64,000 nucleotides of DNA from a virus. The notes beneath the pieces were generated by a model. That model saw nothing but the letters and a program-made list of their open reading frames with translations. It had not been told where the DNA came from and did no database searches. The stretch spans positions 16,264 to 80,263 of the IMG/VR virus record IMGVR_UViG_3300025646_000024; one strand, 5' to 3'. The translations under genes and the position numbers were made by a program. Position 1 is the stretch's first letter. Each line of letters starts with the position of its first letter. Positions 1-64,000 of this stretch are shown here, piece by piece.

Positions 1-43
1 TATCTTTGCAATCTATTTTATCTACAAATGGCTTAACAAATGA
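1..43 (+). CDS. 3' end of an upstream gene (partial)
   Basis: The frame that ends at the TGA at 41-43 is open back to the window edge and reads as a hydrophobic, aromatic tail (IFAIYFIYKWLNK). Its stop overlaps the next start codon as ATGA, the spacing used throughout this early region. It could be the C-terminus of a small membrane protein. Only 13 residues are visible, so no family can be named. Confidence 0.4.
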   Translation, partial: IFAIYFIYKWLNK

Positions 44-672
44 AAAGTATTCGCTTCATTGGTGATGTTCATGGTAAATGGAAACAATACAAGAAGATCA
101 TCAGTGAATGTGATACTTCTATTCAGGTGGGTGATTTTGGAGTGGGCTTTATTAGTAAAATCACTGAGGCAGTTCACTCCAATCCACCATATGATTCCAT
201 GAAAAAAGGTGATCATCGCTTTATTCGTGGAAATCATGATAATCCAAATGTATGTAAGAAGCATCCATTCTGGATACCAGATGGTACAATAATTCATGAT
301 AAGATCTTCTGTGTTGGTGGTGCAAAGTCTATTGACAAATCATACCGAACAGAAGGTTATGATTGGTGGGCTGATGAAGAGCTAGCATACTCAAAATTAT
401 TAAAGATGTATGATGAGTATGAAAAACTCAAGCCATCAGTGATCGTAGCACATGAAATGCCAGAAAGCCTGACATACATAGTCTGTGCAAAGTGTAATAT
501 GACAAAACTTAACGATGTGTCTGTCACTCGTTTGTTTTTTGATAATATATTAGAGTTACACAAACCAGACCTCTTTATTCATGGGCATTGGCATGTCAAT
601 CACCATACCATGCACAATGGTGTTGAGTATATTGGTCTGGATGAATTAAATTACGTGGACCTGGAATTATGA
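40..672 (+). CDS. Calcineurin-like metallophosphoesterase
   Basis: A 210-residue protein with the complete metallophosphoesterase motif series in order: GDVHG (8-12), GDFG (31-34), GNHD (64-67), a lone His in AHE (near 138) and HGHWH (181-185). These residues hold two metal ions and hydrolyse phosphomonoester or phosphodiester bonds, so the enzyme should be active. Such single-domain phosphatases are frequent in phages, and their substrates (protein phosphate, nucleotides, 2',3'-cyclic ends) are mostly unknown. It has no signal peptide or membrane segment. The start overlaps the upstream stop by ATGA and the next gene begins the same way at 669, so it is translated within a coupled operon. 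Confidence 0.9.
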   Translation: MKSIRFIGDVHGKWKQYKKIISECDTSIQVGDFGVGFISKITEAVHSNPPYDSMKKGDHRFIRGNHDNPNVCKKHPFWIPDGTIIHDKIFCVGGAKSIDKSYRTEGYDWWADEELAYSKLLKMYDEYEKLKPSVIVAHEMPESLTYIVCAKCNMTKLNDVSVTRLFFDNILELHKPDLFIHGHWHVNHHTMHNGVEYIGLDELNYVDLEL

Positions 673-824
673 ACGATGAAGACTGGACTAACCTTAGCAA
701 CATGCACAAGGAGTTGACAAAAAACCATTTAGCAGCCTATGATACAGCATATCTTGAGAAGTACGCTGAGCTTCTTGCGAAATCACTTGAAGGGAAAGGA
801 GACCCACATCATGACGGAGACTGA
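669..824 (+). CDS. Small hydrophilic protein, unknown
   Basis: A 51-residue ORF whose ATG overlaps the phosphoesterase stop (ATGA). It is acidic at the start (MNDEDW), helical and Lys/Glu-rich in the middle, and ends in PHHDGD. Its last five codons overlap the start of the next gene. I do not recognise a family. The evidence for it being real is the overlap spacing and the tight packing of this operon. Confidence 0.55.
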   Translation: MNDEDWTNLSNMHKELTKNHLAAYDTAYLEKYAELLAKSLEGKGDPHHDGD

Positions 825-1032
825 TTATTCAATTTATCTCTCACATACAAATGCTATGGAGAGAATGGATAAGTTCAATCAGCGTGCAGTGAAGGCTAAG
901 ACCTACAAAACAATGCACAAGAACTTTAGAATTGCTGATGCTCTTTATGCAGAGTATCGTGAACTGATCGAAGAAGATCAAACCTATGTTACACTTTGTC
1001 TAGATCACCTTGAGGGTATTATCAATGATTGA
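811..1032 (+). CDS. Small protein, unknown
   Basis: A 73-residue protein starting MTETDYS. The frame is open further upstream, but the ATG at 811 is preferred because AAAGGAGA lies just before it as a clear ribosome binding site. The rest looks alpha-helical and charged, with several Tyr, and ends LEGIIND. No motif is recognised. It overlaps its neighbours on both sides, so it is co-translated with them. Confidence 0.65.
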   Translation: MTETDYSIYLSHTNAMERMDKFNQRAVKAKTYKTMHKNFRIADALYAEYRELIEEDQTYVTLCLDHLEGIIND

Positions 1033-1210
1033 AACCACTACATTCCCAGTTGAAGTTAATGCTATTGCAGCTGTTGCTGGACTAGCTGGAGCACTTGTTG
1101 TGATTCTTTACGCATTCACACGGAACCATCAGTATGAAATGCGGAAACGTATGCGGAGCATCAGGAAGGCTAATGAGTCAGAGGTTGACATGCCCCCGCA
1201 AATCGGTTAA
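1025..1210 (+). CDS. Small membrane protein, unknown
   Basis: A 61-residue protein. Residues 12-31 (NAIAAVAGLAGALVVILYAF) form one clear membrane-spanning helix, followed by a strongly basic stretch (RKRMRSIRKA) that would stay in the cytoplasm. The ATG overlaps the previous stop (ATGATTGA). The end of the gene contains the TTGACA and -10 elements of the promoter for the next gene, so coding and control sequence overlap. Its function is unknown; a single-span protein could act on the host membrane. Confidence 0.7.
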   Translation: MIETTTFPVEVNAIAAVAGLAGALVVILYAFTRNHQYEMRKRMRSIRKANESEVDMPPQIG

Positions 1211-1213
1211 TCT
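1185..1213 (+). promoter_or_regulatory. Sigma-70-type promoter
   Basis: TTGACA (1185-1190), 17-bp spacer, TAATCT (1208-1213). It lies in the last codons of the small membrane protein gene and drives the gene starting at 1240. Confidence 0.7.
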
Positions 1214-1239
1214 ACTGGGGTAGTCAAGGGAACCAACCC

Positions 1240-1491
1240 ATGAACGACATCATCACACTCACGCCAGTCAAGCCCAGAACTCGTGAGGTGTATCATTACA
1301 CCACCAGCCGCTGGGATTGGCAAGATGGTAATGTAAACCAGATGTGGATTGAGCAAGTGGATGAAGACCAATACGTTGCCATCGCCCACAATCCAGCAAA
1401 AGGTGCTAGTATGGTGATGTCGAACCCCAGAGGCTATCATGATACGCTACAATGGGTTCGACAGTTCTGTGGTTCCTTCTGCATTCTCTGA
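1240..1491 (+). CDS. Small protein, unknown
   Basis: An 83-residue soluble protein rich in Trp, Tyr and His (EVYHYTTSRWDW, QMWIEQVDEDQY), ending GSFCIL. I do not recognise a family. It is the first gene after its own sigma-70 promoter and is followed within a few bases by four further small genes, so it heads a small early operon. Confidence 0.7.
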   Translation: MNDIITLTPVKPRTREVYHYTTSRWDWQDGNVNQMWIEQVDEDQYVAIAHNPAKGASMVMSNPRGYHDTLQWVRQFCGSFCIL

Positions 1492-1493
1492 TC

Positions 1494-1655
1494 ATGAAAA
1501 ACTACAAAGTTGTTGTAAAAACCTATGATGGTCTGTGTACTATCTGGTATGAAAAGTCTAAAGCAAAGTCTGCAACAGATTTGATTTGCCGTCGTGTGCA
1601 TGAACAACTCTGTGGACTTAACATCAAGCAAATTGAAGTTTCTCTCTCGGTATGA
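1494..1655 (+). CDS. Small protein, unknown
   Basis: A 53-residue basic protein (MKNYKVVVKTYDG...). The ATG two bases after the previous stop is preferred over an in-frame start inside the upstream gene. The pattern of beta strand, helix with an RR pair, and beta strand is compact. No family is recognised. Its stop overlaps the next ATG. Confidence 0.6.
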   Translation: MKNYKVVVKTYDGLCTIWYEKSKAKSATDLICRRVHEQLCGLNIKQIEVSLSV

Positions 1656-1828
1656 AACCCTATCCACTTGGTATTGATAATCCGTACAGGATTATGCAAG
1701 AAATTGGTTCTACTAAATGGTCTATTTACAGACTAGAACCATTCCAAAAAGTAGCAACATTCAAGTCACAATTCGATGCCTATGATGCTCGCAGGGCTCT
1801 ACTCAAAGTAGAAGGTTACAATGCATGA
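1652..1828 (+). CDS. Small protein, unknown
   Basis: A 58-residue ORF (MKPYPLGIDNPYRI...) overlapping its neighbours by ATGA at both ends. The segment WSIYRLEPFQKVATF followed by a helix with ARRALLK resembles the strand-strand-helix layout of many small phage proteins. No family is assigned. Support comes from the unbroken frame and translational coupling. Confidence 0.6.
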   Translation: MKPYPLGIDNPYRIMQEIGSTKWSIYRLEPFQKVATFKSQFDAYDARRALLKVEGYNA

Positions 1829-1962
1829 CTGCTAAGTATATCATTACAGGCATGATTGGCGTTATTCTAATCATTGCCTGGAATGTGTTTCTAATTCATA
1901 GAGATACAGAAATGTTCAAGTCCTATTACTATCCAAATTACCAACAAAATGAACTTCACTGA
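1825..1962 (+). CDS. Small single-span membrane protein
   Basis: A 45-residue ORF. Residues 5-24 (YIITGMIGVILIIAWNVFLI) form one hydrophobic helix, followed by a polar tail with several Tyr. It overlaps the previous gene by ATGA and the next by 14 bases. It is the second tiny membrane protein in this operon. Its role is unknown. Confidence 0.6.
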   Translation: MTAKYIITGMIGVILIIAWNVFLIHRDTEMFKSYYYPNYQQNELH

Positions 1963-2218
1963 TCTAAACTTTCAACCACATCCACATTACAAAGATGGTG
2001 TGCAAGCTAAGTACTTTTTCTCTAATGGGTATGGTGTATCTGTAGTCAGGTTTCCTGGTTCCTATGGTTTCCAAAATGATCTGTATGAAGTAGCCATCCT
2101 GAAAGGTACAGAAGATAAATATGATCTAGTTTATGATACACCAATCACTGATGATGTATTAGGTCATCGTGATGAACAAGACATTAACAACATTCTAGAG
2201 GAAGTAGCAGCACTATGA
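1949..2218 (+). CDS. Small phage protein, unknown
   Basis: An 89-residue soluble protein (MNFTDLNFQPHPHYKDG...). The N-terminal half is aromatic beta-type sequence (AKYFFSNGYGVSVVRF, SYGF) and the C-terminus is an acidic helix (DINNILEEVAAL). The layout resembles the short 'Y-rich then acidic helix' proteins of many phage early regions. No function can be given. The next gene starts on its stop codon. Confidence 0.65.
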   Translation: MNFTDLNFQPHPHYKDGVQAKYFFSNGYGVSVVRFPGSYGFQNDLYEVAILKGTEDKYDLVYDTPITDDVLGHRDEQDINNILEEVAAL

Positions 2219-2316
2219 GTAACAAACCTTACAACAAGCAACCAAAGCCCAAAACTGTAAAGATCTTCGGTACCTATCATACCTATATTAAGCCAGTTAA
2301 GTCACTGGCACAATAA
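2215..2316 (+). CDS. Very small basic protein
   Basis: A 33-residue ORF, Lys/Pro/Tyr-rich (NKPYNKQPKPKTVKIF), whose ATG overlaps the preceding stop. It is followed immediately by a hairpin and promoter, so it closes the operon that began at 1240. Its short length makes it uncertain. Confidence 0.4.
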   Translation: MSNKPYNKQPKPKTVKIFGTYHTYIKPVKSLAQ

Positions 2317-2326
2317 CCATACACCA

Positions 2327-2348
2327 GGGGCTGCAAAGCCCCTATACT
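2327..2348 (+). promoter_or_regulatory. Hairpin with adjoining -10 box
   Basis: GGGGCT (2327-2332), loop GCAA, AGCCCC (2337-2342), directly followed by TATACT (2343-2348). No good -35 is seen 17 bases upstream. This is the first case in the window of a hairpin abutting promoter elements. It probably ends the upstream transcript and starts the gene at 2377. Confidence 0.5.
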
Positions 2349-2376
2349 AGTTTCAGTTCCATCGCAACCACCTCCA

Positions 2377-2826
2377 ATGGGTACTCGCTCCAGAATCGGC
2401 ATCGAACTCAAGAACCGCTCTGTGGTTTCTGTGTATTGTCATTATGATGGCTACCCTGAGCACAATGGTAAGATTCTCCAGAATCTGTATACTACCAGAG
2501 AGCAAGTCATCAATCTAATTGATGGTGGCAGTATGTCATCTTTGCATACGTCACATGTATGGGAAACCAAAGCCATGCGGAATGAATCAAATGAAATCAT
2601 CACTGATTCCGCAGGTAATTGGATGTATGAACCCACCAGACCTGAACAACCACTGTATCATACAGAGCGAGGTGAAGAACTAAATGTAGAACACACCAGC
2701 AAAAAGGAATTCCTGTCTGGTAATTCTGGAGAAGAGTATGCTTATCTCTTCACCCTAGATAATCAATGGAAATGCTATAAGATTGGCTGGGGTGATACCA
2801 ACACTCAAGAGATTCCTCTATCATGA
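2377..2826 (+). CDS. Conserved phage protein of the MGTRSRIG type
   Basis: A 149-residue protein with the conserved opening MGTRSRIGIEL and SVVSVYCHYDGYPEHNG, seen in a family of uncharacterised proteins common in phages and in some bacteria. The central region is charged and Glu-rich, and the C-terminus (YAYLFTLDNQWKCYKIGW) is again beta-like. Family members act, as far as known, in the cytoplasm of the infected cell, with no established activity. It is preceded by a hairpin plus TATACT, and the next small gene overlaps its stop. Confidence 0.75.
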   Translation: MGTRSRIGIELKNRSVVSVYCHYDGYPEHNGKILQNLYTTREQVINLIDGGSMSSLHTSHVWETKAMRNESNEIITDSAGNWMYEPTRPEQPLYHTERGEELNVEHTSKKEFLSGNSGEEYAYLFTLDNQWKCYKIGWGDTNTQEIPLS

Positions 2827-2969
2827 ACATTCCAAACTGGCAACACCATTCTAATAAACCAAAAACCACTAAAGGACAATCAAAAGCCAAACTCAAAGCA
2901 CGTAGACAATCACTGAACCACCTCAAAGCCAAGTATTTACAACAGAAAAACACCACTTTCTCACATTAA
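2823..2969 (+). CDS. Small very basic protein
   Basis: A 48-residue ORF overlapping the previous stop by ATGA. It is dominated by Lys, Arg, Gln and Asn (KPKTTKGQSKAKLKARRQS). The charge suggests nucleic-acid or ribosome contact, but no family is recognised. Confidence 0.5.
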   Translation: MNIPNWQHHSNKPKTTKGQSKAKLKARRQSLNHLKAKYLQQKNTTFSH

Positions 2970-2983
2970 AATTATACTCTATA

Positions 2984-2990
2984 CTAAATA
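2984..2990 (+). promoter_or_regulatory. T4-type late promoter
   Basis: CTAAATA. By the T4 rule the transcript would start about six bases downstream, near 2996, past the ATG at 2995 but before the ATG at 3019. Confidence 0.55.
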
Positions 2991-3018
2991 CATCATGTTC
3001 CATCGTTTCTTTCAAAAA

Positions 3019-3357
3019 ATGCGTACTTTCAGACAATTCCTAGAAGAAGCAAAGAAGAAGAAGCCACTATATTCCGAAAAGCAAATCATGAAAGCCCTAA
3101 ACAAACAAGGTGGAATTGGTGGTAAAGCAGTAGAAAAGTATAATCAACAGAATCCAGATAGAGGACCAAGAGAGTATAAACTAGGTGAAGATATTCAACA
3201 GAGACAACAACAACTTAATACAACACAGAGAGAAAGACTACAAGCAGAAAGAGAAAGAGTAGCAAAGTATAAAGCAAAGAGACAAGCAGATGTAGAGAGA
3301 GAAGATGAACAAGATGAAATTATTAAACGAATAGAAATCATTAACAAAAATAAGTAG
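3019..3357 (+). CDS. Putative packaged internal protein with capsid-targeting sequence
   Basis: A 112-residue, strongly basic and Gln/Lys/Arg-rich protein. It begins MRTFRQFLEEAKK, which closely resembles the capsid-targeting sequence of T4 internal proteins (MKTYQEFIAEA). In T4 this peptide directs proteins into the prohead and is cut by the gp21 protease after an (L/I)xE site; here LEE at residues 8-10 fits. The frame is open eight codons further upstream (ATG 2995), but a late promoter predicts a transcript starting after that codon, which favours 3019. The C-terminal half is a predicted coiled coil (QQRQQQLNTTQRERLQAERE). I infer a DNA-associated protein carried in the capsid. Confidence 0.6.
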   Translation: MRTFRQFLEEAKKKKPLYSEKQIMKALNKQGGIGGKAVEKYNQQNPDRGPREYKLGEDIQQRQQQLNTTQRERLQAERERVAKYKAKRQADVEREDEQDEIIKRIEIINKNK

Positions 3358-3364
3358 AGTATAG

Positions 3365-3420
3365 TATTAGTTTTCCACAGGTAGAGTATAAATTGTGGAA
3401 AAACCTGTGGAAAACTAATA
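3365..3420. repeat. Perfect 18-bp inverted repeat with three DnaA-type boxes
   Basis: Arms 3365-3382 and 3403-3420 are perfect reverse complements around a 20-base AT-rich loop. TTTTCCACA, the DnaA-box form known from cyanobacterial origins, occurs at 3371-3379 (+), 3394-3402 (-) and 3406-3414 (-). No T-tract follows either arm, so it is a poor simple terminator. Confidence 0.85.
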
Positions 3421-3530
3421 GATTAAAAATATGTTAAAAAATATGTATGAGAGAGATAGAATTATTAAGTATATGTGATAGAAAGAAAGGATTATTAACC
3501 TTATACTGTATGCCTCCGAGAATTATTAAC

Positions 3531-3559
3531 TGTATACTGTATGCCTCCGAGTGTGTCAA
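3531..3559 (-). promoter_or_regulatory. Leftward sigma-70-type promoter (repeat copy)
   Basis: On the minus strand: TTGACA (3559-3554), 17-bp spacer, TATACA (3536-3531). It points towards the DnaA-box inverted repeat. Confidence 0.55.
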
Positions 3560-3572
3560 GTAAATTATTAAC

Positions 3573-3601
3573 CTTATACTGTATGCCTCCGAGTGTGTCA
3601 A
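3573..3601 (-). promoter_or_regulatory. Leftward sigma-70-type promoter (repeat copy)
   Basis: On the minus strand: TTGACA (3601-3596), 17-bp spacer, TATAAG (3578-3573). Confidence 0.6.
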
Positions 3602-3614
3602 GTAAATTATTAAC

Positions 3615-3643
3615 CTTATACTGTATGCCTCCGAGTGTGTCAG
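3615..3643 (-). promoter_or_regulatory. Leftward sigma-70-type promoter (repeat copy)
   Basis: On the minus strand: CTGACA (3643-3638), 17-bp spacer, TATAAG (3620-3615). Confidence 0.5.
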
Positions 3644-3687
3644 AGAAAGTATCTGAAATGTTCGGAGGTGTAGCAGTCTTGGCCCGC

Positions 3688-3716
3688 AGTATATCACATC
3701 ACGCCGAATTTGTCAA
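3688..3716 (-). promoter_or_regulatory. Leftward near-consensus sigma-70 promoter
   Basis: On the minus strand: TTGACA (3716-3711), 17-bp spacer, TATACT (3693-3688). It lies upstream of the repeat array and would transcribe through it. No credible minus-strand gene follows, so the product would be noncoding. Confidence 0.65.
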
Positions 3717-3767
3717 GCCCCCCAGCCCAAAAAACCCATAAGGACTCCAAATCATTCCGAGGCCACC

Positions 3768-3784
3768 AATAAGTATTACTAATA
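3768..3784. promoter_or_regulatory. 17-bp palindrome, operator-like
   Basis: AATAAGTATTACTAATA, a variant of the GATTAGTATTACTAATC family found at ten sites in the window. Confidence 0.5.
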
Positions 3785-3813
3785 TAAGCATTCCAAATCC
3801 CTCCGAGTCCATT

Positions 3814-3830
3814 CATTAGCATTACTAATC
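3814..3830. promoter_or_regulatory. 17-bp palindrome, operator-like
   Basis: CATTAGCATTACTAATC, ending ten bases before a TTGACA box. Confidence 0.6.
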
Positions 3831-3839
3831 ACAGACCCC

Positions 3840-3868
3840 TTGACATACCACCCAGGATCAGGTATATT
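3840..3868 (+). promoter_or_regulatory. Sigma-70-type promoter
   Basis: TTGACA (3840-3845), 17-bp spacer, TATATT (3863-3868). It starts the small-gene cassette region. Confidence 0.75.
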
Positions 3869-3895
3869 ACATATGTCACTGAGACACCCCAACCC

Positions 3896-4090
3896 ATGAA
3901 CTACCCAGACGTGGTACAATTCTTCAGCCCATCCATGAAACAAGATGAGATGATTGAAGTATTAACAGAAGAACTTTATAGTAATAACTACAAACTAATG
4001 GAAATGATTATTGAGGAATATGTAACCTCTATGGATAGTGAACAGTTGACTCATTTAGAATGTTTTATCAATAACAACCTGACTGATTAG
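3896..4090 (+). CDS. Small acidic protein, unknown
   Basis: A 64-residue acidic, mostly helical protein (DEMIEVLTEELY..., MEMIIEEYVTSMD). It is 28 bases downstream of a good sigma-70 promoter. Its layout resembles the 61-residue protein at 5064 (acidic helices, a Met-rich centre, an SMD or SYSDEEL motif), suggesting distant paralogy, but I cannot prove this by eye. The stop codon lies in a degenerate copy of the regional palindrome. Confidence 0.65.
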   Translation: MNYPDVVQFFSPSMKQDEMIEVLTEELYSNNYKLMEMIIEEYVTSMDSEQLTHLECFINNNLTD

Positions 4091-4101
4091 TAACACTTAT
4101 G
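4085..4101. promoter_or_regulatory. Degenerate 17-bp palindrome
   Basis: GATTAGTAACACTTATG overlaps the stop codon of the gene before it. The left arm is perfect and the right arm has two changes from ACTAATC. Confidence 0.4.
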
Positions 4102-4111
4102 GCTCAGGGGG

Positions 4112-4140
4112 TTGACTCCAGCCCCAATTCAGGCCATACT
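4112..4140 (+). promoter_or_regulatory. Sigma-70-type promoter
   Basis: TTGACT (4112-4117), 17-bp spacer, CATACT (4135-4140). GGGG before the -35 and CCCC at 4122-4125 can pair weakly around it. Confidence 0.65.
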
Positions 4141-4163
4141 TGAATCGTTCACCACCTGAACCC

Positions 4164-4439
4164 ATGAAACTCACCACCGAGCAAACTCAAGACCTGCTGA
4201 CTGCACATTGCTATCGAGTTATTGATAACATGGATGCAGATGATTTGTTTAGCTATGCTATGCAACTCATGATGCAATCTTTTGACAAGAATCCTGGCCA
4301 AGGTGATACAGATGTTGAAGGATTGATTTCTGACATCTGGATTGCAGAAGATGAGGATGATGATAGTGCTCAAGAGTTTATTGCTGGTGTTCTAGGTAAT
4401 GAACTCGCAGAGGAGATTGTAAAGACTACTCAATTCTAA
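4164..4439 (+). CDS. Small acidic protein, cassette copy A gene 1
   Basis: A 91-residue protein (MKLTTEQTQDLLTAHCYRVIDNMD...). The ATG at 4164 is chosen because the promoter would start RNA near 4147, after the in-frame upstream start. Features are the HCYRVI segment, a KNPGQGDTDVE segment and an acidic run AEDEDDDSAQEF. It is a clear paralog of the gene at 5327 (same length, motif order and ending QF). It is cytoplasmic with no known fold. The acidic helices would suit an inhibitor or DNA mimic, but that is speculation. Confidence 0.75.
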   Translation: MKLTTEQTQDLLTAHCYRVIDNMDADDLFSYAMQLMMQSFDKNPGQGDTDVEGLISDIWIAEDEDDDSAQEFIAGVLGNELAEEIVKTTQF

Positions 4440-4448
4440 TTATTAACA

Positions 4449-4577
4449 ATGGAAACTAGCTTCGATTTCCCTGAACTAGAGACTGAATGGCAGGATGACA
4501 TGTTAATTCCTGCAGATGATGACTATGAAAGTGAACAACACTTTCAGCAGTTTATTAACTCCAACACTGATTATTGA
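4449..4577 (+). CDS. Small acidic protein, cassette copy A gene 2
   Basis: A 42-residue ORF (METSFDFPELETEWQDDMLIP...) ending FINSNTDY. The core WQDDMLIPADDD and the end QFINSNTDY recur in the paralog at 5603. Too short for the usual length cut-offs, but conservation between the two cassettes supports it as coding. Confidence 0.65.
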   Translation: METSFDFPELETEWQDDMLIPADDDYESEQHFQQFINSNTDY

Positions 4578-4582
4578 TTATT

Positions 4583-4723
4583 ATGTCTAAAGCACTTCTG
4601 GTTTCAATGCTTCGCAAAGGTCAAACTGGCAATGAGATTCTCACGATTCTTAACATGCTCGCCAGTGAAGATGAAGACATTAGTAATACTAATGAACCAA
4701 CTCTAGATGAGATTGAGTTCTGA
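4583..4723 (+). CDS. Small protein, cassette copy A gene 3
   Basis: A 46-residue ORF (MSKALLVSMLRKGQTGNEIL...) with an acidic tail ending DEIEF. The paralog at 5743 shares SMLRKG, LTIL and EIEF. The sequence SMLRKGxxGxEILTIL predicts one amphipathic helix. Its stop codon is built into the following palindrome (TGATTAG). Confidence 0.65.
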   Translation: MSKALLVSMLRKGQTGNEILTILNMLASEDEDISNTNEPTLDEIEF

Positions 4724-4738
4724 TTAGTATTACTAATC
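4722..4738. promoter_or_regulatory. 17-bp palindrome, operator-like
   Basis: GATTAGTATTACTAATC: perfect 7-bp arms around ATT, overlapping the upstream stop codon and ending ten bases before TTGACA. Confidence 0.7.
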
Positions 4739-4748
4739 ATTCAGGGGG

Positions 4749-4777
4749 TTGACAAGACCCTGAAAATCGGTTAAGTT
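4749..4777 (+). promoter_or_regulatory. Sigma-70-type promoter inside a hairpin
   Basis: TTGACA (4749-4754), 17-bp spacer, TAAGTT (4772-4777). TCAGGG (4741-4746) and CCCTGA (4758-4763) pair around the -35. Confidence 0.6.
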
Positions 4778-4804
4778 ACCTTTGTTCACTTCTGAACCAC
4801 TCCA

Positions 4805-4987
4805 ATGGCTCTGATTCTCGACACCAGCAATCAGTACAACTCTGTTGCAAACCATGACTACAAAATGACATGGTGTGCATCTTGGGTTGACCATTATAAT
4901 TTCCTTGCAGGTATTAGCTTTAATACTGAAGCTGAAACTGCAATGTATAAAGAAGAGATGATGGAATATCTCTGCTATGATGTCTGA
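4805..4987 (+). CDS. Small protein, unknown
   Basis: A 60-residue protein (MALILDTSNQYNSVANHDYK...). The first part is beta-like with WCASWVDHYNF, then an acidic Met-rich helix (AETAMYKEEMMEYL). It is a single-gene cassette with its own palindrome and promoter upstream and another palindrome overlapping its stop. No family recognised. Confidence 0.65.
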   Translation: MALILDTSNQYNSVANHDYKMTWCASWVDHYNFLAGISFNTEAETAMYKEEMMEYLCYDV

Positions 4988-5002
4988 TTAGTATTACTAA
5001 TC
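4986..5002. promoter_or_regulatory. 17-bp palindrome, operator-like
   Basis: GATTAGTATTACTAATC, identical to the copies at 4722 and 5870. Confidence 0.7.
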
Positions 5003-5007
5003 AATCG

Positions 5008-5041
5008 GGGGGTTGACACCTCAACCCCCACCTGCTACATT
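5008..5041 (+). promoter_or_regulatory. Promoter with -35 in a perfect hairpin
   Basis: GGGGGTTGA (5008-5016) and TCAACCCCC (5021-5029) are perfect 9-bp arms with a 4-base loop. The left arm contains the -35 TTGACA (5013-5018); 17 bases on is TACATT (5036-5041). Confidence 0.7.
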
Positions 5042-5063
5042 ATCAATGTTCACTACTGAACCC

Positions 5064-5249
5064 ATGACCAACACTTTTGACCGTGATTCGCTGATTGAAA
5101 CCTATGTTCAGCAGCTTATTGATGGTATGGACATGAAGACTATGGAGCGTATGGTTTATGATACCTTGATTGACAATCTTTCTTCCTATTCTGATGAAGA
5201 ACTGATTACAGAGGTTGAAGAATACAATCCCGAACTGTTGGAGGATTGA
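5064..5249 (+). CDS. Small acidic protein, unknown
   Basis: A 61-residue protein (MTNTFDRDSLIETYVQQLID...) with Met-rich helices (MDMKTMERMVYDTL) and an acidic C-terminus (SDEELITEVEEYNPELLED). The ATG at 5064 is chosen because an in-frame ATG at 5046 lies at or before the predicted transcript start. The sequence looks like a short helical bundle. Its partner and function are unknown. It possibly shares ancestry with the protein at 3896. Confidence 0.7.
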   Translation: MTNTFDRDSLIETYVQQLIDGMDMKTMERMVYDTLIDNLSSYSDEELITEVEEYNPELLED

Positions 5250-5264
5250 TCAGCATTACTAATC
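5248..5264. promoter_or_regulatory. 17-bp palindrome, operator-like
   Basis: GATCAGCATTACTAATC; the left arm carries two T-to-C changes compared with the common form. Confidence 0.6.
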
Positions 5265-5269
5265 AATCG

Positions 5270-5303
5270 GGGGGTTGACAGGGATCAATCCCCATGCCAT
5301 ACT
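5270..5303 (+). promoter_or_regulatory. Promoter with -35 in a hairpin
   Basis: GGGGGTTGA (5270-5278) pairs with TCAATCCCC (5285-5293), one G-T pair. TTGACA is at 5275-5280, CATACT at 5298-5303, spacer 17. Confidence 0.65.
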
Positions 5304-5326
5304 TACATCGTTCACCACACAAGGCC

Positions 5327-5599
5327 ATGAACCTCACTTCTGAACAGGTCAAAGATCTCTGTCAGGCACATTGTTATCGTGTCATTGAACAAATGAACCA
5401 CGATGATTTAATTAGCTATGCTGTACAGATGATGTACATGTCATTTGAAAAGAATCCTGGTGATGGTGACATTGATGTTGAAATGTTGGTTTCTGACATC
5501 TATGTTGCTGAAGATGAAGATGATGATTCTGTGTATGAATTTGTTTCTGGCACAGTAGGTGAAGAGATTGCTGAACAAGTTATTAACTATCAATTCTGA
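5327..5599 (+). CDS. Small acidic protein, cassette copy B gene 1
   Basis: A 90-residue paralog of the gene at 4164: MNLTSEQVKDLCQAHCYRVI, then KNPGDGDIDVE, AEDEDDDSVYEF and the end YQF. The ATG at 5327 lies after the predicted transcript start; the in-frame ATG at 5294 lies before it. The motif order is unchanged while third codon positions differ widely, so both copies appear to be under selection for protein sequence. Confidence 0.75.
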   Translation: MNLTSEQVKDLCQAHCYRVIEQMNHDDLISYAVQMMYMSFEKNPGDGDIDVEMLVSDIYVAEDEDDDSVYEFVSGTVGEEIAEQVINYQF

Positions 5600-5602
5600 A
5601 TC

Positions 5603-5737
5603 ATGGACACTTATGATTTCGCTGAACTTGAGGCTGAAGTATTTGACTGGCAGGATGATATGTTGATTCCTGCCGATGATGATGCTGAAGCTGACAAACA
5701 TTTCAGCCAGTTTATTAACTCCAACACTGATTATTGA
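5603..5737 (+). CDS. Small acidic protein, cassette copy B gene 2
   Basis: A 44-residue paralog of the ORF at 4449, sharing WQDDMLIPADDD and the end QFINSNTDY. The DNA at the 3' end and across the junction to the next gene is nearly identical in the two cassettes, which points to duplication or gene conversion. Confidence 0.65.
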   Translation: MDTYDFAELEAEVFDWQDDMLIPADDDAEADKHFSQFINSNTDY

Positions 5738-5742
5738 TTATT

Positions 5743-5871
5743 ATGTCTACAGAAGTTCTGATTTCGATGCTTCGCAAGGGAAAGAATGGTGAGCAAATTC
5801 TCACTATTCTCGACATGATTACTGGTGAGGATGATACTGCAGAGCCCACATCTGAAGAGATTGAGTTCTGA
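5743..5871 (+). CDS. Small protein, cassette copy B gene 3
   Basis: A 42-residue paralog of the ORF at 4583 (MSTEVLISMLRKGKNGEQIL..., ending EEIEF). Its TGA is again part of the following palindrome. Confidence 0.65.
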   Translation: MSTEVLISMLRKGKNGEQILTILDMITGEDDTAEPTSEEIEF

Positions 5872-5886
5872 TTAGTATTACTAATC
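5870..5886. promoter_or_regulatory. 17-bp palindrome, operator-like
   Basis: GATTAGTATTACTAATC, third identical copy, overlapping a stop codon. Confidence 0.7.
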
Positions 5887-5892
5887 ATTCAA

Positions 5893-5925
5893 GGGGTTGA
5901 CAAACTCAGCCCCATCCTGTAAATT
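5893..5925 (+). promoter_or_regulatory. Promoter with -35 in a hairpin
   Basis: GGGGTTGA (5893-5900) pairs with TCAGCCCC (5906-5913), one U-G pair. TTGACA 5897-5902, spacer 17, TAAATT 5920-5925. Confidence 0.65.
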
Positions 5926-5952
5926 ATTAACCGTACACCTGCTGAACACATC

Positions 5953-6216
5953 ATGGCAACTGCAATCGCTCCTGTACATCGTCAGTTTACTAAAGAGCAA
6001 TCTAGTGCTATTCATTCTATTACTATCCCTGGTGATAGTAATGATGTTTTTATTAACTATCATAGCAATGCAGATAAAGTTTACAACTTCACTGCATCAG
6101 ATAGTTACATTGAATTCCTAAGTGATCTTCTCACTAATGATGAGATCCTGAAGAATGTTAGCATTGGTTCTACTATTGCTGATGGGCGACGGACTGAAGA
6201 ACTGAAGTCTGTCTGA
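5953..6216 (+). CDS. Small protein, possibly KTSC-like
   Basis: An 87-residue protein (MATAIAPVHRQFTKEQSSAI...). The middle, SSAIHSITIPGDSNDVFINY followed by DKVYNF and a helix SYIEFLSDLL, resembles the small beta-beta-helix KTSC domain (Ser at the start of a strand, a second strand ending in an aromatic pair, then a helix). The match is by eye and weak. KTSC domains are found alone or attached to nucleases and lysyl-tRNA synthetases, with no proven activity. A terminator follows. Confidence 0.6.
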   Translation: MATAIAPVHRQFTKEQSSAIHSITIPGDSNDVFINYHSNADKVYNFTASDSYIEFLSDLLTNDEILKNVSIGSTIADGRRTEELKSV

Positions 6217-6226
6217 TAGAATCTAT

Positions 6227-6249
6227 GGGGGGTGAGATTCCCCCCTTTT
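6227..6249 (+). terminator. Rho-independent terminator
   Basis: GGGGGG (6227-6232), 7-base loop, CCCCCC (6240-6245), TTTT. It ends the transcript of the gene at 5953. Confidence 0.75.
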
Positions 6250-6339
6250 CATTACATTATTACAGATTGTGACAGCTGAACTCATTGCAGCCCTGATCAT
6301 GCTTAAACTGTTGAACACAGCCCATCGCAAACTCTCACA

Positions 6340-6531
6340 ATGGATCCGATGATTTCTGTTCAGCCTATCAGCAAAAAGGCCAAAAACAGGTTCGCTAATC
6401 TAATGGAATCTTGCGAGCATTGTATTGTTGAACAACACAAAGGAGATAAAGTCTTTCTGCGTAGTCTAAATGGCAGAAACTTCTTCTGGGTTAATGTACA
6501 CCACGATCAGGATTGGCTGTTGGAGATGTAA
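6340..6531 (+). CDS. Small protein, unknown
   Basis: A 63-residue basic protein (MDPMISVQPISKKAKNRFAN...) with CEHCIVEQHKGDKVFL and ending HHDQDWLLEM. The CEHC pair and nearby His residues could bind a metal, but only two Cys are present. The sequence KGDKVFLRSLNGRNFFWVNV looks like a small beta-barrel turn. No family recognised. Confidence 0.65.
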   Translation: MDPMISVQPISKKAKNRFANLMESCEHCIVEQHKGDKVFLRSLNGRNFFWVNVHHDQDWLLEM

Positions 6532-6551
6532 TTATTTCGGATTGTGAACAT

Positions 6552-6585
6552 GGGGGCATCCAAGCCCCCAGCCATGCTGTAGGAT
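6552..6585 (+). promoter_or_regulatory. Hairpin plus -10 box
   Basis: GGGGGC (6552-6557), loop ATCCAA, GCCCCC (6564-6569), then TAGGAT (6580-6585). The -35 position (6557-6562) falls in the loop but is not consensus. Confidence 0.45.
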
Positions 6586-6610
6586 TGATGAGTCAACCGC
6601 AAACGACACC

Positions 6611-6775
6611 GTGACCAGCCAAAACCCCTACGTTCAGCAGCTGCAAGCCCAGGGCAAGGAGCCCAGCAAGGCTGCTGCCCCTAAGCGGACCTTCCCTTGC
6701 ACCATCGGTGCTCGGACCTTCCACACCGAGGAGCAGTATCAGGAAGCCCTGCACGAGTTTCTGAACGGGTACTGA
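6611..6775 (+). CDS. Small GC-rich protein, unknown
   Basis: A 54-residue ORF with a GTG start (VTSQNPYVQQLQAQGKEPSK...). The alternative ATG at 6588 is in another frame and stops after eight codons. The C-terminal half (ARTFHTEEQYQEALHEFLNG) has the helix pattern of a small DNA- or protein-binding element. It shares the leader CAAACGACACC with the gene at 9540. It marks the start of the GC-rich segment. Confidence 0.5.
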   Translation: MTSQNPYVQQLQAQGKEPSKAAAPKRTFPCTIGARTFHTEEQYQEALHEFLNGY

Positions 6776-6790
6776 TAAGCAACGCTAATC
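6774..6790. promoter_or_regulatory. Degenerate 17-bp palindrome
   Basis: GATAAGCAACGCTAATC, overlapping the preceding TGA stop. Confidence 0.45.
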
Positions 6791-6794
6791 AGTC

Positions 6795-6828
6795 GGGGGC
6801 TCCACGAGCCCCCACCAGCTGCTAGACT
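6795..6828 (+). promoter_or_regulatory. Hairpin plus -10 box
   Basis: GGGGGCTC (6795-6802), loop CAC, GAGCCCCC (6806-6813), then TAGACT (6823-6828). The -35 position is CTCCAC (6800-6805). Confidence 0.55.
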
Positions 6829-6850
6829 TTTCTCAGTTCACACCCAAGCC

Positions 6851-7519
6851 ATGAACTTCGCCCTCACCGCCATCAGCAGCAACGCTAAGACTGGCCCGAT
6901 CCCCACCAGCACTAGCAGCCGTGAGACCTGCCCCAGCACCTGCCCCTTTTACGACAAAGGGTGCTACGCTAAGTCTGGCCCCCAGAACATTCACTGGAAA
7001 AAGGTTACTGAAGGTGAGCGTGGTGTAAACTTTCAAGAGTTTACAACTGCAATCCGTAAGCTTCAGCGAGGCCAACTCTGGCGGCACAATGTATCTGGTG
7101 ATCTGCCACACATTCTGGGTGACATTAACGCACCTATGGTGGAAGCTCTCGCTGATGCAAACCGTGGCCGCAAAGGTTACACCTACACCCACCACATTCT
7201 GAATGATCATAACCTAAAGGTCATTCAGGAAGCTAACAGCAAAGGCTTCACGATTAACGCTTCCACTGAAGACGTAGAGGTGGCTGATGCAGTGATGACA
7301 GAGCACGGTATTCCTGCTGTTGCTGTTGTCAAGTCTGACAAAACAGATAGATTCTACAAAACAGAATCAGGTCGCAAAGTTGTCACCTGCCCCGCTACAA
7401 TTCATGAGAATGTAACTTGTGCAACCTGTAAGCTTTGTGCAAAGTCTGACCGAGACTTTATCATTGCATTCCCTGCACATGGCAATGCAAAGAAAACAGT
7501 GAACGAGATTGTCGCCTAA
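6851..7519 (+). CDS. Conserved Cys-rich phage protein (DUF7227-like)
   Basis: A 222-residue protein of a family widespread in phages and proteobacterial prophages. Conserved parts are the opening with SNAKTGPIPTSTSSRETCP, the segment GQLWRHNVSGDLP, GRKGYTYTH, GFTINAS and the C-terminal Cys cluster. Cysteines 27, 31 and 38 near the start and 180, 190, 193 and 196 near the end would make a metal or iron-sulfur site. The middle alternates strands and helices like a barrel. No activity is known to me. The first 150 bases are GC-rich and the rest is closer to the phage core in composition. Confidence 0.8.
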   Translation: MNFALTAISSNAKTGPIPTSTSSRETCPSTCPFYDKGCYAKSGPQNIHWKKVTEGERGVNFQEFTTAIRKLQRGQLWRHNVSGDLPHILGDINAPMVEALADANRGRKGYTYTHHILNDHNLKVIQEANSKGFTINASTEDVEVADAVMTEHGIPAVAVVKSDKTDRFYKTESGRKVVTCPATIHENVTCATCKLCAKSDRDFIIAFPAHGNAKKTVNEIVA

Positions 7520-7545
7520 AGTATAATTATTTCGGATTGTGAACA

Positions 7546-7589
7546 ATCGGGTCTGGGGCATCGCCAGCCCCCACCCGATGCTGTAGAAT
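7546..7589 (+). promoter_or_regulatory. Long hairpin plus -10 box
   Basis: ATCGGGT (7546-7552) pairs with ACCCGAT (7573-7579), enclosing GGGGC/GCCCC; TAGAAT follows at 7584-7589. It has no consensus -35. Confidence 0.5.
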
Positions 7590-7597
7590 ACGATCAA

Positions 7598-7616
7598 GCG
7601 AGGCAAGGGACCTCGC
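7598..7616 (+). promoter_or_regulatory. 5'-terminal leader hairpin
   Basis: GCGAGG, loop CAAGGGA, CCTCGC, beginning two or three bases after the predicted transcript start (near 7596). It is followed by an unstructured CCGAGACAATG start context. A hairpin of the same design precedes the gene at 9173. Confidence 0.5.
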
Positions 7617-7633
7617 ACAACCCACCCGAGACA

Positions 7634-7948
7634 ATGACCAGCTCTGACCGTCTGACCCGTACCAGCATCCCCACCGTGGTGGCTGTTGCCATTGCCAAGG
7701 TCACTCTGCTGAAACCCCACGTTATCGGCAGGCACCGTGCACAGTGGCTGTTCGATCTGGCCACCAGTGAGACTGCTCTCAAGGAGGAGCGCAAGCTGGG
7801 CCGTAAGGCACTGCAGATCGCTGCCGATGCTGCTGGCCGCAGCGTGATCACCCTGGCTGATGGTCGCACCATCGGCAACCGAGTCTACAGCAAGGCCAGC
7901 AACCGCAGGCTAGTTCGCTGGAGCCAGGATCGCCCTAGCGCAGTCTGA
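7634..7948 (+). CDS. Basic protein, unknown, GC-rich
   Basis: A 104-residue basic protein (MTSSDRLTRTSIPTVVAVAI...). The first 30 residues hold a moderately hydrophobic helix (TVVAVAIAKVTLL). The remainder is helical and Arg/Lys-rich with LKEERKLGRKALQIAADAAG and a short hairpin ITLADGRTIGNRV. The charge suggests nucleic-acid contact. Codon use is GC-rich like a host gene. A strong terminator follows. Confidence 0.6.
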   Translation: MTSSDRLTRTSIPTVVAVAIAKVTLLKPHVIGRHRAQWLFDLATSETALKEERKLGRKALQIAADAAGRSVITLADGRTIGNRVYSKASNRRLVRWSQDRPSAV

Positions 7949-7962
7949 CAAGTGGCACAAGG

Positions 7963-7987
7963 GGGCTTGACAGCAAGCCCTTTTTTT
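7963..7987 (+). terminator. Rho-independent terminator
   Basis: GGGCTTG (7963-7969), loop ACAG, CAAGCCC (7974-7980), seven T. TTGACA spans the loop, but no -10 box follows at the right distance. Confidence 0.85.
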
Positions 7988-8194
7988 GTCTTTTTTTATT
8001 AACTATTTTATGGCAGGGGGCGTGGCGACCATTTCATCATCAGGCTTACCCCAGCCCTCTCTCGGTTGTGAAACTATCCTAGCACGGCACCAGCCCACTA
8101 GGACAGCTCCAAACCAGTTCAGCCACTGGCACAAGACCCCTAGACTCTGGCCAGGATCTGTGCGATTCTATAAAGGTCAAACAAAGGCAACCCC

Positions 8195-8344
8195 ATGAAT
8201 CCCTTTCTCACTGATTCACAAGTGGAAGAACTGAATACAATGGGTTACATTGAATTGACTGAAGAATTATTAAGCGTTATATTTAATACTACCAATGTAG
8301 TTTGGGAGAATGATATTCTGGTAGACAAGAATTATTATCAATAA
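8195..8344 (+). CDS. Small acidic protein, unknown
   Basis: A 49-residue acidic ORF (MNPFLTDSQVEELNTMGYIE...) ending DKNYYQ. It is AT-rich again, in contrast to its neighbours. TATAAAGGTC upstream may be its -10, and AAAGG is near the start. The motif VEELNTMGYIELTEELL predicts two short helices. No family recognised. Confidence 0.5.
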   Translation: MNPFLTDSQVEELNTMGYIELTEELLSVIFNTTNVVWENDILVDKNYYQ

Positions 8345-8433
8345 TACAAAATTATTAACCGTAATAGGTAATACTTAACCATACATTCCCCCATACACAT
8401 AGGGGCACAATGTATGATTAAAGCACACACCTA

Positions 8434-8453
8434 GGCCAGTCCAGAGACTGGCC
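8434..8453 (+). repeat. GC hairpin
   Basis: GGCCAGTC (8434-8441), loop CAGA, GACTGGCC (8446-8453). It precedes the promoter of the gene at 8515 and probably ends upstream RNA. Confidence 0.55.
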
Positions 8454-8463
8454 ACCAGCTGGC

Positions 8464-8492
8464 CCAGACCCCACCAGCCCACCTGCTATACT
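8464..8492 (+). promoter_or_regulatory. Probable promoter with good -10
   Basis: TATACT (8487-8492) with CCAGAC (8464-8469) as a poor -35 at 17-bp spacing. Confidence 0.45.
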
Positions 8493-8514
8493 GATCTCAG
8501 TTCAGCCAAAGGCC

Positions 8515-8724
8515 ATGATCGCCAACCACGCCACCGCACAAGACTTCGCCAACTGGGAAGCCAAGGCCAAGGCCATGACCATGGCTGAGCTGCTATGGTC
8601 GGCACAGGATGCTCGCAAGGCCGAACAGGCGATGCGAGGCTGGAACCCCATCGCTGAGGGTCGCTACAGCGATGAGGCAAGCACCTATGGCGATGAGATC
8701 CGCCGCCGCAGGGCCAGAGCCTGA
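8515..8724 (+). CDS. Small GC-rich helical protein
   Basis: A 69-residue Ala/Arg-rich protein (MIANHATAQDFANWEAKAKA...) with WSAQDARKAEQAM and a basic end RRRRARA. It is helical and soluble, with host-like GC-rich codon use. No family recognised. It has a clear -10 element upstream and no overlapping alternative of equal quality. Confidence 0.55.
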   Translation: MIANHATAQDFANWEAKAKAMTMAELLWSAQDARKAEQAMRGWNPIAEGRYSDEASTYGDEIRRRRARA

Positions 8725-8826
8725 GCTGGCCCAGGGCCACCTGGCCCACTGGCACACTCCAAACCCCAGTGGGCCAGCTCCAAACCCGTCACAGTGTGAC
8801 AATCCAAAAAGCTGCACAAGCCCCTG

Positions 8827-8856
8827 TTGCCAGCTGCCGCTTGGGCCTGCTAGTGT
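8827..8856 (+). promoter_or_regulatory. Possible promoter
   Basis: TTGCCA (8827-8832), 18-bp spacer, TAGTGT (8851-8856). Confidence 0.4.
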
Positions 8857-8881
8857 TGATCACGTACACCGCACTACAGCG

Positions 8882-9085
8882 ATGCAACCCACCGTCACCC
8901 TGACCCTGACCGCTTGGGAGGCCGAGCAGCTGCGCCGCATGGCCTTCGACTCCAGTTCCTACTGGTTCGGCATCCTGCAGGAGGCATTCAACGACCCTGC
9001 CAACACCAGGGATCGGGAAGCCATTGAGCGCCTGTGGCGTCAAAGCGGGGCCATGGCCCAGCGCCTGGGTGAGCTGATCGGCTGA
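8882..9085 (+). CDS. Small GC-rich helical protein
   Basis: A 67-residue protein (MQPTVTLTLTAWEAEQLRRM...). The ATG at 8882 is chosen over upstream in-frame starts, which run through the previous gene and its hairpins. The pattern of a short strand followed by helices (AEQLRRM, WFGILQEAF, REAIERLWRQSGAM) suggests a compact DNA- or protein-binding domain. Its function is unknown. Confidence 0.55.
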   Translation: MQPTVTLTLTAWEAEQLRRMAFDSSSYWFGILQEAFNDPANTRDREAIERLWRQSGAMAQRLGELIG

Positions 9086-9093
9086 TCAACCAC

Positions 9094-9127
9094 GGGGCCA
9101 CCATCTGGCCCCACCATGATGTACACT
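9094..9127 (+). promoter_or_regulatory. Hairpin plus -10 box
   Basis: GGGGCCA (9094-9100), loop CCATC, TGGCCCC (9106-9112), then TACACT (9122-9127). Confidence 0.5.
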
Positions 9128-9136
9128 TAATCTCAA

Positions 9137-9156
9137 GCGGGCCGACAGGAGCCCGC
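9137..9156 (+). promoter_or_regulatory. 5'-terminal leader hairpin
   Basis: GCGGGC, loop CGACAGGA, GCCCGC, starting three or four bases after the predicted transcript start. It has the same design as the one at 7598 but different stem bases, followed by CAGAGACAATG. Confidence 0.5.
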
Positions 9157-9172
9157 ACACCCCCCAGAGACA

Positions 9173-9466
9173 ATGGCAAACGACATCGCCACCCTCGCCC
9201 TCGCCTACAAGCAGGCCACTGATGCCCTGAAGCTCGCCGAGCAGGCCAAAGCCGATGCCAGCCTGGCCTTGGTGGAAGCCATGCAGGCTGCCGAACAGGA
9301 GCGGGTTGAAACCCCTGCAGGCAAGGTCAGCCTGTGCCAGGGTCGCCGCACCGTTAAGGTCACTTGCAAAGCTTTGCAGGCCGAGATCAAGCTCCTACAG
9401 GAGCGGGCCGTCAGGACAGGCCGAGCCGTTGAAGCGGTGGGCAAACCCTACGTCATGATCCGCTGA
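9173..9466 (+). CDS. Coiled-coil protein, GC-rich, unknown
   Basis: A 97-residue protein. Residues 1-45 are one Ala-rich helix with heptad-like spacing (KQATDALKLAEQAKADASLA). The second half has GKVSLCQGRRTVKVTC strands and another helix. The layout resembles small phage host-nuclease or recombination modulators that begin with a long helix, but I cannot name a family. It sits in its own cassette with hairpin promoter and leader hairpin. Confidence 0.6.
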   Translation: MANDIATLALAYKQATDALKLAEQAKADASLALVEAMQAAEQERVETPAGKVSLCQGRRTVKVTCKALQAEIKLLQERAVRTGRAVEAVGKPYVMIR

Positions 9467-9474
9467 TCAACCAT

Positions 9475-9513
9475 GGGGCAAGCTTGACGGCTTGCCCCTT
9501 TCTGCCCCATAAT
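9475..9513 (+). promoter_or_regulatory. Terminator-like hairpin with -35 in its loop
   Basis: GGGGCAAGC (9475-9483) and GCTTGCCCC (9490-9498) are perfect 9-bp arms. The 6-base loop is TTGACG, which acts as -35 to CATAAT (9508-9513), spacer 18. Confidence 0.65.
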
Positions 9514-9539
9514 GGGGAAGTCCAAACGACACCCGACCC

Positions 9540-9725
9540 ATGGCCACGATCAACCCCATCGAAGCCGACTTCATCACCCATTGCATCGAGGTGTGGTGTA
9601 ACGAGCTGCCGCAGATCGCTGGGCGTCCCGTGATGTTCACCACACAGGGCGAGCAGCCTGAGCAGGTGCTGCTGACTCATGATCAGATCGAAGCTCTGTA
9701 CCTGCGGCTGCAGGCCCTGAAGTGA
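9540..9725 (+). CDS. Small GC-rich protein, unknown
   Basis: A 61-residue acidic protein (MATINPIEADFITHCIEVWC...), ending LTHDQIEALYLRLQALK. Helix, short strands, helix. It is preceded by the CAAACGACACC leader also seen before the gene at 6611. No family recognised. Confidence 0.55.
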   Translation: MATINPIEADFITHCIEVWCNELPQIAGRPVMFTTQGEQPEQVLLTHDQIEALYLRLQALK

Positions 9726-9732
9726 GCCCTAC

Positions 9733-9752
9733 GGGGAGCCTACGGGCTCCCC
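9733..9752 (+). terminator. Hairpin, probable terminator
   Basis: GGGGAGCC (9733-9740), loop TACG, GGCTCCCC (9745-9752), then TTCCT. It has a short T-tract. Confidence 0.55.
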
Positions 9753-9784
9753 TTCCTATCCACAACCACAACCACACACCGAGC

Positions 9785-9973
9785 ATGTTTGAGACCCTCA
9801 GAGAGGCCACCATGGCCCGTGCAAACGATGCTGGCTGCATCCCATACCAAGACGCCCTAACCGAGGCCATCAGCCACGGTGCAGGCCAGGAGTTTATTGC
9901 CCTGTATGGGTCAGCCATCGCCTGGCCTATGGGTGTGGATGCTGGCGAGTGGCTGGCCTGGCTCGGTTACTGA
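9785..9973 (+). CDS. Small GC-rich protein, unknown
   Basis: A 62-residue protein (MFETLREATMARANDAGCIP...). The ATG at 9785 is preferred because in-frame starts further upstream would read through the terminator hairpin. The second half is hydrophobic and Trp-rich (IAWPMGVDAGEWLAWLGY). Possibly membrane-associated. No family recognised. Confidence 0.5.
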   Translation: MFETLREATMARANDAGCIPYQDALTEAISHGAGQEFIALYGSAIAWPMGVDAGEWLAWLGY

Positions 9974-10002
9974 ATGTAACGGGGGAGCCAGTCTCCCCCA
10001 TT

Positions 10003-10036
10003 GATCAGCGATACTGATCGATCAGCAGTGCTGATC
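10003..10036. promoter_or_regulatory. Two tandem 17-bp palindromes
   Basis: GATCAGCGATACTGATC (10003-10019) and GATCAGCAGTGCTGATC (10020-10036), back to back. Both fit the regional pattern GATYAGYNNTRCTRATC. A GGGGGAG/CTCCCCC hairpin lies just upstream (9981-9999). Confidence 0.65.
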
Positions 10037-10098
10037 AGTGGGCAGAGGCAGTATAAACGGCCCTTATGGGTCGCCGCCCCCCGTACCCGTGGAAAATT

Positions 10099-10105
10099 CT
10101 AAATA
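10099..10105 (+). promoter_or_regulatory. T4-type late promoter
   Basis: CTAAATA, 40 bases before the HNH gene start. Confidence 0.5.
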
Positions 10106-10145
10106 CTCAAGCTATAAACCTTTACCAGCGACTTCGATATATTCA

Positions 10146-10601
10146 ATGATTAAAAATAAAAAAATTTTGCCCACAAAATTTGACGGCTACTATGTTTCTG
10201 AAGACGGAAAAATTTTTACTGAGTGGCATTTAGTAAATAATAATGGAAGATTTGGTTCAATCAGAGGAGAGCTGCGAGAAGTAAAATCTCATCCAAGAGG
10301 AGGATGTAATCCAAATGACAGATATTTAGCTGTAAATATTTCATTAAAAAATGACCAAGGAAAAACTATTAAGCAAATCAAATATTACTCACATAGACTC
10401 ATAGCAGAGACTTTTATAGAAAACCCACAAAATTTGAAAGAAGTAGACCATATTGATGGAAACAAACAAAATAACTCAACAACAAATCTGAGGTGGGTAG
10501 ATAGAAAAGAAAACCTAAAATGGATGATAGGAAATACTTTTGGAAAAAATTTTCGACAAAAAAAATCCGAGAACCTTGTAGATTCTCGGAGAAAAAAATA
10601 A
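10146..10601 (+). CDS. HNH homing-type endonuclease
   Basis: A 151-residue protein. The N-terminal segment KFDGYYVSEDGKIF is a NUMOD4-like DNA-binding motif. The C-terminal half holds the HNH_3 nuclease core: HRLIAETFIENP, VDHIDGNKQNN, then NLRWVDRKEN. The DHI and two Asn-containing turns supply the metal and catalytic ligands. Such enzymes nick or cut DNA and spread by homing. The frame is open upstream to a GTG, but that part is GC-rich and unlike the family, while a late promoter sits between, so ATG 10146 is preferred. Its last codons contain the terminator of the convergent gene. Confidence 0.8.
   Translation: MIKNKKILPTKFDGYYVSEDGKIFTEWHLVNNNGRFGSIRGELREVKSHPRGGCNPNDRYLAVNISLKNDQGKTIKQIKYYSHRLIAETFIENPQNLKEVDHIDGNKQNNSTTNLRWVDRKENLKWMIGNTFGKNFRQKKSENLVDSRRKK
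10558..10589 (-). terminator. Minus-strand terminator inside the HNH gene end
   Basis: On the minus strand CCGAGAA, 9-base loop, TTCTCGG, one A, then eight T. It ends the kinase transcript and is embedded in the HNH coding sequence. Confidence 0.75.
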
Positions 10602-10612
10602 TTTATTTGAGA

Positions 10613-11251
10613 TTAGTCTTTACCTCTCTTTGGATTTTCAACTCCTAGTCTTGCTCTTGCAGAATTACGATTCAATCTGAATCTCTTAGTCAGGTCTTTA
10701 CCTGTCTTAACTGCTTCTTTTCCTTCTTTAGACTTTCTAAATTGCTTTTCTTGTGATGCCATGCTTTTCATCACAAATCTTGGAACTGGCTGATCTCTTT
10801 TTGCATTTCTTGCAAATGATCTCCTTTGTGATGTTCTAGGTGATACTGTAGTAATAGATCTAAAATCAGCATCTTTCTTTAGACTATCATCAGTGCTCTT
10901 TTTAAACTTTGGATTAACATTAGTGTTATCCTGAATTCTTGGCTTAGATTTATCTGCGTTTCTTAGTCGATTCATTGTAAGTTTGTGGACTTCAGGAAAC
11001 TTAGATTGATTAGATCTATTACCATGAATTGTTTCTCGTGCATCATCATATCCAGTTGCAGTTCCACCAGTCTTCTTGGCTAGCCCTTTTGCCATTGTTG
11101 ATTTACCAGAGCCAGGCATTCCAGCCATTTTAATATCTAATGGTGCACTAGATTTGCCACTCTTTGCACCTGGCTTTGGTGTTCTACCTTGCTTTGATGC
11201 AACTTGTGATCTTCTAGAAGATTCTAAAAGAAATTCAGAATATGTCTTCAT
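10613..11251 (-). CDS. Polynucleotide-kinase-like P-loop protein with capsid-targeting sequence
   Basis: A 212-residue protein on the opposite strand to all its neighbours. The P-loop GMPGSGKST is at 44-52. The acidic pair in GYDDARE (68-73) matches the catalytic Asp region of T4 Pnk, DNTNVNP (108-114) matches its DTNLNP, and RNAKRDQPVP...MKSM matches its RNSKRGTKAVP...YKSM. This is the kinase half only; no phosphatase domain follows. Residues 1-10 (MKTYSEFLLE) are almost the T4 capsid-targeting peptide, with an LLE cut site. A Ser/Arg/Lys-rich linker joins the two. I infer a kinase packaged in the head and injected with the DNA. ATAAATA lies upstream, fitting late expression. Confidence 0.75.
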   Translation of the reverse strand: MKTYSEFLLESSRRSQVASKQGRTPKPGAKSGKSSAPLDIKMAGMPGSGKSTMAKGLAKKTGGTATGYDDARETIHGNRSNQSKFPEVHKLTMNRLRNADKSKPRIQDNTNVNPKFKKSTDDSLKKDADFRSITTVSPRTSQRRSFARNAKRDQPVPRFVMKSMASQEKQFRKSKEGKEAVKTGKDLTKRFRLNRNSARARLGVENPKRGKD

Positions 11252-11269
11252 ATAATTGAATTTTTTAAA

Positions 11270-11276
11270 TATTTAT
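11270..11276 (-). promoter_or_regulatory. T4-type late promoter (leftward)
   Basis: ATAAATA on the minus strand, about 19 bases before the kinase start codon. Confidence 0.55.
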
Positions 11277-11296
11277 TTCGGCTATATACTGTAGTT

Positions 11297-11303
11297 TTAA
11301 ATA
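11297..11303 (+). promoter_or_regulatory. Weak late-promoter match
   Basis: TTAAATA just before the AbrB-like gene, divergent from the kinase promoter. TATATACT at 11283-11290 is an alternative -10. Confidence 0.35.
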
Positions 11304-11309
11304 CAATAC

Positions 11310-11492
11310 ATGTCAACATTTTCTTCATTTACTACTGAGGTACAGTATGATGATGCATCTGGAGAATACTTCATTACATTCCCAGATGAGCTTATAGATG
11401 AGATGCAATGGCAAGAGGGTGATACTTTAGAATTTGAATACTTTGATCACCATGATACTCCTGGTATTCGCATACATAAAGTAGGAGACTGA
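11310..11492 (+). CDS. AbrB-like small DNA-binding protein
   Basis: A 60-residue acidic protein. The order DDASGEYFITFPDELIDEM then WQEGDTLEFEYFD is that of the AbrB/SpoVT swapped-hairpin domain: a strand with FP, a short helix, a GD turn and a second strand. Such domains dimerise and bind DNA as transition-state regulators or antitoxins. The acidic charge is unusual for DNA binding, so it may instead bind protein. It lies directly upstream of the virion genes, ten bases before the next start. Confidence 0.65.
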   Translation: MSTFSSFTTEVQYDDASGEYFITFPDELIDEMQWQEGDTLEFEYFDHHDTPGIRIHKVGD

Positions 11493-11502
11493 CCCTAATA
11501 AT

Positions 11503-14500
11503 ATGTCTAATTGTAGTCCAAAGAAAGACCCTGTAGATAAGAAGCTTACTTTTACATATACAGAGTGCCCTGCACCAGAAGAAGGATCACCAGCTCAGAT
11601 TACTATAGAGTTTCCATATATTGAAAAGTACTGGTACGAAGTTAGGCCGCCTGATGCAGCAAACAAGACCATCCAAAATGGAAGCAAGCAACAAAAGCTT
11701 CGTCGATCTGTAATTCAAGTACCTGCTGTTGATGCAGAGAATGCAGATGGAGATAATGTAAACTTTGTTGATCAGGTATTTTATCAACCAGAATATGAGA
11801 TTGTTGGTTCTGGTGATGACATTAAAAGTAAGCCAGTATATGAAAGATTCTGTAAGGCAGATAAAGTATACGACGAGCAATACTTCTACCATATCTTTGA
11901 ATGGCCATTAACACATACTCTTCCTGCACGACCTGTGGGAGGTATTACTGTAACTACTCCACCACCTCCTCCACCAGGATCTGAGGGTGGAGAAGAGAGT
12001 TGTCCAGTTTATGCAGTATCCAGTACCAGCGTCGGTGGTACATTTACACTCAATAGAGTAGACAGTCAAGTAATTGGCCTACCTGAGGGAAGCGTTGCTT
12101 ACCATGGAGGTACACTCGATAATAAGATATTCTTTTACTATGAGAATACCACCAATAAAGATATGATTGCTGTTGGTGATGTCATTAATGGCTGGACAGT
12201 TGATAAAGTAGTTAACTATAACTCTGAGCACTTTGACGAGAAATCTTTAAGAACCACAGAGTCCGTTAGAAGAAGAGTCTCTAAGTTTTCTGAGAAGAAC
12301 AAGACTCCTGGGTTTATCTTTATCAACAAAAACGACGGTGCAGAAGATAGAATTATCAACGTCGGGGACTTAGTGACTGGCTATGGTATTCAGAAGGACA
12401 CTTATGTAGATAGTATTCAAGGACTTAAGATCTTTCTTACTAGACCTTTAAAGTACAAAAACAAGAGAAGAGTTAGAAACGTCAGGTTTACTAACACTGG
12501 TCTTGCTAATAACATCTCAAACCAGATTCTTTGCTATGCAGAAATTAGTGGTGGCAGTGCTGCATTCATTAAAGACCAGTACTATTCAAAAGATACCCCC
12601 TCAACTCCCCAGTATACAAGTACGATTTACCATGTTTTTGACGACAAAAAGAACAAAAACATACAACTGACCACAACCAAGGAAATAAAGGTTCAAACTA
12701 TCAATAGAAACGACGAAGGTGGGTCAAATGATAGTGATAACAGAAAGCACTACTTAGTGACTTTCTTGGATGAAACTACAATTAGCAATAAAAGTGATGT
12801 GCAAATTTCTATTACTGATGATAGGACTGCATCAGGAGTAGAACAATCTTTTGTATTTGCTTCTAAAATTGAAGTTGTAGACAGTAAAAGTTTCAAAGTA
12901 TGGTTCAAGAGAAATGATAACAAGGTTAACACTTATGTTCGTGGATGGAATGTAACCAGAGTTCCAGGTGGAGCAGTCATTCCTGAAAATAGAATTCAAG
13001 TGATTGCTGGTAGAGGCATCATAGACAGGTCTGCAGTCTGTGGTGTTTATGTCAGTAATGATAAAAAGTTCTATACTTATACTCCTTTATTCTATTCTAG
13101 AGATGGATTCTGCGAATCTACTTACCTAGAAGATGACCTAGGTAAATTTGCACTTGGTAGTGTTATTCTAAACGATAAAAGTTATTACTTACAACAACAG
13201 TTTTTATGTGTTGGACCTGCAAATGACACTGCATACCAAATCAATAACATTTTTTGGACCTATTTTAACAGGCCATCCGAGATTAATGAACTAAAAACTT
13301 GGATAAGTCGCTTAGCTTCTTCTGATTTTCTTACTATTCAAAAGGAAATTATAGATTCTGAGAAGTTAAAACTCGGACAAAGAACTATTTTAGCAGTTAA
13401 AGACTCCGAATGTGACAGCACTATCAATCCAGACTACTCAAAAGTCTATTATCCACACAGTGAATTCAATACTTTTAATGAATATATTGCTCCTGTTCAA
13501 AATGATAGTGTATTTGACCCATGTATTGACGTAAAAACACCTAAAACTTACAGTAAAGAAGAGTTAGACTCTATAATTACGACAAATCTTGGTGGTAGTT
13601 TTCACTTTTCTAGTATCAATTTACCTGAGGAGATGTATAAACAGGTGATTTCTAATGAAAATTCACTTCAAAATACCCTACTGAGAGCAATTACTGCTAT
13701 TGGTAGTTCTGTTCCAAAGCAAACTACCATCCCAAATCTACCTCCACTCATTGAAGGAGAGGATAAATCCAGTCAAGTGTTTAGAACTGAGGCTGCATAT
13801 CGCATTCCACCAAGATTTAAGTCACTTGAATACATTATTGAAGACTTTAGTTTCGTCAGTGATTCAAGTCTCTTCCCAGATTCAGATGAAAACAACACTG
13901 AAATACAAATTAAGTCTATTCCTAAGTGGACTGGAAGTGTTTCTCCAGCAAGTGGGGATGGTTGGCAAGCAAATGTCAATACTGATGGAGAAGGTTTCAT
14001 TAACACAGTAACTATTTCTGCAGTTCCATTCCCTGCTCCACCACTAGGTGGAAGTACTACTGCATGGGCTGCTGGGCCAGCTCCTACTACATTCTGGCAT
14101 GGGGATGATACTAACTACCAAGTTACATTTAAAAAGATCTTAAACTTTAGAGTTAACGAAGTTAGTAAGAACCTTTCTAATGCAGTCAAGAACAAAGGTA
14201 ATCCATTTATGGATGAACCTCCATATGCAAAGCTAGTTCAAGATCTAAAACCAACTGATACTACAATCAAAGTAGACAGTACTAGCCAATTTATCTCTGC
14301 AGGATATTTAATTATTCCAAAATATATCGTCAAAAAAGAAGTAAATCCAGAAACTAGGAATGAAACCCCATATCATTATTACCTAGGTGAAGAAATTATC
14401 TATTACAGAGATAAAACAGAAACAGAGTTTCTGCAATGTACACGAGAGATGTTTGATACAACATCTTCATTTGAAAAAATTGCAAATTCAGGAGATATTG

Positions 14501-14757
14501 AATCTGATGTAACCTATATAATTAAGACTCTTGGATCTGTCAATTGGAAAGATTATGGTGCTCCAGATGATTATGGAGTCGGAACTATATTTACTGCTAC
14601 ATCTGATGGCTCTGGTGAAGTTGAAAGTGGAGAAGTATACTTGTTTGAGAGTACTATGACTCCATTTGAAAATAGTAATTATGCATACTATAGTTATGAA
14701 AAGAATAATTACTTGTCTCAATTCTGGCCAATCTCAATTCAGAATAAAAACGTATGA
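11503..14757 (+). CDS. Large virion structural protein (tail/baseplate)
   Basis: A 1,084-residue protein at the head of the baseplate genes. It has a Cys-containing N-terminus, a proline run near 151-156, long beta-rich stretches, a segment near 580-610 (NNIFWTYFNRPSEINELKTW) that resembles DUF4214, and near 961-984 the motif GEEIIYYRDKTETEFLQCTR. That last motif recurs in the 2,488-residue protein downstream, so both probably share a fold used in the tail. No enzymatic motif is seen. Its position next to the PAAR gene and gp25 supports a baseplate or fibre role. The stop overlaps the PAAR start (ATGA). Confidence 0.7.
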   Translation: MSNCSPKKDPVDKKLTFTYTECPAPEEGSPAQITIEFPYIEKYWYEVRPPDAANKTIQNGSKQQKLRRSVIQVPAVDAENADGDNVNFVDQVFYQPEYEIVGSGDDIKSKPVYERFCKADKVYDEQYFYHIFEWPLTHTLPARPVGGITVTTPPPPPPGSEGGEESCPVYAVSSTSVGGTFTLNRVDSQVIGLPEGSVAYHGGTLDNKIFFYYENTTNKDMIAVGDVINGWTVDKVVNYNSEHFDEKSLRTTESVRRRVSKFSEKNKTPGFIFINKNDGAEDRIINVGDLVTGYGIQKDTYVDSIQGLKIFLTRPLKYKNKRRVRNVRFTNTGLANNISNQILCYAEISGGSAAFIKDQYYSKDTPSTPQYTSTIYHVFDDKKNKNIQLTTTKEIKVQTINRNDEGGSNDSDNRKHYLVTFLDETTISNKSDVQISITDDRTASGVEQSFVFASKIEVVDSKSFKVWFKRNDNKVNTYVRGWNVTRVPGGAVIPENRIQVIAGRGIIDRSAVCGVYVSNDKKFYTYTPLFYSRDGFCESTYLEDDLGKFALGSVILNDKSYYLQQQFLCVGPANDTAYQINNIFWTYFNRPSEINELKTWISRLASSDFLTIQKEIIDSEKLKLGQRTILAVKDSECDSTINPDYSKVYYPHSEFNTFNEYIAPVQNDSVFDPCIDVKTPKTYSKEELDSIITTNLGGSFHFSSINLPEEMYKQVISNENSLQNTLLRAITAIGSSVPKQTTIPNLPPLIEGEDKSSQVFRTEAAYRIPPRFKSLEYIIEDFSFVSDSSLFPDSDENNTEIQIKSIPKWTGSVSPASGDGWQANVNTDGEGFINTVTISAVPFPAPPLGGSTTAWAAGPAPTTFWHGDDTNYQVTFKKILNFRVNEVSKNLSNAVKNKGNPFMDEPPYAKLVQDLKPTDTTIKVDSTSQFISAGYLIIPKYIVKKEVNPETRNETPYHYYLGEEIIYYRDKTETEFLQCTREMFDTTSSFEKIANSGDIESDVTYIIKTLGSVNWKDYGAPDDYGVGTIFTATSDGSGEVESGEVYLFESTMTPFENSNYAYYSYEKNNYLSQFWPISIQNKNV

Positions 14758-15077
14758 CAAGACCCATCGCAGCATTAGGAAATCCAGATTCTATTTCATT
14801 TAGACCCTGTTGTGTCTATCCACCAAATATCGTCACTCCCATTGTGGCAACGGTATTTGCCAATGGACGCCCTAGAGCCAAGGCAGGAGACGTTCTAACC
14901 CCAGCTCCAGGCTTTCCAGTCTGTCCAAATACTACATGCACCCCCATAGCTAGGACTATCATTGCCCCCAGCAAGGTCTTTGTAAATGGTCGGCCATCCG
15001 CACACGTAGGGGACTTGACAAATCCAGTTTCCCCACGTACAATACTACCTGTACCCACCAACATTTTCGTGAACTAA
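14754..15077 (+). CDS. PAAR-repeat spike tip protein
   Basis: A 107-residue protein with two PAAR-type units: ANGRPRAKAGDVLTP and VNGRPSAHVGDLTNP, with a CP...C pair between them. PAAR proteins (T4 gp5.4) fold into a sharp cone that caps the central spike and pierces the host envelope, usually holding a metal with His/Cys ligands. The length matches T4 gp5.4 (97 aa). It is translationally coupled to the upstream structural gene. Confidence 0.85.
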   Translation: MTRPIAALGNPDSISFRPCCVYPPNIVTPIVATVFANGRPRAKAGDVLTPAPGFPVCPNTTCTPIARTIIAPSKVFVNGRPSAHVGDLTNPVSPRTILPVPTNIFVN

Positions 15078-15078
15078 C

Positions 15079-15222
15079 ATGGCAAAAGCACCTAGTTTTA
15101 ACAAGTCTGGCTATACTCCAGCTAAGCCCAAAATGACTCGTCAAGGTCAGTCAAAAAATACCCGACTTTCTGCATCCAGTCGAAATGGACGCAAAAAAGC
15201 CTATCGAGGGCAAGGTCGATAA
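15079..15222 (+). CDS. Small basic cyanophage protein
   Basis: A 47-residue protein, rich in Arg, Lys, Ser and Gly (MAKAPSFNKSGYTPAKPKMT...), one base after the PAAR stop. From memory, near-identical small proteins occur beside baseplate genes in other cyanophages. The composition suggests a disordered, nucleic-acid- or virion-binding peptide. It is followed at once by a strong terminator. Confidence 0.65.
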   Translation: MAKAPSFNKSGYTPAKPKMTRQGQSKNTRLSASSRNGRKKAYRGQGR

Positions 15223-15231
15223 TAGTAAAAA

Positions 15232-15253
15232 GGGGTCGAAAGACCCCTTTTTT
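15232..15253 (+). terminator. Rho-independent terminator
   Basis: GGGGTC (15232-15237), GAAA tetraloop, GACCCC (15242-15247), six T. Confidence 0.9.
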
Positions 15254-15257
15254 GTCC

Positions 15258-15264
15258 CTAAATA
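15258..15264 (+). promoter_or_regulatory. T4-type late promoter
   Basis: CTAAATA, directly after the terminator. It starts the transcript of the gene at 15326. Confidence 0.65.
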
Positions 15265-15325
15265 CTACCGAAGGGATAGCAACCCCTTTAAAAGTTCTGT
15301 TAGACCCATTTTTTGGAGAAAACAG

Positions 15326-15481
15326 ATGGCAATTCACCCAAATCCCGACAGGGATGTTACATATATGAAGCAAACGTGGGGAACTACAAAATTAGTTACA
15401 GATTATGCTTCGTTACCAACAAAAAGAAAAAAGGTTTACCAAGTAGACTATTGTGAATACTTTAAAGATACATCTAAATAG
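15326..15481 (+). CDS. Small protein, unknown (between PAAR gene and gp25)
   Basis: A 51-residue protein (MAIHPNPDRDVTYMKQTWGT...). The ATG at 15326 has GGAGAA six bases upstream; in-frame starts before it lie in the terminator and promoter. Some T4-like phages carry the larger baseplate protein gp53 near gp25; this protein is far too short and shows no similarity I can see. It ends in the next late promoter. Confidence 0.6.
   Translation: MAIHPNPDRDVTYMKQTWGTTKLVTDYASLPTKRKKVYQVDYCEYFKDTSK
15474..15480 (+). promoter_or_regulatory. T4-type late promoter
   Basis: CTAAATA before gp25, overlapping the end of the small upstream gene. Confidence 0.65.
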
Positions 15482-15506
15482 TTTATAATTACAACATTTT
15501 ATTTAA

Positions 15507-15923
15507 ATGTCAACTGTTTCACAAGAGTTAGGCAAAATTTCTAGGTCATTTAAGGACATTAGTTTAAATTTTGGACTAAATCCTGTGACTAAAGACATTG
15601 TAGTGCTAAAGAATGAAGAGGCAATTAAACAGTCGGTAAAAAATTTAGTATTAACTAGGTTAGGAGAAAGACTGTTTAATCCTCTTATTGGAACTGATAC
15701 TACAAGTTACTTATTTGAGCTAACTGCTACATTCTCAGCAAATTCACTGATTGAAGAAATTGAAAGTGTTTTGCTTACATATGAACCTAGAATAACACTT
15801 AATAATATTACAGTTAATGTGGATGACGATACAAATGAATTTGAAGTTATAATAGATTATTTTATTGTTGGATTACCTCCCATAGTACAAACCGTAGATT
15901 TTATCCTCGTAAGAGAAAGTTAA
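15507..15923 (+). CDS. 25: Baseplate wedge protein gp25
   Basis: A 138-residue member of the gp25/GPW family (T4 gp25 has 132). The order KNEEAIKQSVKNLVLTRLGERLFNP, a loop, then a helix and strands (ITLNNITV, FEVIIDYF) is typical, with the LGER(L/F)xP motif. gp25 is the wedge core component that helps link the baseplate to the first sheath ring. It is followed after three bases by gp6, its binding partner. Confidence 0.92.
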   Translation: MSTVSQELGKISRSFKDISLNFGLNPVTKDIVVLKNEEAIKQSVKNLVLTRLGERLFNPLIGTDTTSYLFELTATFSANSLIEEIESVLLTYEPRITLNNITVNVDDDTNEFEVIIDYFIVGLPPIVQTVDFILVRES

Positions 15924-15926
15924 TAA

Positions 15927-18095
15927 ATGGAACTACCTACTATCTCTGCTTTAGAATTCGATCAAATCAGAGAATCCATTAAAAATTTTATCAAAAGTAA
16001 GACTGATTTCCAGGATTACGATTTTGAAGGATCCAACTTATCCATGTTGGTGGATGTTTTGGCATATAACAGCATGTATTCGTCATATAACATCAATATG
16101 GCGGCAAATGAGCTTAATCTGGATACTGCAGTGCTTCGTGATAATGTAGTTTCACATGCAAAAAGATTAGGATATACTCCAAATTCATATACTTCGGCAA
16201 AAGTCAATTATAACATTACAGTAAACAACGTTGGCAATTACCAATCAGTAAATATTAGTGCCGGACCACTATTTTCTACAACTCAAAATAATAAAGTATA
16301 TACATTTTTACTTAGAAGTGCGCTGAATGTAAATACTCAAGGAAGTTCTTCAGTAACATTTCAAAATATAGAGCTAGTTGAGGGCTCCGAATTTAGTATT
16401 AGATACACTGTAGATGATGCCAACGAAAACCAACGTTTTTTTGTCCCAAATAACTTTGTAGATGCAGATTCCATCAAGGTTTTCATAATTTCAGACCCAT
16501 CAACTAACTTAGAAGTTGAATATGAAAGAAAACTTGGTATTGTAGGTGTAATTGCATCAGATAGAGTATTTTTTGTCGAAGAAGTTCAAGATCAAAAATA
16601 TGAAATTATTTTTGGAGACGATATAATTGGTAGAAAACTACAAAATGGAGAAATTGTAATCATACGATATATTGTGTCAAATGGATCAGATGCTAATCAA
16701 ATTGCGACCTCTCAATTAAAGTTTATTGGTACTGTAACTGGAGATTCATCTAATATTTCAGCAACTAATATTTCTACCACTGCACTAAGTACAAAAACTG
16801 ATGGTGGATCAGAGTTTGAATCAATTAAATCAATAAAATATAGAGCCCCTAGATACTACGCTGCCCAGCAACGAGCAGTAGTGAATAGTGACTATGAAAG
16901 CATTCTACAAAATATTTATTCAAATGCAGATTTAATTAGAGTTATTGGAGGAGAAACTAAATCGCCTCCAGAATTTGGTAAAGTTTTTATTTCAATTAAG
17001 CCAAAAATTGGTTCTACAATTTCAATCGTAGAAAAAACTAAAATTGTTAATGAATTAAAAAGATATGCAGTTGGTTCTATAACTACAGTTATAGAAGATG
17101 CTATTCCATTCTTTATTGATTTATACATTGATGTCATTTATGAACAAAGTAAAACAAATAAAGATAAATTAACTCTCATTAATTTAACTAGACAAATTAT
17201 ATCAAATTATAATTTAGACGATGAATTTAAAAACTTTAATGGTATATTTTCGTCATCTAAATTAATTTGTCTTATTAGAGATATTGAACCTGCAGTAAAA
17301 TTTGTTATTGTGAAATCAATATTTAGAAGAACAGTTCAATTATTTGAAAACGTACATTATAGATATAAAGTTAATTTTTATACTAAATTAAAGAACAACA
17401 TTGATAGTAAGTACACTTTAATTAGTGATCCGTTTTGCATTAAAGGTTATAATGTTCCATTGGTTTTGGTAGCATTTTCAAATAATTTTTCTGGTTGTGA
17501 AAAAAATGGAATTGTCTATTTAATGACTGAAAATGAAAGAGTTATAGCAATTGCAGGATCTATAAATTATGACACTGGTGTTGTGCAATTTGATTTAACT
17601 GCATGTCAAACCACACCAATAAATATCTATGTTATTCCAGACAATCCAGATGTAACCACTGGAGCAGACACTTATCCAGTGGTCACTCCAATTAATGTGG
17701 AATATATTGATATAGGATCTTCTACTGGATCTCAAACCACAGTTCAACCGTTGCCAACTACAACCTCTCTAGTTCCACCAACACCAGCACCATCTGGAGA
17801 TCCATTAGGATCTTCTCCAACAAATAATATCCCAGGAACTACAGTAACAAACCCAGATGGTAGTGTTACCACAGTGGATGATGATGGAACTGCAATAACA
17901 ACAAATCCAGATGGAAGCCAAACTATAGAGCAACCAACAGATCCAGTAGATCCTTGCATTGCACTATATGATAAAATTGAAGCTCAAGGCTACATGGATA
18001 ATGATACCAAGCAAAAGCTTGCAGAATATGGATGCCCACCACCAGATCCAACTATTGAAGACTTTACTCCAGTTACCCCAGATATCTGCTCATGA
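15927..18095 (+). CDS. 6: Baseplate wedge protein gp6
   Basis: A 722-residue protein (T4 gp6 has 660). The N-terminus (FDQIRESIKNFIKSKTDFQDYDFEGSNL..., AYNSMY) and the middle region KSIKYRAPRYYAAQQRAVVNSDYE are diagnostic of gp6/baseplate J. gp6 dimers form the inner ring that holds the baseplate together and moves on contraction. The last 150 residues are an extension with Thr/Pro-rich and NPDGS-type repeats, then a Cys-containing tail. It overlaps the next gene by ATGA. Confidence 0.92.
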   Translation: MELPTISALEFDQIRESIKNFIKSKTDFQDYDFEGSNLSMLVDVLAYNSMYSSYNINMAANELNLDTAVLRDNVVSHAKRLGYTPNSYTSAKVNYNITVNNVGNYQSVNISAGPLFSTTQNNKVYTFLLRSALNVNTQGSSSVTFQNIELVEGSEFSIRYTVDDANENQRFFVPNNFVDADSIKVFIISDPSTNLEVEYERKLGIVGVIASDRVFFVEEVQDQKYEIIFGDDIIGRKLQNGEIVIIRYIVSNGSDANQIATSQLKFIGTVTGDSSNISATNISTTALSTKTDGGSEFESIKSIKYRAPRYYAAQQRAVVNSDYESILQNIYSNADLIRVIGGETKSPPEFGKVFISIKPKIGSTISIVEKTKIVNELKRYAVGSITTVIEDAIPFFIDLYIDVIYEQSKTNKDKLTLINLTRQIISNYNLDDEFKNFNGIFSSSKLICLIRDIEPAVKFVIVKSIFRRTVQLFENVHYRYKVNFYTKLKNNIDSKYTLISDPFCIKGYNVPLVLVAFSNNFSGCEKNGIVYLMTENERVIAIAGSINYDTGVVQFDLTACQTTPINIYVIPDNPDVTTGADTYPVVTPINVEYIDIGSSTGSQTTVQPLPTTTSLVPPTPAPSGDPLGSSPTNNIPGTTVTNPDGSVTTVDDDGTAITTNPDGSQTIEQPTDPVDPCIALYDKIEAQGYMDNDTKQKLAEYGCPPPDPTIEDFTPVTPDICS

Positions 18096-21000
18096 ACAGT
18101 CTAAAAGAAAAAATTGTAAATATTTCTTCCCTGATTGAAAAGCAGTTACCAAACTTTGTTGCTGAGGATAATCCAAAATTCATTTCATTTTTAAATTCAT
18201 ATTATGAATCTCAGGAAACCAAGTATAATTCGTTAGATTTAGTTACCAACTTAATTAATTATTATAATATTGGAAGTTATACTCCAGCTAGTTTAACACA
18301 ATATACAAATTTACAATCTCATTTAACAGATAGTTCTGATAGTATTACTGTAATATCCACTAAAGGATTTCCAGACAAAAATGGGTATCTTTCAATTGAT
18401 GGAGAAATAATTTTTTATAAAGAGAAAACCGCAACTCAGTTTATTAACTGTGTTCGTGGAACTTCTGCGTTTGTGTTTGAAAGTGTTCCATATAATCAAG
18501 TAGTATATAAACAAGGTTCTGGCGCTGTTTCTCATGCTAGTGGATCTCAAGTAGTTAATATTGCATATTATTTTACTCAGGAATTTTTAAAGAGAATAAA
18601 ATCTGAAATTTCTCCAAATCTACCAGAAGTACTAGTACAAGATCTAAATTTAATCACATTTTTAAAAAATATAAAATCTTTTTATTCCGCTAAAGGAAGT
18701 GAAGAGTCTCATAAAGTTTTATTCCGAATTTTATTTAACGATAAAAAGGTAAAGATACGTCTCACACCTAGAGGTTCTGGTGCTGCCATTGATATTTTAA
18801 ATTATACAGGAAAAATTGATATATTTAATTTAGTATCTGGTGGTAGTGATTACTACTACGAATTAGTCAATGGAAATTTAGTTTCTGAACCGTTGATTGA
18901 AATTGTCGGTTCTGGCACTGGCAAAAAGTTACCAGGGGAATTATCTGTACCACCTTCAGCTCAAATGAAAGTGACTCAGATGAATTCATCTGGTGCCATT
19001 ACTCAAATCTCAGTTTTAAATGAAGGTGAAAATTACATTGGTCCAATTAGTGCAAGAATAAGACCAAGAACATTTACGCAAGATCAACAAATTTATAATG
19101 TAGATTCAAATGGAGTTACTACTGGAACTGCAAAAGTAGATACTTGGGATTCTGGTGCAAATGAACTAATTTTGTATGATGTGGTCGGATATTTTAAAAT
19201 TGATGATAAAATTATTGGAGAGGGTGGAGAAAATCCAAGAGCATTTATTTCAAAAGCATATGCAGTAACAGATATAAACAAAGAAGGAAATCCTGCAATT
19301 GAAATTATTTCTGAAGATCCTACTATAGAATATCCAAAAAATTATGTATTTAGACCATCATCTGCATCATTTTATGAAAGAATAGCTATACGTTGTGAGT
19401 TATTGGCAGACCATAGTTCAATGCGAAGTTTAGATAATGTAAATTTAATCGAATTAGTACAAGCTAAAGATACTATCAATAATATTTCTGGAACATCATT
19501 CATAGTATCTGAAATTTCAAAGATAAGTGATTCATTATATGAGTTTGAATTGCAAAAATCATTGAACTATAAAGATTTATATCTCCCGTCATCAACAAAA
19601 GTTACTTCTACTGTCAGTAACATTACATCTTCATCAAATTCTACTATTTCAGTCGAATCAACTTTTAATTTTCCAAAAACTAATGGAAAATTGTTTGTAA
19701 ATAATGCAATTATAAACTATCAAAGTAAAAATGATACTCAATTTTTAAACTGCACATTAGTAGGAAATGGGAATGTCAGTGTAGTATCTGGCAATAATAT
19801 TCATTTATATGGTAGAAATTGCTTAACCTCTGGAGAACTTACATATTTCATTAAAGGTTATATTAATGGAGATAGAAGTTCTACTCCTGTTTTATTAAGA
19901 TTGTATGCTCTTCCATCCACCCCAATTATTGAAGATGGTGGAAAATTATACTCAAATGACATATATGAGTTGGAAGTTCCATCTTTAAAATTTAATAAAA
20001 CTATATTAAAGTCTAGTCAATATAGTAGTGGAAAAATAGATAGTGTAATTATAGAAAATGCAGGAACTAACTACAAGGTAAATGATAAATTAATTATAAA
20101 CAACGTGGGAAATATTGGTAGTGGATTTTCTGCTCAAATTTCTAGTATTGTTGGAAAGCAACTAGTATCAGTTAATTTTGCTGAAATTAATGAGCAAAAT
20201 TGCATAGTATTTACAACTAGTGAAAATCATGGTTTGGTAGTTGGGGATAAGGTAAAATTTAATACTAGTTTGGGAAATCAAACAGTTTTCAATGTAGTAT
20301 CAACTACTAAATTTGCTGTTGAAAATTCAACTAATTTGACAACATTATCGCTGGTAAACGTATTTTATATTACTAACTCGCCTACCGCATTGGGTCCTAT
20401 TAACTCAATCAATATTTCAAATTATGGAAAAAATTATTCTAAACTACCAGAAGTAGTTGGAGTAAATTCTCAATTTGGCACTGGAGCATTTATTCAGTTA
20501 AATTCTTCTGAAGTAGGAAAACTTACGAAGTTTACATATGATTCAGTTGGCGATGAATTGATTGGGAACAAAAATACTAAATATCAAGTAAAAATTCCAA
20601 CTAGTGCTAAAATTATTAATAATTTTGAATTAGCCTCTATTGAGGTTTTAATTGGTGGTAATAATTATAATTCTTTATTAGATAAAATAACTGTAAATGG
20701 TGTAGTAGATTTAAACTATGAGTTTGAGATAATAGCTGATTCTGGAATTATTAGGGAAGTCAATATTTTAAAAAGTAAGTATAACTTAAATTCATTTCCT
20801 ACAATTGGTGTTCAAAGCCAGTTTGGATCTGGGGCAACTTTTAATTCAAAATTAAAAAGAAAACAGCTAAAGCAAGGTGATATTTTAACATTTGGAACTC
20901 CCACATCTAATGTTAAAGCCGAAGTGGTACAGTTCGATTCTCAGTCATCTACACTAGAGTATTATGTGATATCTGGAACTATCTCAAATGGAGATGCAAT

Positions 21001-24000
21001 TTATGATTCACTTGGGATGATATATGGAAATATTCAAAGTATTAGCAATGCTTCAGTTTATTGCAAAAGATCTCCTTACATTAAATACACACCAAAGTTT
21101 TTAGATAATCTTGGATTTGTTAGTGATTCAAGTCAAAGAATTATTAATAGTGACTACATTCAAGATTGGTCATATACAATATCATCTACCAGAAATACAT
21201 CAGAGTGGAAAAATCAAGTACTTGATAATACTCATGTATCTGGCTGTAGAGTATTTGGAAAGCACAGAATTGAAAACAAAAAGGAATTTTTTGAGGCAAA
21301 AGAGGAAGTATTTAATAGTTCAGTTATTTTTAAATCTTCTCTAAGTAATTTAGTTAATTTAAATTTAAATTTATCTAAATCAACTTTATATAAAATTGCA
21401 ATAGCTGATGTATCTACATTTTCAGTTTCTGATATTGTGTATGGCAGTTTTAGCAGATCATATGGAATTATTACTGCAATAAATGATAATTACATTACAA
21501 TTAATACAGTCAGTGATACTGAATTTGAACTTGAAGAGTACATATTTAAAGTATCAGTAGAATTTATTCTTGAAAATGATAATATTACTAACTATGGCAT
21601 CTCTTTCTGGAATGGTATTTTTCAACAGCCAGTTAATTCATATTATTTGACAGAATCTGACTATATTCCTGCATTCCCAGTATCATCCACTGACGATATA
21701 GTATTGCAAGAACTTGAAACACCATTTCAAGTTTTAGATACTACGTTAATAGGAAATCAAATAATTTTAACCAAAAATTCAATACCAGTAGTACCATCAG
21801 CTAAAGAGCAACTTATAATTTCAATTCATGGCGTAGTTCAATCACCATCAGCTTATACACTTTCCCAAAATATTTTAAATTTTAATTCAATTACGATAAA
21901 ACCAGAGGATAATCTAATTGTACTATATCATCCAAAATTAAAATCACTTACATTCACTGGTTCTGGAACTAATTACACGATAAATTATACTCCCGCATCT
22001 ACATGCAATTTAGTTGTATTTGCTAATGGAGTTTATCAGACTCATTTATCTCCACTATCTAATTATTCGTTAACTGGTAATCAAATAGTATTTGCTAGTT
22101 CAATTATAAATCCTTCCATAAATCTGGTAGGATGGTACATTGATGAAACAGTAACCTGCTCTATTGTAGATATAGGAGACATCAATAATAGAAAAATTAT
22201 TGATTTAAAACCAGTAGATCTTCAAAAATTAACTGAGTATTTAGAAACCAATTCAGTTAAGTCGCCATCATCTTCATATGAAATAACTAAAGATTTACTT
22301 GAAGGTACAGTATACACAGATAATATTGGTAATGTATATGGATTTGATACAAAATTTATGTATTCAAGTCCAGAATACTCAAAGAGTTATGTTGAAGTAC
22401 TAGATCCAATTATATTTGATGGAAGTTCATACACATTTCCATTAAAGTACATGGATGGAAATTCATATGCGCTAATTAATGGAAAAACTAATTTAATTGT
22501 AAATATAGATGGAAATATTTTAGATCCAAAAAAATATACCATTACTGGTTCAAATATAGTATTTCAAAATTTATATACTTCTGCAAATAAATGCACGATA
22601 ATTGATTTCTTTAGCAATTATATCGCAAATACAACTTCTTCATCTAGGGGAATAATTTTAGATGACTTAAATGTAGTTCAAGATGGAAGCAGAAAAACTT
22701 TTAATTTATCTGATAGAGGTGTTCCTCAATATGTTAAAAATACAGCAGATATATTTACCGTAAAAAATCAAGTATTATTAATTCCTACCACACAATCACA
22801 AACAGTATCTGCAAATAAAATTACATTGCAAGAAGCACCAACTGCATCTGATATTACTCAATTATTTTATTTTAATAGACAATTAAGTCCAGCAAACACA
22901 AAGAATGTAATTTTAGATGCGTGGGAATGTTTTGATGGAGTTGATAAAACTTGGCCATTGACACGAAATGGAATTTTATTTACACCAGTAAGTGTCAATA
23001 ATTTACTGGTTTGTAGAAATGGCGTGTTTCAAATTCCAGGAGTAGATTATACTATTTCTGGCACATACATAACTTTTGATGAAGCACCAGAAATTACTGA
23101 AGATATTGTACTTATCTATTCATATAATAACATCAATCAAAATAGTTATATCACTAGCTTTAGTGCAATCGCTGAAGTATCTACTGTAAACTTAGGATTG
23201 ACTCCACCAAATGTATATGATTTGTTAGTTTCTAGAAATGGAATTATTCAAAATCCAACAGAAGATTTTACAGTATCTGGTTCTACATTAACATTTACTT
23301 CTCCAGTTCAGGTATCAGAAAGTGTCTTTATAGTATATGCTCATGCTTCTGAAGAAATTGGTATTTCTAGTGTTACTAATTCTACCATAGTTTTAGCCAC
23401 TGCAATCACTTCTGGGCAGGAAGATGGTCTTGTACTTTATGTTAATGGAACTCCAAAATTTAACAATAAAGATTATACCATTTCCAATGGAAATACAGTG
23501 ACTCTTCTCGATGGAGTTACAGTAGATCCTGGCACAGTACCATTTGCCATCAAATATGTTACTTCATTCATTGTAGATGATCTTGGAGATTGCCAAAATG
23601 GAATCAAGCAAAAATTCAGACTATTCTACAATCAACAAAACTTAATCGCTTCGGATGTAGCAAGCAATGCAGATATCTTAGTTTCAAAAAATGGAACTAT
23701 TCTATCTCCTGGAGTTCAATACACAATAAACTCTGAGAGAGGCATGATAGTATTTTCTACACCTCTAATCTCTACAGATGTAGTGTTTATGGTTAGAATG
23801 TACAATAATAAACTAATAACTTTATCTGGAAGTGGTTCGCAGTACACTCTAAGTGAAGCTGTAACAACACCAGAAAGAGAACAGTTAATTATATTTGGGT
23901 CTAAACAATGGTGTAGCGAAGAAGCTAATGACTTTGCATTCCAGAACTCAACTACTGTAACTTTTAATGGTATTACTGCAGGTGCAAATCTGTTTGCTAT

Positions 24001-25558
24001 AAAATTTGATGTCTCATTTAAAGTGTTAGATCAAATTAATACTCCATTTAATGGAGTAAATACTAAGTTTAATTTGTTTGCTACTCAAGAGAATTTCCTA
24101 CCACAAGGAACTATTGAAAATAATCAATACCCGAGTGAAACTAGTTTGATTGTAATCAAGGATGGTAAATTGCTTGATCCTGGAGTAGATTACACACTAC
24201 AAGGAGACATTAAGAGTCAAATTCAATTTGCGACAGCTCCTAGTTCATCCAGTGAAATTTCAGTTAGATCAGTCGGTTCTTTCCTAAAATTAAAAACTAT
24301 TAATTCTGCTACTGGAGCTTCATTTAATATTCAAAAAGTTGATAATACAGATTATTATGCAAATAAAGATATTGGTAGACCTAGAAAACTTGAAAATCAG
24401 ATTTTAGTTTTTAGAAACGGAAATATTCAAAGTCCACTATATGACTATTACATTGATAATAATAAATTAATTTTTACTTCAAGTATTTCATCAAGCAAAT
24501 TAGTTATACTAGATTTTAGAGGAGTTTCTTCCGATGTAAGTGTTGATTCTGTCAATTACCAAGTTTCGGTTGGAGATAAAATATTACTAGATGGAGATCC
24601 TGACTTAAAAGTAGTTTCTTCTGTGCTGTCTCCCACTGCAATGACCGTAACTTCATATATTGAGGTTGGCAAAAAGTATGTTATTACTACAGCAGGAACT
24701 AATTTTACAACATTTGGAGCTTCAAATAATAATATAGGTACTATATTTACTGCTACTGCTTCTGGAACTTCTAATGGGATCGCAAATACAGTAAATACTA
24801 AACGAGCATCTGGGCTTGCAGTTACTAGCACCACTTCAAATGGAAAAGTTACTAATTTTTCTATTACAAACGGTGGAAATAATTACAAAGATCCTGTTGT
24901 AATCAGAACTAAAGGAACTGGATTTAATGCCAAAGGAACTGCAACTGTAGATATTACTTTAGGAAACAAAGTAGTTGAACCAGTTAAAATTGAATCTCAA
25001 GGATATAATCAATATTCTACTCCTATAGTAGTACCTACTTTATATTCATATCTCTATAGACAAGTTCCATTTAGTAATTCTACAATCAAAGTAGCTACAA
25101 AATTACACACTGCAATAAATTCAACTGATGAAATTATAACTATATCAAATTCAAGTCGATTTGAATTTAGTGATATTCAGGTTGTTGTAACCTCATCTAC
25201 TGGATCTGGAGCTACATTTAGGCCATTTGTTAATAAAGGAAAAATTACTAAAATAGAGTTATTGAGTGGTGGTAGTAATTACAATGAAATAGATATATCC
25301 GTTGATGTCATCAATGGTGGTGGGTCTGGTTGTGTAATTGAACCCGTGTTAAATTCTAGTGGAACTATAACGTCAATAAATCTAAGGAATTCTGGAGAAG
25401 GATATGATAACTATAGAGTAATTATAGATTCTGAAATAGTAGAATATACTACAATTGATACTACTCAGGCACAACCACGTTTACTAGGATGCACTAGAGC
25501 ACTAAATGCAACTTCACATAATCAAAATACTTTGGTTTATTTTGATAGCTTTATTTAA
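18092..25558 (+). CDS. Giant virion protein at the gp7 position
   Basis: A 2,488-residue protein with no enzyme motif. The N-terminus (LIEKQLPNFVAEDNPKFISF..., YYES) is the tail-attachment type seen in cyanophage baseplate proteins. At 102-124 and near 538 and 2444 are copies of the (D/N)xEIIxYxxxTxTxFxxCxRG motif. From about 1240 to 2140 at least nine repeats of the type LhVxxNGxxQxPxxDYTIsGxxIxF occur, and NxGxNYxxxP-type modules flank them. It lies where T4 encodes gp7 (1,032 aa), so it may be a wedge protein enlarged with fibre-like repeats. The call to gp7 is by position only. Confidence 0.7.
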   Translation: MNSLKEKIVNISSLIEKQLPNFVAEDNPKFISFLNSYYESQETKYNSLDLVTNLINYYNIGSYTPASLTQYTNLQSHLTDSSDSITVISTKGFPDKNGYLSIDGEIIFYKEKTATQFINCVRGTSAFVFESVPYNQVVYKQGSGAVSHASGSQVVNIAYYFTQEFLKRIKSEISPNLPEVLVQDLNLITFLKNIKSFYSAKGSEESHKVLFRILFNDKKVKIRLTPRGSGAAIDILNYTGKIDIFNLVSGGSDYYYELVNGNLVSEPLIEIVGSGTGKKLPGELSVPPSAQMKVTQMNSSGAITQISVLNEGENYIGPISARIRPRTFTQDQQIYNVDSNGVTTGTAKVDTWDSGANELILYDVVGYFKIDDKIIGEGGENPRAFISKAYAVTDINKEGNPAIEIISEDPTIEYPKNYVFRPSSASFYERIAIRCELLADHSSMRSLDNVNLIELVQAKDTINNISGTSFIVSEISKISDSLYEFELQKSLNYKDLYLPSSTKVTSTVSNITSSSNSTISVESTFNFPKTNGKLFVNNAIINYQSKNDTQFLNCTLVGNGNVSVVSGNNIHLYGRNCLTSGELTYFIKGYINGDRSSTPVLLRLYALPSTPIIEDGGKLYSNDIYELEVPSLKFNKTILKSSQYSSGKIDSVIIENAGTNYKVNDKLIINNVGNIGSGFSAQISSIVGKQLVSVNFAEINEQNCIVFTTSENHGLVVGDKVKFNTSLGNQTVFNVVSTTKFAVENSTNLTTLSLVNVFYITNSPTALGPINSINISNYGKNYSKLPEVVGVNSQFGTGAFIQLNSSEVGKLTKFTYDSVGDELIGNKNTKYQVKIPTSAKIINNFELASIEVLIGGNNYNSLLDKITVNGVVDLNYEFEIIADSGIIREVNILKSKYNLNSFPTIGVQSQFGSGATFNSKLKRKQLKQGDILTFGTPTSNVKAEVVQFDSQSSTLEYYVISGTISNGDAIYDSLGMIYGNIQSISNASVYCKRSPYIKYTPKFLDNLGFVSDSSQRIINSDYIQDWSYTISSTRNTSEWKNQVLDNTHVSGCRVFGKHRIENKKEFFEAKEEVFNSSVIFKSSLSNLVNLNLNLSKSTLYKIAIADVSTFSVSDIVYGSFSRSYGIITAINDNYITINTVSDTEFELEEYIFKVSVEFILENDNITNYGISFWNGIFQQPVNSYYLTESDYIPAFPVSSTDDIVLQELETPFQVLDTTLIGNQIILTKNSIPVVPSAKEQLIISIHGVVQSPSAYTLSQNILNFNSITIKPEDNLIVLYHPKLKSLTFTGSGTNYTINYTPASTCNLVVFANGVYQTHLSPLSNYSLTGNQIVFASSIINPSINLVGWYIDETVTCSIVDIGDINNRKIIDLKPVDLQKLTEYLETNSVKSPSSSYEITKDLLEGTVYTDNIGNVYGFDTKFMYSSPEYSKSYVEVLDPIIFDGSSYTFPLKYMDGNSYALINGKTNLIVNIDGNILDPKKYTITGSNIVFQNLYTSANKCTIIDFFSNYIANTTSSSRGIILDDLNVVQDGSRKTFNLSDRGVPQYVKNTADIFTVKNQVLLIPTTQSQTVSANKITLQEAPTASDITQLFYFNRQLSPANTKNVILDAWECFDGVDKTWPLTRNGILFTPVSVNNLLVCRNGVFQIPGVDYTISGTYITFDEAPEITEDIVLIYSYNNINQNSYITSFSAIAEVSTVNLGLTPPNVYDLLVSRNGIIQNPTEDFTVSGSTLTFTSPVQVSESVFIVYAHASEEIGISSVTNSTIVLATAITSGQEDGLVLYVNGTPKFNNKDYTISNGNTVTLLDGVTVDPGTVPFAIKYVTSFIVDDLGDCQNGIKQKFRLFYNQQNLIASDVASNADILVSKNGTILSPGVQYTINSERGMIVFSTPLISTDVVFMVRMYNNKLITLSGSGSQYTLSEAVTTPEREQLIIFGSKQWCSEEANDFAFQNSTTVTFNGITAGANLFAIKFDVSFKVLDQINTPFNGVNTKFNLFATQENFLPQGTIENNQYPSETSLIVIKDGKLLDPGVDYTLQGDIKSQIQFATAPSSSSEISVRSVGSFLKLKTINSATGASFNIQKVDNTDYYANKDIGRPRKLENQILVFRNGNIQSPLYDYYIDNNKLIFTSSISSSKLVILDFRGVSSDVSVDSVNYQVSVGDKILLDGDPDLKVVSSVLSPTAMTVTSYIEVGKKYVITTAGTNFTTFGASNNNIGTIFTATASGTSNGIANTVNTKRASGLAVTSTTSNGKVTNFSITNGGNNYKDPVVIRTKGTGFNAKGTATVDITLGNKVVEPVKIESQGYNQYSTPIVVPTLYSYLYRQVPFSNSTIKVATKLHTAINSTDEIITISNSSRFEFSDIQVVVTSSTGSGATFRPFVNKGKITKIELLSGGSNYNEIDISVDVINGGGSGCVIEPVLNSSGTITSINLRNSGEGYDNYRVIIDSEIVEYTTIDTTQAQPRLLGCTRALNATSHNQNTLVYFDSFI

Positions 25559-25565
25559 ATAAATA
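25559..25565 (+). promoter_or_regulatory. T4-type late promoter
   Basis: ATAAATA before gp8. Confidence 0.6.
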
Positions 25566-25599
25566 ATCATACAAAAGACTAACTACAAGGATAAAACTA

Positions 25600-27201
25600 A
25601 TGCCTTCTTTAGTAACTGATAATTTTAGAGTGTTTGCAGCACAGCAGTTCATAGAATCACTTGCAGAGCCTTTTACTGGGCAAGCTCAAGATGCAGATTC
25701 ATCTGCTAGTGCTCAAGCATATAGAAGTAAAATATATCTGTTTATTGGAAGATCCTATAACTGGAATGATCCAAACGGCGCAATTAAGGAAAAATATGCC
25801 CTATTGCCATCTGTTAGCGATCAAACACCACCAAATCCAATTGACAATTTAGATGAATTGAACGAAATTTATGATGATATGATTGCAATTAAACGAATTC
25901 AGCCAGGTGATGTAGCTGAAGTAATTCGTAAAAGAACTTGGCAATCTGGAATTGTCTATGATATGTACAGGCATGACTATGGCCCATCAAATCCAGCAAA
26001 GGCATCATTGCAGGCAAAATTATATGATTCCAATTTTTATGTGATGACTGATGATTTTCGTGTTTATAAGTGCATTTATAATGGTCAAACTCCAGCAGGC
26101 GGGGCATATCCAAACGGAAAACCTTCAACAGTAAAACCTACTGCAACTACTCCTACTATTGACACTACTAGTGATGGATATAGATGGAAGTACATGTATA
26201 CTATTTCTATAACTGACTATATTAAATTTGTTTCTACAGATTTTATACCAGTTAGAATAGAATCTACTGTTGCAAATGCTGCAATTCCTGGTTCAATAGA
26301 TCAGGTACTTATTCAAAATGCGGGATCTGGATTAACAATAAATGGTAGTACCACATCTGGTACTGTACACACTAGTATTGACGGAAATGGAACTGGCGGA
26401 GTTGTTTCTATTACAATTGCTGGAGGAGTAGTTACTGGAGCATCGGTAGTTGCTGTTGGTACTGGATATACATTTGGATATATTGATTTATCTAAATGCT
26501 ATACTCAAAGTAATTTAAGTGGTTCTGTTGTGGGACTAGGGTTAAATTCAAGCAGTGCTAAAATTCTTCCAATTATTTCACCTCCTGGAGGACACGGCAA
26601 AAATGCCATCTATGAATTAGGTGGGTATAGAGTAATGATCAATAAAACTATTGAATTTTTGGATGGCAGTGGCGACATTCCAGTTAATATGGAATTTAGA
26701 CGATTTGGTATTATTGAAGATCCTCAAATCAGTAGTTTAGATTTTGTTGAAACTACTGGAACAGTGTGTAAGGCAGTCAAATTTTTAGATACTACACCAG
26801 AAACAACTACATTTCAAAATGGTCAAATTATAACTCAAACTAGAACAGTTAATGAAGTTACATATGAAGCAAAAGGAAGGGTAATTCATTGGGATTCAAT
26901 TAATAAAGTTTTAAGGTATTATCAAAATGAATATATTTCAGAAACTCAATCGTCAACAAGTAAAAATAAATTAGTACCATTTAATGGAAATTCTCCCATT
27001 ACTAGTGCTACTGGATCTGCTACTCCAGATTCTTCATTTACTGGATCTATTGCAGGGCTACCCGCAATTCAATTTTTGAATGGATACTTTACTTCCGAAA
27101 TAACCCCATACAGTGGCAATATTCTATATGTTGAAAATAGAAAGCCTGTATTTAGATCAAATGATCAGATTGAAGATGTAAAATTAGTGATCGAGTTTTA
27201 A
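25600..27201 (+). CDS. 8: Baseplate wedge protein gp8
   Basis: A 533-residue protein. The opening (TDNFRVFAAQQFIESL, then YLFIGRSYNWND), WQSGIVYDMYRHDY and SNFYVMTDDFRVYKC are typical of gp8. T4 gp8 (334 aa) is a wedge dimer that contacts gp7, gp10 and gp6. The extra length includes a Gly-rich GTGYTFG module near residues 230-300 that also occurs in the giant upstream protein and in gp14. It has its own late promoter. Confidence 0.88.
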   Translation: MPSLVTDNFRVFAAQQFIESLAEPFTGQAQDADSSASAQAYRSKIYLFIGRSYNWNDPNGAIKEKYALLPSVSDQTPPNPIDNLDELNEIYDDMIAIKRIQPGDVAEVIRKRTWQSGIVYDMYRHDYGPSNPAKASLQAKLYDSNFYVMTDDFRVYKCIYNGQTPAGGAYPNGKPSTVKPTATTPTIDTTSDGYRWKYMYTISITDYIKFVSTDFIPVRIESTVANAAIPGSIDQVLIQNAGSGLTINGSTTSGTVHTSIDGNGTGGVVSITIAGGVVTGASVVAVGTGYTFGYIDLSKCYTQSNLSGSVVGLGLNSSSAKILPIISPPGGHGKNAIYELGGYRVMINKTIEFLDGSGDIPVNMEFRRFGIIEDPQISSLDFVETTGTVCKAVKFLDTTPETTTFQNGQIITQTRTVNEVTYEAKGRVIHWDSINKVLRYYQNEYISETQSSTSKNKLVPFNGNSPITSATGSATPDSSFTGSIAGLPAIQFLNGYFTSEITPYSGNILYVENRKPVFRSNDQIEDVKLVIEF

Positions 27202-27202
27202 A

Positions 27203-27209
27203 ATAAATA
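27203..27209 (+). promoter_or_regulatory. T4-type late promoter
   Basis: ATAAATA before the DUF4815 gene. Confidence 0.6.
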
Positions 27210-27243
27210 ATAAGAAGCACAAAAAAACTTGAAGGTTAAATAG

Positions 27244-30200
27244 ATGCAAAATACAGATCTTAGTTTGCAACCATACTTTGATGATTTTACTGAAGATAAA
27301 AAATTTTATAAGGTATTATTCAAGCCAAACTATCCTGTACAGGCTAGAGAGTTAACCACTCTGCAGTCTATGCTACAATACCAAATTGAAAAATTTGGAC
27401 AGCATGTATTTAAAGAAGGTTCGGTAGTTATTCCTGGTCAAACAGGATACAATACTCAATATCATGCAGTATTAGTTCAACCAACTGTAAACTCTATTAG
27501 TTTTGAAACTATTAGAGAAAATTTAGTTGAAAGGACTGTTAGGGGACTAACAAGTAATGTAGTTGCAACTGTAGTTAATAGTATTAGTGCCGAAGAATCT
27601 GAAAAATCTGTAGCTACATTATATGTAAAGTATACTTCATCTGGCAATATTGTCAACGGAGTTCAGTTTACTAAATTTACTAGTGGAGAAACTTTAGTCG
27701 ATGAATTTAATAATCCAGTAGCAGTGACAGCATCTCAAAACGCTACTGATTATGTTGGAAGTGCCGCATACATTACTGAAGGAATATTTTTTATCAGGGG
27801 ATTTTTTGTAACTGTACCTGCACAAACTATTATACTAGATCAATATTCAAATTACCCATCTTATAAAATTGGGTTATCTGTACAAGAGTCTATAGTAACT
27901 GCAGAAACAGATTCTACTCTATATGATAATGCTGTCGGATCTTCTAACTACACTGCTCCTGGCGCAGACAGACTAAAAATTGATGCAGTATTAACAAAAC
28001 AAGATACTAATTTTGGAACAGACTCGGCATTTATTGAACTACTTAGACTAGATGAAGGAAAATTAGTCGAGCAAGTCGATGCTTCAGTTTATGATGAACT
28101 GGAGAAAAATTTAGCCAGAAGAACTTATGATGAGTCTGGAAACTATACTATTAACAATATTAATCTTAGAATTCGTGAAACATATGACGACGGAAGAAAT
28201 AATGGAGTTTACAAATTGAATGATGCTCTTCCAGATGGAAGAAAAGTATTAAATAGAAATCCAACTTCAGAAGATGGTAGTGCAATTAATGGTTTAGATT
28301 ATTATACTATTGAATTGGATCCACTAAAAGCTTATGTAAAAGGATATGAAATTAATAATACCAGTAAAAAATATTTAACAGTAGAAAAACCTAGATCATC
28401 ATTAGCTTTAAATAACCAAGGCATTTCTTCAATTTTTGGTAATTATTTTACATTGAAAGTGAATACTATTATTGGTGGAGTAATTCCAACAGGAACTACA
28501 ATTCAGCTACTAAGTTCAGGAACTCAAGTCGGTCAATGTAGATCATTAGCATTAATCTCTGGTGGAAGATTATTTGTATGTGATGTTACGATGTTTTCTG
28601 TCATCACTACAAATGAAGCAACACCAAATTTAGTGGTAGGAGATTTTATTTTTGGTTCAAATGGCAGTCAAGGAGTAGTTCATGGAGTAAATGGTAATAT
28701 TATTACTGTAAGGCAAACTACTGGAGATTTTTCTAGTGGCGTATCATTTTCTAATAGTAATAATTCTAGTACATATATTATAAACACTGCAGTAAATAAT
28801 AAGATTGAAAATATAACTTCAATTTCTACATCTGGTGGTGCTACTGCAGAATTAGAGTTAGAAAAAGTTTCAATTTCTGGTTCCTCATTTGCAGTAACAA
28901 GCAATATTTTAACAGGAACTTCTACTCAATTTTCAAGAGATTTGAAAGCTGGCATGAAGCTTGAAATTGGCACTAATATTGCTACACTTCAATCTATTAC
29001 TGGAGAATCTGCAACTTTATCTACTGGAAGTATTGCAGATGGAAATTATTATTCTATTAAAAAATTAGTACCAAAATTAAAAACATTTGGCACTAATTTC
29101 TTTTCTAAATTTCCAAATACAGTTAAATCTACATCAGATTTGACATATTATAAAACTATAAACGAAACTAAAGTAGTAACTTCTGGTTCAGGTGGAGTAG
29201 GAAATATCACAATTTCAACTACTGCGGATTATTCAATTTCAACTGGAGATATTAGTGTATCTAATTCTTCTGGATTTGTGTCATATACAGTAAGTCCTTC
29301 ATCTCAGTCCAATAGTGTAATTTTGGTAGTAAGTGATGCATCAATTGGATCTTCAGTATTAGTTACATATAAAGTACGAGTAAACAACCCAACATTAAAA
29401 GGCAAAACTTCTAATAAATTTACTAGTTTACTTGTAGATAAACAAAAAAATAATACAAATACTAAATATGGAACTAGAATTTCCGATAAAGAAATTTCAT
29501 TAAAATTTTCTGATGTATATAGAATTCATGCAATTCATGAGGCTATATCATCATCGGATGCAAATACTAGTTTATTTGACAGTGTAGTAGTAAATAGTTC
29601 CAATCAAATTCAAGTTGGTGATGTATTATATCATGAATTAATTAGTGCAAGAGTCATTTCTATTAGTGGAAATACTTTATACATTAAGTACTTATCTTCC
29701 AATAAATTTCCAGTAATATTTACTCAGCCAATAGAAATTACAGTTGCAGGAAATTCTAATGTACAAGGAAAATTTGTTACTTCTGTAACAAATGGAAATT
29801 ATAGAGATATTACAAATAACTTTAATTTAGTAAAAAATGATTCATCAGAATTTTATAATATCTCTAAATTAGTTAGAAATGATGGAAGACCAGTTCCAAC
29901 CAACAAATTTATTGTAATATTTGATTATTATATTCATTCCAATACATCAAATGATTTCTATACCGCAAATTCATACAATTTTAGTGAAGAGCCTTTTGCA
30001 ACAGTTCCTACAACATACAACGGAATTGCATATACAGATATTGTAGATTTTAGATATGAAACTGCTGCATCCTCAACTTCTGGGACATCTGGAACTCTAT
30101 CGTCTCCTTTTGTTGAAACCAATTCTGCATTTGACTTATTTAATGCTACTTCACTAGCAAATAGACCTGTTAATGTATTTACCTACCCAGGAGAAATTAT

Positions 30201-33200
30201 TAGTGCAGATTATAGTTACTACTTAGGAAGAATTGACAAAATTTTCCTAGATGAAAATAACAATTTATTGGCTCTAAAAGGATCCGAATCAAATTCTCCA
30301 CAAGAACCTCAGGAAATTCAAAATTCACTATTACTAGCTACAGTTACGATTCCTCCATACATGAAGGATGTTTCAACAGCTAGTGTAAAAATTAGTGACT
30401 TTAAACGTTATACAATGAAGGATATTTCATCAATTGATAAGCGTTTAGAGACTGTAGAAAATTTAACCTCACTAAATCTACTAGAAGTTGGAACTAACAG
30501 CTTATTAATACTAGATGAATTTGGAAACAATAGATTCAAAACGGGCTTTATTGCAGATAATTTTAAAAGTACTGACTTTGCAGATTTAAATAATGTTACA
30601 TATACTGCGTCTATTGATACTGAAAATGCAATACTGAGACCATATCCATATGCAACAAAGATTGGAGTAAATTATGATGATGTTTCAACTACAGTGAAAA
30701 AAGGATCTATAGTAACATTACCATATACAGAAGTTGAATACATCAAACAACAGTATGCAAGTAGAGTAGAAAATTTACAACCATTTGAAGTTATTTCATG
30801 GAATGGAGAAATTACACTTGAACCAAATAAAGATGTGTGGTTTGACACTGTTAGAACTGAGACTAATACTCAACAAATAGATTTAACCACTCCTTTTAGA
30901 GCACTATTTGATCGCACAACTGCACTAGCAGATCAATGGAATGATTGGAATAGAAATATTGTTCCTAGACTTCAAGTTGCAGGAGGAACATTAAATGTTA
31001 GTAATACTGGTAGTGTAGACAATACATTTACAACATTTACTCAAGATATTGAAGTTGGAGACAGCATTAATAGTATTGAAGTAAACAGGTTTGTTCGTTC
31101 TAGACTAGTTTATTTAAGTGCTAATAAATTAAAAGCCAATACTGTAATTCATTTCTTTGTTGATGAAGTTCTACATGATGAAATGATTTTCCCTCTGGAT
31201 ATCATTGACATGACCGAAAGGACTGGAACTTTTGTAATTGGAGAAAAGGTATTTTTATCTAATACTGATACAGTAACCACTCCTCCAGAATCAACTACTA
31301 TAGAAACTACTGTAATTAGTTCATCTCTGGGAGATTATACTTCATCTAGTACATATCTATCAATACAGCCACCAACTACATCTGATGGAACTCAGTTAAA
31401 TCCAACAATTTTAAATTCTACATTTTATGTTATTGGAGAAACTTCTGGTGCAATTGGAAAAGTAACCTTATTAAATTCGGCCAGAGTTAAAACAGATGCA
31501 GCTGGTAGCTTAGAAACATTTTTAGTAATTCCTCCAGATACTTTTGAGACTGGCAATTTATCCTTTAAAGTTTGTGATCAAATTACTGGAACTTCAATTT
31601 ATGGTATTTCTGATACTAATGCAGTAGCTACATATGATACTTTAGGAACTACTGTGAATTTGACCAGTAACATTATGTCTCTAGATTTGCCAGAAATTTC
31701 TTCTGGTCCAATTAGAGGAACTACAGTAAGATTTATTCCATTCCCACCACCACCACCACCAGCTGGACGAGATCCAATAGCTCAATCATTCTATGTAGAT
31801 TCCCAGGGTGGAGTGTTCTTATCTTCAATTGATTTATATTTCCAGTCAAAAGATCCAACAATTCCAGTTTCTATTGAAATTAGAACAATGGAGAACGGAA
31901 CACTTACTGATACTGTAGTTCCAAACTCAGTTGCAGTAGTTCAGGCTTCTGATGTAAAAATTTCTTCCGATGCTTCTCTTGCGACTAAATTTACATTCCC
32001 ATCTGTAGTATATCTAAATCAAGACACATATTACGCATTTGTGGCAAGAAGTGATTCAAAATTATATAAAATTTGGGTTTCTAGACTCAATGATTCTGAT
32101 GTAACCACTGCTTATGCTATTGATAAACAACCATATTCTGGGTCACTATTTAAATCTCAGAACATGTCCACTTGGACTCCAGATGATTTTGAAGATGTTA
32201 AATTTACAATTAATCGAGCAAAATTTGCTACTAACTCAACATACACTTGTGTATTAAATAACGATCCAATTGCAGATGCAGCACTAATTCAAAGTCCATT
32301 GCAAATGACTTTGAATTCATCTGAAATTAGAGTTTTTCAGCCAAATCATTGTATGAATACTACACAAAATTATGTTAAAATTTCTGGTGTTACTTCAGAT
32401 GCTCCTGCAACTATACTAAGCAATCCAATTACAATAACGTATATTGGAAATGTTACTGTAGGAAATGCAGCATCAACTACATGGCAGACAATTAATGGGG
32501 CACCTGTCAGTGCATCTAATCCTGGTTATGTAATGATTGATAACGAAATTATTACATACGCTTCTATATCAGGAAATACTTTAGGTATTGTTGAAAGAGG
32601 TGTTGCAGGAACTACTGCAACTGGACATAGCGGAAATGCCCCAGTAATGTGTTACAATTTAAATGGAATTCCACTAATAGAAATTAATAAAGTGCACAAA
32701 ATAACAGAAGTTATTGATTTTGATAATTACAAAATTTCAACTATTAGTAAAGCATCTTCAGATTTAAGAAGTGGAGGAGATACTGCAAAAGCTTCTAAGA
32801 ATATTCAGTATGAAGAATTATATCCAGATTTAAATAATCTAGTTCTTCCATCTACAGATATGTCTATAACATTTACTAGTGTAAGTGGAAGTTCTCTATA
32901 TGGTGCTGCCAATTCATTTACACAACTAAACGAAGAGTCTGTTGAAAATAGACAATATTCTAGAATGAACTCATCTAGATTAATTGCATCCGCCCCAAAT
33001 ACTGCTGTATACTATCCAGGGTATCCATATACTTTAAAATTAAATGTAAAAATGTCTTCTAATTTAGATAATGTTAGCCCTGTACTAGAATTATACGGAT
33101 CTGCCATTAATACGGTGTCTAATAGGTTAAGTAAAAAACTTATAGATAATAGTGTTGATATTTCAGCAGAATTAACACCTTCATCTGGTTTCTATTCATC

Positions 33201-33546
33201 ATACATAACTAAAAAAGTTACATTAGAAGGAGTATCTACATCAATTAAAGTATTCTTGGATGCAGTTAGAACTCAAGGTTTAAATGGAAATTACTCTGAT
33301 ATTAAAGTATTTGTTAGAACTGTTGGTGATGGAAATCTAGGATCATTTAATGAAACTGGTTATGTAGAGGTTCCAGCAGTATCATATCCAAAATCTTCAA
33401 ATTCTAATGATTACAAAGCTTTTGAGTTTGAGTTGAAAAATTTACCTGAATTTAAACAATATGCAGTAAAAATTTGTATGATTAGTGAAGATCAAACAAA
33501 TAACATTAAAATTAGAAACTTTAGAGCTATTTCTCTAGCAGTATAA
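27244..33546 (+). CDS. Giant virion protein with DUF4815-type N-terminus (gp10 position)
   Basis: A 2,100-residue protein. The N-terminus (FYKVLFKPNYPVQARELTTL..., QYQIEKFGQHVFKEGSVV) is the DUF4815 signature of phage baseplate and fibre-attachment proteins. The rest is beta-rich. A proline run lies near 1500, then AQSFYVDSQGGVFLSSIDLYF, a segment shared by cyanophage fibre-type proteins, and a GYVMIDNEIITY motif near 1760 akin to the one in the other giant protein. T4 encodes gp9/gp10 here. It probably joins fibres to the baseplate; the exact T4 equivalent is uncertain. Confidence 0.75.
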   Translation: MQNTDLSLQPYFDDFTEDKKFYKVLFKPNYPVQARELTTLQSMLQYQIEKFGQHVFKEGSVVIPGQTGYNTQYHAVLVQPTVNSISFETIRENLVERTVRGLTSNVVATVVNSISAEESEKSVATLYVKYTSSGNIVNGVQFTKFTSGETLVDEFNNPVAVTASQNATDYVGSAAYITEGIFFIRGFFVTVPAQTIILDQYSNYPSYKIGLSVQESIVTAETDSTLYDNAVGSSNYTAPGADRLKIDAVLTKQDTNFGTDSAFIELLRLDEGKLVEQVDASVYDELEKNLARRTYDESGNYTINNINLRIRETYDDGRNNGVYKLNDALPDGRKVLNRNPTSEDGSAINGLDYYTIELDPLKAYVKGYEINNTSKKYLTVEKPRSSLALNNQGISSIFGNYFTLKVNTIIGGVIPTGTTIQLLSSGTQVGQCRSLALISGGRLFVCDVTMFSVITTNEATPNLVVGDFIFGSNGSQGVVHGVNGNIITVRQTTGDFSSGVSFSNSNNSSTYIINTAVNNKIENITSISTSGGATAELELEKVSISGSSFAVTSNILTGTSTQFSRDLKAGMKLEIGTNIATLQSITGESATLSTGSIADGNYYSIKKLVPKLKTFGTNFFSKFPNTVKSTSDLTYYKTINETKVVTSGSGGVGNITISTTADYSISTGDISVSNSSGFVSYTVSPSSQSNSVILVVSDASIGSSVLVTYKVRVNNPTLKGKTSNKFTSLLVDKQKNNTNTKYGTRISDKEISLKFSDVYRIHAIHEAISSSDANTSLFDSVVVNSSNQIQVGDVLYHELISARVISISGNTLYIKYLSSNKFPVIFTQPIEITVAGNSNVQGKFVTSVTNGNYRDITNNFNLVKNDSSEFYNISKLVRNDGRPVPTNKFIVIFDYYIHSNTSNDFYTANSYNFSEEPFATVPTTYNGIAYTDIVDFRYETAASSTSGTSGTLSSPFVETNSAFDLFNATSLANRPVNVFTYPGEIISADYSYYLGRIDKIFLDENNNLLALKGSESNSPQEPQEIQNSLLLATVTIPPYMKDVSTASVKISDFKRYTMKDISSIDKRLETVENLTSLNLLEVGTNSLLILDEFGNNRFKTGFIADNFKSTDFADLNNVTYTASIDTENAILRPYPYATKIGVNYDDVSTTVKKGSIVTLPYTEVEYIKQQYASRVENLQPFEVISWNGEITLEPNKDVWFDTVRTETNTQQIDLTTPFRALFDRTTALADQWNDWNRNIVPRLQVAGGTLNVSNTGSVDNTFTTFTQDIEVGDSINSIEVNRFVRSRLVYLSANKLKANTVIHFFVDEVLHDEMIFPLDIIDMTERTGTFVIGEKVFLSNTDTVTTPPESTTIETTVISSSLGDYTSSSTYLSIQPPTTSDGTQLNPTILNSTFYVIGETSGAIGKVTLLNSARVKTDAAGSLETFLVIPPDTFETGNLSFKVCDQITGTSIYGISDTNAVATYDTLGTTVNLTSNIMSLDLPEISSGPIRGTTVRFIPFPPPPPPAGRDPIAQSFYVDSQGGVFLSSIDLYFQSKDPTIPVSIEIRTMENGTLTDTVVPNSVAVVQASDVKISSDASLATKFTFPSVVYLNQDTYYAFVARSDSKLYKIWVSRLNDSDVTTAYAIDKQPYSGSLFKSQNMSTWTPDDFEDVKFTINRAKFATNSTYTCVLNNDPIADAALIQSPLQMTLNSSEIRVFQPNHCMNTTQNYVKISGVTSDAPATILSNPITITYIGNVTVGNAASTTWQTINGAPVSASNPGYVMIDNEIITYASISGNTLGIVERGVAGTTATGHSGNAPVMCYNLNGIPLIEINKVHKITEVIDFDNYKISTISKASSDLRSGGDTAKASKNIQYEELYPDLNNLVLPSTDMSITFTSVSGSSLYGAANSFTQLNEESVENRQYSRMNSSRLIASAPNTAVYYPGYPYTLKLNVKMSSNLDNVSPVLELYGSAINTVSNRLSKKLIDNSVDISAELTPSSGFYSSYITKKVTLEGVSTSIKVFLDAVRTQGLNGNYSDIKVFVRTVGDGNLGSFNETGYVEVPAVSYPKSSNSNDYKAFEFELKNLPEFKQYAVKICMISEDQTNNIKIRNFRAISLAV

Positions 33547-33550
33547 AATT

Positions 33551-33784
33551 ATGAAAAAAGTAATGGTAGATGGACACCCAGGATTATACAGAGACCTTGA
33601 AAGTGGTGCCATAGTAAATGATAACTTATATGAATATGAATCCTACATGAAAAGTTATCAGAATAGAAAAGATAAGTTTGATAAAATTAATCAAATTGAA
33701 AATGATCTCAGTACATTAAAATCTGAGATGTCTGAAATTAAAAATTTGCTATTAGAATTACATGAACGAACTTCCCCTAACTAA
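33551..33784 (+). CDS. Small coiled-coil protein
   Basis: A 77-residue protein. It begins MKKVMVDGHPGLYRDLESGA, a compact beta motif seen in short phage tail proteins, and ends in a helix with heptad spacing (IENDLSTLKSEMSEIKNLLL). It starts four bases after the giant gene and overlaps the next by 23 bases. Probably a virion or assembly accessory. Confidence 0.7.
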   Translation: MKKVMVDGHPGLYRDLESGAIVNDNLYEYESYMKSYQNRKDKFDKINQIENDLSTLKSEMSEIKNLLLELHERTSPN

Positions 33785-33920
33785 ACAGTTTACTCTTCAA
33801 AAAATTTATAATGATATAGACACTTTGAATGAAGAGGAAGCTAAAAAAATAGCAAAGGAATTTGCTAGACTATACCATATGCAACAACATGTTGTGATGA
33901 ATTTATTAATTAGAAAATAA
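33762..33920 (+). CDS. NblA-like small protein
   Basis: A 52-residue protein. ELPLTKQFTLQKIYNDIDTL followed by NEEEAKKIAKEFARLYHMQQ and a C-terminal LLIRK follows the pattern of NblA: an EQ/KQF-x-L first helix, an acidic turn before an EEA helix, a helix with an aromatic and Met, and a final L-K. NblA (about 60 aa) is the adaptor that marks phycobilisomes for proteolysis, and versions are known from cyanophages. The similarity is by eye and short, and the gene sits among virion genes, so a structural role is a real alternative. Confidence 0.6.
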   Translation: MNELPLTKQFTLQKIYNDIDTLNEEEAKKIAKEFARLYHMQQHVVMNLLIRK

Positions 33921-33928
33921 TATAAATA
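33921..33928 (+). promoter_or_regulatory. T4-type late promoter, perfect
   Basis: TATAAATA, beginning one base after the stop codon of the NblA-like gene. Confidence 0.75.
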
Positions 33929-33951
33929 TTAGAGAAACCTCTATATTAATA

Positions 33952-34287
33952 ATGGCAGCTGTAAAGAACTTGTATGTTGATCAAGGATCTGATTTTAATG
34001 CTGAAATAACATTATATGATTATTTTAATCAACCTTGGAATTTAGCTTCTTATACAAGTGTAAATGCAAAGATAAAAAAATCTTATTACAGTACAAATTC
34101 TGTAAATTTTACAGCAACTTTTGTAAGTGATCGAACAAGTGGATCTATATTATTGACTTTATCTTCTTCTCAAACATCTTCTTTAGAACAAGGAAGATAC
34201 CTGTATGATGTAGTAATTACTCATTTGGATGGCACAAAAACCAGAGTAATAGAGGGAATTGTTACTATTAATCCTGGAGTAACATGA
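33952..34287 (+). CDS. Small virion protein with immunoglobulin-like fold
   Basis: A 111-residue all-beta protein. The pattern VDQGSDFNAEITLYD, WNLASYTSVNAKIKKS, SGSILLTLSS and GRYLYDVVIT is that of BppU-like N-terminal domains in phage tail and baseplate proteins. It heads a late transcript that continues into the fibre gene. It overlaps the next start by ATGA. Confidence 0.7.
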   Translation: MAAVKNLYVDQGSDFNAEITLYDYFNQPWNLASYTSVNAKIKKSYYSTNSVNFTATFVSDRTSGSILLTLSSSQTSSLEQGRYLYDVVITHLDGTKTRVIEGIVTINPGVT

Positions 34288-34490
34288 AAACAAATGTAAG
34301 AGTCTCAAATCAACCTCAAGTAATAACTGTTGCAACAAACTTTGCAGCTAAAATTTCATCTGCAGTTGATGTTGACATGACAAATGCATCAACAGGGGCT
34401 CTATTACAATATGATGATACAACCAAAACTTGGTATGCAAGAACTATTATAGAAGAAAGTGGTTTAATTATAAATTGCGGAAACTACTAA
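34284..34490 (+). CDS. Small virion-associated protein
   Basis: A 68-residue protein (MKTNVRVSNQPQVITVATNF...). The segment ALLQYDDTTKTWYART is typical of fibre and head-decoration proteins of cyanophages. It is coupled to the gene before it and lies 18 bases before the fibre-like gene. Confidence 0.65.
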   Translation: MKTNVRVSNQPQVITVATNFAAKISSAVDVDMTNASTGALLQYDDTTKTWYARTIIEESGLIINCGNY

Positions 34491-34508
34491 CTATTAGGAA
34501 GTAAAAAA

Positions 34509-36260
34509 ATGGCAACAATTATTAAAATTAAAAGATCTTCTGGAACTAGTCAACCAAACCTTGGTCAAGGTGAATTAGGTTATTCCTGGGGTGCTGGAAC
34601 TTACACAGACGCACAAAATGCCACAGTATCATCTTATGGTAAGATGTACTTGGGTACTGGTACTGAAACTAGTGGAATTGCGGCAAACATAGAAGTTATT
34701 GGTGGTAAGTATTTCACCGATATGCTTGACCATGGACATGGTATATTAACAGCAAACTCAGCAGTTATTGTTGATTCTGCGAGTAAAATTAATGTTTGGA
34801 ATGTAGATAATTTAAGCCTAGATGCAAATACAATTTCATCTACTGATACAGATGGAGACATTGTAATTGACCCAAATGGTACTGGGGAAATTGTTGTTCC
34901 AGATGATACATATTTAACTTTTGGTACAAGTAAGGATACTAAAATTAAATATGACGAAGCTACTGACGATAGACTAGAAGTAACTGGTGCTGATTGGAAT
35001 TTTGCATCTGGTGTTGCAATCAGTGTTAGTGATAGTACTGCATCCACAGATACAACTTCTGGAGCTTTTGTTGTATCTGGTGGAGTTGGTATTGGAGGAA
35101 ATCTAAATGTAGGTGGTTCCTTAAATTCTGGATCTTTAACTGTAATTGATTTTACAGCTTCTGGAGATTTAACAGTTCAAGGTGGAGATATTAATGTAAT
35201 TGCAACCGCAACAAATATTAATATTAAAGATAATACTCCTAGTGCTCTTGCAATTAAAGAAGGTACTAATGAATATATTAAAATTGACACTACAGATGGT
35301 TTTGAATTAATTACATTAGGAACTTCAAATGTTGTTATTTCTAATGATTTGTCAGTTAATGGTGGAGATCTTACAACAAATCAAACTACATTTAATCTAT
35401 TAAATGCAACTGCTACTACAGTAAATGCATTTGGTGCTGCAACCACTATTAACATTGGTACTTCTGCAACTACTACAGACTTTGGTGATTTAAAAATTAA
35501 TGGATCTACTATTTTTGGAGATGAAAATGGTCAAACTATTACCCTTGATCCTTATCCTGCTGGTGGAGACGCTGGTGGTGATGTCGTTGTCAGGGGTAAC
35601 TTTAAGGTAACTGGTACTACAACTACGGTAAATTCTACCGTAATGACAGTAAATGATCCAATCTTTACCTTAGGTGATGCTATCAGTGAAAAGGTACTAA
35701 AAAATTCTGCATCTAATGGTGCAACTACACTAACACTTGATAATACAACAGGTTTAAACACTGGCGATATTATCACTGGAGATGCAAATATTCCTGCAAA
35801 TACTACAATTACAGTAGATAATGCAACACAAGTAACATTAAGTGCTGCATTGACAGGTGGGATTGCAGCTGGAACTACTCTGACCTTCACTCAAGGTGCA
35901 GATGATAACATGGATCGTGGTATTGAATACAGATACTACAACGGAAGCCTTAAGACTGGATTCTTTGGTTATGATGAATCTGGAATCTCTGAGGATGTAA
36001 CCACATATTATTTCACATATATTCCAGATGCAACAAATAGTGGAAACGTATTTACTGGAACAAGAGGTAGTGCATACTTCAAGACTGTAAAGCTTGATGA
36101 TGGTGTTCTAAATGGTGTTGCATTCTTTGATCAGTATAAGAGACTAACTAGAACAGTAGCAGCAGGAACTTCTGATGCAACTACTTCTAATCAAATTTTA
36201 ACTGTAGATGGATCTGGAGTTCCTGTTTGGACTACAACTCTTGACGGTGGAACCTACTGA
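34509..36260 (+). CDS. Tail-fibre-like structural protein
   Basis: A 583-residue protein. The N-terminus (IIKIKRSSGTSQPNLGQGEL, GYSWG) is the attachment motif of many phage fibre and appendage proteins. The middle contains repeats of beta elements such as GAFVVSGGVGIGGNLNVGGS and DLTVQGGDINV, typical of trimeric fibre shafts, and the C-terminal part has YRYYNGSLKTGFFGYDES, seen in cyanophage fibres. It is likely to form part of host-recognition appendages. No chaperone or cleavage site is evident. Confidence 0.75.
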   Translation: MATIIKIKRSSGTSQPNLGQGELGYSWGAGTYTDAQNATVSSYGKMYLGTGTETSGIAANIEVIGGKYFTDMLDHGHGILTANSAVIVDSASKINVWNVDNLSLDANTISSTDTDGDIVIDPNGTGEIVVPDDTYLTFGTSKDTKIKYDEATDDRLEVTGADWNFASGVAISVSDSTASTDTTSGAFVVSGGVGIGGNLNVGGSLNSGSLTVIDFTASGDLTVQGGDINVIATATNINIKDNTPSALAIKEGTNEYIKIDTTDGFELITLGTSNVVISNDLSVNGGDLTTNQTTFNLLNATATTVNAFGAATTINIGTSATTTDFGDLKINGSTIFGDENGQTITLDPYPAGGDAGGDVVVRGNFKVTGTTTTVNSTVMTVNDPIFTLGDAISEKVLKNSASNGATTLTLDNTTGLNTGDIITGDANIPANTTITVDNATQVTLSAALTGGIAAGTTLTFTQGADDNMDRGIEYRYYNGSLKTGFFGYDESGISEDVTTYYFTYIPDATNSGNVFTGTRGSAYFKTVKLDDGVLNGVAFFDQYKRLTRTVAAGTSDATTSNQILTVDGSGVPVWTTTLDGGTY

Positions 36261-36266
36261 TAAATA
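36260..36266 (+). promoter_or_regulatory. T4-type late promoter
   Basis: ATAAATA overlapping the stop codon of the fibre-like gene. Confidence 0.6.
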
Positions 36267-36286
36267 ATTAAAACCATGAGGTAATT

Positions 36287-36502
36287 ATGAATCCAGATGA
36301 AGTAAACAATTTGTTGTCAGTCATGCAAAAGAAAATAAATGATCTGACATCTCAAAATATTATGCTTGAAGCTAAGGTAATTTACCTTAATAATATTGTA
36401 ACTTCACTGCAAAAACAAGTTCCTGTGTCTGATGGAGGATCTTTCGGTGAATCTTCTGACACAGAAACTAAAGAACCAGTAAAATCTAGAAGGTCAGCAT
36501 AA
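36287..36502 (+). CDS. Small coiled-coil protein upstream of gp13
   Basis: A 71-residue protein. Residues 5-45 form a parallel-type coiled coil (LLSVMQKKINDLTSQNIMLE). The C-terminus is a flexible Ser/Glu tail with a basic end KSRRSA. It overlaps the gp13 start by one base. It may trimerise and act as a neck or whisker accessory; that is inference from position. Confidence 0.65.
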   Translation: MNPDEVNNLLSVMQKKINDLTSQNIMLEAKVIYLNNIVTSLQKQVPVSDGGSFGESSDTETKEPVKSRRSA

Positions 36503-37323
36503 TGGCAAAACCAAGTAGCAGAGTACAATTAAAAGAATATTGTCTTCGTAAACTTGGTAAGCCAGTGATTGAAATTAACGTGGACGATGATCAGATTGAA
36601 GATCTAATTGATGATACCATTCAACTCTTCAATGAAAGAGCATATAATGGTATGGAGAGAACGTATTTAAAATATAAACTTAGTCAAGAAGATATTGATA
36701 ACGGGAAGAAAAGAAACTTCACTACAACTACTACAGATACCAACGAATCTGATAATTCTAGAACTTTAAATTTTGAAGAAGGTAGAGGATATTTAACAAT
36801 ACCAGATCACGTTATTGGTGTGCAAGGTATTTTTAAAGTATCAAATGCTTTTGTCAATAATATGTTTGGTTTTAGATACCAGTTTTTCTTGAATGATTTT
36901 TATAACTTTTATTCTTATGATATCATGAATTATTACATGGTATTAACTTATCTTGAAACTCTGGATTTTATGTTAGAGGGTAATAAAGATATTAGATATA
37001 ATAAAGTTCAAAATAGATTGTACATTGATTTAGATTGGGGTATGCAATCTAAAGATGATTTTATAGTTATTGATTGTTATAGAGCTTTAAATCCAAATGA
37101 ATTTACAAAATTATATGATGAAATTTGGGTTAAGAAATATTTGACTGCATTAATCAAAAAACAATGGGGGCAAAATTTAGGTAAATTTGAAGGAATTCAA
37201 ATGCCAGGTGGAGTTACATTTAATGGCAGACAATTTTATGATGATGCAGTACAAGAAATAGATAAATTAGAAGAAACTTTAATGACAACTTATTCTTTGC
37301 CACCACTTGATATGGTAGGATAA
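36502..37323 (+). CDS. 13: Neck protein gp13
   Basis: A 273-residue protein (T4 gp13 has 309). Features are the N-terminal LKEYCLRKLGKPVIEINVDD followed by an acidic helix, GRGYLTIPDHVIGVQGIF, and WVKKYLTALIKKQWGQNLGKF near the end, all characteristic of gp13. It forms the collar ring below the portal, completes the head after packaging and receives the tail. It is tightly coupled to gp14 and gp15. Confidence 0.9.
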   Translation: MAKPSSRVQLKEYCLRKLGKPVIEINVDDDQIEDLIDDTIQLFNERAYNGMERTYLKYKLSQEDIDNGKKRNFTTTTTDTNESDNSRTLNFEEGRGYLTIPDHVIGVQGIFKVSNAFVNNMFGFRYQFFLNDFYNFYSYDIMNYYMVLTYLETLDFMLEGNKDIRYNKVQNRLYIDLDWGMQSKDDFIVIDCYRALNPNEFTKLYDEIWVKKYLTALIKKQWGQNLGKFEGIQMPGGVTFNGRQFYDDAVQEIDKLEETLMTTYSLPPLDMVG

Positions 37324-38420
37324 TGAAAAACGTTTACTTTTCACATGGAACTTCATCTGAACAGAGACTCTATGAAGATTTAATCATAGAGTCTCTGAAA
37401 ATATATGGATTTGATGTTTATTATCTTCCAAGAGAAATTTCTCAAGATGATAGATTATTTGGAGAAGATCCACTTGCATTGTTTGATGAAAACTACATGA
37501 TCGAGATGTATGTGTCAAACTATGAGGGTTTCACTGGAGAAGGAACCCTGTTAACTAGGTTTGGTGTACGAATTGCAGAAGAAGCTACGTTTATTATATC
37601 AAAAAGACGTTGGGAAGATTTAATATCATCTTCTAATAATTTAATTTCTAGTAAAAGACCTAATGAAGGAGACGTAATTTATTTCCCACTAACAAATCAA
37701 TTATTTCAAATTAAATTTGTAGAACATAATAAACCATTCAGGCAATTAGGACAGATTGCAACTTATCAACTAGTTTGCGAAGTAATGGAAGATTCCAGTG
37801 AAAGATTTGAAACTGGAATTGATGAGATTGATAATATTAGAAGAGATGAAGGATATTCTATTACGTTTAATTTAACAGAAGGTATAAAACAAATCAATGT
37901 TCTTACAAGTGGAACTGGATATACTGCGTCTGGAACTACTATTACAATAGGATCTATATATGGTGCATCTGGAGCAACAGCTGCAGCAACAGTCTCCTCG
38001 GGAACAATTACTGGAGTAAAAGTTATTGAACCTGGAACTGGATATACAACTGTTCCATCAGTTACTATTAATGGTGCTGGAACTGGAGCTACTGCACAAG
38101 CAGTGTTAGCTCTCAAAGGAAATTATAAAGTTGGTGAAATAGTAATTGGTTCTAAAAGTAATGCAAGAGGAAAAGTTATTCGATATGATATTTCAAACAA
38201 GGAATTAGAACTTATAGATATAGTAGGAACATTTGTGGATAATGAACTTCTTGTTGGACAAACAAGTAATGCTCAATGGATCACAAATTCATTTAGTTCT
38301 ATAGAAAATCAAAATGATGATTTCAATGAAAACAAATGGTTTGAAGATCAAGGTAACACACTTGTTGATTGGTCCGAAAGAAATCCATTCGGTGAATATA
38401 CAAATATGGGAGACTTCTAA
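37323..38420 (+). CDS. 14: Neck protein gp14, with insertion
   Basis: A 365-residue protein (T4 gp14 has 256). The N-terminus (QRLYEDLIIESLKIYGFDVY, YLPRE) and middle (GTLLTRFGVRIAEEATFIIS, then RPNEGDVIYFPLTNQLFQIKFVEH) are diagnostic. Between residues about 185 and 265 is a Gly-rich beta insertion with SGTGYTASG and PGTGYTTVPSVTI, a module shared with tail proteins here. The end (WFEDQGN, WSERNPFGEY) is again gp14. It joins the head and tail together with gp13. Confidence 0.9.
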   Translation: MKNVYFSHGTSSEQRLYEDLIIESLKIYGFDVYYLPREISQDDRLFGEDPLALFDENYMIEMYVSNYEGFTGEGTLLTRFGVRIAEEATFIISKRRWEDLISSSNNLISSKRPNEGDVIYFPLTNQLFQIKFVEHNKPFRQLGQIATYQLVCEVMEDSSERFETGIDEIDNIRRDEGYSITFNLTEGIKQINVLTSGTGYTASGTTITIGSIYGASGATAAATVSSGTITGVKVIEPGTGYTTVPSVTINGAGTGATAQAVLALKGNYKVGEIVIGSKSNARGKVIRYDISNKELELIDIVGTFVDNELLVGQTSNAQWITNSFSSIENQNDDFNENKWFEDQGNTLVDWSERNPFGEYTNMGDF

Positions 38421-39217
38421 TGTTAGGCACACATTTTTATAACGAATCTATTCGCAAAACAATTATTGGTTTTGGAACATTATTTAATAACATTGAATTA
38501 CAACGAAAAGATAAACTTGGTTCTGTTCAACAAACTATTAAAGTTCCATTGGCATATGGTCCAATTGAAAAATTTCTTGCAAGGGTTGAAGCTGAACCAG
38601 ATTTAGATAAGAGACGACCAACTCAAATTCAATTACCTAGAATTTCATTTGAAATGAAAGGAATTTCATATGATCCATCTAGGAAACTTGGACCAACTCA
38701 GGTTTGCAGGACTCCAAAAGACGGAGAAACTGACATAACATATTCTCATTATATGCCAGTTCCATATAATTTAGATTTTGAAGTTGCAATTATTAGTAAG
38801 AATAATGATGATGCAGTTCAAATTTTAGAACAGATTCTACCTTTCTTTCAACCATTTTTTTCAGTCACAATTAATATGGTAAGTGAAACAGATGAGAAAA
38901 AAGATATTCCAATCTTATTAAATAATGTTTCTATTCAAGATGATTATGAAGGAGATTTCAAAGTAAGAAGAACAATTATATATACTTTAACTTTTACAGC
39001 AAAATCATATATCTACGGTCCAATTACGACTTCAGATGTAATTAAGAAAGTTAATGTTGATATTGGAACTGCAATTAATGCAAATCGTTATATTACCTAT
39101 AGTGCAACGCCAAAAGCACTTGAAGATTTAAATAATGATGGACAGATTAATGCAGATGATGATCTACTAGTTGAACCAGAAGATAATTTTGGATTTAATG
39201 AAATTTGGACAGAATAA
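38420..39217 (+). CDS. 15: Tail completion and sheath stabiliser gp15
   Basis: A 265-residue protein (T4 gp15 has 272). YNESIRKTIIGFGTLFNNIE, then VPLAYGPIEKFLAR, LPRISFEMKGISYDP and YTLTFTAKSYIYGP are the family motifs. gp15 hexamers cap the finished tail and bind the head neck. It starts on the gp14 stop. Confidence 0.92.
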   Translation: MLGTHFYNESIRKTIIGFGTLFNNIELQRKDKLGSVQQTIKVPLAYGPIEKFLARVEAEPDLDKRRPTQIQLPRISFEMKGISYDPSRKLGPTQVCRTPKDGETDITYSHYMPVPYNLDFEVAIISKNNDDAVQILEQILPFFQPFFSVTINMVSETDEKKDIPILLNNVSIQDDYEGDFKVRRTIIYTLTFTAKSYIYGPITTSDVIKKVNVDIGTAINANRYITYSATPKALEDLNNDGQINADDDLLVEPEDNFGFNEIWTE

Positions 39218-39219
39218 TT

Positions 39220-39633
39220 ATGTCATCATACGATAACTTAGATGATGTATTCAATATAGTTCCACAAGATTCCGAAAAGGAATTAACTACTGTGGAAGTA
39301 GATTCAGATCTAGATCATATTGAAGCAGACTATCAGTATAGTAGAAATCAACTATACAAATTAATTCAGAAAGGTCAGCAAGCTATAGATGGTATTATAG
39401 ATGTAGCCTCAAGTAGTGATCACCCAAGGGCTTATGAAGTAGCATTTCAAGGGATGAAACATGTCTCTGATATGACTGACAAACTTATTGATCTACAAAA
39501 GAAAATGAAAACAATTGAAGGGGATGTTCCACAGAAGGGACCATCTACTATTAACAATACTATGTTTGTTGGATCTACTGCAGAACTTCAAAAGTTTCTA
39601 AAACAATCAAAAATAAATAATATAGAAGAATAG
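39220..39633 (+). CDS. 16: Small terminase subunit gp16
   Basis: A 137-residue, mostly helical protein (T4 gp16 has 164). The ATG at 39220, just after gp15, is preferred to an in-frame start overlapping gp15. The helices DYQYSRNQLYKLIQKGQQAI and HPRAYEVAFQGMKHVSDMTD with a following KLIDLQKKMK match gp16. It forms a ring that recognises DNA and stimulates gp17. An ATAAATA near its end may serve the next gene. Confidence 0.88.
   Translation: MSSYDNLDDVFNIVPQDSEKELTTVEVDSDLDHIEADYQYSRNQLYKLIQKGQQAIDGIIDVASSSDHPRAYEVAFQGMKHVSDMTDKLIDLQKKMKTIEGDVPQKGPSTINNTMFVGSTAELQKFLKQSKINNIEE
39613..39619 (+). promoter_or_regulatory. Possible T4-type late promoter inside gp16
   Basis: ATAAATA, 25 bases before the ATG at 39644. 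Confidence 0.5.
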
Positions 39634-39643
39634 GAGTATTTTA

Positions 39644-40195
39644 ATGTCTGTACTTAAAGTCGTGCAAAATATTGCTGCAGTAGCTTGCACTGGTGGTAAT
39701 GCTGTTCAATCTGCAGCCGTCATTGTTAAAAGTGGAATTTATCGTTTCACTGCTGATACAAGTGACGCAATCCATGTTGCTTGGGGTGGCAATCCAACTG
39801 CAGTAGATGGAAATGACTTTCATATTCCAAAAGAGAATTCTGAGATTGTGAAGTGTGCAACTCCCAAAAAAGTAAGAATTACTTCAATCACTAAAGGAGC
39901 AACAAATACTGTAATGAATATTCCACTTGATACTGGTACTCCTGGACATCCTTTTGCAGTTGGTGATTATGTAACTCTCACTGGATCTTCCGTTGCTGCA
40001 TATAATACTGGAATTGCACACTTAGCAGTTACAGCAGTTACCGATACTTCAATTACAGTTGCACTAGATTCATCTGAATATGCTGCATTCACTGGAACTG
40101 CAACTCTTTCTAATTCAATCAAGTTTTCTGTAAAGCCTGATGGAAATGGTGCTGCTACAGGACACATCACTGAAGTACAGATTGTAGGTGGATAA
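39644..40195 (+). CDS. Virion-type protein between terminase genes
   Basis: A 183-residue beta-rich protein. The N-terminal half (GGNAVQSAAVIVKSGIYRFT, AIHVAWGGNP) resembles small head-decoration or stabilising proteins. The second half includes HPFAVGDYVTLTGSSVAAYN and TDTSITVALDSS, like domains in tail and capsid proteins. No enzyme motif. It is in the terminase operon but most likely a structural component; which structure is unknown. Confidence 0.65.
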   Translation: MSVLKVVQNIAAVACTGGNAVQSAAVIVKSGIYRFTADTSDAIHVAWGGNPTAVDGNDFHIPKENSEIVKCATPKKVRITSITKGATNTVMNIPLDTGTPGHPFAVGDYVTLTGSSVAAYNTGIAHLAVTAVTDTSITVALDSSEYAAFTGTATLSNSIKFSVKPDGNGAATGHITEVQIVGG

Positions 40196-41250
40196 TGGCA
40201 CAAAAAAGAGTTCCTACTGAAAAAGAGATTGCCAAAAAACATGGCGTATCTGTAGATTATGTTACACGACAAGCTGAGATAGGCTCTACAGTAGAAAGAG
40301 AGCATGTCACCAAGCATGACGAAGCCTACAATATTGCACTTCAGCATATAGCAGAATTTCCAGATTACTACAAGCATTTACTCAAAATGGAAAAGAAACT
40401 CAAGGGAGAATGGAAAAATGGAAAAAAAGCCGTTAAAGAAGAAAAAGAAGAGACTCGTTATTGCCATCTTTGCGAAAAGCCAGAAAAAAAATCTGAATGT
40501 TCTTATGGACCTAGTGCATGGGAAATGAACACTAGTCTTTTGAACATGCAAGAAGATCATAAAGAAATTGCATCTGGAAAGATGAAAGATCATGAAGGTT
40601 ACATGGCAAAACTTGAATTGGATCAAATGGAAAGATCTATTGCCATGCTTCGCAAAGTTATTCGCAAATCAAATCAACAACTTCCAGCTTGGGTGCAATC
40701 TAAAATTACCAGAGCTGCTGATTTTGTAGATACTGCTGCAGAATATCTTTCATCTGATGAAAAATTAAGTGAACAAAAATCATTTTCACAGTTTGTGAGA
40801 GAGGCTAGTTTTGAAATTGATCCCGAACATAATAGATTCAAAAAACAAAAAAAGATTAGAGATCTTGCAGTTAGAACCAACAATCGTGGAGAAAGGACAG
40901 CTGCAGAAAGAAAAATAACAGGACCAGCTTATCAAAAACCAAAACCACAAAAAACTGTGTATATTCAACGAAGCGGTCAATTAAATACTGAGGGGGCTGC
41001 ATGGCAACGTAAAGAAGGTAAAAATCCCACAGGAGGACTAAATGCTGCAGGTAGAGCTTCTGCTAAAAAACAAGGAATGAATTTGAAACCTCCAGTTACT
41101 AAACCACCTTCAGAATTAAATCCAGATTCAGAAGCAGCTAAAAGAAGAAATTCATTCTGTGCAAGAATGGGAGGAAATCCTGGACCAATGAAAGACGAAA
41201 AAGGTAGACCAACAAGAAAAGCATTAGCTTTGCGTAAATGGAATTGTTAA
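40195..41250 (+). CDS. Multi-domain cyanophage protein (DUF5661 plus DUF6321)
   Basis: A 351-residue basic protein with at least three parts. Residues 10-65 (KKHGVSVDYVTRQ, EREHV, IALQHIAEFPDYY) match DUF5661. A Cys/His cluster (YCHLCEKPEKKSEC) follows. WVQSKITRAADFVDTAAEYL is a helix pair common in cyanophage proteins, then KSFSQFVREAS resembles a capsid-targeting peptide but lies internally. The C-terminus (SEAAKRRNSFCARMGG...TRKALALRKWNC) matches DUF6321. Located between the small and large terminase genes, it may be a packaged or packaging-linked protein. No activity is established. Confidence 0.75.
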   Translation: MAQKRVPTEKEIAKKHGVSVDYVTRQAEIGSTVEREHVTKHDEAYNIALQHIAEFPDYYKHLLKMEKKLKGEWKNGKKAVKEEKEETRYCHLCEKPEKKSECSYGPSAWEMNTSLLNMQEDHKEIASGKMKDHEGYMAKLELDQMERSIAMLRKVIRKSNQQLPAWVQSKITRAADFVDTAAEYLSSDEKLSEQKSFSQFVREASFEIDPEHNRFKKQKKIRDLAVRTNNRGERTAAERKITGPAYQKPKPQKTVYIQRSGQLNTEGAAWQRKEGKNPTGGLNAAGRASAKKQGMNLKPPVTKPPSELNPDSEAAKRRNSFCARMGGNPGPMKDEKGRPTRKALALRKWNC

Positions 41251-41265
41251 TTTAAATTAAACATT

Positions 41266-42942
41266 ATGAGTGAAAGATCTAGTTATAAAGGTAATCCTAA
41301 TTTAAAACCTTCTAACGTACAAATACAATTTACTTCTGAGCAATTAGAAGAGTATTTAAAGTGTCAAGAAGATCCAATTTATTTTGCGAAAAAATATATT
41401 AAAATTGTTTCTCTTGATGAAGGTCTAGTGCCTTTTAAGATGTGGGACTTCCAGGAAAAGTTGATTGATAATTTTCACAAGCATAGATTCAATATTGCAA
41501 AGCTTCCTAGGCAAACTGGTAAGTCAACAACTGTTGTCTCTTACCTACTTCATTATGCTCTTTTTAATCCCAACGTAAAAATAGCGATTCTTGCAAACAA
41601 AGCGGAGACCTCAAGGGAACTTCTATCCAGATTGCAGTTATCATACGAAAACCTACCTAAATGGCTACAGCAGGGAGTGGGTTCTTGGAACCGTGGCTCG
41701 CTTGAACTAGAAAACGGATCGAAGATTATTGCAGCATCTACTTCCTCATCTGCAGTCCGAGGTAACTCTTTTAACATCATCTTCCTTGACGAGTTTGCGT
41801 TCATTCCAAACCATATTGCAGAACAGTTCTTCAGTTCTGTATACCCAACTATTTCGTCTGGTAAGACAACCAAAGTTATTATCATTTCCACTCCAAATGG
41901 AATGAACATGTTCTACAAGTTCTGGCATGATGCAGAACGAGGAAAGAACAGTTATACCCCACTTGAAGTTAACTGGTGGGATGTTCCAGGTAGAGACCAA
42001 AAGTGGAAAGAAGAAACTATTGCAAACACTTCTCAGAGGCAGTTTGAGCAGGAGTTTGAATGCACATTCTTAGGATCTGTTGATACTCTCATCAATCCAA
42101 ATAAATTACGTTCAATGGTTTATGAGGACCCACTAAAACGAAGTGGGGGACTAGATATCTATGAAGAGGTTATTGAAGGCCATGATTATGTAATGACTGT
42201 TGATGTTGCACGAGGAGTTGGAAATGATTACTCTGCATTTGCTGTTGTAGATGTTACTACAATTCCATATAAATTAGTAGCAAAATATAAAAATAACGAA
42301 ATTAAACCAATTCTGTTCCCTAATATTATTGATACAGTAGGACGTAATTATAATAACGCCAACGTATTAGTAGAAGTTAATGATATTGGTGGACAGGTAG
42401 CTGACATTCTTCAGTTTGATTTAGAGTATGACAACTTGCTCATGTGTGCAATGAAAGGTCGTGCAGGTCAGATTGTAGGCACTGGATTTTCAAATAAAGC
42501 ACAGCTAGGTGTAAAAATGACCAAAGCTGTGAAAAAATATGGTTGTGCTAATTTAAAAGCATTGATTGAAGATGATAAGTTATTAGTTCCAGACTATGAT
42601 ATTATTAGTGAATTGACAACGTTTATCCAAAAAAGTGATACCTTCAATGCAGAAGAAGGTTGCAATGATGACCTTGCGATGTGCCTTGTAATTTTCTCTT
42701 GGTTATCCACTCAACCTTACTTTAGGGAGCTTACTTCAAATGACGTTAGGAAAAGAATTTTTGAAGATCAAAGAGAGGCTATCGAGCAGGATATGGCTCC
42801 ATTTGGTTTTATATTGGATGGCTTGACTGATGATGAGACTACATTTGTAGATACTAAAGGAGACTATTGGGTGTCTGCAACAGATAGCAAATGGAATGTT
42901 GATGAATATGGTGACATGGCGTACATGTGGGAGTATAAGTGA
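41266..42942 (+). CDS. 17: Large terminase subunit gp17
   Basis: A 558-residue packaging motor (T4 gp17 has 610). The ATPase domain has Walker A LPRQTGKST (81-89) and Walker B IIFLDEFAF (near 172-180). The nuclease domain starts near 311 with DVARGVGNDYSA and has further acidic ligands in VEVNDIG and the EGCNDDLAM segment. It translocates DNA into the prohead and cuts the concatemer. No intron or homing gene interrupts it. Confidence 0.95.
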   Translation: MSERSSYKGNPNLKPSNVQIQFTSEQLEEYLKCQEDPIYFAKKYIKIVSLDEGLVPFKMWDFQEKLIDNFHKHRFNIAKLPRQTGKSTTVVSYLLHYALFNPNVKIAILANKAETSRELLSRLQLSYENLPKWLQQGVGSWNRGSLELENGSKIIAASTSSSAVRGNSFNIIFLDEFAFIPNHIAEQFFSSVYPTISSGKTTKVIIISTPNGMNMFYKFWHDAERGKNSYTPLEVNWWDVPGRDQKWKEETIANTSQRQFEQEFECTFLGSVDTLINPNKLRSMVYEDPLKRSGGLDIYEEVIEGHDYVMTVDVARGVGNDYSAFAVVDVTTIPYKLVAKYKNNEIKPILFPNIIDTVGRNYNNANVLVEVNDIGGQVADILQFDLEYDNLLMCAMKGRAGQIVGTGFSNKAQLGVKMTKAVKKYGCANLKALIEDDKLLVPDYDIISELTTFIQKSDTFNAEEGCNDDLAMCLVIFSWLSTQPYFRELTSNDVRKRIFEDQREAIEQDMAPFGFILDGLTDDETTFVDTKGDYWVSATDSKWNVDEYGDMAYMWEYK

Positions 42943-42957
42943 CCTCAAAATATAAAG

Positions 42958-42968
42958 ATAAATAAATA
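42958..42968 (+). promoter_or_regulatory. T4-type late promoter, overlapping pair
   Basis: ATAAATAAATA, two overlapping matches, before gp18. Confidence 0.65.
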
Positions 42969-43003
42969 GTTTTGAGAAAAAAAATCTCATAGAGGTAATA
43001 AAC

Positions 43004-45019
43004 ATGGCGTTTGCTTCACCTGGAGTATCTATCAAGGAAGTTGACTTAACTCCTACAATTAATGTATCTGACCAAAATATTGGAGCAGTTGTAATTGCTG
43101 CCGAAACTGGTCCTGTAGATACTGTAACTTTTGTTACTAGTGAAAAGGAATTAGTAGACACATTTGGTAAACCAAATGATAATAACTACGAGTCTTGGTT
43201 TGCTGCATCAACTATCATTCAGTACGGTGGTATTGCAGCTGTAGTTAGACCAACAAGTTCAAACATTGTACTAAACTCTTCATCTGATGCTGGATTAGCT
43301 AGCTTCATCATCAAGAGCAAGTTTGATTTTGATAACTACAGTGGAACCGCATTCAAATTTGCTGGCAGAAGTGCAGGTTCACTATTCAATTCAATTAAAG
43401 TAGTTGCAGTTGATCATGGTGCAGATCAAGTAATCACTTATACTGGAGCAGATCCTTCAGTAGTTGCTGGAGATGCAATTAGAATTCTAAATGGCGGAAC
43501 TCTACTTGGCACTGGATGGATCTATAAAGTAGACCCCACTGCAAATACACTCCACATTATTCTAAATGATAGTACTAAGAGAATTCCATCCACTGGAACT
43601 GCTACATATAGCATCACAGATAATGCTGGAACTCCTGTAGTTCTAGTTGCAGCTGGAGAAATTGGATCAGTAAATAATACTTACTACGATACTCTTGAGT
43701 ATGCATCTGGATTAAAGTGGAGAGATGTAGCACCTCAGCCAGGAACATCTGCGTCAGTAGCCGCTAAAGGCGGCAAGTTTGATGAAATGCACATCCTTGT
43801 TATTGATGAAGATGGTAATATTTCTGGCACTCCAAATACAATTCTAGAAAAATATCTATTTGTTTCAAAAGCAAAGGATGCAAGCACTCTAGATGGATCA
43901 CTAGTGTATTTCTATAGCGCAATCGCAGAAAGATCCAAGTACATCTTCCCAGGATATTCAACTGAATTAGATTTTATTAGCACTTCAAAAATTACACTAG
44001 AAGGAGTAACTAATACATCTATTGGAGAAACAAATAGTGCAAATAAGGTCTTTTCTCCAATTTTAAACGCAGGCTCTTCAGTTCTAGGTTTCAGTCTAAC
44101 AGGTGGTACTGACTATGACTTTACTAATGATGCTTCTGACATCGCAGCAGCAGTAACTAATGGATATGAGCTTCTCAGAGATTCTGAAACATTCAATGAC
44201 GTAGATTTTCTAATCCCAGGTAGCATCAACCTTGATAGAGCAGCTAAGCTAATTGACATCGCAGAATCAAGAAGAGATTGTGTAGCAGTAATTTCTCCAA
44301 GAAGATCTGATGTAATTAACAGCTCAACCAGTGATGTTAAAACTGAAAACATTGTAGATTTCTTCAGTGGAATTGCAAGTAGCTCATTTGCAATGTTCGA
44401 CTCTGGATATAAGTACATCTATGATAAGTTTAATGACACATATCGCTACGTACCTTGTGCTGCTGACGTTGCAGGTCTTTGCATTAATACTACTATTAAT
44501 TCAGAAACTTGGTTCTCACCAGCAGGTTATAACAGAGGCAATCTAAGAAACGCAACCAAACTTGCATATTCACCAAAACAATCAGAAAGAGACAGACTCT
44601 ATACAAATAGAATCAACCCAATTGTTTCCTTCCCAGGTCAAGGCATTGTTCTCTTTGGAGATAAGACTGCACTATCTTCTCCTAGTGCTTTCAATAGAAT
44701 TAATGTTCGCAGACTGTTTATTGAAATTGAAAAGAACATTGCAAGATTCTCTAAATTCCAGCTATTTGAAATTAATGATGAAGTAACCAGAAGTTCATTC
44801 AAAGCTGCAGTAGAGCCTTACCTCAGAGGGGTTCAAGGTAGAAGAGGAATTTATGATTTCCTTGTTGTATGTGACGAAACTAATAATACTTCTGATGTCA
44901 TTGATAGAAATGAATTTAATGCTGAGATTTATGTTAAACCTGCGAGAAGCATTAACTTTATTACCATTACCTTTACTGCTACAAGAACTGGTATTTCCTT
45001 TGGCGAACTAACTCAGTAA
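43004..45019 (+). CDS. 18: Tail sheath protein gp18
   Basis: A 671-residue protein (T4 gp18 has 659). The start FASPGVSIKEVDLTP and the C-terminal NRINVRRLFIEIEKNIARFS, DRNEFNAEIYVKPARSINFI are the sheath signature. It polymerises around the tube and contracts to drive it through the envelope. A late promoter and GAGGTAA lie upstream; gp19 follows 32 bases on, without its own promoter. Confidence 0.95.
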   Translation: MAFASPGVSIKEVDLTPTINVSDQNIGAVVIAAETGPVDTVTFVTSEKELVDTFGKPNDNNYESWFAASTIIQYGGIAAVVRPTSSNIVLNSSSDAGLASFIIKSKFDFDNYSGTAFKFAGRSAGSLFNSIKVVAVDHGADQVITYTGADPSVVAGDAIRILNGGTLLGTGWIYKVDPTANTLHIILNDSTKRIPSTGTATYSITDNAGTPVVLVAAGEIGSVNNTYYDTLEYASGLKWRDVAPQPGTSASVAAKGGKFDEMHILVIDEDGNISGTPNTILEKYLFVSKAKDASTLDGSLVYFYSAIAERSKYIFPGYSTELDFISTSKITLEGVTNTSIGETNSANKVFSPILNAGSSVLGFSLTGGTDYDFTNDASDIAAAVTNGYELLRDSETFNDVDFLIPGSINLDRAAKLIDIAESRRDCVAVISPRRSDVINSSTSDVKTENIVDFFSGIASSSFAMFDSGYKYIYDKFNDTYRYVPCAADVAGLCINTTINSETWFSPAGYNRGNLRNATKLAYSPKQSERDRLYTNRINPIVSFPGQGIVLFGDKTALSSPSAFNRINVRRLFIEIEKNIARFSKFQLFEINDEVTRSSFKAAVEPYLRGVQGRRGIYDFLVVCDETNNTSDVIDRNEFNAEIYVKPARSINFITITFTATRTGISFGELTQ

Positions 45020-45051
45020 TTAATTTTTTGTAAACCATCTAGGAGAACACA

Positions 45052-45687
45052 ATGGCTAAGAGTATCTCAGATTTCAAATCATATTTAAAAAAAGGTGGGG
45101 CAAGACCTAACCTATTCCTCGTTAGATTAAATTTTCCATCACAACTTAACCAAGTTTTAGATATTGAATCCCGTGGTGGATCTTCAGCTGGAAATTTAAC
45201 TACTCAAGCTGAATTTTTAGTAAAAACAGCTCAAATTCCAGCATCAAACATTGGAACTATTGAAGTTCCATATCGTGGAAGAATGCTTAAAGTTGCTGGA
45301 GATAGAACTTTTGAACCATGGTCAGTAACAGTTGTAAATGATGGCAATTTTGAAATTCGTAAAGCATTTGAAACTTGGTCAAGAGGAATTAATGCACTAA
45401 CTGAAAACGTATCTCAGTTAGGTTATGGTGCAGATGGTGGAGCATCTTATTGTGTAGACATGACTGTATTCCAACTCAGCAGAGATGGACAAGCTCCAAG
45501 TAGAACACCAGACAGCAATAATTCTGGAACAGATGGAATGGAAACCATTCGTGCATATAAGTTTTATGACGCATGGCCTTCAGCAATTTCTTCAATTGAT
45601 CTTTCTTTTGAAGCAAATGACCAAATTGAAGAGTTTACTGTAGAATTTCAGTACAACTTCTTTGAAGTTACCAAGGATAAAGTTTGA
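45052..45687 (+). CDS. 19: Tail tube protein gp19
   Basis: A 211-residue protein (T4 gp19 has 163). PNLFLVRLNFP, VKTAQIPASNIGTIEVPYRG and ERTFEP-type FEPWSVTV then IRKAFETWS mark it as the tube protein. The end FTVEFQYNFFEVTK is typical. It forms the inner tube through which DNA passes. AGGAGAA precedes the ATG. Confidence 0.93.
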   Translation: MAKSISDFKSYLKKGGARPNLFLVRLNFPSQLNQVLDIESRGGSSAGNLTTQAEFLVKTAQIPASNIGTIEVPYRGRMLKVAGDRTFEPWSVTVVNDGNFEIRKAFETWSRGINALTENVSQLGYGADGGASYCVDMTVFQLSRDGQAPSRTPDSNNSGTDGMETIRAYKFYDAWPSAISSIDLSFEANDQIEEFTVEFQYNFFEVTKDKV

Positions 45688-45689
45688 TA

Positions 45690-45696
45690 CTAAATA
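45690..45696 (+). promoter_or_regulatory. T4-type late promoter
   Basis: CTAAATA before gp20. Confidence 0.65.
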
Positions 45697-45722
45697 CTAT
45701 ATAAAGAGTTTTTAGGATTATT

Positions 45723-47420
45723 ATGACTCAATTATTTGGTTTCTCAATTGAAGACAGAAAAAAGAAACCAGCAAAGGCGTTTTCACCAGCGCCTCCTAAT
45801 GATGATGATGGCACCTCAGTAGTAGCTGCAGGTGCCTATTTTGGTCAATACCTAGACTTAGACGGTGTTGGTCAGCACAACAACGAATTTGAGCTGGTTA
45901 GAAAGTATAGAGAAATTGCATTACACCCAGAAATTGATAGTGCTATTGATGATATCATTAACGAAGCAATCAGCAGTGATTTAGATTATGCTCCAGTAGC
46001 AGTAGAACTATCCACATTAGAAGCTAGTGATAAAATTAAAAAATCAATCAAAGAAGAATTTGGTAATATTTTAAGACTACTAAGTTTTGATAAAAAGTGC
46101 CACAATATCTTTCGTCGCTGGTATATTGACGGAAGGTTATATTACCATAAAATCATTGACTTTGATAAACCAAAAGAAGGAATCAAAGAATTAAGATATA
46201 TTGATTCCCTCAAAATTAAAAGAGTACGAGAAATTAAAAGGCAAAAAAATGTAGATTCTCTAACCACCATGGAAGGTCAGAAGTATGACTATGGTGAGTT
46301 TATTGAGTATTACATTTATTTCCCAAGAGGCTACAAAGGTTCAGACGCCAACGGAATTAAAATTTCAAATGATGCAGTTACTTATGTAACATCTGGATTG
46401 TTTGACCACAACAGAAATATGGTTCTTAGTTATCTGTACAAGGCAATTAAGGCTGTAAATCAACTTAGAATGATTGAAGATTCACTAGTAATTTACAGAT
46501 TATCTCGTGCTCCAGAGCGTAGAATTTTTTATATCGACGTAGGCAATTTACCTAAAGTAAAAGCAGAGCAGTATCTACGAGAAGTGATGGGTAGGTATAG
46601 AAATAAACTCGTATATGATTCTGCTACTGGAGAAATTCGTGATGATCGCAAGCATCTAAGTATGCTTGAAGATTTTTGGCTACCAAGACGAGAGGGTGGT
46701 CGTGGCACAGAAATCACTACTCTTCCAGGTGGACAAAACCTTGGAGAACTTGAAGATGTCAAGTATTTCCAGAAGAAACTCTACAAGTCACTAAATATTC
46801 CTCTCTCAAGACTAGAGCAAGAAAGCTCATTTACCATTGGTAGAACTAACGAAATCACTAGAGATGAACTTAAGTTTGCTAAATTTGTTGGTAGACTCCG
46901 TAAGCGTTTTAGTGAACTATTCCATGATCTTCTCAGAACTCAGTTAATTCTAAAGGGAATTATTACTGCAGATGATTGGGAAGAAATGAAAGAATTTATT
47001 CAGTATGATTATATTTTTGATAATCATTTTACTGAACTAAAAAATTCTGAGATGATGAATGATCGTCTCAATATTGTCAATCAAGTTGAGCCATATCTTG
47101 GCAAATATTTTTCAGTTGAATATGTTCGTAGACAAATTCTTAAGCAGACTGATGATGAAATTGAAGAAATTGATATGCAAATTGAGAATGAAAAACAACT
47201 TGGAATTATTCAAGATCCGAATGCAATGATGATGGATCAGCAAGGTATGCTTCCACCTGGCCAAGATCAAGCCATGCAAGGTGATATGGCTGCATCTGGT
47301 GAAGCTGGACCTGCTGGAGGTGGCATGTCTGGTGGTTCTGGTGGAGCTAACGGAACTGGGTTGGATGCGGAGTTTAAAAAATTTGTTTCTCCGTCAGATT
47401 ACGGAAAGGGCAAATTTTAA
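45723..47420 (+). CDS. 20: Portal protein gp20
   Basis: A 565-residue protein (T4 gp20 has 524). IALHPEIDSAIDDIINEAIS, RAPERRIFYIDVGNLPK and LGELEDVKYFQKKLYKSLNI are hallmark segments. The dodecamer sits at one vertex and is the channel for packaging. The last 60 residues are a disordered Met/Gly/Gln-rich extension. It heads the prohead operon. Confidence 0.95.
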   Translation: MTQLFGFSIEDRKKKPAKAFSPAPPNDDDGTSVVAAGAYFGQYLDLDGVGQHNNEFELVRKYREIALHPEIDSAIDDIINEAISSDLDYAPVAVELSTLEASDKIKKSIKEEFGNILRLLSFDKKCHNIFRRWYIDGRLYYHKIIDFDKPKEGIKELRYIDSLKIKRVREIKRQKNVDSLTTMEGQKYDYGEFIEYYIYFPRGYKGSDANGIKISNDAVTYVTSGLFDHNRNMVLSYLYKAIKAVNQLRMIEDSLVIYRLSRAPERRIFYIDVGNLPKVKAEQYLREVMGRYRNKLVYDSATGEIRDDRKHLSMLEDFWLPRREGGRGTEITTLPGGQNLGELEDVKYFQKKLYKSLNIPLSRLEQESSFTIGRTNEITRDELKFAKFVGRLRKRFSELFHDLLRTQLILKGIITADDWEEMKEFIQYDYIFDNHFTELKNSEMMNDRLNIVNQVEPYLGKYFSVEYVRRQILKQTDDEIEEIDMQIENEKQLGIIQDPNAMMMDQQGMLPPGQDQAMQGDMAASGEAGPAGGGMSGGSGGANGTGLDAEFKKFVSPSDYGKGKF

Positions 47421-47426
47421 TAAATA
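47420..47426 (+). promoter_or_regulatory. T4-type late promoter
   Basis: ATAAATA at the gp20 stop, before the prohead core genes. Confidence 0.6.
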
Positions 47427-47460
47427 GTTATTGTAATTTTTATACATTATTGAGGTTTTT

Positions 47461-47706
47461 ATGTCTTTGTCACAAGAAATTGTTGATAGCATTATTGCTA
47501 GAAACAATGTAAATGCAAATGAAAAAATTTATGATGCACTATATGGAATAGCTTCCGATAAAATTGGAATGCGAAGAGTTGAACTTGCTCAGAATATGTT
47601 TGCATCAGGTAATTATGAAGATGAAGATGATTACTATGAAGAGGGTGAAGAAGTAGTCGAATATGAAGATGAAGATCAAGAACCAGAAGACGAGTACGAA
47701 CAATGA
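47461..47706 (+). CDS. 67: Prohead core protein gp67-like
   Basis: An 81-residue protein: a helical N-terminal half (MSLSQEIVDSIIARNNVNAN) and a very acidic Glu/Asp/Tyr-rich tail. T4 gp67 (80 aa) has the same length and charge pattern and is a prohead core component degraded by gp21. Position between portal and protease is conserved. Identification rests on position, length and charge. Confidence 0.75.
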   Translation: MSLSQEIVDSIIARNNVNANEKIYDALYGIASDKIGMRRVELAQNMFASGNYEDEDDYYEEGEEVVEYEDEDQEPEDEYEQ

Positions 47707-48356
47707 AACTAATCACAGAAACTATCGAAAATATTAGGGTTATCACCGAAGAAAAAGGTGGTAAAAAAAACCTATATATTGAAGGAGTATTTCTTCAGGC
47801 GGAATTAAAAAACCGCAATGGTCGCATGTACCCAATGGAAACTCTTAATAGGGAAGTTGGTGCATATAATGAGAATTATGTTGCGAAAGGTCGTGCTCTA
47901 GGTGAACTGGGTCATCCAGATAGCCCAACAATCAATCTAGATAGAGTATCTCATAAAATTGTTTCTCTCTGTGCAGAAGGAACAAATTTTATTGGAAAGG
48001 CTCAAATTCTAGAGACTCCAATGGGTAAAATTGCCAAGTCTCTTCTTGAGTCTGGTGTTACACTCGGAGTTTCCTCACGAGGCATTGGTTCTATTGAGGA
48101 AAGAAATGGAGTAAACGTAGTAAAAGATGACTTCATGTTATCTACTGCTGCAGACATTGTTGCGGATCCTTCTGCTCCAGATGCTTTTGTGCAAGGTATC
48201 ATGGAAGGTAAAGAATGGATTTGGAACAATGGAATGTTAGAGGAAAAAGTAATTAATAGTTACAGACGAGCAATTAATAATGCATCTTCTAACAATTTAA
48301 CTGAAAGAAAACTACAAGTTTTTGAAAGTTTTCTCCGTAATATCAAAATTTCATAA
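47703..48356 (+). CDS. 21: Prohead protease gp21
   Basis: A 217-residue serine protease (T4 gp21 has 212). NRNGRMYPMETLNREVGAYN, ALGELGHPDSP (His near 70) and GVSSRGIGSI (Ser near 120) give the catalytic pair of the herpesvirus-assemblin-like fold. It cuts scaffold and capsid proteins at (L/I)xE sites during maturation and would also cut the targeting peptides on the proteins at 3019 and 10613. It overlaps gp67 by ATGA. Confidence 0.93.
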   Translation: MKLITETIENIRVITEEKGGKKNLYIEGVFLQAELKNRNGRMYPMETLNREVGAYNENYVAKGRALGELGHPDSPTINLDRVSHKIVSLCAEGTNFIGKAQILETPMGKIAKSLLESGVTLGVSSRGIGSIEERNGVNVVKDDFMLSTAADIVADPSAPDAFVQGIMEGKEWIWNNGMLEEKVINSYRRAINNASSNNLTERKLQVFESFLRNIKIS

Positions 48357-48359
48357 ATA
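48353..48359 (+). promoter_or_regulatory. T4-type late promoter
   Basis: ATAAATA at the gp21 stop, before gp22. Confidence 0.6.
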
Positions 48360-48397
48360 ATAGTAGAAAATATCACATATTCTAGAGGGTTTTTTCG

Positions 48398-49537
48398 ATG
48401 TCCAATGTATTAGATACAGAATTTGACGAATTTCTAGAAGAAGGAAACGTTGTCACTGCTCACGCAAAACCAGGAGACCGCATGGAAAAATTACAACACA
48501 GCACTCCTGGCCAGGGTGCATCACCAGAAGAACTAGGTGGCTCATCTACCACCAAGCCAGAAGGTGATGAGATTGGCAAAAAGGCTTCTTCCAGAATGAG
48601 AAAGTCATCTTCTAAAGTAAATGCTGGTGCAAAGTCACCAGATGGAATGGCTCGCCTTCAAGGCTCAGCTCCTGGTCAAAAGGGAATGAGAGAAGAGGAA
48701 GAGTTAGAAGATGATGAGCTAATTTATGAAGCTCAAGAAGATGATGAAGAAGATGAAGATGAAGATGAAAAGGAAGATGAGAAAAAATCTTCTAAAAAAC
48801 AAAAAACAGAAATGAAAGCAGAAGAGATTGAAGTCGATATCACCGATGATCTCAATGCACTCTTCCACGGAGAAGAACTCTCCGAACACTTTATGCAAAA
48901 AGCTGCAACTATTTTTGAAGCAGCAGTAAAGGCTAAAGTAGTTGAAGAAGTTCAAAAGTTTGAGGCACTATACGAACAGCGTCTAATCGAGGAAATCGAA
49001 GAAATCGCTGAGTCTCTAGAGACTCGTGTAGACGCTCACCTTGATTATGTTGCTGAGCAGTGGATTGCTGAGAACCAGCTTTCCGTTGACAATGGCATCA
49101 AGACCGAAATTGCTGAAAATCTAATGCAAGGTCTTGCAGACCTCTTTATGGAGAACAATATTGATCTTCCAGAAGAGCAACAAGATGTAGTTGCCGAAAT
49201 GGCAGCTAAACTAGATGAGATGGAGGAAAAACTCAACGAACAGATTGAAGTCAATGTTGAGCTAAACCAAGAAATCGGATCCTATATTAAACATGGAATT
49301 ATTGCAGAAGTATCCGAAGGTCTAGCAGAAACACAGAAAGAAAAACTGTTCAACCTTTCAGAAGGTGTTGAGTTTATGAGTGAAGAATCTTTCCGTGGCA
49401 AGATTGAAACTATTAAGGAAAATTATTTCCCTAAGACTCAATCTAATTATGTGGAAGACCTCGTTGAAAAGAATCAAGACTTCTATGAGGGACCAATGGC
49501 AGCATATGTAAATGCTGTATCCAGATGGGCTCAGTGA
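48398..49537 (+). CDS. 22: Prohead core scaffold gp22
   Basis: A 379-residue scaffold (T4 gp22 has 269). The C-terminal 220 residues are long acidic helices (FEALYEQRLIEEIEEIAESL, VAEQWIAENQLSVDNGIKTE) with YVNAVSRWA near the end, as in T4-like scaffolds. The N-terminal 150 residues are an extra disordered part with two GDRMEKLQ/DGMARLQ-type repeats and a long Glu/Asp/Lys run. It shapes the prohead and is degraded by gp21. Confidence 0.88.
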   Translation: MSNVLDTEFDEFLEEGNVVTAHAKPGDRMEKLQHSTPGQGASPEELGGSSTTKPEGDEIGKKASSRMRKSSSKVNAGAKSPDGMARLQGSAPGQKGMREEEELEDDELIYEAQEDDEEDEDEDEKEDEKKSSKKQKTEMKAEEIEVDITDDLNALFHGEELSEHFMQKAATIFEAAVKAKVVEEVQKFEALYEQRLIEEIEEIAESLETRVDAHLDYVAEQWIAENQLSVDNGIKTEIAENLMQGLADLFMENNIDLPEEQQDVVAEMAAKLDEMEEKLNEQIEVNVELNQEIGSYIKHGIIAEVSEGLAETQKEKLFNLSEGVEFMSEESFRGKIETIKENYFPKTQSNYVEDLVEKNQDFYEGPMAAYVNAVSRWAQ

Positions 49538-49550
49538 TAGTCTAGATTTT

Positions 49551-49558
49551 TATAAATA
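49551..49558 (+). promoter_or_regulatory. T4-type late promoter, perfect
   Basis: TATAAATA, 49 bases before the major capsid gene. Confidence 0.75.
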
Positions 49559-49607
49559 TTAATAGATTCCTAACAAATAAATTTAACAACCAAGGAGTTT
49601 ACCCCCA

Positions 49608-50999
49608 ATGTTTAATTCAGAACAGCTACAAAGAAAATGGGCTCCTATTCTGGAGCATAATGATCTAAGTCCAATTACAGACAGATATCGTAAAGCAGTA
49701 ACCGCAGTTCTACTTGAGAACCAAGAGCAATTCCTCCGTGAAGAGCGTGGTGTTCTTTCAGAAGTTGCTGTAAACAGCACTGGTTCATTCACTGCAGGTG
49801 GTGCTGGTGTAGGCGCACATGGCTTCTCAGGTAGTGCAGCTGCTGCTGGTCCAGTTGCTGGTTTTGATCCAGTTCTAATCAGCCTAATCCGCCGTTCAAT
49901 GCCTAAGCTAATTGCTTATGACATTTGCGGTGTTCAGCCAATGAGCGGTCCTACTGGACTAATCTTCGCAATGCGTGCTCATCGTGGTACTGACCGTAAT
50001 GGTAATGGTGCTACTCCAAACGTATTTGACAACGAGACTTTCTTCAACGAAGTTCCAACTGGCTTCTCTGCTGCTGGTGGTGCATACTCTGCTGCAACTG
50101 GCGAGACTGCAACCAACCCAGGTGTACTAAACGCTGCTTCTCCTGGTGATTATGCTGCTGTAGGTGCCATGAACACCAACCTCGCAGAAGCTCTAGGTGA
50201 AAGCGGAAGTGAGTTCCGTGAAATGAGCTTCTCAATCGAGAAGACCACTGTAACAGCAAAGAGCCGTGCTCTAAAAGCTGAGTACACCCTAGAACTCGCA
50301 CAAGACCTCAAGGCTATCCATGGTCTTGATGCTGAGACTGAGCTTGCAAACATCCTAAGCTCAGAGATTCTAACTGAAATCAACCGTGAAGTTGTACGTA
50401 CCATCTACGTAACCGCTAAGCCTGGTGCTCAGAACAACGTAGCTAACGCTGGTACTTTCGACCTCGACGTTGACTCAAATGGCCGTTGGTCAGTTGAGAA
50501 GTTCAAGGGTCTACTCTTCCAGATTGAGCGTGATGCAAACGCAATCGGTCATGAGACTCGTAGAGGGAAGGGCAACTTCATCGTTTGTTCCGCAGACGTA
50601 GCAAGTGCTCTAGCTGCTGCTAAGGTAATGGATTACACCCCACTACTCAACACCAGCGACACCCCAGACGACACCGTATCAACTCTAGCTGGTACAATCA
50701 ATGGTCGTATCAAGGTATATGTTGACCCATATTCCGCAAACATCTCTAACGATCACTACTATGTGATGGGTTATAAGGGAAGCAATGCATACGATGCAGG
50801 TCTTTTCTATTGCCCATATGTACCTCTCCAGATGGTACGTTCAATCGGCCAAGACACCTTCCAGCCAAAGATTGGCTTCAAGACCCGTTATGGCATGGTT
50901 GCAAACCCATTCGCAGGTGGTCTAACCCAGCGTTCTGGTGCTCTCCAGGCAAACGACAACGTTTACTACAGAAGAACCCGTGTGATCAATTTGATGTAA
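49608..50999 (+). CDS. 23: Major capsid protein gp23
   Basis: A 463-residue HK97-fold capsid protein. RKWAPILEHNDLSPI opens it, VFSL-type targeting is replaced by NSEQL, and EMSFSIEKTTVTAKSRALKA, LANILSSEILTEINREVVRT and GRIKVYVDPYSAN are the T4-type signature. GFKTRYGMVANPFAGG is near the end. Codon use is GC-richer and more biased than in neighbouring genes, as expected for the most expressed gene. It ends in a strong terminator. No separate gp24 vertex gene is seen here. Confidence 0.96.
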   Translation: MFNSEQLQRKWAPILEHNDLSPITDRYRKAVTAVLLENQEQFLREERGVLSEVAVNSTGSFTAGGAGVGAHGFSGSAAAAGPVAGFDPVLISLIRRSMPKLIAYDICGVQPMSGPTGLIFAMRAHRGTDRNGNGATPNVFDNETFFNEVPTGFSAAGGAYSAATGETATNPGVLNAASPGDYAAVGAMNTNLAEALGESGSEFREMSFSIEKTTVTAKSRALKAEYTLELAQDLKAIHGLDAETELANILSSEILTEINREVVRTIYVTAKPGAQNNVANAGTFDLDVDSNGRWSVEKFKGLLFQIERDANAIGHETRRGKGNFIVCSADVASALAAAKVMDYTPLLNTSDTPDDTVSTLAGTINGRIKVYVDPYSANISNDHYYVMGYKGSNAYDAGLFYCPYVPLQMVRSIGQDTFQPKIGFKTRYGMVANPFAGGLTQRSGALQANDNVYYRRTRVINLM

Positions 51000-51021
51000 T
51001 AACTAATTCACATAATTCAGG

Positions 51022-51044
51022 AGCCCCGAAAGGGGCTTTTTTTT
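51022..51044 (+). terminator. Rho-independent terminator
   Basis: AGCCCC (51022-51027), GAAA tetraloop, GGGGCT (51032-51037), then a run of T. It ends the capsid transcript. Confidence 0.92.
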
Positions 51045-51046
51045 AT

Positions 51047-51057
51047 CTAAATAAATA
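51047..51057 (+). promoter_or_regulatory. T4-type late promoter, overlapping pair
   Basis: CTAAATAAATA directly after the capsid terminator, before gp3. Confidence 0.65.
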
Positions 51058-51067
51058 TAAAACTCCC

Positions 51068-51604
51068 ATGGCTGCTAATTTTATAACTAATTCAGCGTGT
51101 CCAACTAATTTTTTAACAGGAGTTGGATTTCAATTTCAGCTAATTAAATATCCAAAAGTATCCTTCTTTTGCCAATCTGCAACTGTGCCTGGCATATCAC
51201 TTTCAGTAGCAAATCAAGCAACAAGATATAATTACGTACCACATCCTGGAGATGAAATTAATTTTGATGACTTAAATATTCAATTTATAGTTGATGAGAA
51301 CATGACCAACTACATCACTATGCACAATTGGGTTAGAAAATTAGGACATCCGTATTCATCAAGAGATATTCAACAACTTCCTGGGGAAGATCTAGAAGAT
51401 AAAACTTATAGTGATGGGGTACTATTTGTTTTAGATTCTAATTTCAATAAAAAATTTAAAATCGTGTTTAGTGATTTATTCCCAACCAGTATTGGCGGAT
51501 TAACTTTTCAATCCACTGCCACTGATGTGCAATATTTTACCGTAGATGCTACCTTTAAGTATACTATATACGATATATACGACATTAATGACAACAAATT
51601 ATGA
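51068..51604 (+). CDS. 3: Tail completion protein gp3
   Basis: A 178-residue protein (T4 gp3 has 176). The ATG at 51068 follows the late promoter; the frame runs upstream into gp23 but that part is a shadow. VGFQFQLIKYPKVSFFCQSA and TMHNWVRKLGHPYSSRDIQQ fit the tube-terminator family, which is related to gp19. It caps the tube and fixes tail length. Position after gp23 and before uvsY is the cyanophage order. Confidence 0.82.
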   Translation: MAANFITNSACPTNFLTGVGFQFQLIKYPKVSFFCQSATVPGISLSVANQATRYNYVPHPGDEINFDDLNIQFIVDENMTNYITMHNWVRKLGHPYSSRDIQQLPGEDLEDKTYSDGVLFVLDSNFNKKFKIVFSDLFPTSIGGLTFQSTATDVQYFTVDATFKYTIYDIYDINDNKL

Positions 51605-52032
51605 TTGACATTGACTTTATTAAAGATCATTGGGCACAAGATTCCAAAATGGATGAAGACCTACTTGATCATGAATCTATCAAAATTCCACAACTTCATA
51701 GCAAGTATTTAAATTGGCTTTCTGATGTAAGGCTGTTTAAAATTAAAAAAGAGCAAGAGTATAAACGATTACTCAGAGAAAAGTTTGAGTACTACACTGG
51801 AAAATCAGACGCTCAAGTATACAGAGAAAAGCCGTTTGATTTAAAGATACTCAAACAAGATGTTCAATTGTATATTGATTCGGATGAAGAAATTCAGTCT
51901 GCTTTAAATAAACTAAATTATTATAAGGAGATGATATTTTTACTAGAAAGTATTCTTAGTAATATTAGTACTAGAGGCTTTCAAATTAAAAACAGCATTG
52001 ACTGGCAGAAATTTATGCAAGGAAGTATTTAA
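51601..52032 (+). CDS. uvsY: Recombination mediator UvsY
   Basis: A 143-residue protein (T4 UvsY has 137). DFIKDHWAQDSKMDEDLLDH, HSKYLNWLSDVRLFKIKKEQ and KLNYYKEMIFLLESILSNIS follow the family. UvsY loads the UvsX recombinase on gp32-coated single-stranded DNA. Its stop overlaps the UvsW start, and it overlaps gp3 by ATGA, so it may be expressed late as well as from upstream. Confidence 0.92.
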   Translation: MIDIDFIKDHWAQDSKMDEDLLDHESIKIPQLHSKYLNWLSDVRLFKIKKEQEYKRLLREKFEYYTGKSDAQVYREKPFDLKILKQDVQLYIDSDEEIQSALNKLNYYKEMIFLLESILSNISTRGFQIKNSIDWQKFMQGSI

Positions 52033-53504
52033 TGGCTGACGTTATTATCCAGAAGAAAAATGAAGTATATTTAACAGTAGAGTGCGAACCACATATTAAA
52101 TATGAGTTGGCTGAATACTTTACATTTGATGTGCCTAATGCAAAATTCATGCCACAATTTAAAAATAGAATGTGGGATGGAAAAATTAGATTGTTTAGTC
52201 CTCATGAAGGAAAAATCTATGTTGGATTATATGACTATCTAACAGAATGGTTATGCATTAAAAAGTACACATACCTAGATCAAGACAATAAATTCTATGG
52301 TTTACCAAAAGATTCTAACCAAAACATCACTCCAGAGGGTTTAGTAGATTATATTAAATCTCTAAACATTCCATTTAAAGTTAGAGATTATCAATATAAG
52401 GCAATTTACGAAGCAATTAAAAATAATAGAAAACTATTACTATCTCCAACTGCTTCGGGTAAGTCATTAATGATCTATGCAATTGTCAGATATTATCTTG
52501 ACAGAAATTTAAATGTACTTATTATTACTCCAACCACGTCTCTGGTAGAACAACTATCCAAAGATTTTCAAGATTATGGTTGGGGAGAGGAAGCACACAA
52601 AATTTATGCTGGCAAGTCTAAGCAGAGTATTAATCCAGTAACTATTACTACTTGGCAATCAATTTACAAATTACCAAAGAGTTTCTTTGAAAAATATGAT
52701 GTAGTGATTGGAGATGAGGCTCATCAGTTCAAAGCCAAGTCCCTGATTACGATTATGGAAAAACTGCATAATTGTAAGCATAGAATTGGGTTCACAGGTA
52801 CTCTGGATGGGTCCAACACAAATCAACTCGTATTAGAGGGGTTATTCGGTCCTGTTAACAAGGTTATTAAGACCAAAAAACTGATAGACAAGGGCTACCT
52901 CTCAAACCTCAAAATTAATATCCTCTTGCTTCAACATGGAGAATCTATGTTTGAGTCATATCAAGAAGAAATTGATTATATCTGCAAAGATGAAAAAAGA
53001 AACAACTACATTAAAAAGTTAGCTATCAATCAAGATGGTAATACTTTGATATTATTTGCTATGGTAGAAAAACATGGCAAGATACTTCACGAAATAATAA
53101 ATAGTGATGTAGGCCATGAACGAAAAGTGTTTTTCGTATATGGTGGAGTTGATACTGAAGAAAGAGAATTAATTAGAAAATTAACAGAAGAAGAGTCAAA
53201 TGCTATTATCATTGCTTCTTATGGCACTTTTTCTACTGGTATCAATATTCGTAATCTACACAACGTTATTTTTGCAAGTCCAAGCAAATCAAGAATAAGA
53301 AATCTTCAATCAATCGGTAGAGTATTGAGAAAAGGAGACAATAAATCAAAAGCAAAATTATTTGATATTGCAGATGATTTCTCTAAAGGAGATAAAAGAA
53401 ATTATACTTTAAATCACTTAGTAGAACGAATTAAAACTTACTCAGAAGAAAACTTTGAGTACGAGATAATTCCAGTAAATTTTAAAAGGAAAGAACATGA
53501 CTGA
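52032..53504 (+). CDS. uvsW: DNA/RNA helicase UvsW
   Basis: A 490-residue superfamily 2 helicase (T4 UvsW about 590 including UvsW.1). The N-terminal DNA-binding part has MPQFKNRMWDGKIRLF. Walker A LSPTASGKS lies near 137-145, DEAH at 228-231, then GFTGTLDG, and motif VI SIGRVLRKG near the end. UvsW unwinds branched DNA and R-loops, ends origin-primed replication and promotes recombination-dependent replication. Confidence 0.94.
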   Translation: MADVIIQKKNEVYLTVECEPHIKYELAEYFTFDVPNAKFMPQFKNRMWDGKIRLFSPHEGKIYVGLYDYLTEWLCIKKYTYLDQDNKFYGLPKDSNQNITPEGLVDYIKSLNIPFKVRDYQYKAIYEAIKNNRKLLLSPTASGKSLMIYAIVRYYLDRNLNVLIITPTTSLVEQLSKDFQDYGWGEEAHKIYAGKSKQSINPVTITTWQSIYKLPKSFFEKYDVVIGDEAHQFKAKSLITIMEKLHNCKHRIGFTGTLDGSNTNQLVLEGLFGPVNKVIKTKKLIDKGYLSNLKINILLLQHGESMFESYQEEIDYICKDEKRNNYIKKLAINQDGNTLILFAMVEKHGKILHEIINSDVGHERKVFFVYGGVDTEERELIRKLTEEESNAIIIASYGTFSTGINIRNLHNVIFASPSKSRIRNLQSIGRVLRKGDNKSKAKLFDIADDFSKGDKRNYTLNHLVERIKTYSEENFEYEIIPVNFKRKEHD

Positions 53505-53895
53505 ATTCTATGGAATAATTAAATTAATTGATGGAACAGAATTAGTTGGCAATGTAGTTGTATGTGAAGAAGAAGATGGATTTGTTGTAGAGAATCCGTT
53601 TGAAGTATCCGTAGAACCAATATCAACTCCTGCTGGAGAGATGTATAAAGTTGATATGAGACCTTGGATAAAGTTCTCTAAAGAAGATATTTTCTTTATT
53701 GAAAAGAATAAAGTCTTTACTGTAGGTGAAGCAGATAATAAAATATTAACTCTGTATCGTAGTACTCTAAAGAAGTATTTTAATCAAGATAATAACAATA
53801 GAGTATCACTAGATAAGGAATTAGGATTCAAGAATAAGATTGAAGAAGCAAGGAAGCTTCTAGAGAAGTCTTTTAAACTCAATATAGATCTCTAA
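53497..53895 (+). CDS. Sm-like small protein
   Basis: A 132-residue protein. Residues 4-35 (YGIIKLIDGTELVGNVVVCE then DGFVVENPFEV) follow the Sm/Hfq pattern of a first strand, a DGTELxG turn and a bent second strand with the next strand at VENP. This domain occurs in many cyanophages. The C-terminus is a separate basic helix. Sm-like rings bind RNA. Here it overlaps uvsW by eight bases and is followed by the gp55 promoter, so it is in the recombination/late-control region. Confidence 0.65.
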   Translation: MTEFYGIIKLIDGTELVGNVVVCEEEDGFVVENPFEVSVEPISTPAGEMYKVDMRPWIKFSKEDIFFIEKNKVFTVGEADNKILTLYRSTLKKYFNQDNNNRVSLDKELGFKNKIEEARKLLEKSFKLNIDL

Positions 53896-53951
53896 AGAAC
53901 TTAAAATAAAGTTTTGAACCCTGACAGAGTTATTATACACACATCCAGAGG

Positions 53952-54003
53952 TTTTGTCAACCCCCCCCTCCCCCTTGACAAACTCTAGGTATCGTGTTAC
54001 ACT
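53952..54003 (+). promoter_or_regulatory. gp55 promoter with inverted -35 boxes and C-tract
   Basis: TTGACA (53975-53980), 17-bp spacer, TACACT (53998-54003). TTTGTCAA lies upstream in inverted orientation to TTGACAAA with a C-rich tract between them, so a -35 box faces each way. Confidence 0.75.
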
Positions 54004-54029
54004 GAGTACAATTGAAGTAAAAACCTTGA

Positions 54030-54500
54030 ATGAAGAAAAAAGAACATTATGTAAACAATAAGGATTTTCTAGATGCCTTAATGGTTTACAGGAAAGAAGT
54101 TAAGCTAGCTAAAGAAGAAGGAAAGGAAAAACCAAAGGTTCCAAATTATATTGGGGAGTGCTTTCTGAAGATTGCCACTCACCTATCATATCGACCTAAT
54201 TTTGTCAACTACATGTTTAAAGACGATATGATTTGTGATGGTATTGAAAACTGTCTTCAGTATATTGACAACTTTGATCCAGAAAAATCAACTAACCCAT
54301 TTGCATATTTTACACAGATTATTTACTTTGCCTTTCTTCGCAGAATTCAAAAAGAAAAAAAACAGTTAGAAATTAAAACCAAGCTTCTAGAACGATCTGG
54401 ATTCGATGAAGTATTTGCTGCAGACAGTTCTATTATGGGATTCAATATGTCTGATATGAATAGCATTAAGGAAAACCTAGAGTATCGCAACAACCGATGA
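54030..54500 (+). CDS. 55: Late sigma factor gp55
   Basis: A 156-residue protein (T4 gp55 has 185). SYRPNFVNYMFKDDMICDGI ENCLQYIDNFD followed by NPFAYFTQIIYFAFLRRIQK is the sigma region 2 of the gp55 family, which recognises the TATAAATA late promoter and binds host RNA polymerase. With gp45 as sliding activator (T4 knowledge), it switches on the virion genes. The C-terminus lacks an obvious T4-length clamp-binding tail but ends NLEYRNNR. It has its own early-type promoter. Confidence 0.92.
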   Translation: MKKKEHYVNNKDFLDALMVYRKEVKLAKEEGKEKPKVPNYIGECFLKIATHLSYRPNFVNYMFKDDMICDGIENCLQYIDNFDPEKSTNPFAYFTQIIYFAFLRRIQKEKKQLEIKTKLLERSGFDEVFAADSSIMGFNMSDMNSIKENLEYRNNR

Positions 54501-54511
54501 GCATCTAAATG

Positions 54512-54519
54512 TATAAATA
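54512..54519 (+). promoter_or_regulatory. T4-type late promoter, perfect
   Basis: TATAAATA between gp55 and the HNH gene. It would read into gp47 and gp46. Confidence 0.7.
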
Positions 54520-54538
54520 AAATAAACACTTTGATGCT

Positions 54539-55072
54539 ATGGCTAATCAATTTACAAAAGATTCTCTTCCAAGAAGACAGCAAGCAAAGAAAAATGGCGA
54601 TATTACATACCAAGGTTATAAGCCATGTGTTAAATGTGAAAATATCGAAAGATATACAAGTAATGGAAGTTGTGTTAAATGCGAAAGGGAAAAAGGATTG
54701 GTTAAACTTTTAGATGATGAATTAATGGCTCAATACCGAACTAAAGAAAAACACGCTAAAAATAGAGAAAGGAGAAGAGAAATTATTAGAGAAAATAGTA
54801 AACGTTATTCTCAAACAGAAAAAGGTAAAATTTGTTCTAATTTAAGTTCTTCTAATAGAAGAGCAAGAGTTCGTAATCAATTGCCAGATACAGCTGATTT
54901 TGAAAAAATTAAACAAATTTACGCAGAGTGCCGTAGAATAAGTGAAGAAACAGGAATTCCTCACGAAGTTGATCATATTGTTCCAATTTCAAAAGGTGGA
55001 TTGCATCATCAAGATAATCTTCAAATATTAACTAGATTTGAAAACCGATCTAAAGGAGGTCAATTATTATGA
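54539..55072 (+). CDS. Free-standing HNH homing endonuclease
   Basis: A 177-residue basic protein. Cys pairs at 30/33 and 45/48 form an N-terminal zinc ribbon, a long Arg/Lys helix follows, and the HNH core HEVDHIVPISKGG...DNLQILTRFEN lies near 142-172. It is a free-standing homing endonuclease inserted between gp55 and gp47 with its own perfect late promoter. Its stop overlaps the gp47 start (ATGA), so insertion kept translation coupled. Confidence 0.88.
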   Translation: MANQFTKDSLPRRQQAKKNGDITYQGYKPCVKCENIERYTSNGSCVKCEREKGLVKLLDDELMAQYRTKEKHAKNRERRREIIRENSKRYSQTEKGKICSNLSSSNRRARVRNQLPDTADFEKIKQIYAECRRISEETGIPHEVDHIVPISKGGLHHQDNLQILTRFENRSKGGQLL

Positions 55073-56115
55073 GTTTAGTTGCTATCATAACAGACACCCA
55101 TTATGGGGCTAGAAAAAATTCTAAAGAATTTCATGACTACTTTAATCTTTTTTATACTAATATATTTTTTCCGACTATAGAGAAACATAATATTACTACT
55201 GTATTTCATCTTGGTGATGCATTTGATAATAGAAAATCTATTGATTTTCAGAGTTTAGAGTGGGCTAAAAAAAATATTTTTGATAAACTAAAACATTGTT
55301 CCGTTCACATGTTAACTGGAAATCATGATTGCTATTTTAAAAATACTAATAGATTAAATGCACACAATCTACTATTAGATTCATATGATAATATTACAAT
55401 CTATGATGAGATTTGTGATATTGATGTTCTAGGAAACACTATTACAATGGTTCCTTGGATTAACTCTGAAAACCAATTTAAGGTGATGAACCATTTAGAA
55501 AACACAAAGTCAGAAGTTCTGATGGGGCATCTAGAGATTAATGGATTTGAAGCTCATCCAGGGCATATGTTTGAGGGTGGTCTAGATAGAGATATTTTCT
55601 CTAAATTTAAGCGAGTTTATTCTGGTCATTTTCACCACAAGTCAAGAAGTGATAACATTTACTATCTCGGCAATCCATATGAAATGACTTGGAGTGATTA
55701 TAACGAAGAACGTGGGTTCCATCTATATAATTTAGATTCCAGGAAACTTGAATTTATTCGTAATCCATTTAGAATGTTCAAGAAATTTTATTATGATGAT
55801 GCGAAGAATGATTACACTAAAGCAGATCTATCAGAATATGCCGACAGCTACCTTAAAGTCATTGTAGAAAATAAAAACGATTTGTACACCTTTGATAAGG
55901 TAATTGAAAAATTCTATAATGTTGGAGTTCATGATCTAAAAATCATTGAAGACACTCAGGTATTTTCTGATCGAGATGACCAAGAAGTTGCAGAACATGA
56001 AGATACTCTGACTACTTTGCAACGATATATAGAAGATATGAAGAATAATTATGATAAATCTCAGTTGAAATCTATCATAAAATCTATCTATTTAGAAGCT
56101 TCTGAAATTCAGTAA
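55069..56115 (+). CDS. 47: Recombination nuclease subunit gp47 (Mre11-like)
   Basis: A 348-residue metallophosphoesterase (T4 gp47 has 339). TDTHYG (9-14), GDAFDNR (near 49), GNHDCY (near 84), MGHLE, and GHFHH (near 186) are the phosphoesterase motifs of Mre11. With gp46 it resects double-strand ends for recombination and degrades host DNA. It is coupled to the DUF3110 gene and gp46. Confidence 0.94.
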   Translation: MSLVAIITDTHYGARKNSKEFHDYFNLFYTNIFFPTIEKHNITTVFHLGDAFDNRKSIDFQSLEWAKKNIFDKLKHCSVHMLTGNHDCYFKNTNRLNAHNLLLDSYDNITIYDEICDIDVLGNTITMVPWINSENQFKVMNHLENTKSEVLMGHLEINGFEAHPGHMFEGGLDRDIFSKFKRVYSGHFHHKSRSDNIYYLGNPYEMTWSDYNEERGFHLYNLDSRKLEFIRNPFRMFKKFYYDDAKNDYTKADLSEYADSYLKVIVENKNDLYTFDKVIEKFYNVGVHDLKIIEDTQVFSDRDDQEVAEHEDTLTTLQRYIEDMKNNYDKSQLKSIIKSIYLEASEIQ

Positions 56116-56390
56116 TGTATATACTAACTCTCAAAGACAGAAAAGAAGAAGGTGCATATGCAGTAGAAACTTCTGATGGAAGTAAAGTTTTGCAAATGTT
56201 TGTTGATGAGGACGATGCACTTCGATATGTTGGTCTTCTGGAAGCAGATGGTTTCCCTGAATTACAATTAGTTGAAATTGAGGAAGAAGATGCTGTGACT
56301 GTTTGTGAGAGTTTTGGATATAATTATTGTGTTATAACACCTGATGATTTTGTAATTCCTCCTGATACCATTTCCTATGATTTTATTTAA
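56115..56390 (+). CDS. DUF3110 protein
   Basis: A 91-residue acidic protein. YILTLKDRKEEGAYAVET, VDEDDALRYVGLLEADGFPE then CESFGYNYCVI follow DUF3110, a domain otherwise found in cyanobacteria and plastids. Its function is unknown. It lies between the two subunits of the gp46/47 nuclease with overlaps of one and 14 bases, which suggests a role linked to them or simple translational hitch-hiking. Probably host-derived. Confidence 0.8.
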   Translation: MYILTLKDRKEEGAYAVETSDGSKVLQMFVDEDDALRYVGLLEADGFPELQLVEIEEEDAVTVCESFGYNYCVITPDDFVIPPDTISYDFI

Positions 56391-58089
56391 GTCTGTAACG
56401 TATTCTAATTTTCTTGCAGTTGGCAATACACCGATTACAATAAACCTAAATGATGCAAATACAACTCTAATAATTGGATCTAACGGTGCTGGTAAAAGCA
56501 CAGTCATCGAGGCAATCGTATTTGCACTGTTCAACAAGTCCTTTCGCAAGGTCAATAAAAACCAACTTATTAACTCTATAAACGAGAAGGACTGTAAAGT
56601 AGACCTAGAGTTCAGTATAGGATCAAAAGAATACCGTATTATTCGTGGACTCAAACCAAACATCTTTGAGATTTGGATTGATGGGAAACTTTTAGATCAA
56701 GTTGCAGCAGCCTCCGATCAACAGAAGTATCTGGAACAAAACATCCTAAAGTTAAATTACAAATCATTTACTCAAATTGTAATTTTGGGATCCAGTACGT
56801 TTGTTCCTTTCATGCAACTTCCTGCAGCTCATCGTAGAGAAATTATTGAAGATCTTCTAGACATTCGCATCTTCTCGACAATGAATGTTATTCTAAAGGA
56901 TCGAATTAAAACCAATAATGACAACATCAAAACCTTTGAGACTGAGATTCAGTTTTTAAAAGAAAAAGTTGGAATGCAAAAAGATCATATTGATTACATT
57001 ACTAGTCAGTCTCAAAAAAGTATTGATGATAAAAAATCTCAAATACTAGATTACGAAGTGCAGATTAAAGATTGCAATGAAACATATGATAAACTTTGCC
57101 AAGAGTTAGAAGTAAAACACCAAGAACTTTCAGCTCTTCCAAAAATTAATATTAAAGACTTAGAGAAATACAAGACTAAATTTTCAACTAAATTATCAGA
57201 CTATACTACTAACATCAAGTTCTATAATGAAAACGATGTGTGTCCAACTTGCCATCAAGACTTAACTGAAGAAGTTAAGGATACTCACATCTCAAAATGC
57301 AATGAAGAAATAGAAAAACTTGAAACTGCAATCCAAGAAGTAGAACTCAAAATTAAAGAGTCTCAGGTTATCATTGATAAATCTCAAGAGATCTTGACAG
57401 ACATAAATGATTTGAATGTAAAAATTGCATCTCAAAATTACAATTGCAAGAGTCTTCAAAAGTTCATTGATGCACTAGATGATGAAATCAAAAAGATCAA
57501 TGAGACAGATAAAGACATTGCAACTGAAAAGCAAAAACTAACAGCACTTGCTTCCGAAGGAGTAGTACTCAAGAAGCAAGTAGATAAAATGAAGAATAAT
57601 AAAACTTACTATGAAATTGTTTCAACTTTATTAAAAGATACTGGAATCAAATCCAAGATCATCAAAAAATATTTGCCCGTGATGAATCAACTTATCAACA
57701 AATATCTCCAGATGATGGATTTCTATGTAAACTTTAATCTTGATGAGAACTTTGAAGAAACTATTAAATCTAGATTTAGAGATGAGTTTAGTTACACATC
57801 TTTCTCCGAGGGTGAAAAAATGCGAATTGATTTAGCATTGATGTTTACCTGGAGAGCAGTTGCCAAACTTAAAAACTCTGCCAGTACAAATTTACTTATT
57901 TTGGATGAAGTATTTGACAGTTCACTTGACACCTCAGGCACGGAAGATTTTCTAAAAATACTTCGTGGAATTGATAGTGACACAAATGTGTTTGTTATCT
58001 CTCACAAAGGTGACATGCTACATGATAAGTTTGAAAAAGTCTTACAGTTTGAAAAAGTCAAGAACTTTAGCAAAGTAAAAGAGCTATAA
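56377..58089 (+). CDS. 46: Recombination nuclease subunit gp46 (Rad50-like)
   Basis: A 570-residue SMC-type ATPase (T4 gp46 has 560). Walker A GSNGAGKST is near 34-42; coiled coils flank a zinc hook CPTC (289-292); signature SFSEGEKMRIDLAL is near 475-488 and Walker B LLILDEVFDS near 505. It drives the gp47 nuclease. Confidence 0.94.
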   Translation: MILFKSVTYSNFLAVGNTPITINLNDANTTLIIGSNGAGKSTVIEAIVFALFNKSFRKVNKNQLINSINEKDCKVDLEFSIGSKEYRIIRGLKPNIFEIWIDGKLLDQVAAASDQQKYLEQNILKLNYKSFTQIVILGSSTFVPFMQLPAAHRREIIEDLLDIRIFSTMNVILKDRIKTNNDNIKTFETEIQFLKEKVGMQKDHIDYITSQSQKSIDDKKSQILDYEVQIKDCNETYDKLCQELEVKHQELSALPKINIKDLEKYKTKFSTKLSDYTTNIKFYNENDVCPTCHQDLTEEVKDTHISKCNEEIEKLETAIQEVELKIKESQVIIDKSQEILTDINDLNVKIASQNYNCKSLQKFIDALDDEIKKINETDKDIATEKQKLTALASEGVVLKKQVDKMKNNKTYYEIVSTLLKDTGIKSKIIKKYLPVMNQLINKYLQMMDFYVNFNLDENFEETIKSRFRDEFSYTSFSEGEKMRIDLALMFTWRAVAKLKNSASTNLLILDEVFDSSLDTSGTEDFLKILRGIDSDTNVFVISHKGDMLHDKFEKVLQFEKVKNFSKVKEL

Positions 58090-58101
58090 GCAATCCTTAT
58101 G

Positions 58102-58140
58102 GTCCACCCCATTGACATGGTGGGGTGGACCTGTTACTAT
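58102..58140 (+). promoter_or_regulatory. Promoter with -35 in hairpin loop
   Basis: GTCCACCCCA (58102-58111) and TGGGGTGGAC (58121-58130) are perfect 10-bp arms. The loop starts with the -35 TTGACA (58112-58117); TACTAT (58135-58140) is 17 bases on. Confidence 0.75.
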
Positions 58141-58163
58141 ATGAGGACTGAATTGAGGCACCT

Positions 58164-60314
58164 ATGTCCGACATCAAACAGTCCAAGAGTATTCTTGCTA
58201 AACTTTTGGCAACAGAAAACCTTACTGTTGAGCATCGTTCTGTTCCTACTGCAAGTTTTGATACCCATAATCGGGTTTTGACTCTCCCTATTTGGGAAGG
58301 TACTTCTAATGACGTATATGACCTTCTCGTAGGTCACGAAGTTGGTCATGCTATTTACACTCCAGATTTATATGGTAGTGACCTGAATCTTCCCCAGGGT
58401 TACTTGAATGTGGTTGAGGATGCTCGCATTGAGAAATTGATGAAGCGAAAGTATCCTGGTCTTGCTCGTGCATTTTATCGTGGGTATTCAGAACTTCATG
58501 ATGAAGATTTTTTTGAAGTAAAGTCTATTGATATCAATTCACTTAAGTTTATTGATAAAATCAATCTACACTTTAAACTGGGCAATGTTACTTCTGGAGT
58601 GTTTATTAACTTCACCCCAGAGGAACAGGTAATTATTGGCAAAATTGCTAATGCAGAAACTTTTGATGACGTTGTTAATATTGTCAAGGAACTTGTAGAG
58701 CATACTGAACAACAAGTTGAACTTCAATTGTTTTCCAATGCAGGAGACTCAATGGAAGGTGAGATGGATGATGGTGATTCTGAACCCCAAGAGAATCAAA
58801 GTTCACAGAGTAATGTAAGTGATAGTCAGAATCAAACCTCTGCCCAATCAGATTGCGATAATAAGGAAGATACTCCAAAGGAATCTACTCCATCTTCTTC
58901 TAACAACTCTGGAAAGCAAGCAGATTTTACTTCTGATACCGATGAGGCATGGTCTAAGAATCAACAGCAACTTGCTAGTCTTACTGGAAATGCTTACATT
59001 TATTTGACTCCTCCGACTATTAATATTGATAATCATATTCTTGATTGGAAAGATTGTGTTAATGATCTTCCTGATATTTTTAAAGAACTGATTTCTGACG
59101 CAAATCATTCTGGATACAAGAATAAGCAGTATTACCAGAATATGTTCAATAAAGCAGAGAATGATTATAAAAATTACAAAGATGATTGCAAGAAATCAGT
59201 ATCGTACCTGATTAAAGAATTTGAAATGAAGAAACGAGCAACCGAATATAATCGGTCTGCCACTGCAGGGACAGGCATCCTTGATACCAATAAAATGTAT
59301 TCCTACAAGTGGAATGACGACATCTTCAAGAAAGTAACTGTGGTTCCCAAAGGTAAGTCTCACGGTCTAATCATGTATATTGATTGGTCTGGATCAATGC
59401 AAGGAAACCTAGTTGGTACTGTTAAGCAACTATTCAATCTAATTCAGTTTTGTAAAAAGACACAGATTCCTTTTGAGGTGTTTTCTTTTAATGATCGGAA
59501 TGTAGCAAAGAACTATGGTCAAATGTCTCGCAATAAGCAGACTAAGATTGCAGATAATCAAATTTTCATCAACAATGATTTTCTTCTTGTTAATTTTCTA
59601 AGCAGTAAAATGAACACTGCTCAGCTTGAGAAACAGATGAAGAATATTTGGAAACTTGCACACGCTCTGGATCAGCAATCATATCTAACCTATAATTATA
59701 ATCACTACGATCTAGGTAGCACTCCTCTAAACGAGTGTGTATTTGCAGCGATTGATGTTTTTGAAAAGTTCAAGAACACCTATAAAGTGGATAAAGTCAA
59801 TACAGTCTTCTTGACTGATGGCGAATCCAACTCAGTTTCATATAATCGTCCATCTCATGGCAGTAAAAATATTGTTCATGCTGGTTGGCTACATGGTAAT
59901 GAAGTTCTATGTCTTCAGGACAAAAAGAACAAGATTACTATGATGAACATTAGCAAGAATGGTAGCATTGGAATTACTGGTGCGTTTGTAGATTACTATC
60001 GTCAAGTAACTGGATCAAATGCTGTAGGATTCCGACTTATTGATTACTATGGTGCTAAGTCTTTTGTTTCTCGATACCTAACAGATGAGTTTTCAAATTG
60101 GACTGCAGTATCCCCCCAGTGGGCAAAAACTCGATCATTTACTGCAACTTCTTTGGGATACAACGAACTGTATTTTATTGAGATTGGCAACAGTACTCCT
60201 ACAGACACTGTTTCTGCCACACAAACAAATCCATTGGCTACATTTAAAACTCAAATGAGTAAAAAGGCTTTTAATAAGATTATCTTATCAAAATTCATCG
60301 AGCAAATCGCTTGA
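58164..60314 (+). CDS. CobT-like VWA protein with metallopeptidase motif
   Basis: A 716-residue protein. The N-terminal domain has HEVGH (58-62) with VVEDARIEK downstream, a zincin-type HExxH site. Residues 190-260 are a Ser/Gln/Asp-rich linker. A von Willebrand A domain begins near 403 with the MIDAS motif DWSGS (407-411) and FLTDGES near 550. It resembles CobT/chelatase-type VWA subunits and pairs with the CobS-like AAA+ ATPase 54 bases downstream. Cobaltochelatase also needs CobN, which is absent here, so an AAA+/VWA remodelling or chelatase-accessory role is more likely than complete B12 synthesis by the phage. It has its own hairpin promoter. Confidence 0.85.
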   Translation: MSDIKQSKSILAKLLATENLTVEHRSVPTASFDTHNRVLTLPIWEGTSNDVYDLLVGHEVGHAIYTPDLYGSDLNLPQGYLNVVEDARIEKLMKRKYPGLARAFYRGYSELHDEDFFEVKSIDINSLKFIDKINLHFKLGNVTSGVFINFTPEEQVIIGKIANAETFDDVVNIVKELVEHTEQQVELQLFSNAGDSMEGEMDDGDSEPQENQSSQSNVSDSQNQTSAQSDCDNKEDTPKESTPSSSNNSGKQADFTSDTDEAWSKNQQQLASLTGNAYIYLTPPTINIDNHILDWKDCVNDLPDIFKELISDANHSGYKNKQYYQNMFNKAENDYKNYKDDCKKSVSYLIKEFEMKKRATEYNRSATAGTGILDTNKMYSYKWNDDIFKKVTVVPKGKSHGLIMYIDWSGSMQGNLVGTVKQLFNLIQFCKKTQIPFEVFSFNDRNVAKNYGQMSRNKQTKIADNQIFINNDFLLVNFLSSKMNTAQLEKQMKNIWKLAHALDQQSYLTYNYNHYDLGSTPLNECVFAAIDVFEKFKNTYKVDKVNTVFLTDGESNSVSYNRPSHGSKNIVHAGWLHGNEVLCLQDKKNKITMMNISKNGSIGITGAFVDYYRQVTGSNAVGFRLIDYYGAKSFVSRYLTDEFSNWTAVSPQWAKTRSFTATSLGYNELYFIEIGNSTPTDTVSATQTNPLATFKTQMSKKAFNKIILSKFIEQIA

Positions 60315-60339
60315 CACCCCACCCATTTTGCCCTATACT
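60311..60339 (+). promoter_or_regulatory. Sigma-70-type promoter
   Basis: TTGACA (60311-60316) overlapping the stop codon of the CobT-like gene, 17-bp spacer, TATACT (60334-60339). Confidence 0.8.
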
Positions 60340-60368
60340 ACTTTCATACCAAACGAGGTAACTTCATT

Positions 60369-61481
60369 ATGACTCAAATGATTGATCAGCTTGTTCAAAA
60401 TCTGACTGCTCTTTATGGCGAAACTGTGACTCGTCAACAACTAATTGAATATGCTGCAAACGCAGATACTTCACTTGCGTCTATTTGCAAAATTCTTGAG
60501 CCCAACAAAACTGGTCGTGGAGTCTGGAACTTGACTGTAACTGAACAACTTGAAAAAACCTTTAATTCTATGTCTGCAACTCCTGCTACTCCTGTAGTTA
60601 GCTTCATTCCTCAGAAAGACAAGAACTATGTCTCGTTTGGTAACTTTACTGATGTGAAGCGAATCATCAAGTCTGGGATGTTCTATCCTGTATTCATCAC
60701 TGGTCTTTCTGGTAATGGTAAAACCGTCAGTGTAGAGCAAGCTTGTGCTCAATTGAAGCGTGAACTGATCCGTGTCAACATCACTATTGAGACTGACGAA
60801 GATGATCTGCTGGGTGGTTTCCGACTCGTTGATGGGGAAACTGTATGGCATGACGGTCCTGTGGTGAATGCACTGAAGCGTGGTGCAGTCCTTCTGCTTG
60901 ATGAGATTGACCTTGCATCTAACAAGATCATGTGCCTGCAGTCTGTTCTTGAAGGTAAGGGTGTATTCCTTAAGAAGATCAATCAATATGTAACTCCTTC
61001 TGCTGGCTTTAATGTGATTGCAACTGCCAACACCAAGGGCAAAGGTTCTGATGATGGTCGGTTTATCGGCACCAATGTGATGAACGAAGCCTTCCTTGAA
61101 CGTTTTCCTATCACGTTTGAGCAGCCTTATCCTTCGATGGCAACTGAGAAAAAGATTCTCATGAACCTGATGAATTCTTTTGAGGTTGTTGATGAGGAGT
61201 TTGTAGACAAACTGATTGTCTGGGCAGACACTATCCGTAAGACCTTCTATGACGGTGGTGTTGACGAGATTATTACTACTCGTCGTCTTGTCCACATTAT
61301 TCAATCTTTTGCTATCTTCAAGAACCGCAAAAAAGCAATCAATGTTTGCATCAATCGCTTTGATGATGATACCAAGAGTTCTTTCCTGGATCTCTACAAG
61401 AACATTGATGCATCTGCTCTAGAGACTACTGAAGAAGGCGTAGTAGAACCCAACGAAGAGGAACTTGACAACGCCAACTGA
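60369..61481 (+). CDS. cobS: CobS-type AAA+ ATPase
   Basis: A 370-residue MoxR/CobS-class AAA+ protein. Walker A GLSGNGKT (near 112-119), Walker B VLLLDEIDLA (near 174-183), sensor segment NVIATANTKG and arginine-finger region FLERFPITFEQ are all present. The first 100 residues contain a small helical domain. CobS hexamers with CobT power metal insertion by CobN; cobS is common in T4-like cyanophages although its real substrate in infection is not settled. Its last codons contain the promoter for the next gene. Confidence 0.9.
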   Translation: MTQMIDQLVQNLTALYGETVTRQQLIEYAANADTSLASICKILEPNKTGRGVWNLTVTEQLEKTFNSMSATPATPVVSFIPQKDKNYVSFGNFTDVKRIIKSGMFYPVFITGLSGNGKTVSVEQACAQLKRELIRVNITIETDEDDLLGGFRLVDGETVWHDGPVVNALKRGAVLLLDEIDLASNKIMCLQSVLEGKGVFLKKINQYVTPSAGFNVIATANTKGKGSDDGRFIGTNVMNEAFLERFPITFEQPYPSMATEKKILMNLMNSFEVVDEEFVDKLIVWADTIRKTFYDGGVDEIITTRRLVHIIQSFAIFKNRKKAINVCINRFDDDTKSSFLDLYKNIDASALETTEEGVVEPNEEELDNAN

Positions 61482-61493
61482 TTGATGTATACT
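61465..61493 (+). promoter_or_regulatory. Sigma-70-type promoter inside cobS end
   Basis: TTGACA (61465-61470), 17-bp spacer, TATACT (61488-61493). The TTGACA is coding (Leu-Asp-Asn) for CobS. Confidence 0.75.
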
Positions 61494-61494
61494 A

Positions 61495-61516
61495 GGGGAG
61501 TTCTCTCCCCGTTTTT
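61495..61516 (+). terminator. Rho-independent terminator
   Basis: GGGGAG (61495-61500), loop TTCT, CTCCCC (61505-61510), G and six T. It ends the cobS transcript; the promoter just before it would start RNA within the left arm, so its own transcript escapes termination. Confidence 0.85.
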
Positions 61517-61533
61517 TATTCGGAGATTTAATT

Positions 61534-61848
61534 ATGCAATGGAAGTACAACGAAGACAGAATCCTCAAGGACATCGAGGAGTATGTAGTAAGTACTTATG
61601 GAAGCCACTACTGTGGTCATGATGAAGAATATTCTGATGTTCAAACAATTGATCTGATGGCTGCAAAAGGTCTAGCACAGGATTTTTGTCAAGCCAATAT
61701 TTTGAAGTATGGTTCCAGGTATGGTGACAAGGATGGACATAACAAACGTGATTTGATGAAAGTCATTCACTATGCAATGCTTCTTCTTCACTTTGACAAG
61801 CACTATTCTCGCACACAAAACGGTCTCCAGGAGTTCAAATCTGTATGA
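61534..61848 (+). CDS. DUF3310 protein
   Basis: A 104-residue protein. TIDLMAAKGLAQDFCQANIL KYGSRYGDKDG and KRDLMKVIHYAML match DUF3310, a small helical domain common in phages near nucleotide-metabolism and replication genes (often called a nucleotide-kinase-like protein without proof). It overlaps the sliding clamp start by ATGA and is the first gene of the replisome operon. Confidence 0.85.
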   Translation: MQWKYNEDRILKDIEEYVVSTYGSHYCGHDEEYSDVQTIDLMAAKGLAQDFCQANILKYGSRYGDKDGHNKRDLMKVIHYAMLLLHFDKHYSRTQNGLQEFKSV

Positions 61849-62513
61849 AAATTTCCAGTGAAACTTTGAATGTTCTAAAAAACTTCTCTACTATCAATTC
61901 GTCACTTGTAGTTAAAGCTGGGAGTGTTATTCGCACAGTATCTCCAGTAAAAAACATTCTCGCAGAGTACAACTGTACAGAGTCATTTGAGCAGAATTTT
62001 GCTCTGTACGATTTGAATGAATTTTTAGGTGGTCTTACTCTATTCAAAGATCCTGAGTTTGTATTTGATAACGCTAGCTACCTGACTATTAAAAGTGGTC
62101 GGTCAAAGGTAAAGTACTTTTTTTCTGATCCTAGCCTAATTACCAGTCCATCCGACAAGCAAATTCCCATGGATGGAGATAATGTAGAGTTTGAACTTGG
62201 GGAAGAAGTTCTGTCTTCTCTTTTGAAAGCTGCGAATGTTTACCAACTAAAAGATCTATCACTGATCAGTGAAGATGGTGAAATCAATCTTGTAGTTCGT
62301 AATAAAGATAACGATACTTCAAACAGTTTTTCGGCTAAGGTTGGGGAGACAGATAAAGAATTTGTTTTTAACTTTAAGATTGAAAACATCAAGATTATTC
62401 CTGATGTATACAAAGTTTTGGTTTCTCCCCAAAACGTTTCTCAGTTTATTAGCTCTAAGTACAATCTTCAATATTGGATTGCACTTGAGCCAGATTCCAC
62501 ATTCGGAGGTTGA
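61845..62513 (+). CDS. 45: Sliding clamp gp45
   Basis: A 222-residue clamp (T4 gp45 has 228). MKISSETLNVLKNFSTINSS, LYDLNEFLGGLTLF and the C-terminal IIPDVYKVLVSPQNVSQFIS are typical. The trimer encircles DNA, tethers polymerase gp43 and, in T4, tracks along DNA to activate gp55-dependent late promoters. Confidence 0.95.
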   Translation: MKISSETLNVLKNFSTINSSLVVKAGSVIRTVSPVKNILAEYNCTESFEQNFALYDLNEFLGGLTLFKDPEFVFDNASYLTIKSGRSKVKYFFSDPSLITSPSDKQIPMDGDNVEFELGEEVLSSLLKAANVYQLKDLSLISEDGEINLVVRNKDNDTSNSFSAKVGETDKEFVFNFKIENIKIIPDVYKVLVSPQNVSQFISSKYNLQYWIALEPDSTFGG

Positions 62514-62517
62514 TTAA

Positions 62518-63465
62518 ATGGTTCGTAATGATTTTTTGTGGGTGGAGAAACACAGGCCACAAAAAGTAAGTGATTGCATTCTTCCAAAAGATATCAAAGA
62601 TACATTTCAGAATTTTGTAGAAAGAGGAGAAATCCCCAATCTGCTTTTATGTGGTCCCCCAGGCATTGGAAAGACTACAATTGCCAAGGCACTTTGTAAC
62701 GAATTAGGAGTAGATTTTTATGTCATCAATGGATCTGATGAAGGACGATTTCTGGACACGGTACGGAACCAAGCAAAAAACTTTGCTTCGACCCTATCAC
62801 TTCAAGGAAATGGTAAACCAAAAGTCATTATCATTGACGAAGCAGATAACACAACCAATGATGTTCAACTCCTCCTACGGGCTAATATTGAGACGTTTCA
62901 TAACAATTGCAGGTTCATCTTCACATGCAACTACAAGAACAAGATCATTGAACCGCTACAATCTAGGTGTGCCGTCTTCGACTTCACTATCGCAGGAAAG
63001 GACAAACCAAAGGTTGCAGGAGAATTCTTCAACCGTATCAGGACTATTCTTGAGGAAGAAGGTATCCAGTATGATACGAAGGTTGTTGCAGAAGTAATCA
63101 ATAAGTTTTTTCCAGATTGGCGTAGGGTATTGAATGAGCTTCAGCGGTATGCATCTGGTGGAGTTATTGATAGTGGAGTCCTTGCTTCTGTCGGTGATAT
63201 TAACCTAAAAAATCTTGTCAATTCCCTGAAAGAAAAGAACTTCAAGGAAGTACGCAGGTGGGTTGTGGAGAATCTTGATAATGATGTAAACTCTATCATT
63301 CGGAAGATTTACAATACCATGTATGAATGTCTGGAGCCAGCATCTATTCCCCAGGCAGTTTTGATTCTTGCTAAGTATCAGTATCAGGCTGCTTTTGTTG
63401 CCGATCAAGAAATTAATACTCTTGCCTGCTTTACTGAAATCATGTGCGACTGTAAGTTTAAATAA
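62518..63465 (+). CDS. 44: Clamp loader large subunit gp44
   Basis: A 315-residue AAA+ ATPase (T4 gp44 has 319). WVEKHRPQKVSDCILP opens it; Walker A GPPGIGKTT (near 45-53), Walker B VIIIDEAD (near 103-110) and the SRC motif in EPLQSRC follow. Four gp44 and one gp62 open and load gp45. It starts five bases after gp45. Confidence 0.95.
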   Translation: MVRNDFLWVEKHRPQKVSDCILPKDIKDTFQNFVERGEIPNLLLCGPPGIGKTTIAKALCNELGVDFYVINGSDEGRFLDTVRNQAKNFASTLSLQGNGKPKVIIIDEADNTTNDVQLLLRANIETFHNNCRFIFTCNYKNKIIEPLQSRCAVFDFTIAGKDKPKVAGEFFNRIRTILEEEGIQYDTKVVAEVINKFFPDWRRVLNELQRYASGGVIDSGVLASVGDINLKNLVNSLKEKNFKEVRRWVVENLDNDVNSIIRKIYNTMYECLEPASIPQAVLILAKYQYQAAFVADQEINTLACFTEIMCDCKFK

Positions 63466-63855
63466 ATGTACGAACTCAAAGACTATCTAAATTCAATCAA
63501 TATTTCTAAGGACAATCTAATGGATTCCGATCCTGATTCGGAATCCAAATATCCTCCATATATTATTAATAGATGCTATTCTGGTTTTATTGACACGATT
63601 CTTCTTGCAAATGAGATGAATTTAAATTCTCATATTGATAAGAAACTACAATATGATTTTTATATAAATATTATCAGACCAAAGAAACGTTTCTCTCCTT
63701 GGCTAAAGAAAGAGAAACTTGATTCTCTGGAATACATCAAAGAATATTATGGCTATAGTGATGAAAAGGCTAAAGTTGCCTTGAAGATACTAACAGACGA
63801 ACAAATTGAATTTATCAAATCTAGATTGAATCGTGGAGGAAAAAATGAACGTTGA
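63466..63855 (+). CDS. 62: Clamp loader small subunit gp62
   Basis: A 129-residue protein, shorter than T4 gp62 (187). LKDYLNSINISKDNLMDSDP, YPPYIINRCYSGFIDTILLA and NEMNLNSHIDKKLQYDFYIN IIRPKKRFSPW are the conserved segments. It is abutted to gp44 and overlaps RegA by 11 bases, as in T4 and other cyanophages. Confidence 0.93.
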   Translation: MYELKDYLNSINISKDNLMDSDPDSESKYPPYIINRCYSGFIDTILLANEMNLNSHIDKKLQYDFYINIIRPKKRFSPWLKKEKLDSLEYIKEYYGYSDEKAKVALKILTDEQIEFIKSRLNRGGKNER

Positions 63856-64000
63856 TAGTGAAGTGAGTTGGTCGCCAGATCAAATGGTTGAAGTAACTCT
63901 AACTGAGCCAGATGACTTTCTAAAAGTCAGGGAAACTCTAACTCGCATTGGAGTTGCATCACGAAAAGACAAAAAGCTATATCAATCTTGCCACATTCTT
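63845..64000 (+). CDS. regA: Translational repressor RegA (partial, 5' part)
   Basis: The first 52 residues are present; the window ends inside the gene. MVEVTLTEPDDFLKVRETLT then RIGVASRKDKKLYQSCHIL matches T4 RegA almost residue for residue after a short extra N-terminal piece. RegA binds the start regions of early mRNAs and blocks their translation, including its own operon. It overlaps the end of gp62. Confidence 0.93.
   Translation, partial: MNVDSEVSWSPDQMVEVTLTEPDDFLKVRETLTRIGVASRKDKKLYQSCHIL

What the first reader, a model, noticed from the sequence alone, without database searches (positions are those of the whole stretch)
58102..61493. CobT-like/CobS pair with separate strong promoters and an intact zinc motif
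The VWA protein has both HEVGH and a full MIDAS, and the AAA+ partner has all ATPase motifs, but CobN is not present in this window. Each gene has a near-consensus promoter, unlike the structural genes. The pair may drive host CobN or Mg-chelatase-type complexes, or act as an AAA+/VWA protease or remodeller in infection.
Basis: partly seen in the sequence, partly recalled or inferred. Interest (0 to 1): 0.55.

Follow-up and report, generated by a model that had tools for sequence, protein, structure and literature searches.

The report
Phage AAA+ motor with protease partner
A gene pair in a cyanobacterial virus that is usually called a vitamin B12 gene pair looks instead like an ATP-driven motor joined to a zinc protease, sitting among the virus's DNA-copying and DNA-repair genes, so its real job during infection can now be tested.

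Summary
The window is a fragment of a T4-like cyanophage. It has a 716-aa VWA protein (58164-60314; PHROG 459, 'peptidase') with HEVGH, a third-ligand-type EDARIE motif and a full MIDAS, followed by a 370-aa CobS-like AAA+ ATPase (60369-61481; PHROG 249). Each has its own sigma-70-type promoter, conserved in close relatives; many structural genes carry late ATAAATA boxes instead.

The cobaltochelatase reading is weak. No CobN occurs in the record or in 12 relatives. Genuine CobT lacks HExxH (0 of 14), whereas the phage family keeps it (107 of 109), in its best-conserved domain. Relatives carry a B12-independent ribonucleotide reductase.

In T4-like phages the pair lies between gp46 and gp45. 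Distant pairs in Vibrio, Salmonella, Rhizobium and E. coli phages and on conjugative plasmids also mostly sit in replication/recombination modules, including in E. coli, whose control genome has no CobN.

Best reading: an early/middle-expressed AAA+/VWA machine with a zincin-type peptidase, acting on proteins at replicating or recombining DNA. Activity and substrate are inferred. Print already offers two other roles (B12; virion assembly). Also found: a covarying hairpin whose loop holds a -35 box.

The parts
58101..58131 (.). Hairpin, 11-bp perfect stem, 9-base loop that holds the -35 box of the VWA promoter
   Evidence: Found; aligned in 15 sequences; covariation 14 cells changed on both sides, 97.7% of cells paired, 0 of 500 shuffles as high; RNA fold z -3.43
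58112..58140 (+). Sigma-70-type promoter of the VWA gene, TTGACA-17-TACTAT
   Evidence: at least 10/12 match in 14 of 15 close relatives
58164..60314 (+). VWA protein with N-terminal metallopeptidase-type domain, 716 aa
   Evidence: (PHROG 459, E 6.7e-221)
58335..58349 (+). Codons of HEVGH (residues 58-62)
58416..58433 (+). Codons of EDARIE (residues 85-90), putative third metal ligand
59382..59396 (+). Codons of DWSGS, MIDAS motif (residues 407-411); T520 and D552 complete it
60311..60339 (+). Sigma-70-type promoter of cobS, TTGACA-17-TATACT
   Evidence: at least 10/12 match in 17 of 17 close relatives
60369..61481 (+). CobS-like (MoxR-type) AAA+ ATPase, 370 aa
   Evidence: AAA_5 2.8e-19; PHROG 249, E 3.4e-130
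60702..60725 (+). Codons of Walker A GLSGNGKT (residues 112-119)
60891..60911 (+). Codons of Walker B LLLDEID (residues 175-181)
61465..61493 (+). Promoter of the next gene (DUF3310), overlapping the end of cobS
   Evidence: 16 of 16 close relatives
61495..61510 (+). Terminator-like hairpin after cobS, followed by a T run
   Evidence: present in 16 of 17 close relatives

Best explanation
The pair encodes an ATP-driven AAA+/VWA machine with an intact zincin-type metallopeptidase domain. The CobS-like protein forms the motor ring (inferred from its family). The VWA protein docks on it through its MIDAS/VWA domain and carries the peptidase at its N-terminus across a flexible linker. It is made from its own early/middle-type promoters and acts on proteins at replicating or recombining phage DNA, by remodelling or cutting them, rather than inserting cobalt into B12. 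Shown here: motifs, their conservation, gene linkage, promoters, absence of CobN. Inferred: catalysis, complex, substrate, timing.
For: HExxH and the ED-R-E motif in 107 of 109 loci, MIDAS in 123 of 123. N-domain is the most conserved part, 87%/51% against 80%/30% for VWA. Model puts HEVGH in one helix and E85 in the next. VWA part matches NorD VWA (Z 16.4) and Midasin MIDAS (Z 15.9); the AAA+ profile matches Midasin, CobS and NorQ. True CobT lacks HExxH in 14 of 14 N-termini. gp46 upstream in 56 of 56 and gp45 downstream in 39 of 39 viral loci; cobS after VWA within 3 kb in 99 of 103. Same place in Ochrobactrum and Pelagibacter phages; replication/recombination module also in SSU5, X66, phiK7B1, Cyrano, ICP2 and IncC plasmids. 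Early-type promoters, no late box.
Against: No biochemistry. The N-domain fold was not matched to any solved zincin; matches span 278-716 only. HExxH is absent in 2 of 15 distant relatives (phiK7B1, Caballeronia plasmid) and the ED-R-E motif is altered in ICP2-like and Kvothe. Kvothe has its two genes split and 10-14 kb from annotated helicase and clamp. S-CRM01 has the pair on the strand opposite gp45-44-62. Gene neighbourhood is indirect, and T4-like synteny counts as one lineage.
Confidence: 0.55

Rival explanations
1. CobST of a hybrid cobaltochelatase: the phage pair drives host CobN (or ChlH) to raise B12 for nucleotide synthesis, as proposed in PMC8651126 (passages read).
For: AAA+ profile is close to solved CobS (E 7.5e-27). 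Plasmid relatives of the VWA protein weakly match the CobT models. CobN/ChlH family present in Synechococcus elongatus.
Against: No CobN in 13 records of this group. TIGR01650 score 79.7 against a cut-off of 558.55. HExxH kept where true CobT lacks it. Class I RNR small subunit in 12 of 13 records and NrdJ cut-off reached in 0 of 13. Homologous pairs in E. coli plasmids (219 and 91 of 5426 genomes) while the E. coli control genome has no CobN match. SAR11 hosts are said to lack B12 synthesis (recalled, not tested).
Confidence: 0.15
2. Virion assembly or maturation chaperone-protease, as proposed for jumbo phages in PMC7824862 (passages read).
For: Same architecture reported there: MoxR AAA+ next to a vWA protein with N-terminal metallopeptidase. 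Phage heads and tails are often matured by proteolysis.
Against: Early-type promoters and no late box in this clade. In all 56 and 39 loci tested the neighbours are gp46 and gp45. In ICP2 the pair is in the arm opposite the virion genes. Relatives on conjugative plasmids, which have no virion.
Confidence: 0.1
3. Host takeover or counter-defence protease: the machine removes a host or anti-phage protein complex early in infection and sits in the replication block only for timing.
For: Early-type promoters. VWA and helical parts diverge fast (30-31% between distant relatives), as a target-facing adaptor might. Found in mobile elements of many hosts.
Against: Near-universal in T4-like cyanophages by record counts (450 against 461) and syntenic, more like a core replication gene. 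No defence-library match for the window proteins, which says little about counter-defence.
Confidence: 0.18

Closest known systems
Cyanophage core genes 'peptidase' (T4-GC 146, PHROG 459) and cobS (T4-GC 150, PHROG 249), e.g. in S-PM2 and P-SSM2
   Same: Same families and same place between gp46 and gp45
   Different: VWA protein at most 39% identical to the listed cyanophage records; own hairpin-promoter in this freshwater-type clade (freshwater is my inference)
MoxR AAA+ and metallopeptidase-vWA pair of group 2.2 jumbo phages (PMC7824862)
   Same: AAA+ beside a VWA protein with an N-terminal metallopeptidase domain (from the paper's words)
   Different: Proposed there for virion assembly; here in the replication block with early-type promoters. 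Sequences not compared
Cobaltochelatase CobS/CobT
   Same: AAA+ plus VWA/MIDAS layout with acidic linker; related domains
   Different: No CobN partner; HExxH and ED-R-E kept here, absent or altered in CobT
NorQ/NorD and Midasin (AAA+ remodellers with VWA/MIDAS partners)
   Same: VWA domain fold, Z 16.4 and 15.9; related AAA+
   Different: The matched regions hold no peptidase domain; different substrates
IncC/MOBH plasmid AAA-DUF3150-VWA group
   Same: HExxH and ED-R-E in 4 of the 5 plasmid VWA proteins; full-length profile match (E 4.7e-20); next to ssb-bet-exo on IncC
   Different: Extra DUF3150 protein; plasmid VWA proteins score weakly against the CobT models, the window protein not at all

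Membership tests
Aerobic cobaltochelatase CobNST | CobN subunit encoded with or near the pair | tested here: not met
   PF02514 absent from G000 and from 12 of 12 related records; host CobN could still serve
Aerobic cobaltochelatase CobNST | CobS equivalog score (TIGR01650) | tested here: not met
   79.7 bits, cut-off 558.55
Aerobic cobaltochelatase CobNST | CobT domain models PF06213 and PF11775 | tested here: not met
   No match of the window VWA protein at E up to 1
Aerobic cobaltochelatase CobNST | N-domain without HExxH, as in genuine CobT | tested here: not met
   0 of 14 CobT N-termini have HExxH; the phage family has it in 107 of 109
Aerobic cobaltochelatase CobNST | Metal insertion activity with CobN | not testable with these tools
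   Needs an enzyme assay
MoxR AAA+ / metallopeptidase-vWA pair (PMC7824862) | MoxR-type AAA+ gene beside a vWA gene with N-terminal HExxH domain | tested here: met
MoxR AAA+ / metallopeptidase-vWA pair (PMC7824862) | Sequence kinship with the jumbo-phage proteins named there | not tested
   Those sequences were not fetched
Zincin metallopeptidase (gluzincin type) | HExxH on a helix with a Glu ligand on a following helix | tested here: inconclusive
   Motifs and predicted helices fit; no fold match covers the N-domain; metal not tested
PHROG 459 / PHROG 249 | Full-length profile match | tested here: met
   6.7e-221 over 5-736 of 736 and 3.4e-130 over 13-364 of 380
AAA+ remodeller with VWA partner (NorQD, Midasin) | VWA/MIDAS domain of the NorD/Midasin fold with all five MIDAS residues | tested here: met
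   Z 16.4 and 15.9; D407, S409, S411, T520, D552 invariant

The most novel reading that the evidence does not exclude
The pair is a mobile-element counterpart, by convergence, of the eukaryotic p97/SPRTN (Cdc48/Wss1) route (recalled): an AAA+ motor feeding a DNA-associated zinc protease that clears proteins from DNA ends, forks or recombination intermediates. It would be used by T4-like phages, phage-plasmids and conjugative plasmids, and chelatase CobT would be a protease-dead derivative of this family.
Probability: 0.2. Interest if true: 0.85.

Novelty: new member of a known kind. Interest (0 to 1): 0.5.

Why it matters
cobS, often with cobT, is cited in cyanophage and pelagiphage papers as an auxiliary B12 or nucleotide-metabolism gene (PMC5083919, PMC9599517, PMC7029224; passages). 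If the pair is a replication-linked AAA+ protease, those B12 inferences need revision. A core gene pair of marine T4-like phages, with homologous proteins on about a thousand plasmid records in each of two searches, would gain a testable role. It would also suggest where the chelatase subunit CobT came from.

Tried and rejected
Cobaltochelatase as first choice: disfavoured by the missing CobN, the intact HExxH, class I RNR and hosts without CobN. Virion maturation: disfavoured by promoters and context. Defence system: no PADLOC match for the window proteins; one weak mad8 match (E 0.00027) for the IncC AAA+ protein. Counting promoters in the region: no excess over shuffles, so I used conservation.

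Structure: the VWA profile has no real sequence relative in the PDB (one legumin-like hit at E 0.46). The Foldseek list is led by VWA domains with low query TM-scores. CobT structures do not appear among the rows, which shows nothing either way. The AAA+ model is mediocre (pLDDT 69.0) and was not searched. The genome-contig scan gave 593 pattern hits and 6 relatives, all on contigs of metagenome-assembled genomes or bins; I did not establish that any is cellular. In one search, 14 of 123 loci with a cut 5' end were left out of the HExxH count; two 5'-open ORFs (L031, L037; 591 and 503 aa) lack both motifs and are counted as misses. In one search the four cobS misses are L120 and L126 (1.3 and 1.9 kb of contig left, no cobS hit) and L102 and L110 (cobS more than 3 kb away). 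Promoter starts come from BLAST ends, so values for far relatives are approximate. The AAA+ tree has very long branches (Kvothe, ICP2-like) and only 3 true CobS; I take from it only that the T4-like proteins form one group apart from those 3.

Papers seen as passages only: PMC7824862, PMC8651126, PMC9503650, PMC11288001, PMC5083919, PMC3037559, PMC5082946, PMC7238727, PMC2786100, PMC7689651, PMC9599517, PMC7029224, PMC10838148, PMC11452348, PMC4285135; the last two gave nothing on B12 synthesis in SAR11. A link of this pair to replication or recombination was not found in searches (DUF3150: 0 papers) and 119; most subscription papers are not held. Timing tables and virion proteomes for these genes sit in supplements that could not be opened.
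Full report
What is there. The window is bases 16264-80263 of an 80,263-base virus record. Its end carries the T4-type block gp55-like, HNH, gp47, DUF3110, gp46, VWA, cobS, DUF3310, gp45, gp44, gp62 on the + strand (T4 names by family match, synteny with annotated S-PM2, and recall). The pair in question is a 716-aa VWA protein and a 370-aa AAA+ ATPase. The VWA protein matches PHROG 459 'peptidase' over its length and no Pfam CobT model; the ATPase matches AAA_5 and PHROG 249 'porphyrin biosynthesis'. Against the curated CobS model TIGR01650 it scores 79.7 bits where 558.55 are asked. In the phage collection, relatives of the VWA protein are in 463 of 50,697 records, nearly all cyanophages. 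By organism name 450 Synechococcus/Cyanophage/Prochlorococcus records have it and 461 have the clamp loader gp44, with different E-value limits and no record-by-record matching.

The active-site motifs are real and constrained. HEVGH, E85, D86, R88, E90 and the MIDAS residues are invariant in 20 of 20 aligned family members. Of 123 viral loci, 109 hold the 5' end of the gene; 107 of these have HExxH and 107 the E-D-x-R-x-E type motif, and all 123 have DWSGS. The N-terminal domain is the most conserved part of the protein: mean identity to the window 87% in close and 51% in far relatives, against 80% and 30% for the VWA domain and 58% and 13% for the linker. A dead relic would be expected to drift faster. 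The AlphaFold model (mean pLDDT 71.2) puts HEVGH inside one helix and E85 in the next. The N-domain fold itself was not tested against solved structures, since the matches span residues 278-716. In that part the best matches are the NorD VWA domain (Z 16.4, rmsd 5.6, 254 aligned) and the human Midasin MIDAS domain (Z 15.9, rmsd 3.2, 212 aligned), both partners of AAA+ remodellers.

True CobT differs exactly here. In 14 CobT proteins with the N-terminus in view, all from one bacterial family, none has HExxH, and the following motif reads like METARCE in place of EDARIE. The solved CobT aligns to the plasmid family from the ED-R-E motif onward, not over HExxH. So the phage protein is not a chelatase CobT by sequence, although the two are related in layout.

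The same machine outside cyanophages. The Ochrobactrum phage vB_OspM_OC and the Pelagibacter phages HTVC008M and Mosig carry the pair at the same place between gp46 and gp45. The unannotated Pseudoalteromonas phage XG4 has broken ORFs of the pair directly before gp45-, gp44- and gp62-like ORFs (my reading of the ORF translations). S-CRM01 is an exception, with the pair on the strand opposite gp45-44-62. Outside T4-like phages, SSU5, Rhizobium phage X66, phiK7B1 and Escherichia phage Cyrano share one module: ligase, CobT-like, CobS-like, DNA polymerase, with SSB, exonuclease and/or recombinase further on. ICP2 has the pair upstream of primase, helicase and polymerase, in the arm opposite its virion genes. 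IncC plasmids have AAA, ssb, bet, exo, DUF3150, VWA, and other plasmids AAA, DUF3150, VWA. Gordonia phage Kvothe does not fit well: its two genes are split by three others, 10-14 kb from the annotated helicase and clamp. HExxH is present in 13 of 15 such proteins examined, missing in phiK7B1 and the Caballeronia plasmid protein; the ED-R motif is altered in ICP2-like and not seen in Kvothe. Profile comparison links the cyanophage family to the plasmid family over nearly full length (E 4.7e-20) and to the SSU5-type family over the N-domain (E 3e-7). T4-like phages should be counted as one lineage, the SSU5 type as one, ICP2 as one and the plasmids as one, so the replication link rests on about four cases with one poor fit.

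B12 does not fit well. CobN is absent from the record and from 12 of 12 related records searched. Twelve of 13 records carry the class I RNR small subunit (the 13th is the window's own fragment), and none reaches the B12-dependent NrdJ cut-off, so these phages bring an RNR that does not need B12 (class I chemistry is established knowledge). Homologous families lie in 219 and 91 of 5426 E. coli genomes, nearly all on plasmids, and the E. coli control genome does not match CobN (that E. coli is among the controls is seen). For cyanobacterial hosts a hijack of CobN or ChlH is not excluded.

Expression signals. In close relatives the pair's promoters are kept in 14 of 15 (VWA) and 17 of 17 (cobS), against 0-3 loci per gene for gp47, gp46, gp45, gp44 and gp62. 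A terminator-like hairpin follows cobS in 16 of 17. Between gp46 and the VWA gene stands a hairpin whose loop holds the -35 box. Its stem covaries: 14 cells changed on both sides, 97.7% of cells paired, none of 500 shuffles as high, and slid controls show next to nothing (12 distinct sequences). In more distant phages 28 of 91 loci have a GC-rich hairpin there, only one with TTGAC in it, against 3.4% of random stretches. The plain reading is that the gp46 transcript ends there, that the pair is its own unit, and that in this clade the end hairpin has merged with the promoter (inference). Early/middle timing is inferred; transcriptome work on P-HM2 describes early, middle and late classes (PMC5082946, passages), but its gene table was out of reach.

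Prior art. PMC8651126 calls cyanophage cobT 'mistakenly annotated as a peptidase' and proposes hijack of host CobN. PMC7824862 describes a MoxR AAA+ and metallopeptidase-vWA pair in jumbo phages and proposes virion assembly. PMC5083919 says that cyanophage cobS is not actually homologous to bacterial cobS, yet discusses a B12 role. PMC3037559 lists cobS as a cyanophage core gene among syntenic core genes. PMC2786100 shows that bet and exo work in recombination in SXT elements and notes orthologues on IncA/C plasmids; in the passages seen it says nothing of the pair. My data favour the peptidase annotation over the CobT renaming, and a replication setting over a virion one.

Verdict. The pair is real, conserved and not new as genes. 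The useful result is a set of tests that moves it from the B12 shelf to the AAA+/VWA metallopeptidase shelf, with a replication/recombination context that I did not find in print in the searches listed under Tried and rejected.

Noticed in passing
58101-58131: Covarying hairpin with the -35 box of the VWA promoter in its loop; possible merged gp46 terminator and promoter, or an operator.
   Followed up: partly
54539-55072: HNH endonuclease gene between the gp55-like gene and gp47; it is found in only 2 of the 43 loci (L010, L012), so it looks mobile.
   Followed up: no
56115-56390: DUF3110 protein between gp47 and gp46 (PF11360, E 3.3e-17), kept at that place in related loci; function unknown.
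   Followed up: no
61534-61848: DUF3310 gene with one of the strongest and best conserved promoters of the block (16 of 16 close relatives at 11/12); it matches parts of nucleotide kinase PHROGs.
   Followed up: no
L044:10202-10696 and L046:9614-10168: Peptide deformylase gene directly or closely upstream of the pair in the Ochrobactrum and Pelagibacter (Mosig) phages.
   Followed up: no
L047:11869-15406: In the unverified record of Pseudoalteromonas phage XG4 both genes of the pair are broken into pieces, by sequence error or decay.
   Followed up: no
L052, L053, L054, L055: On conjugative and MOBH plasmids a DUF3150 protein lies directly before the VWA gene, a possible third component; DUF3150 gave 0 papers.
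   Followed up: partly
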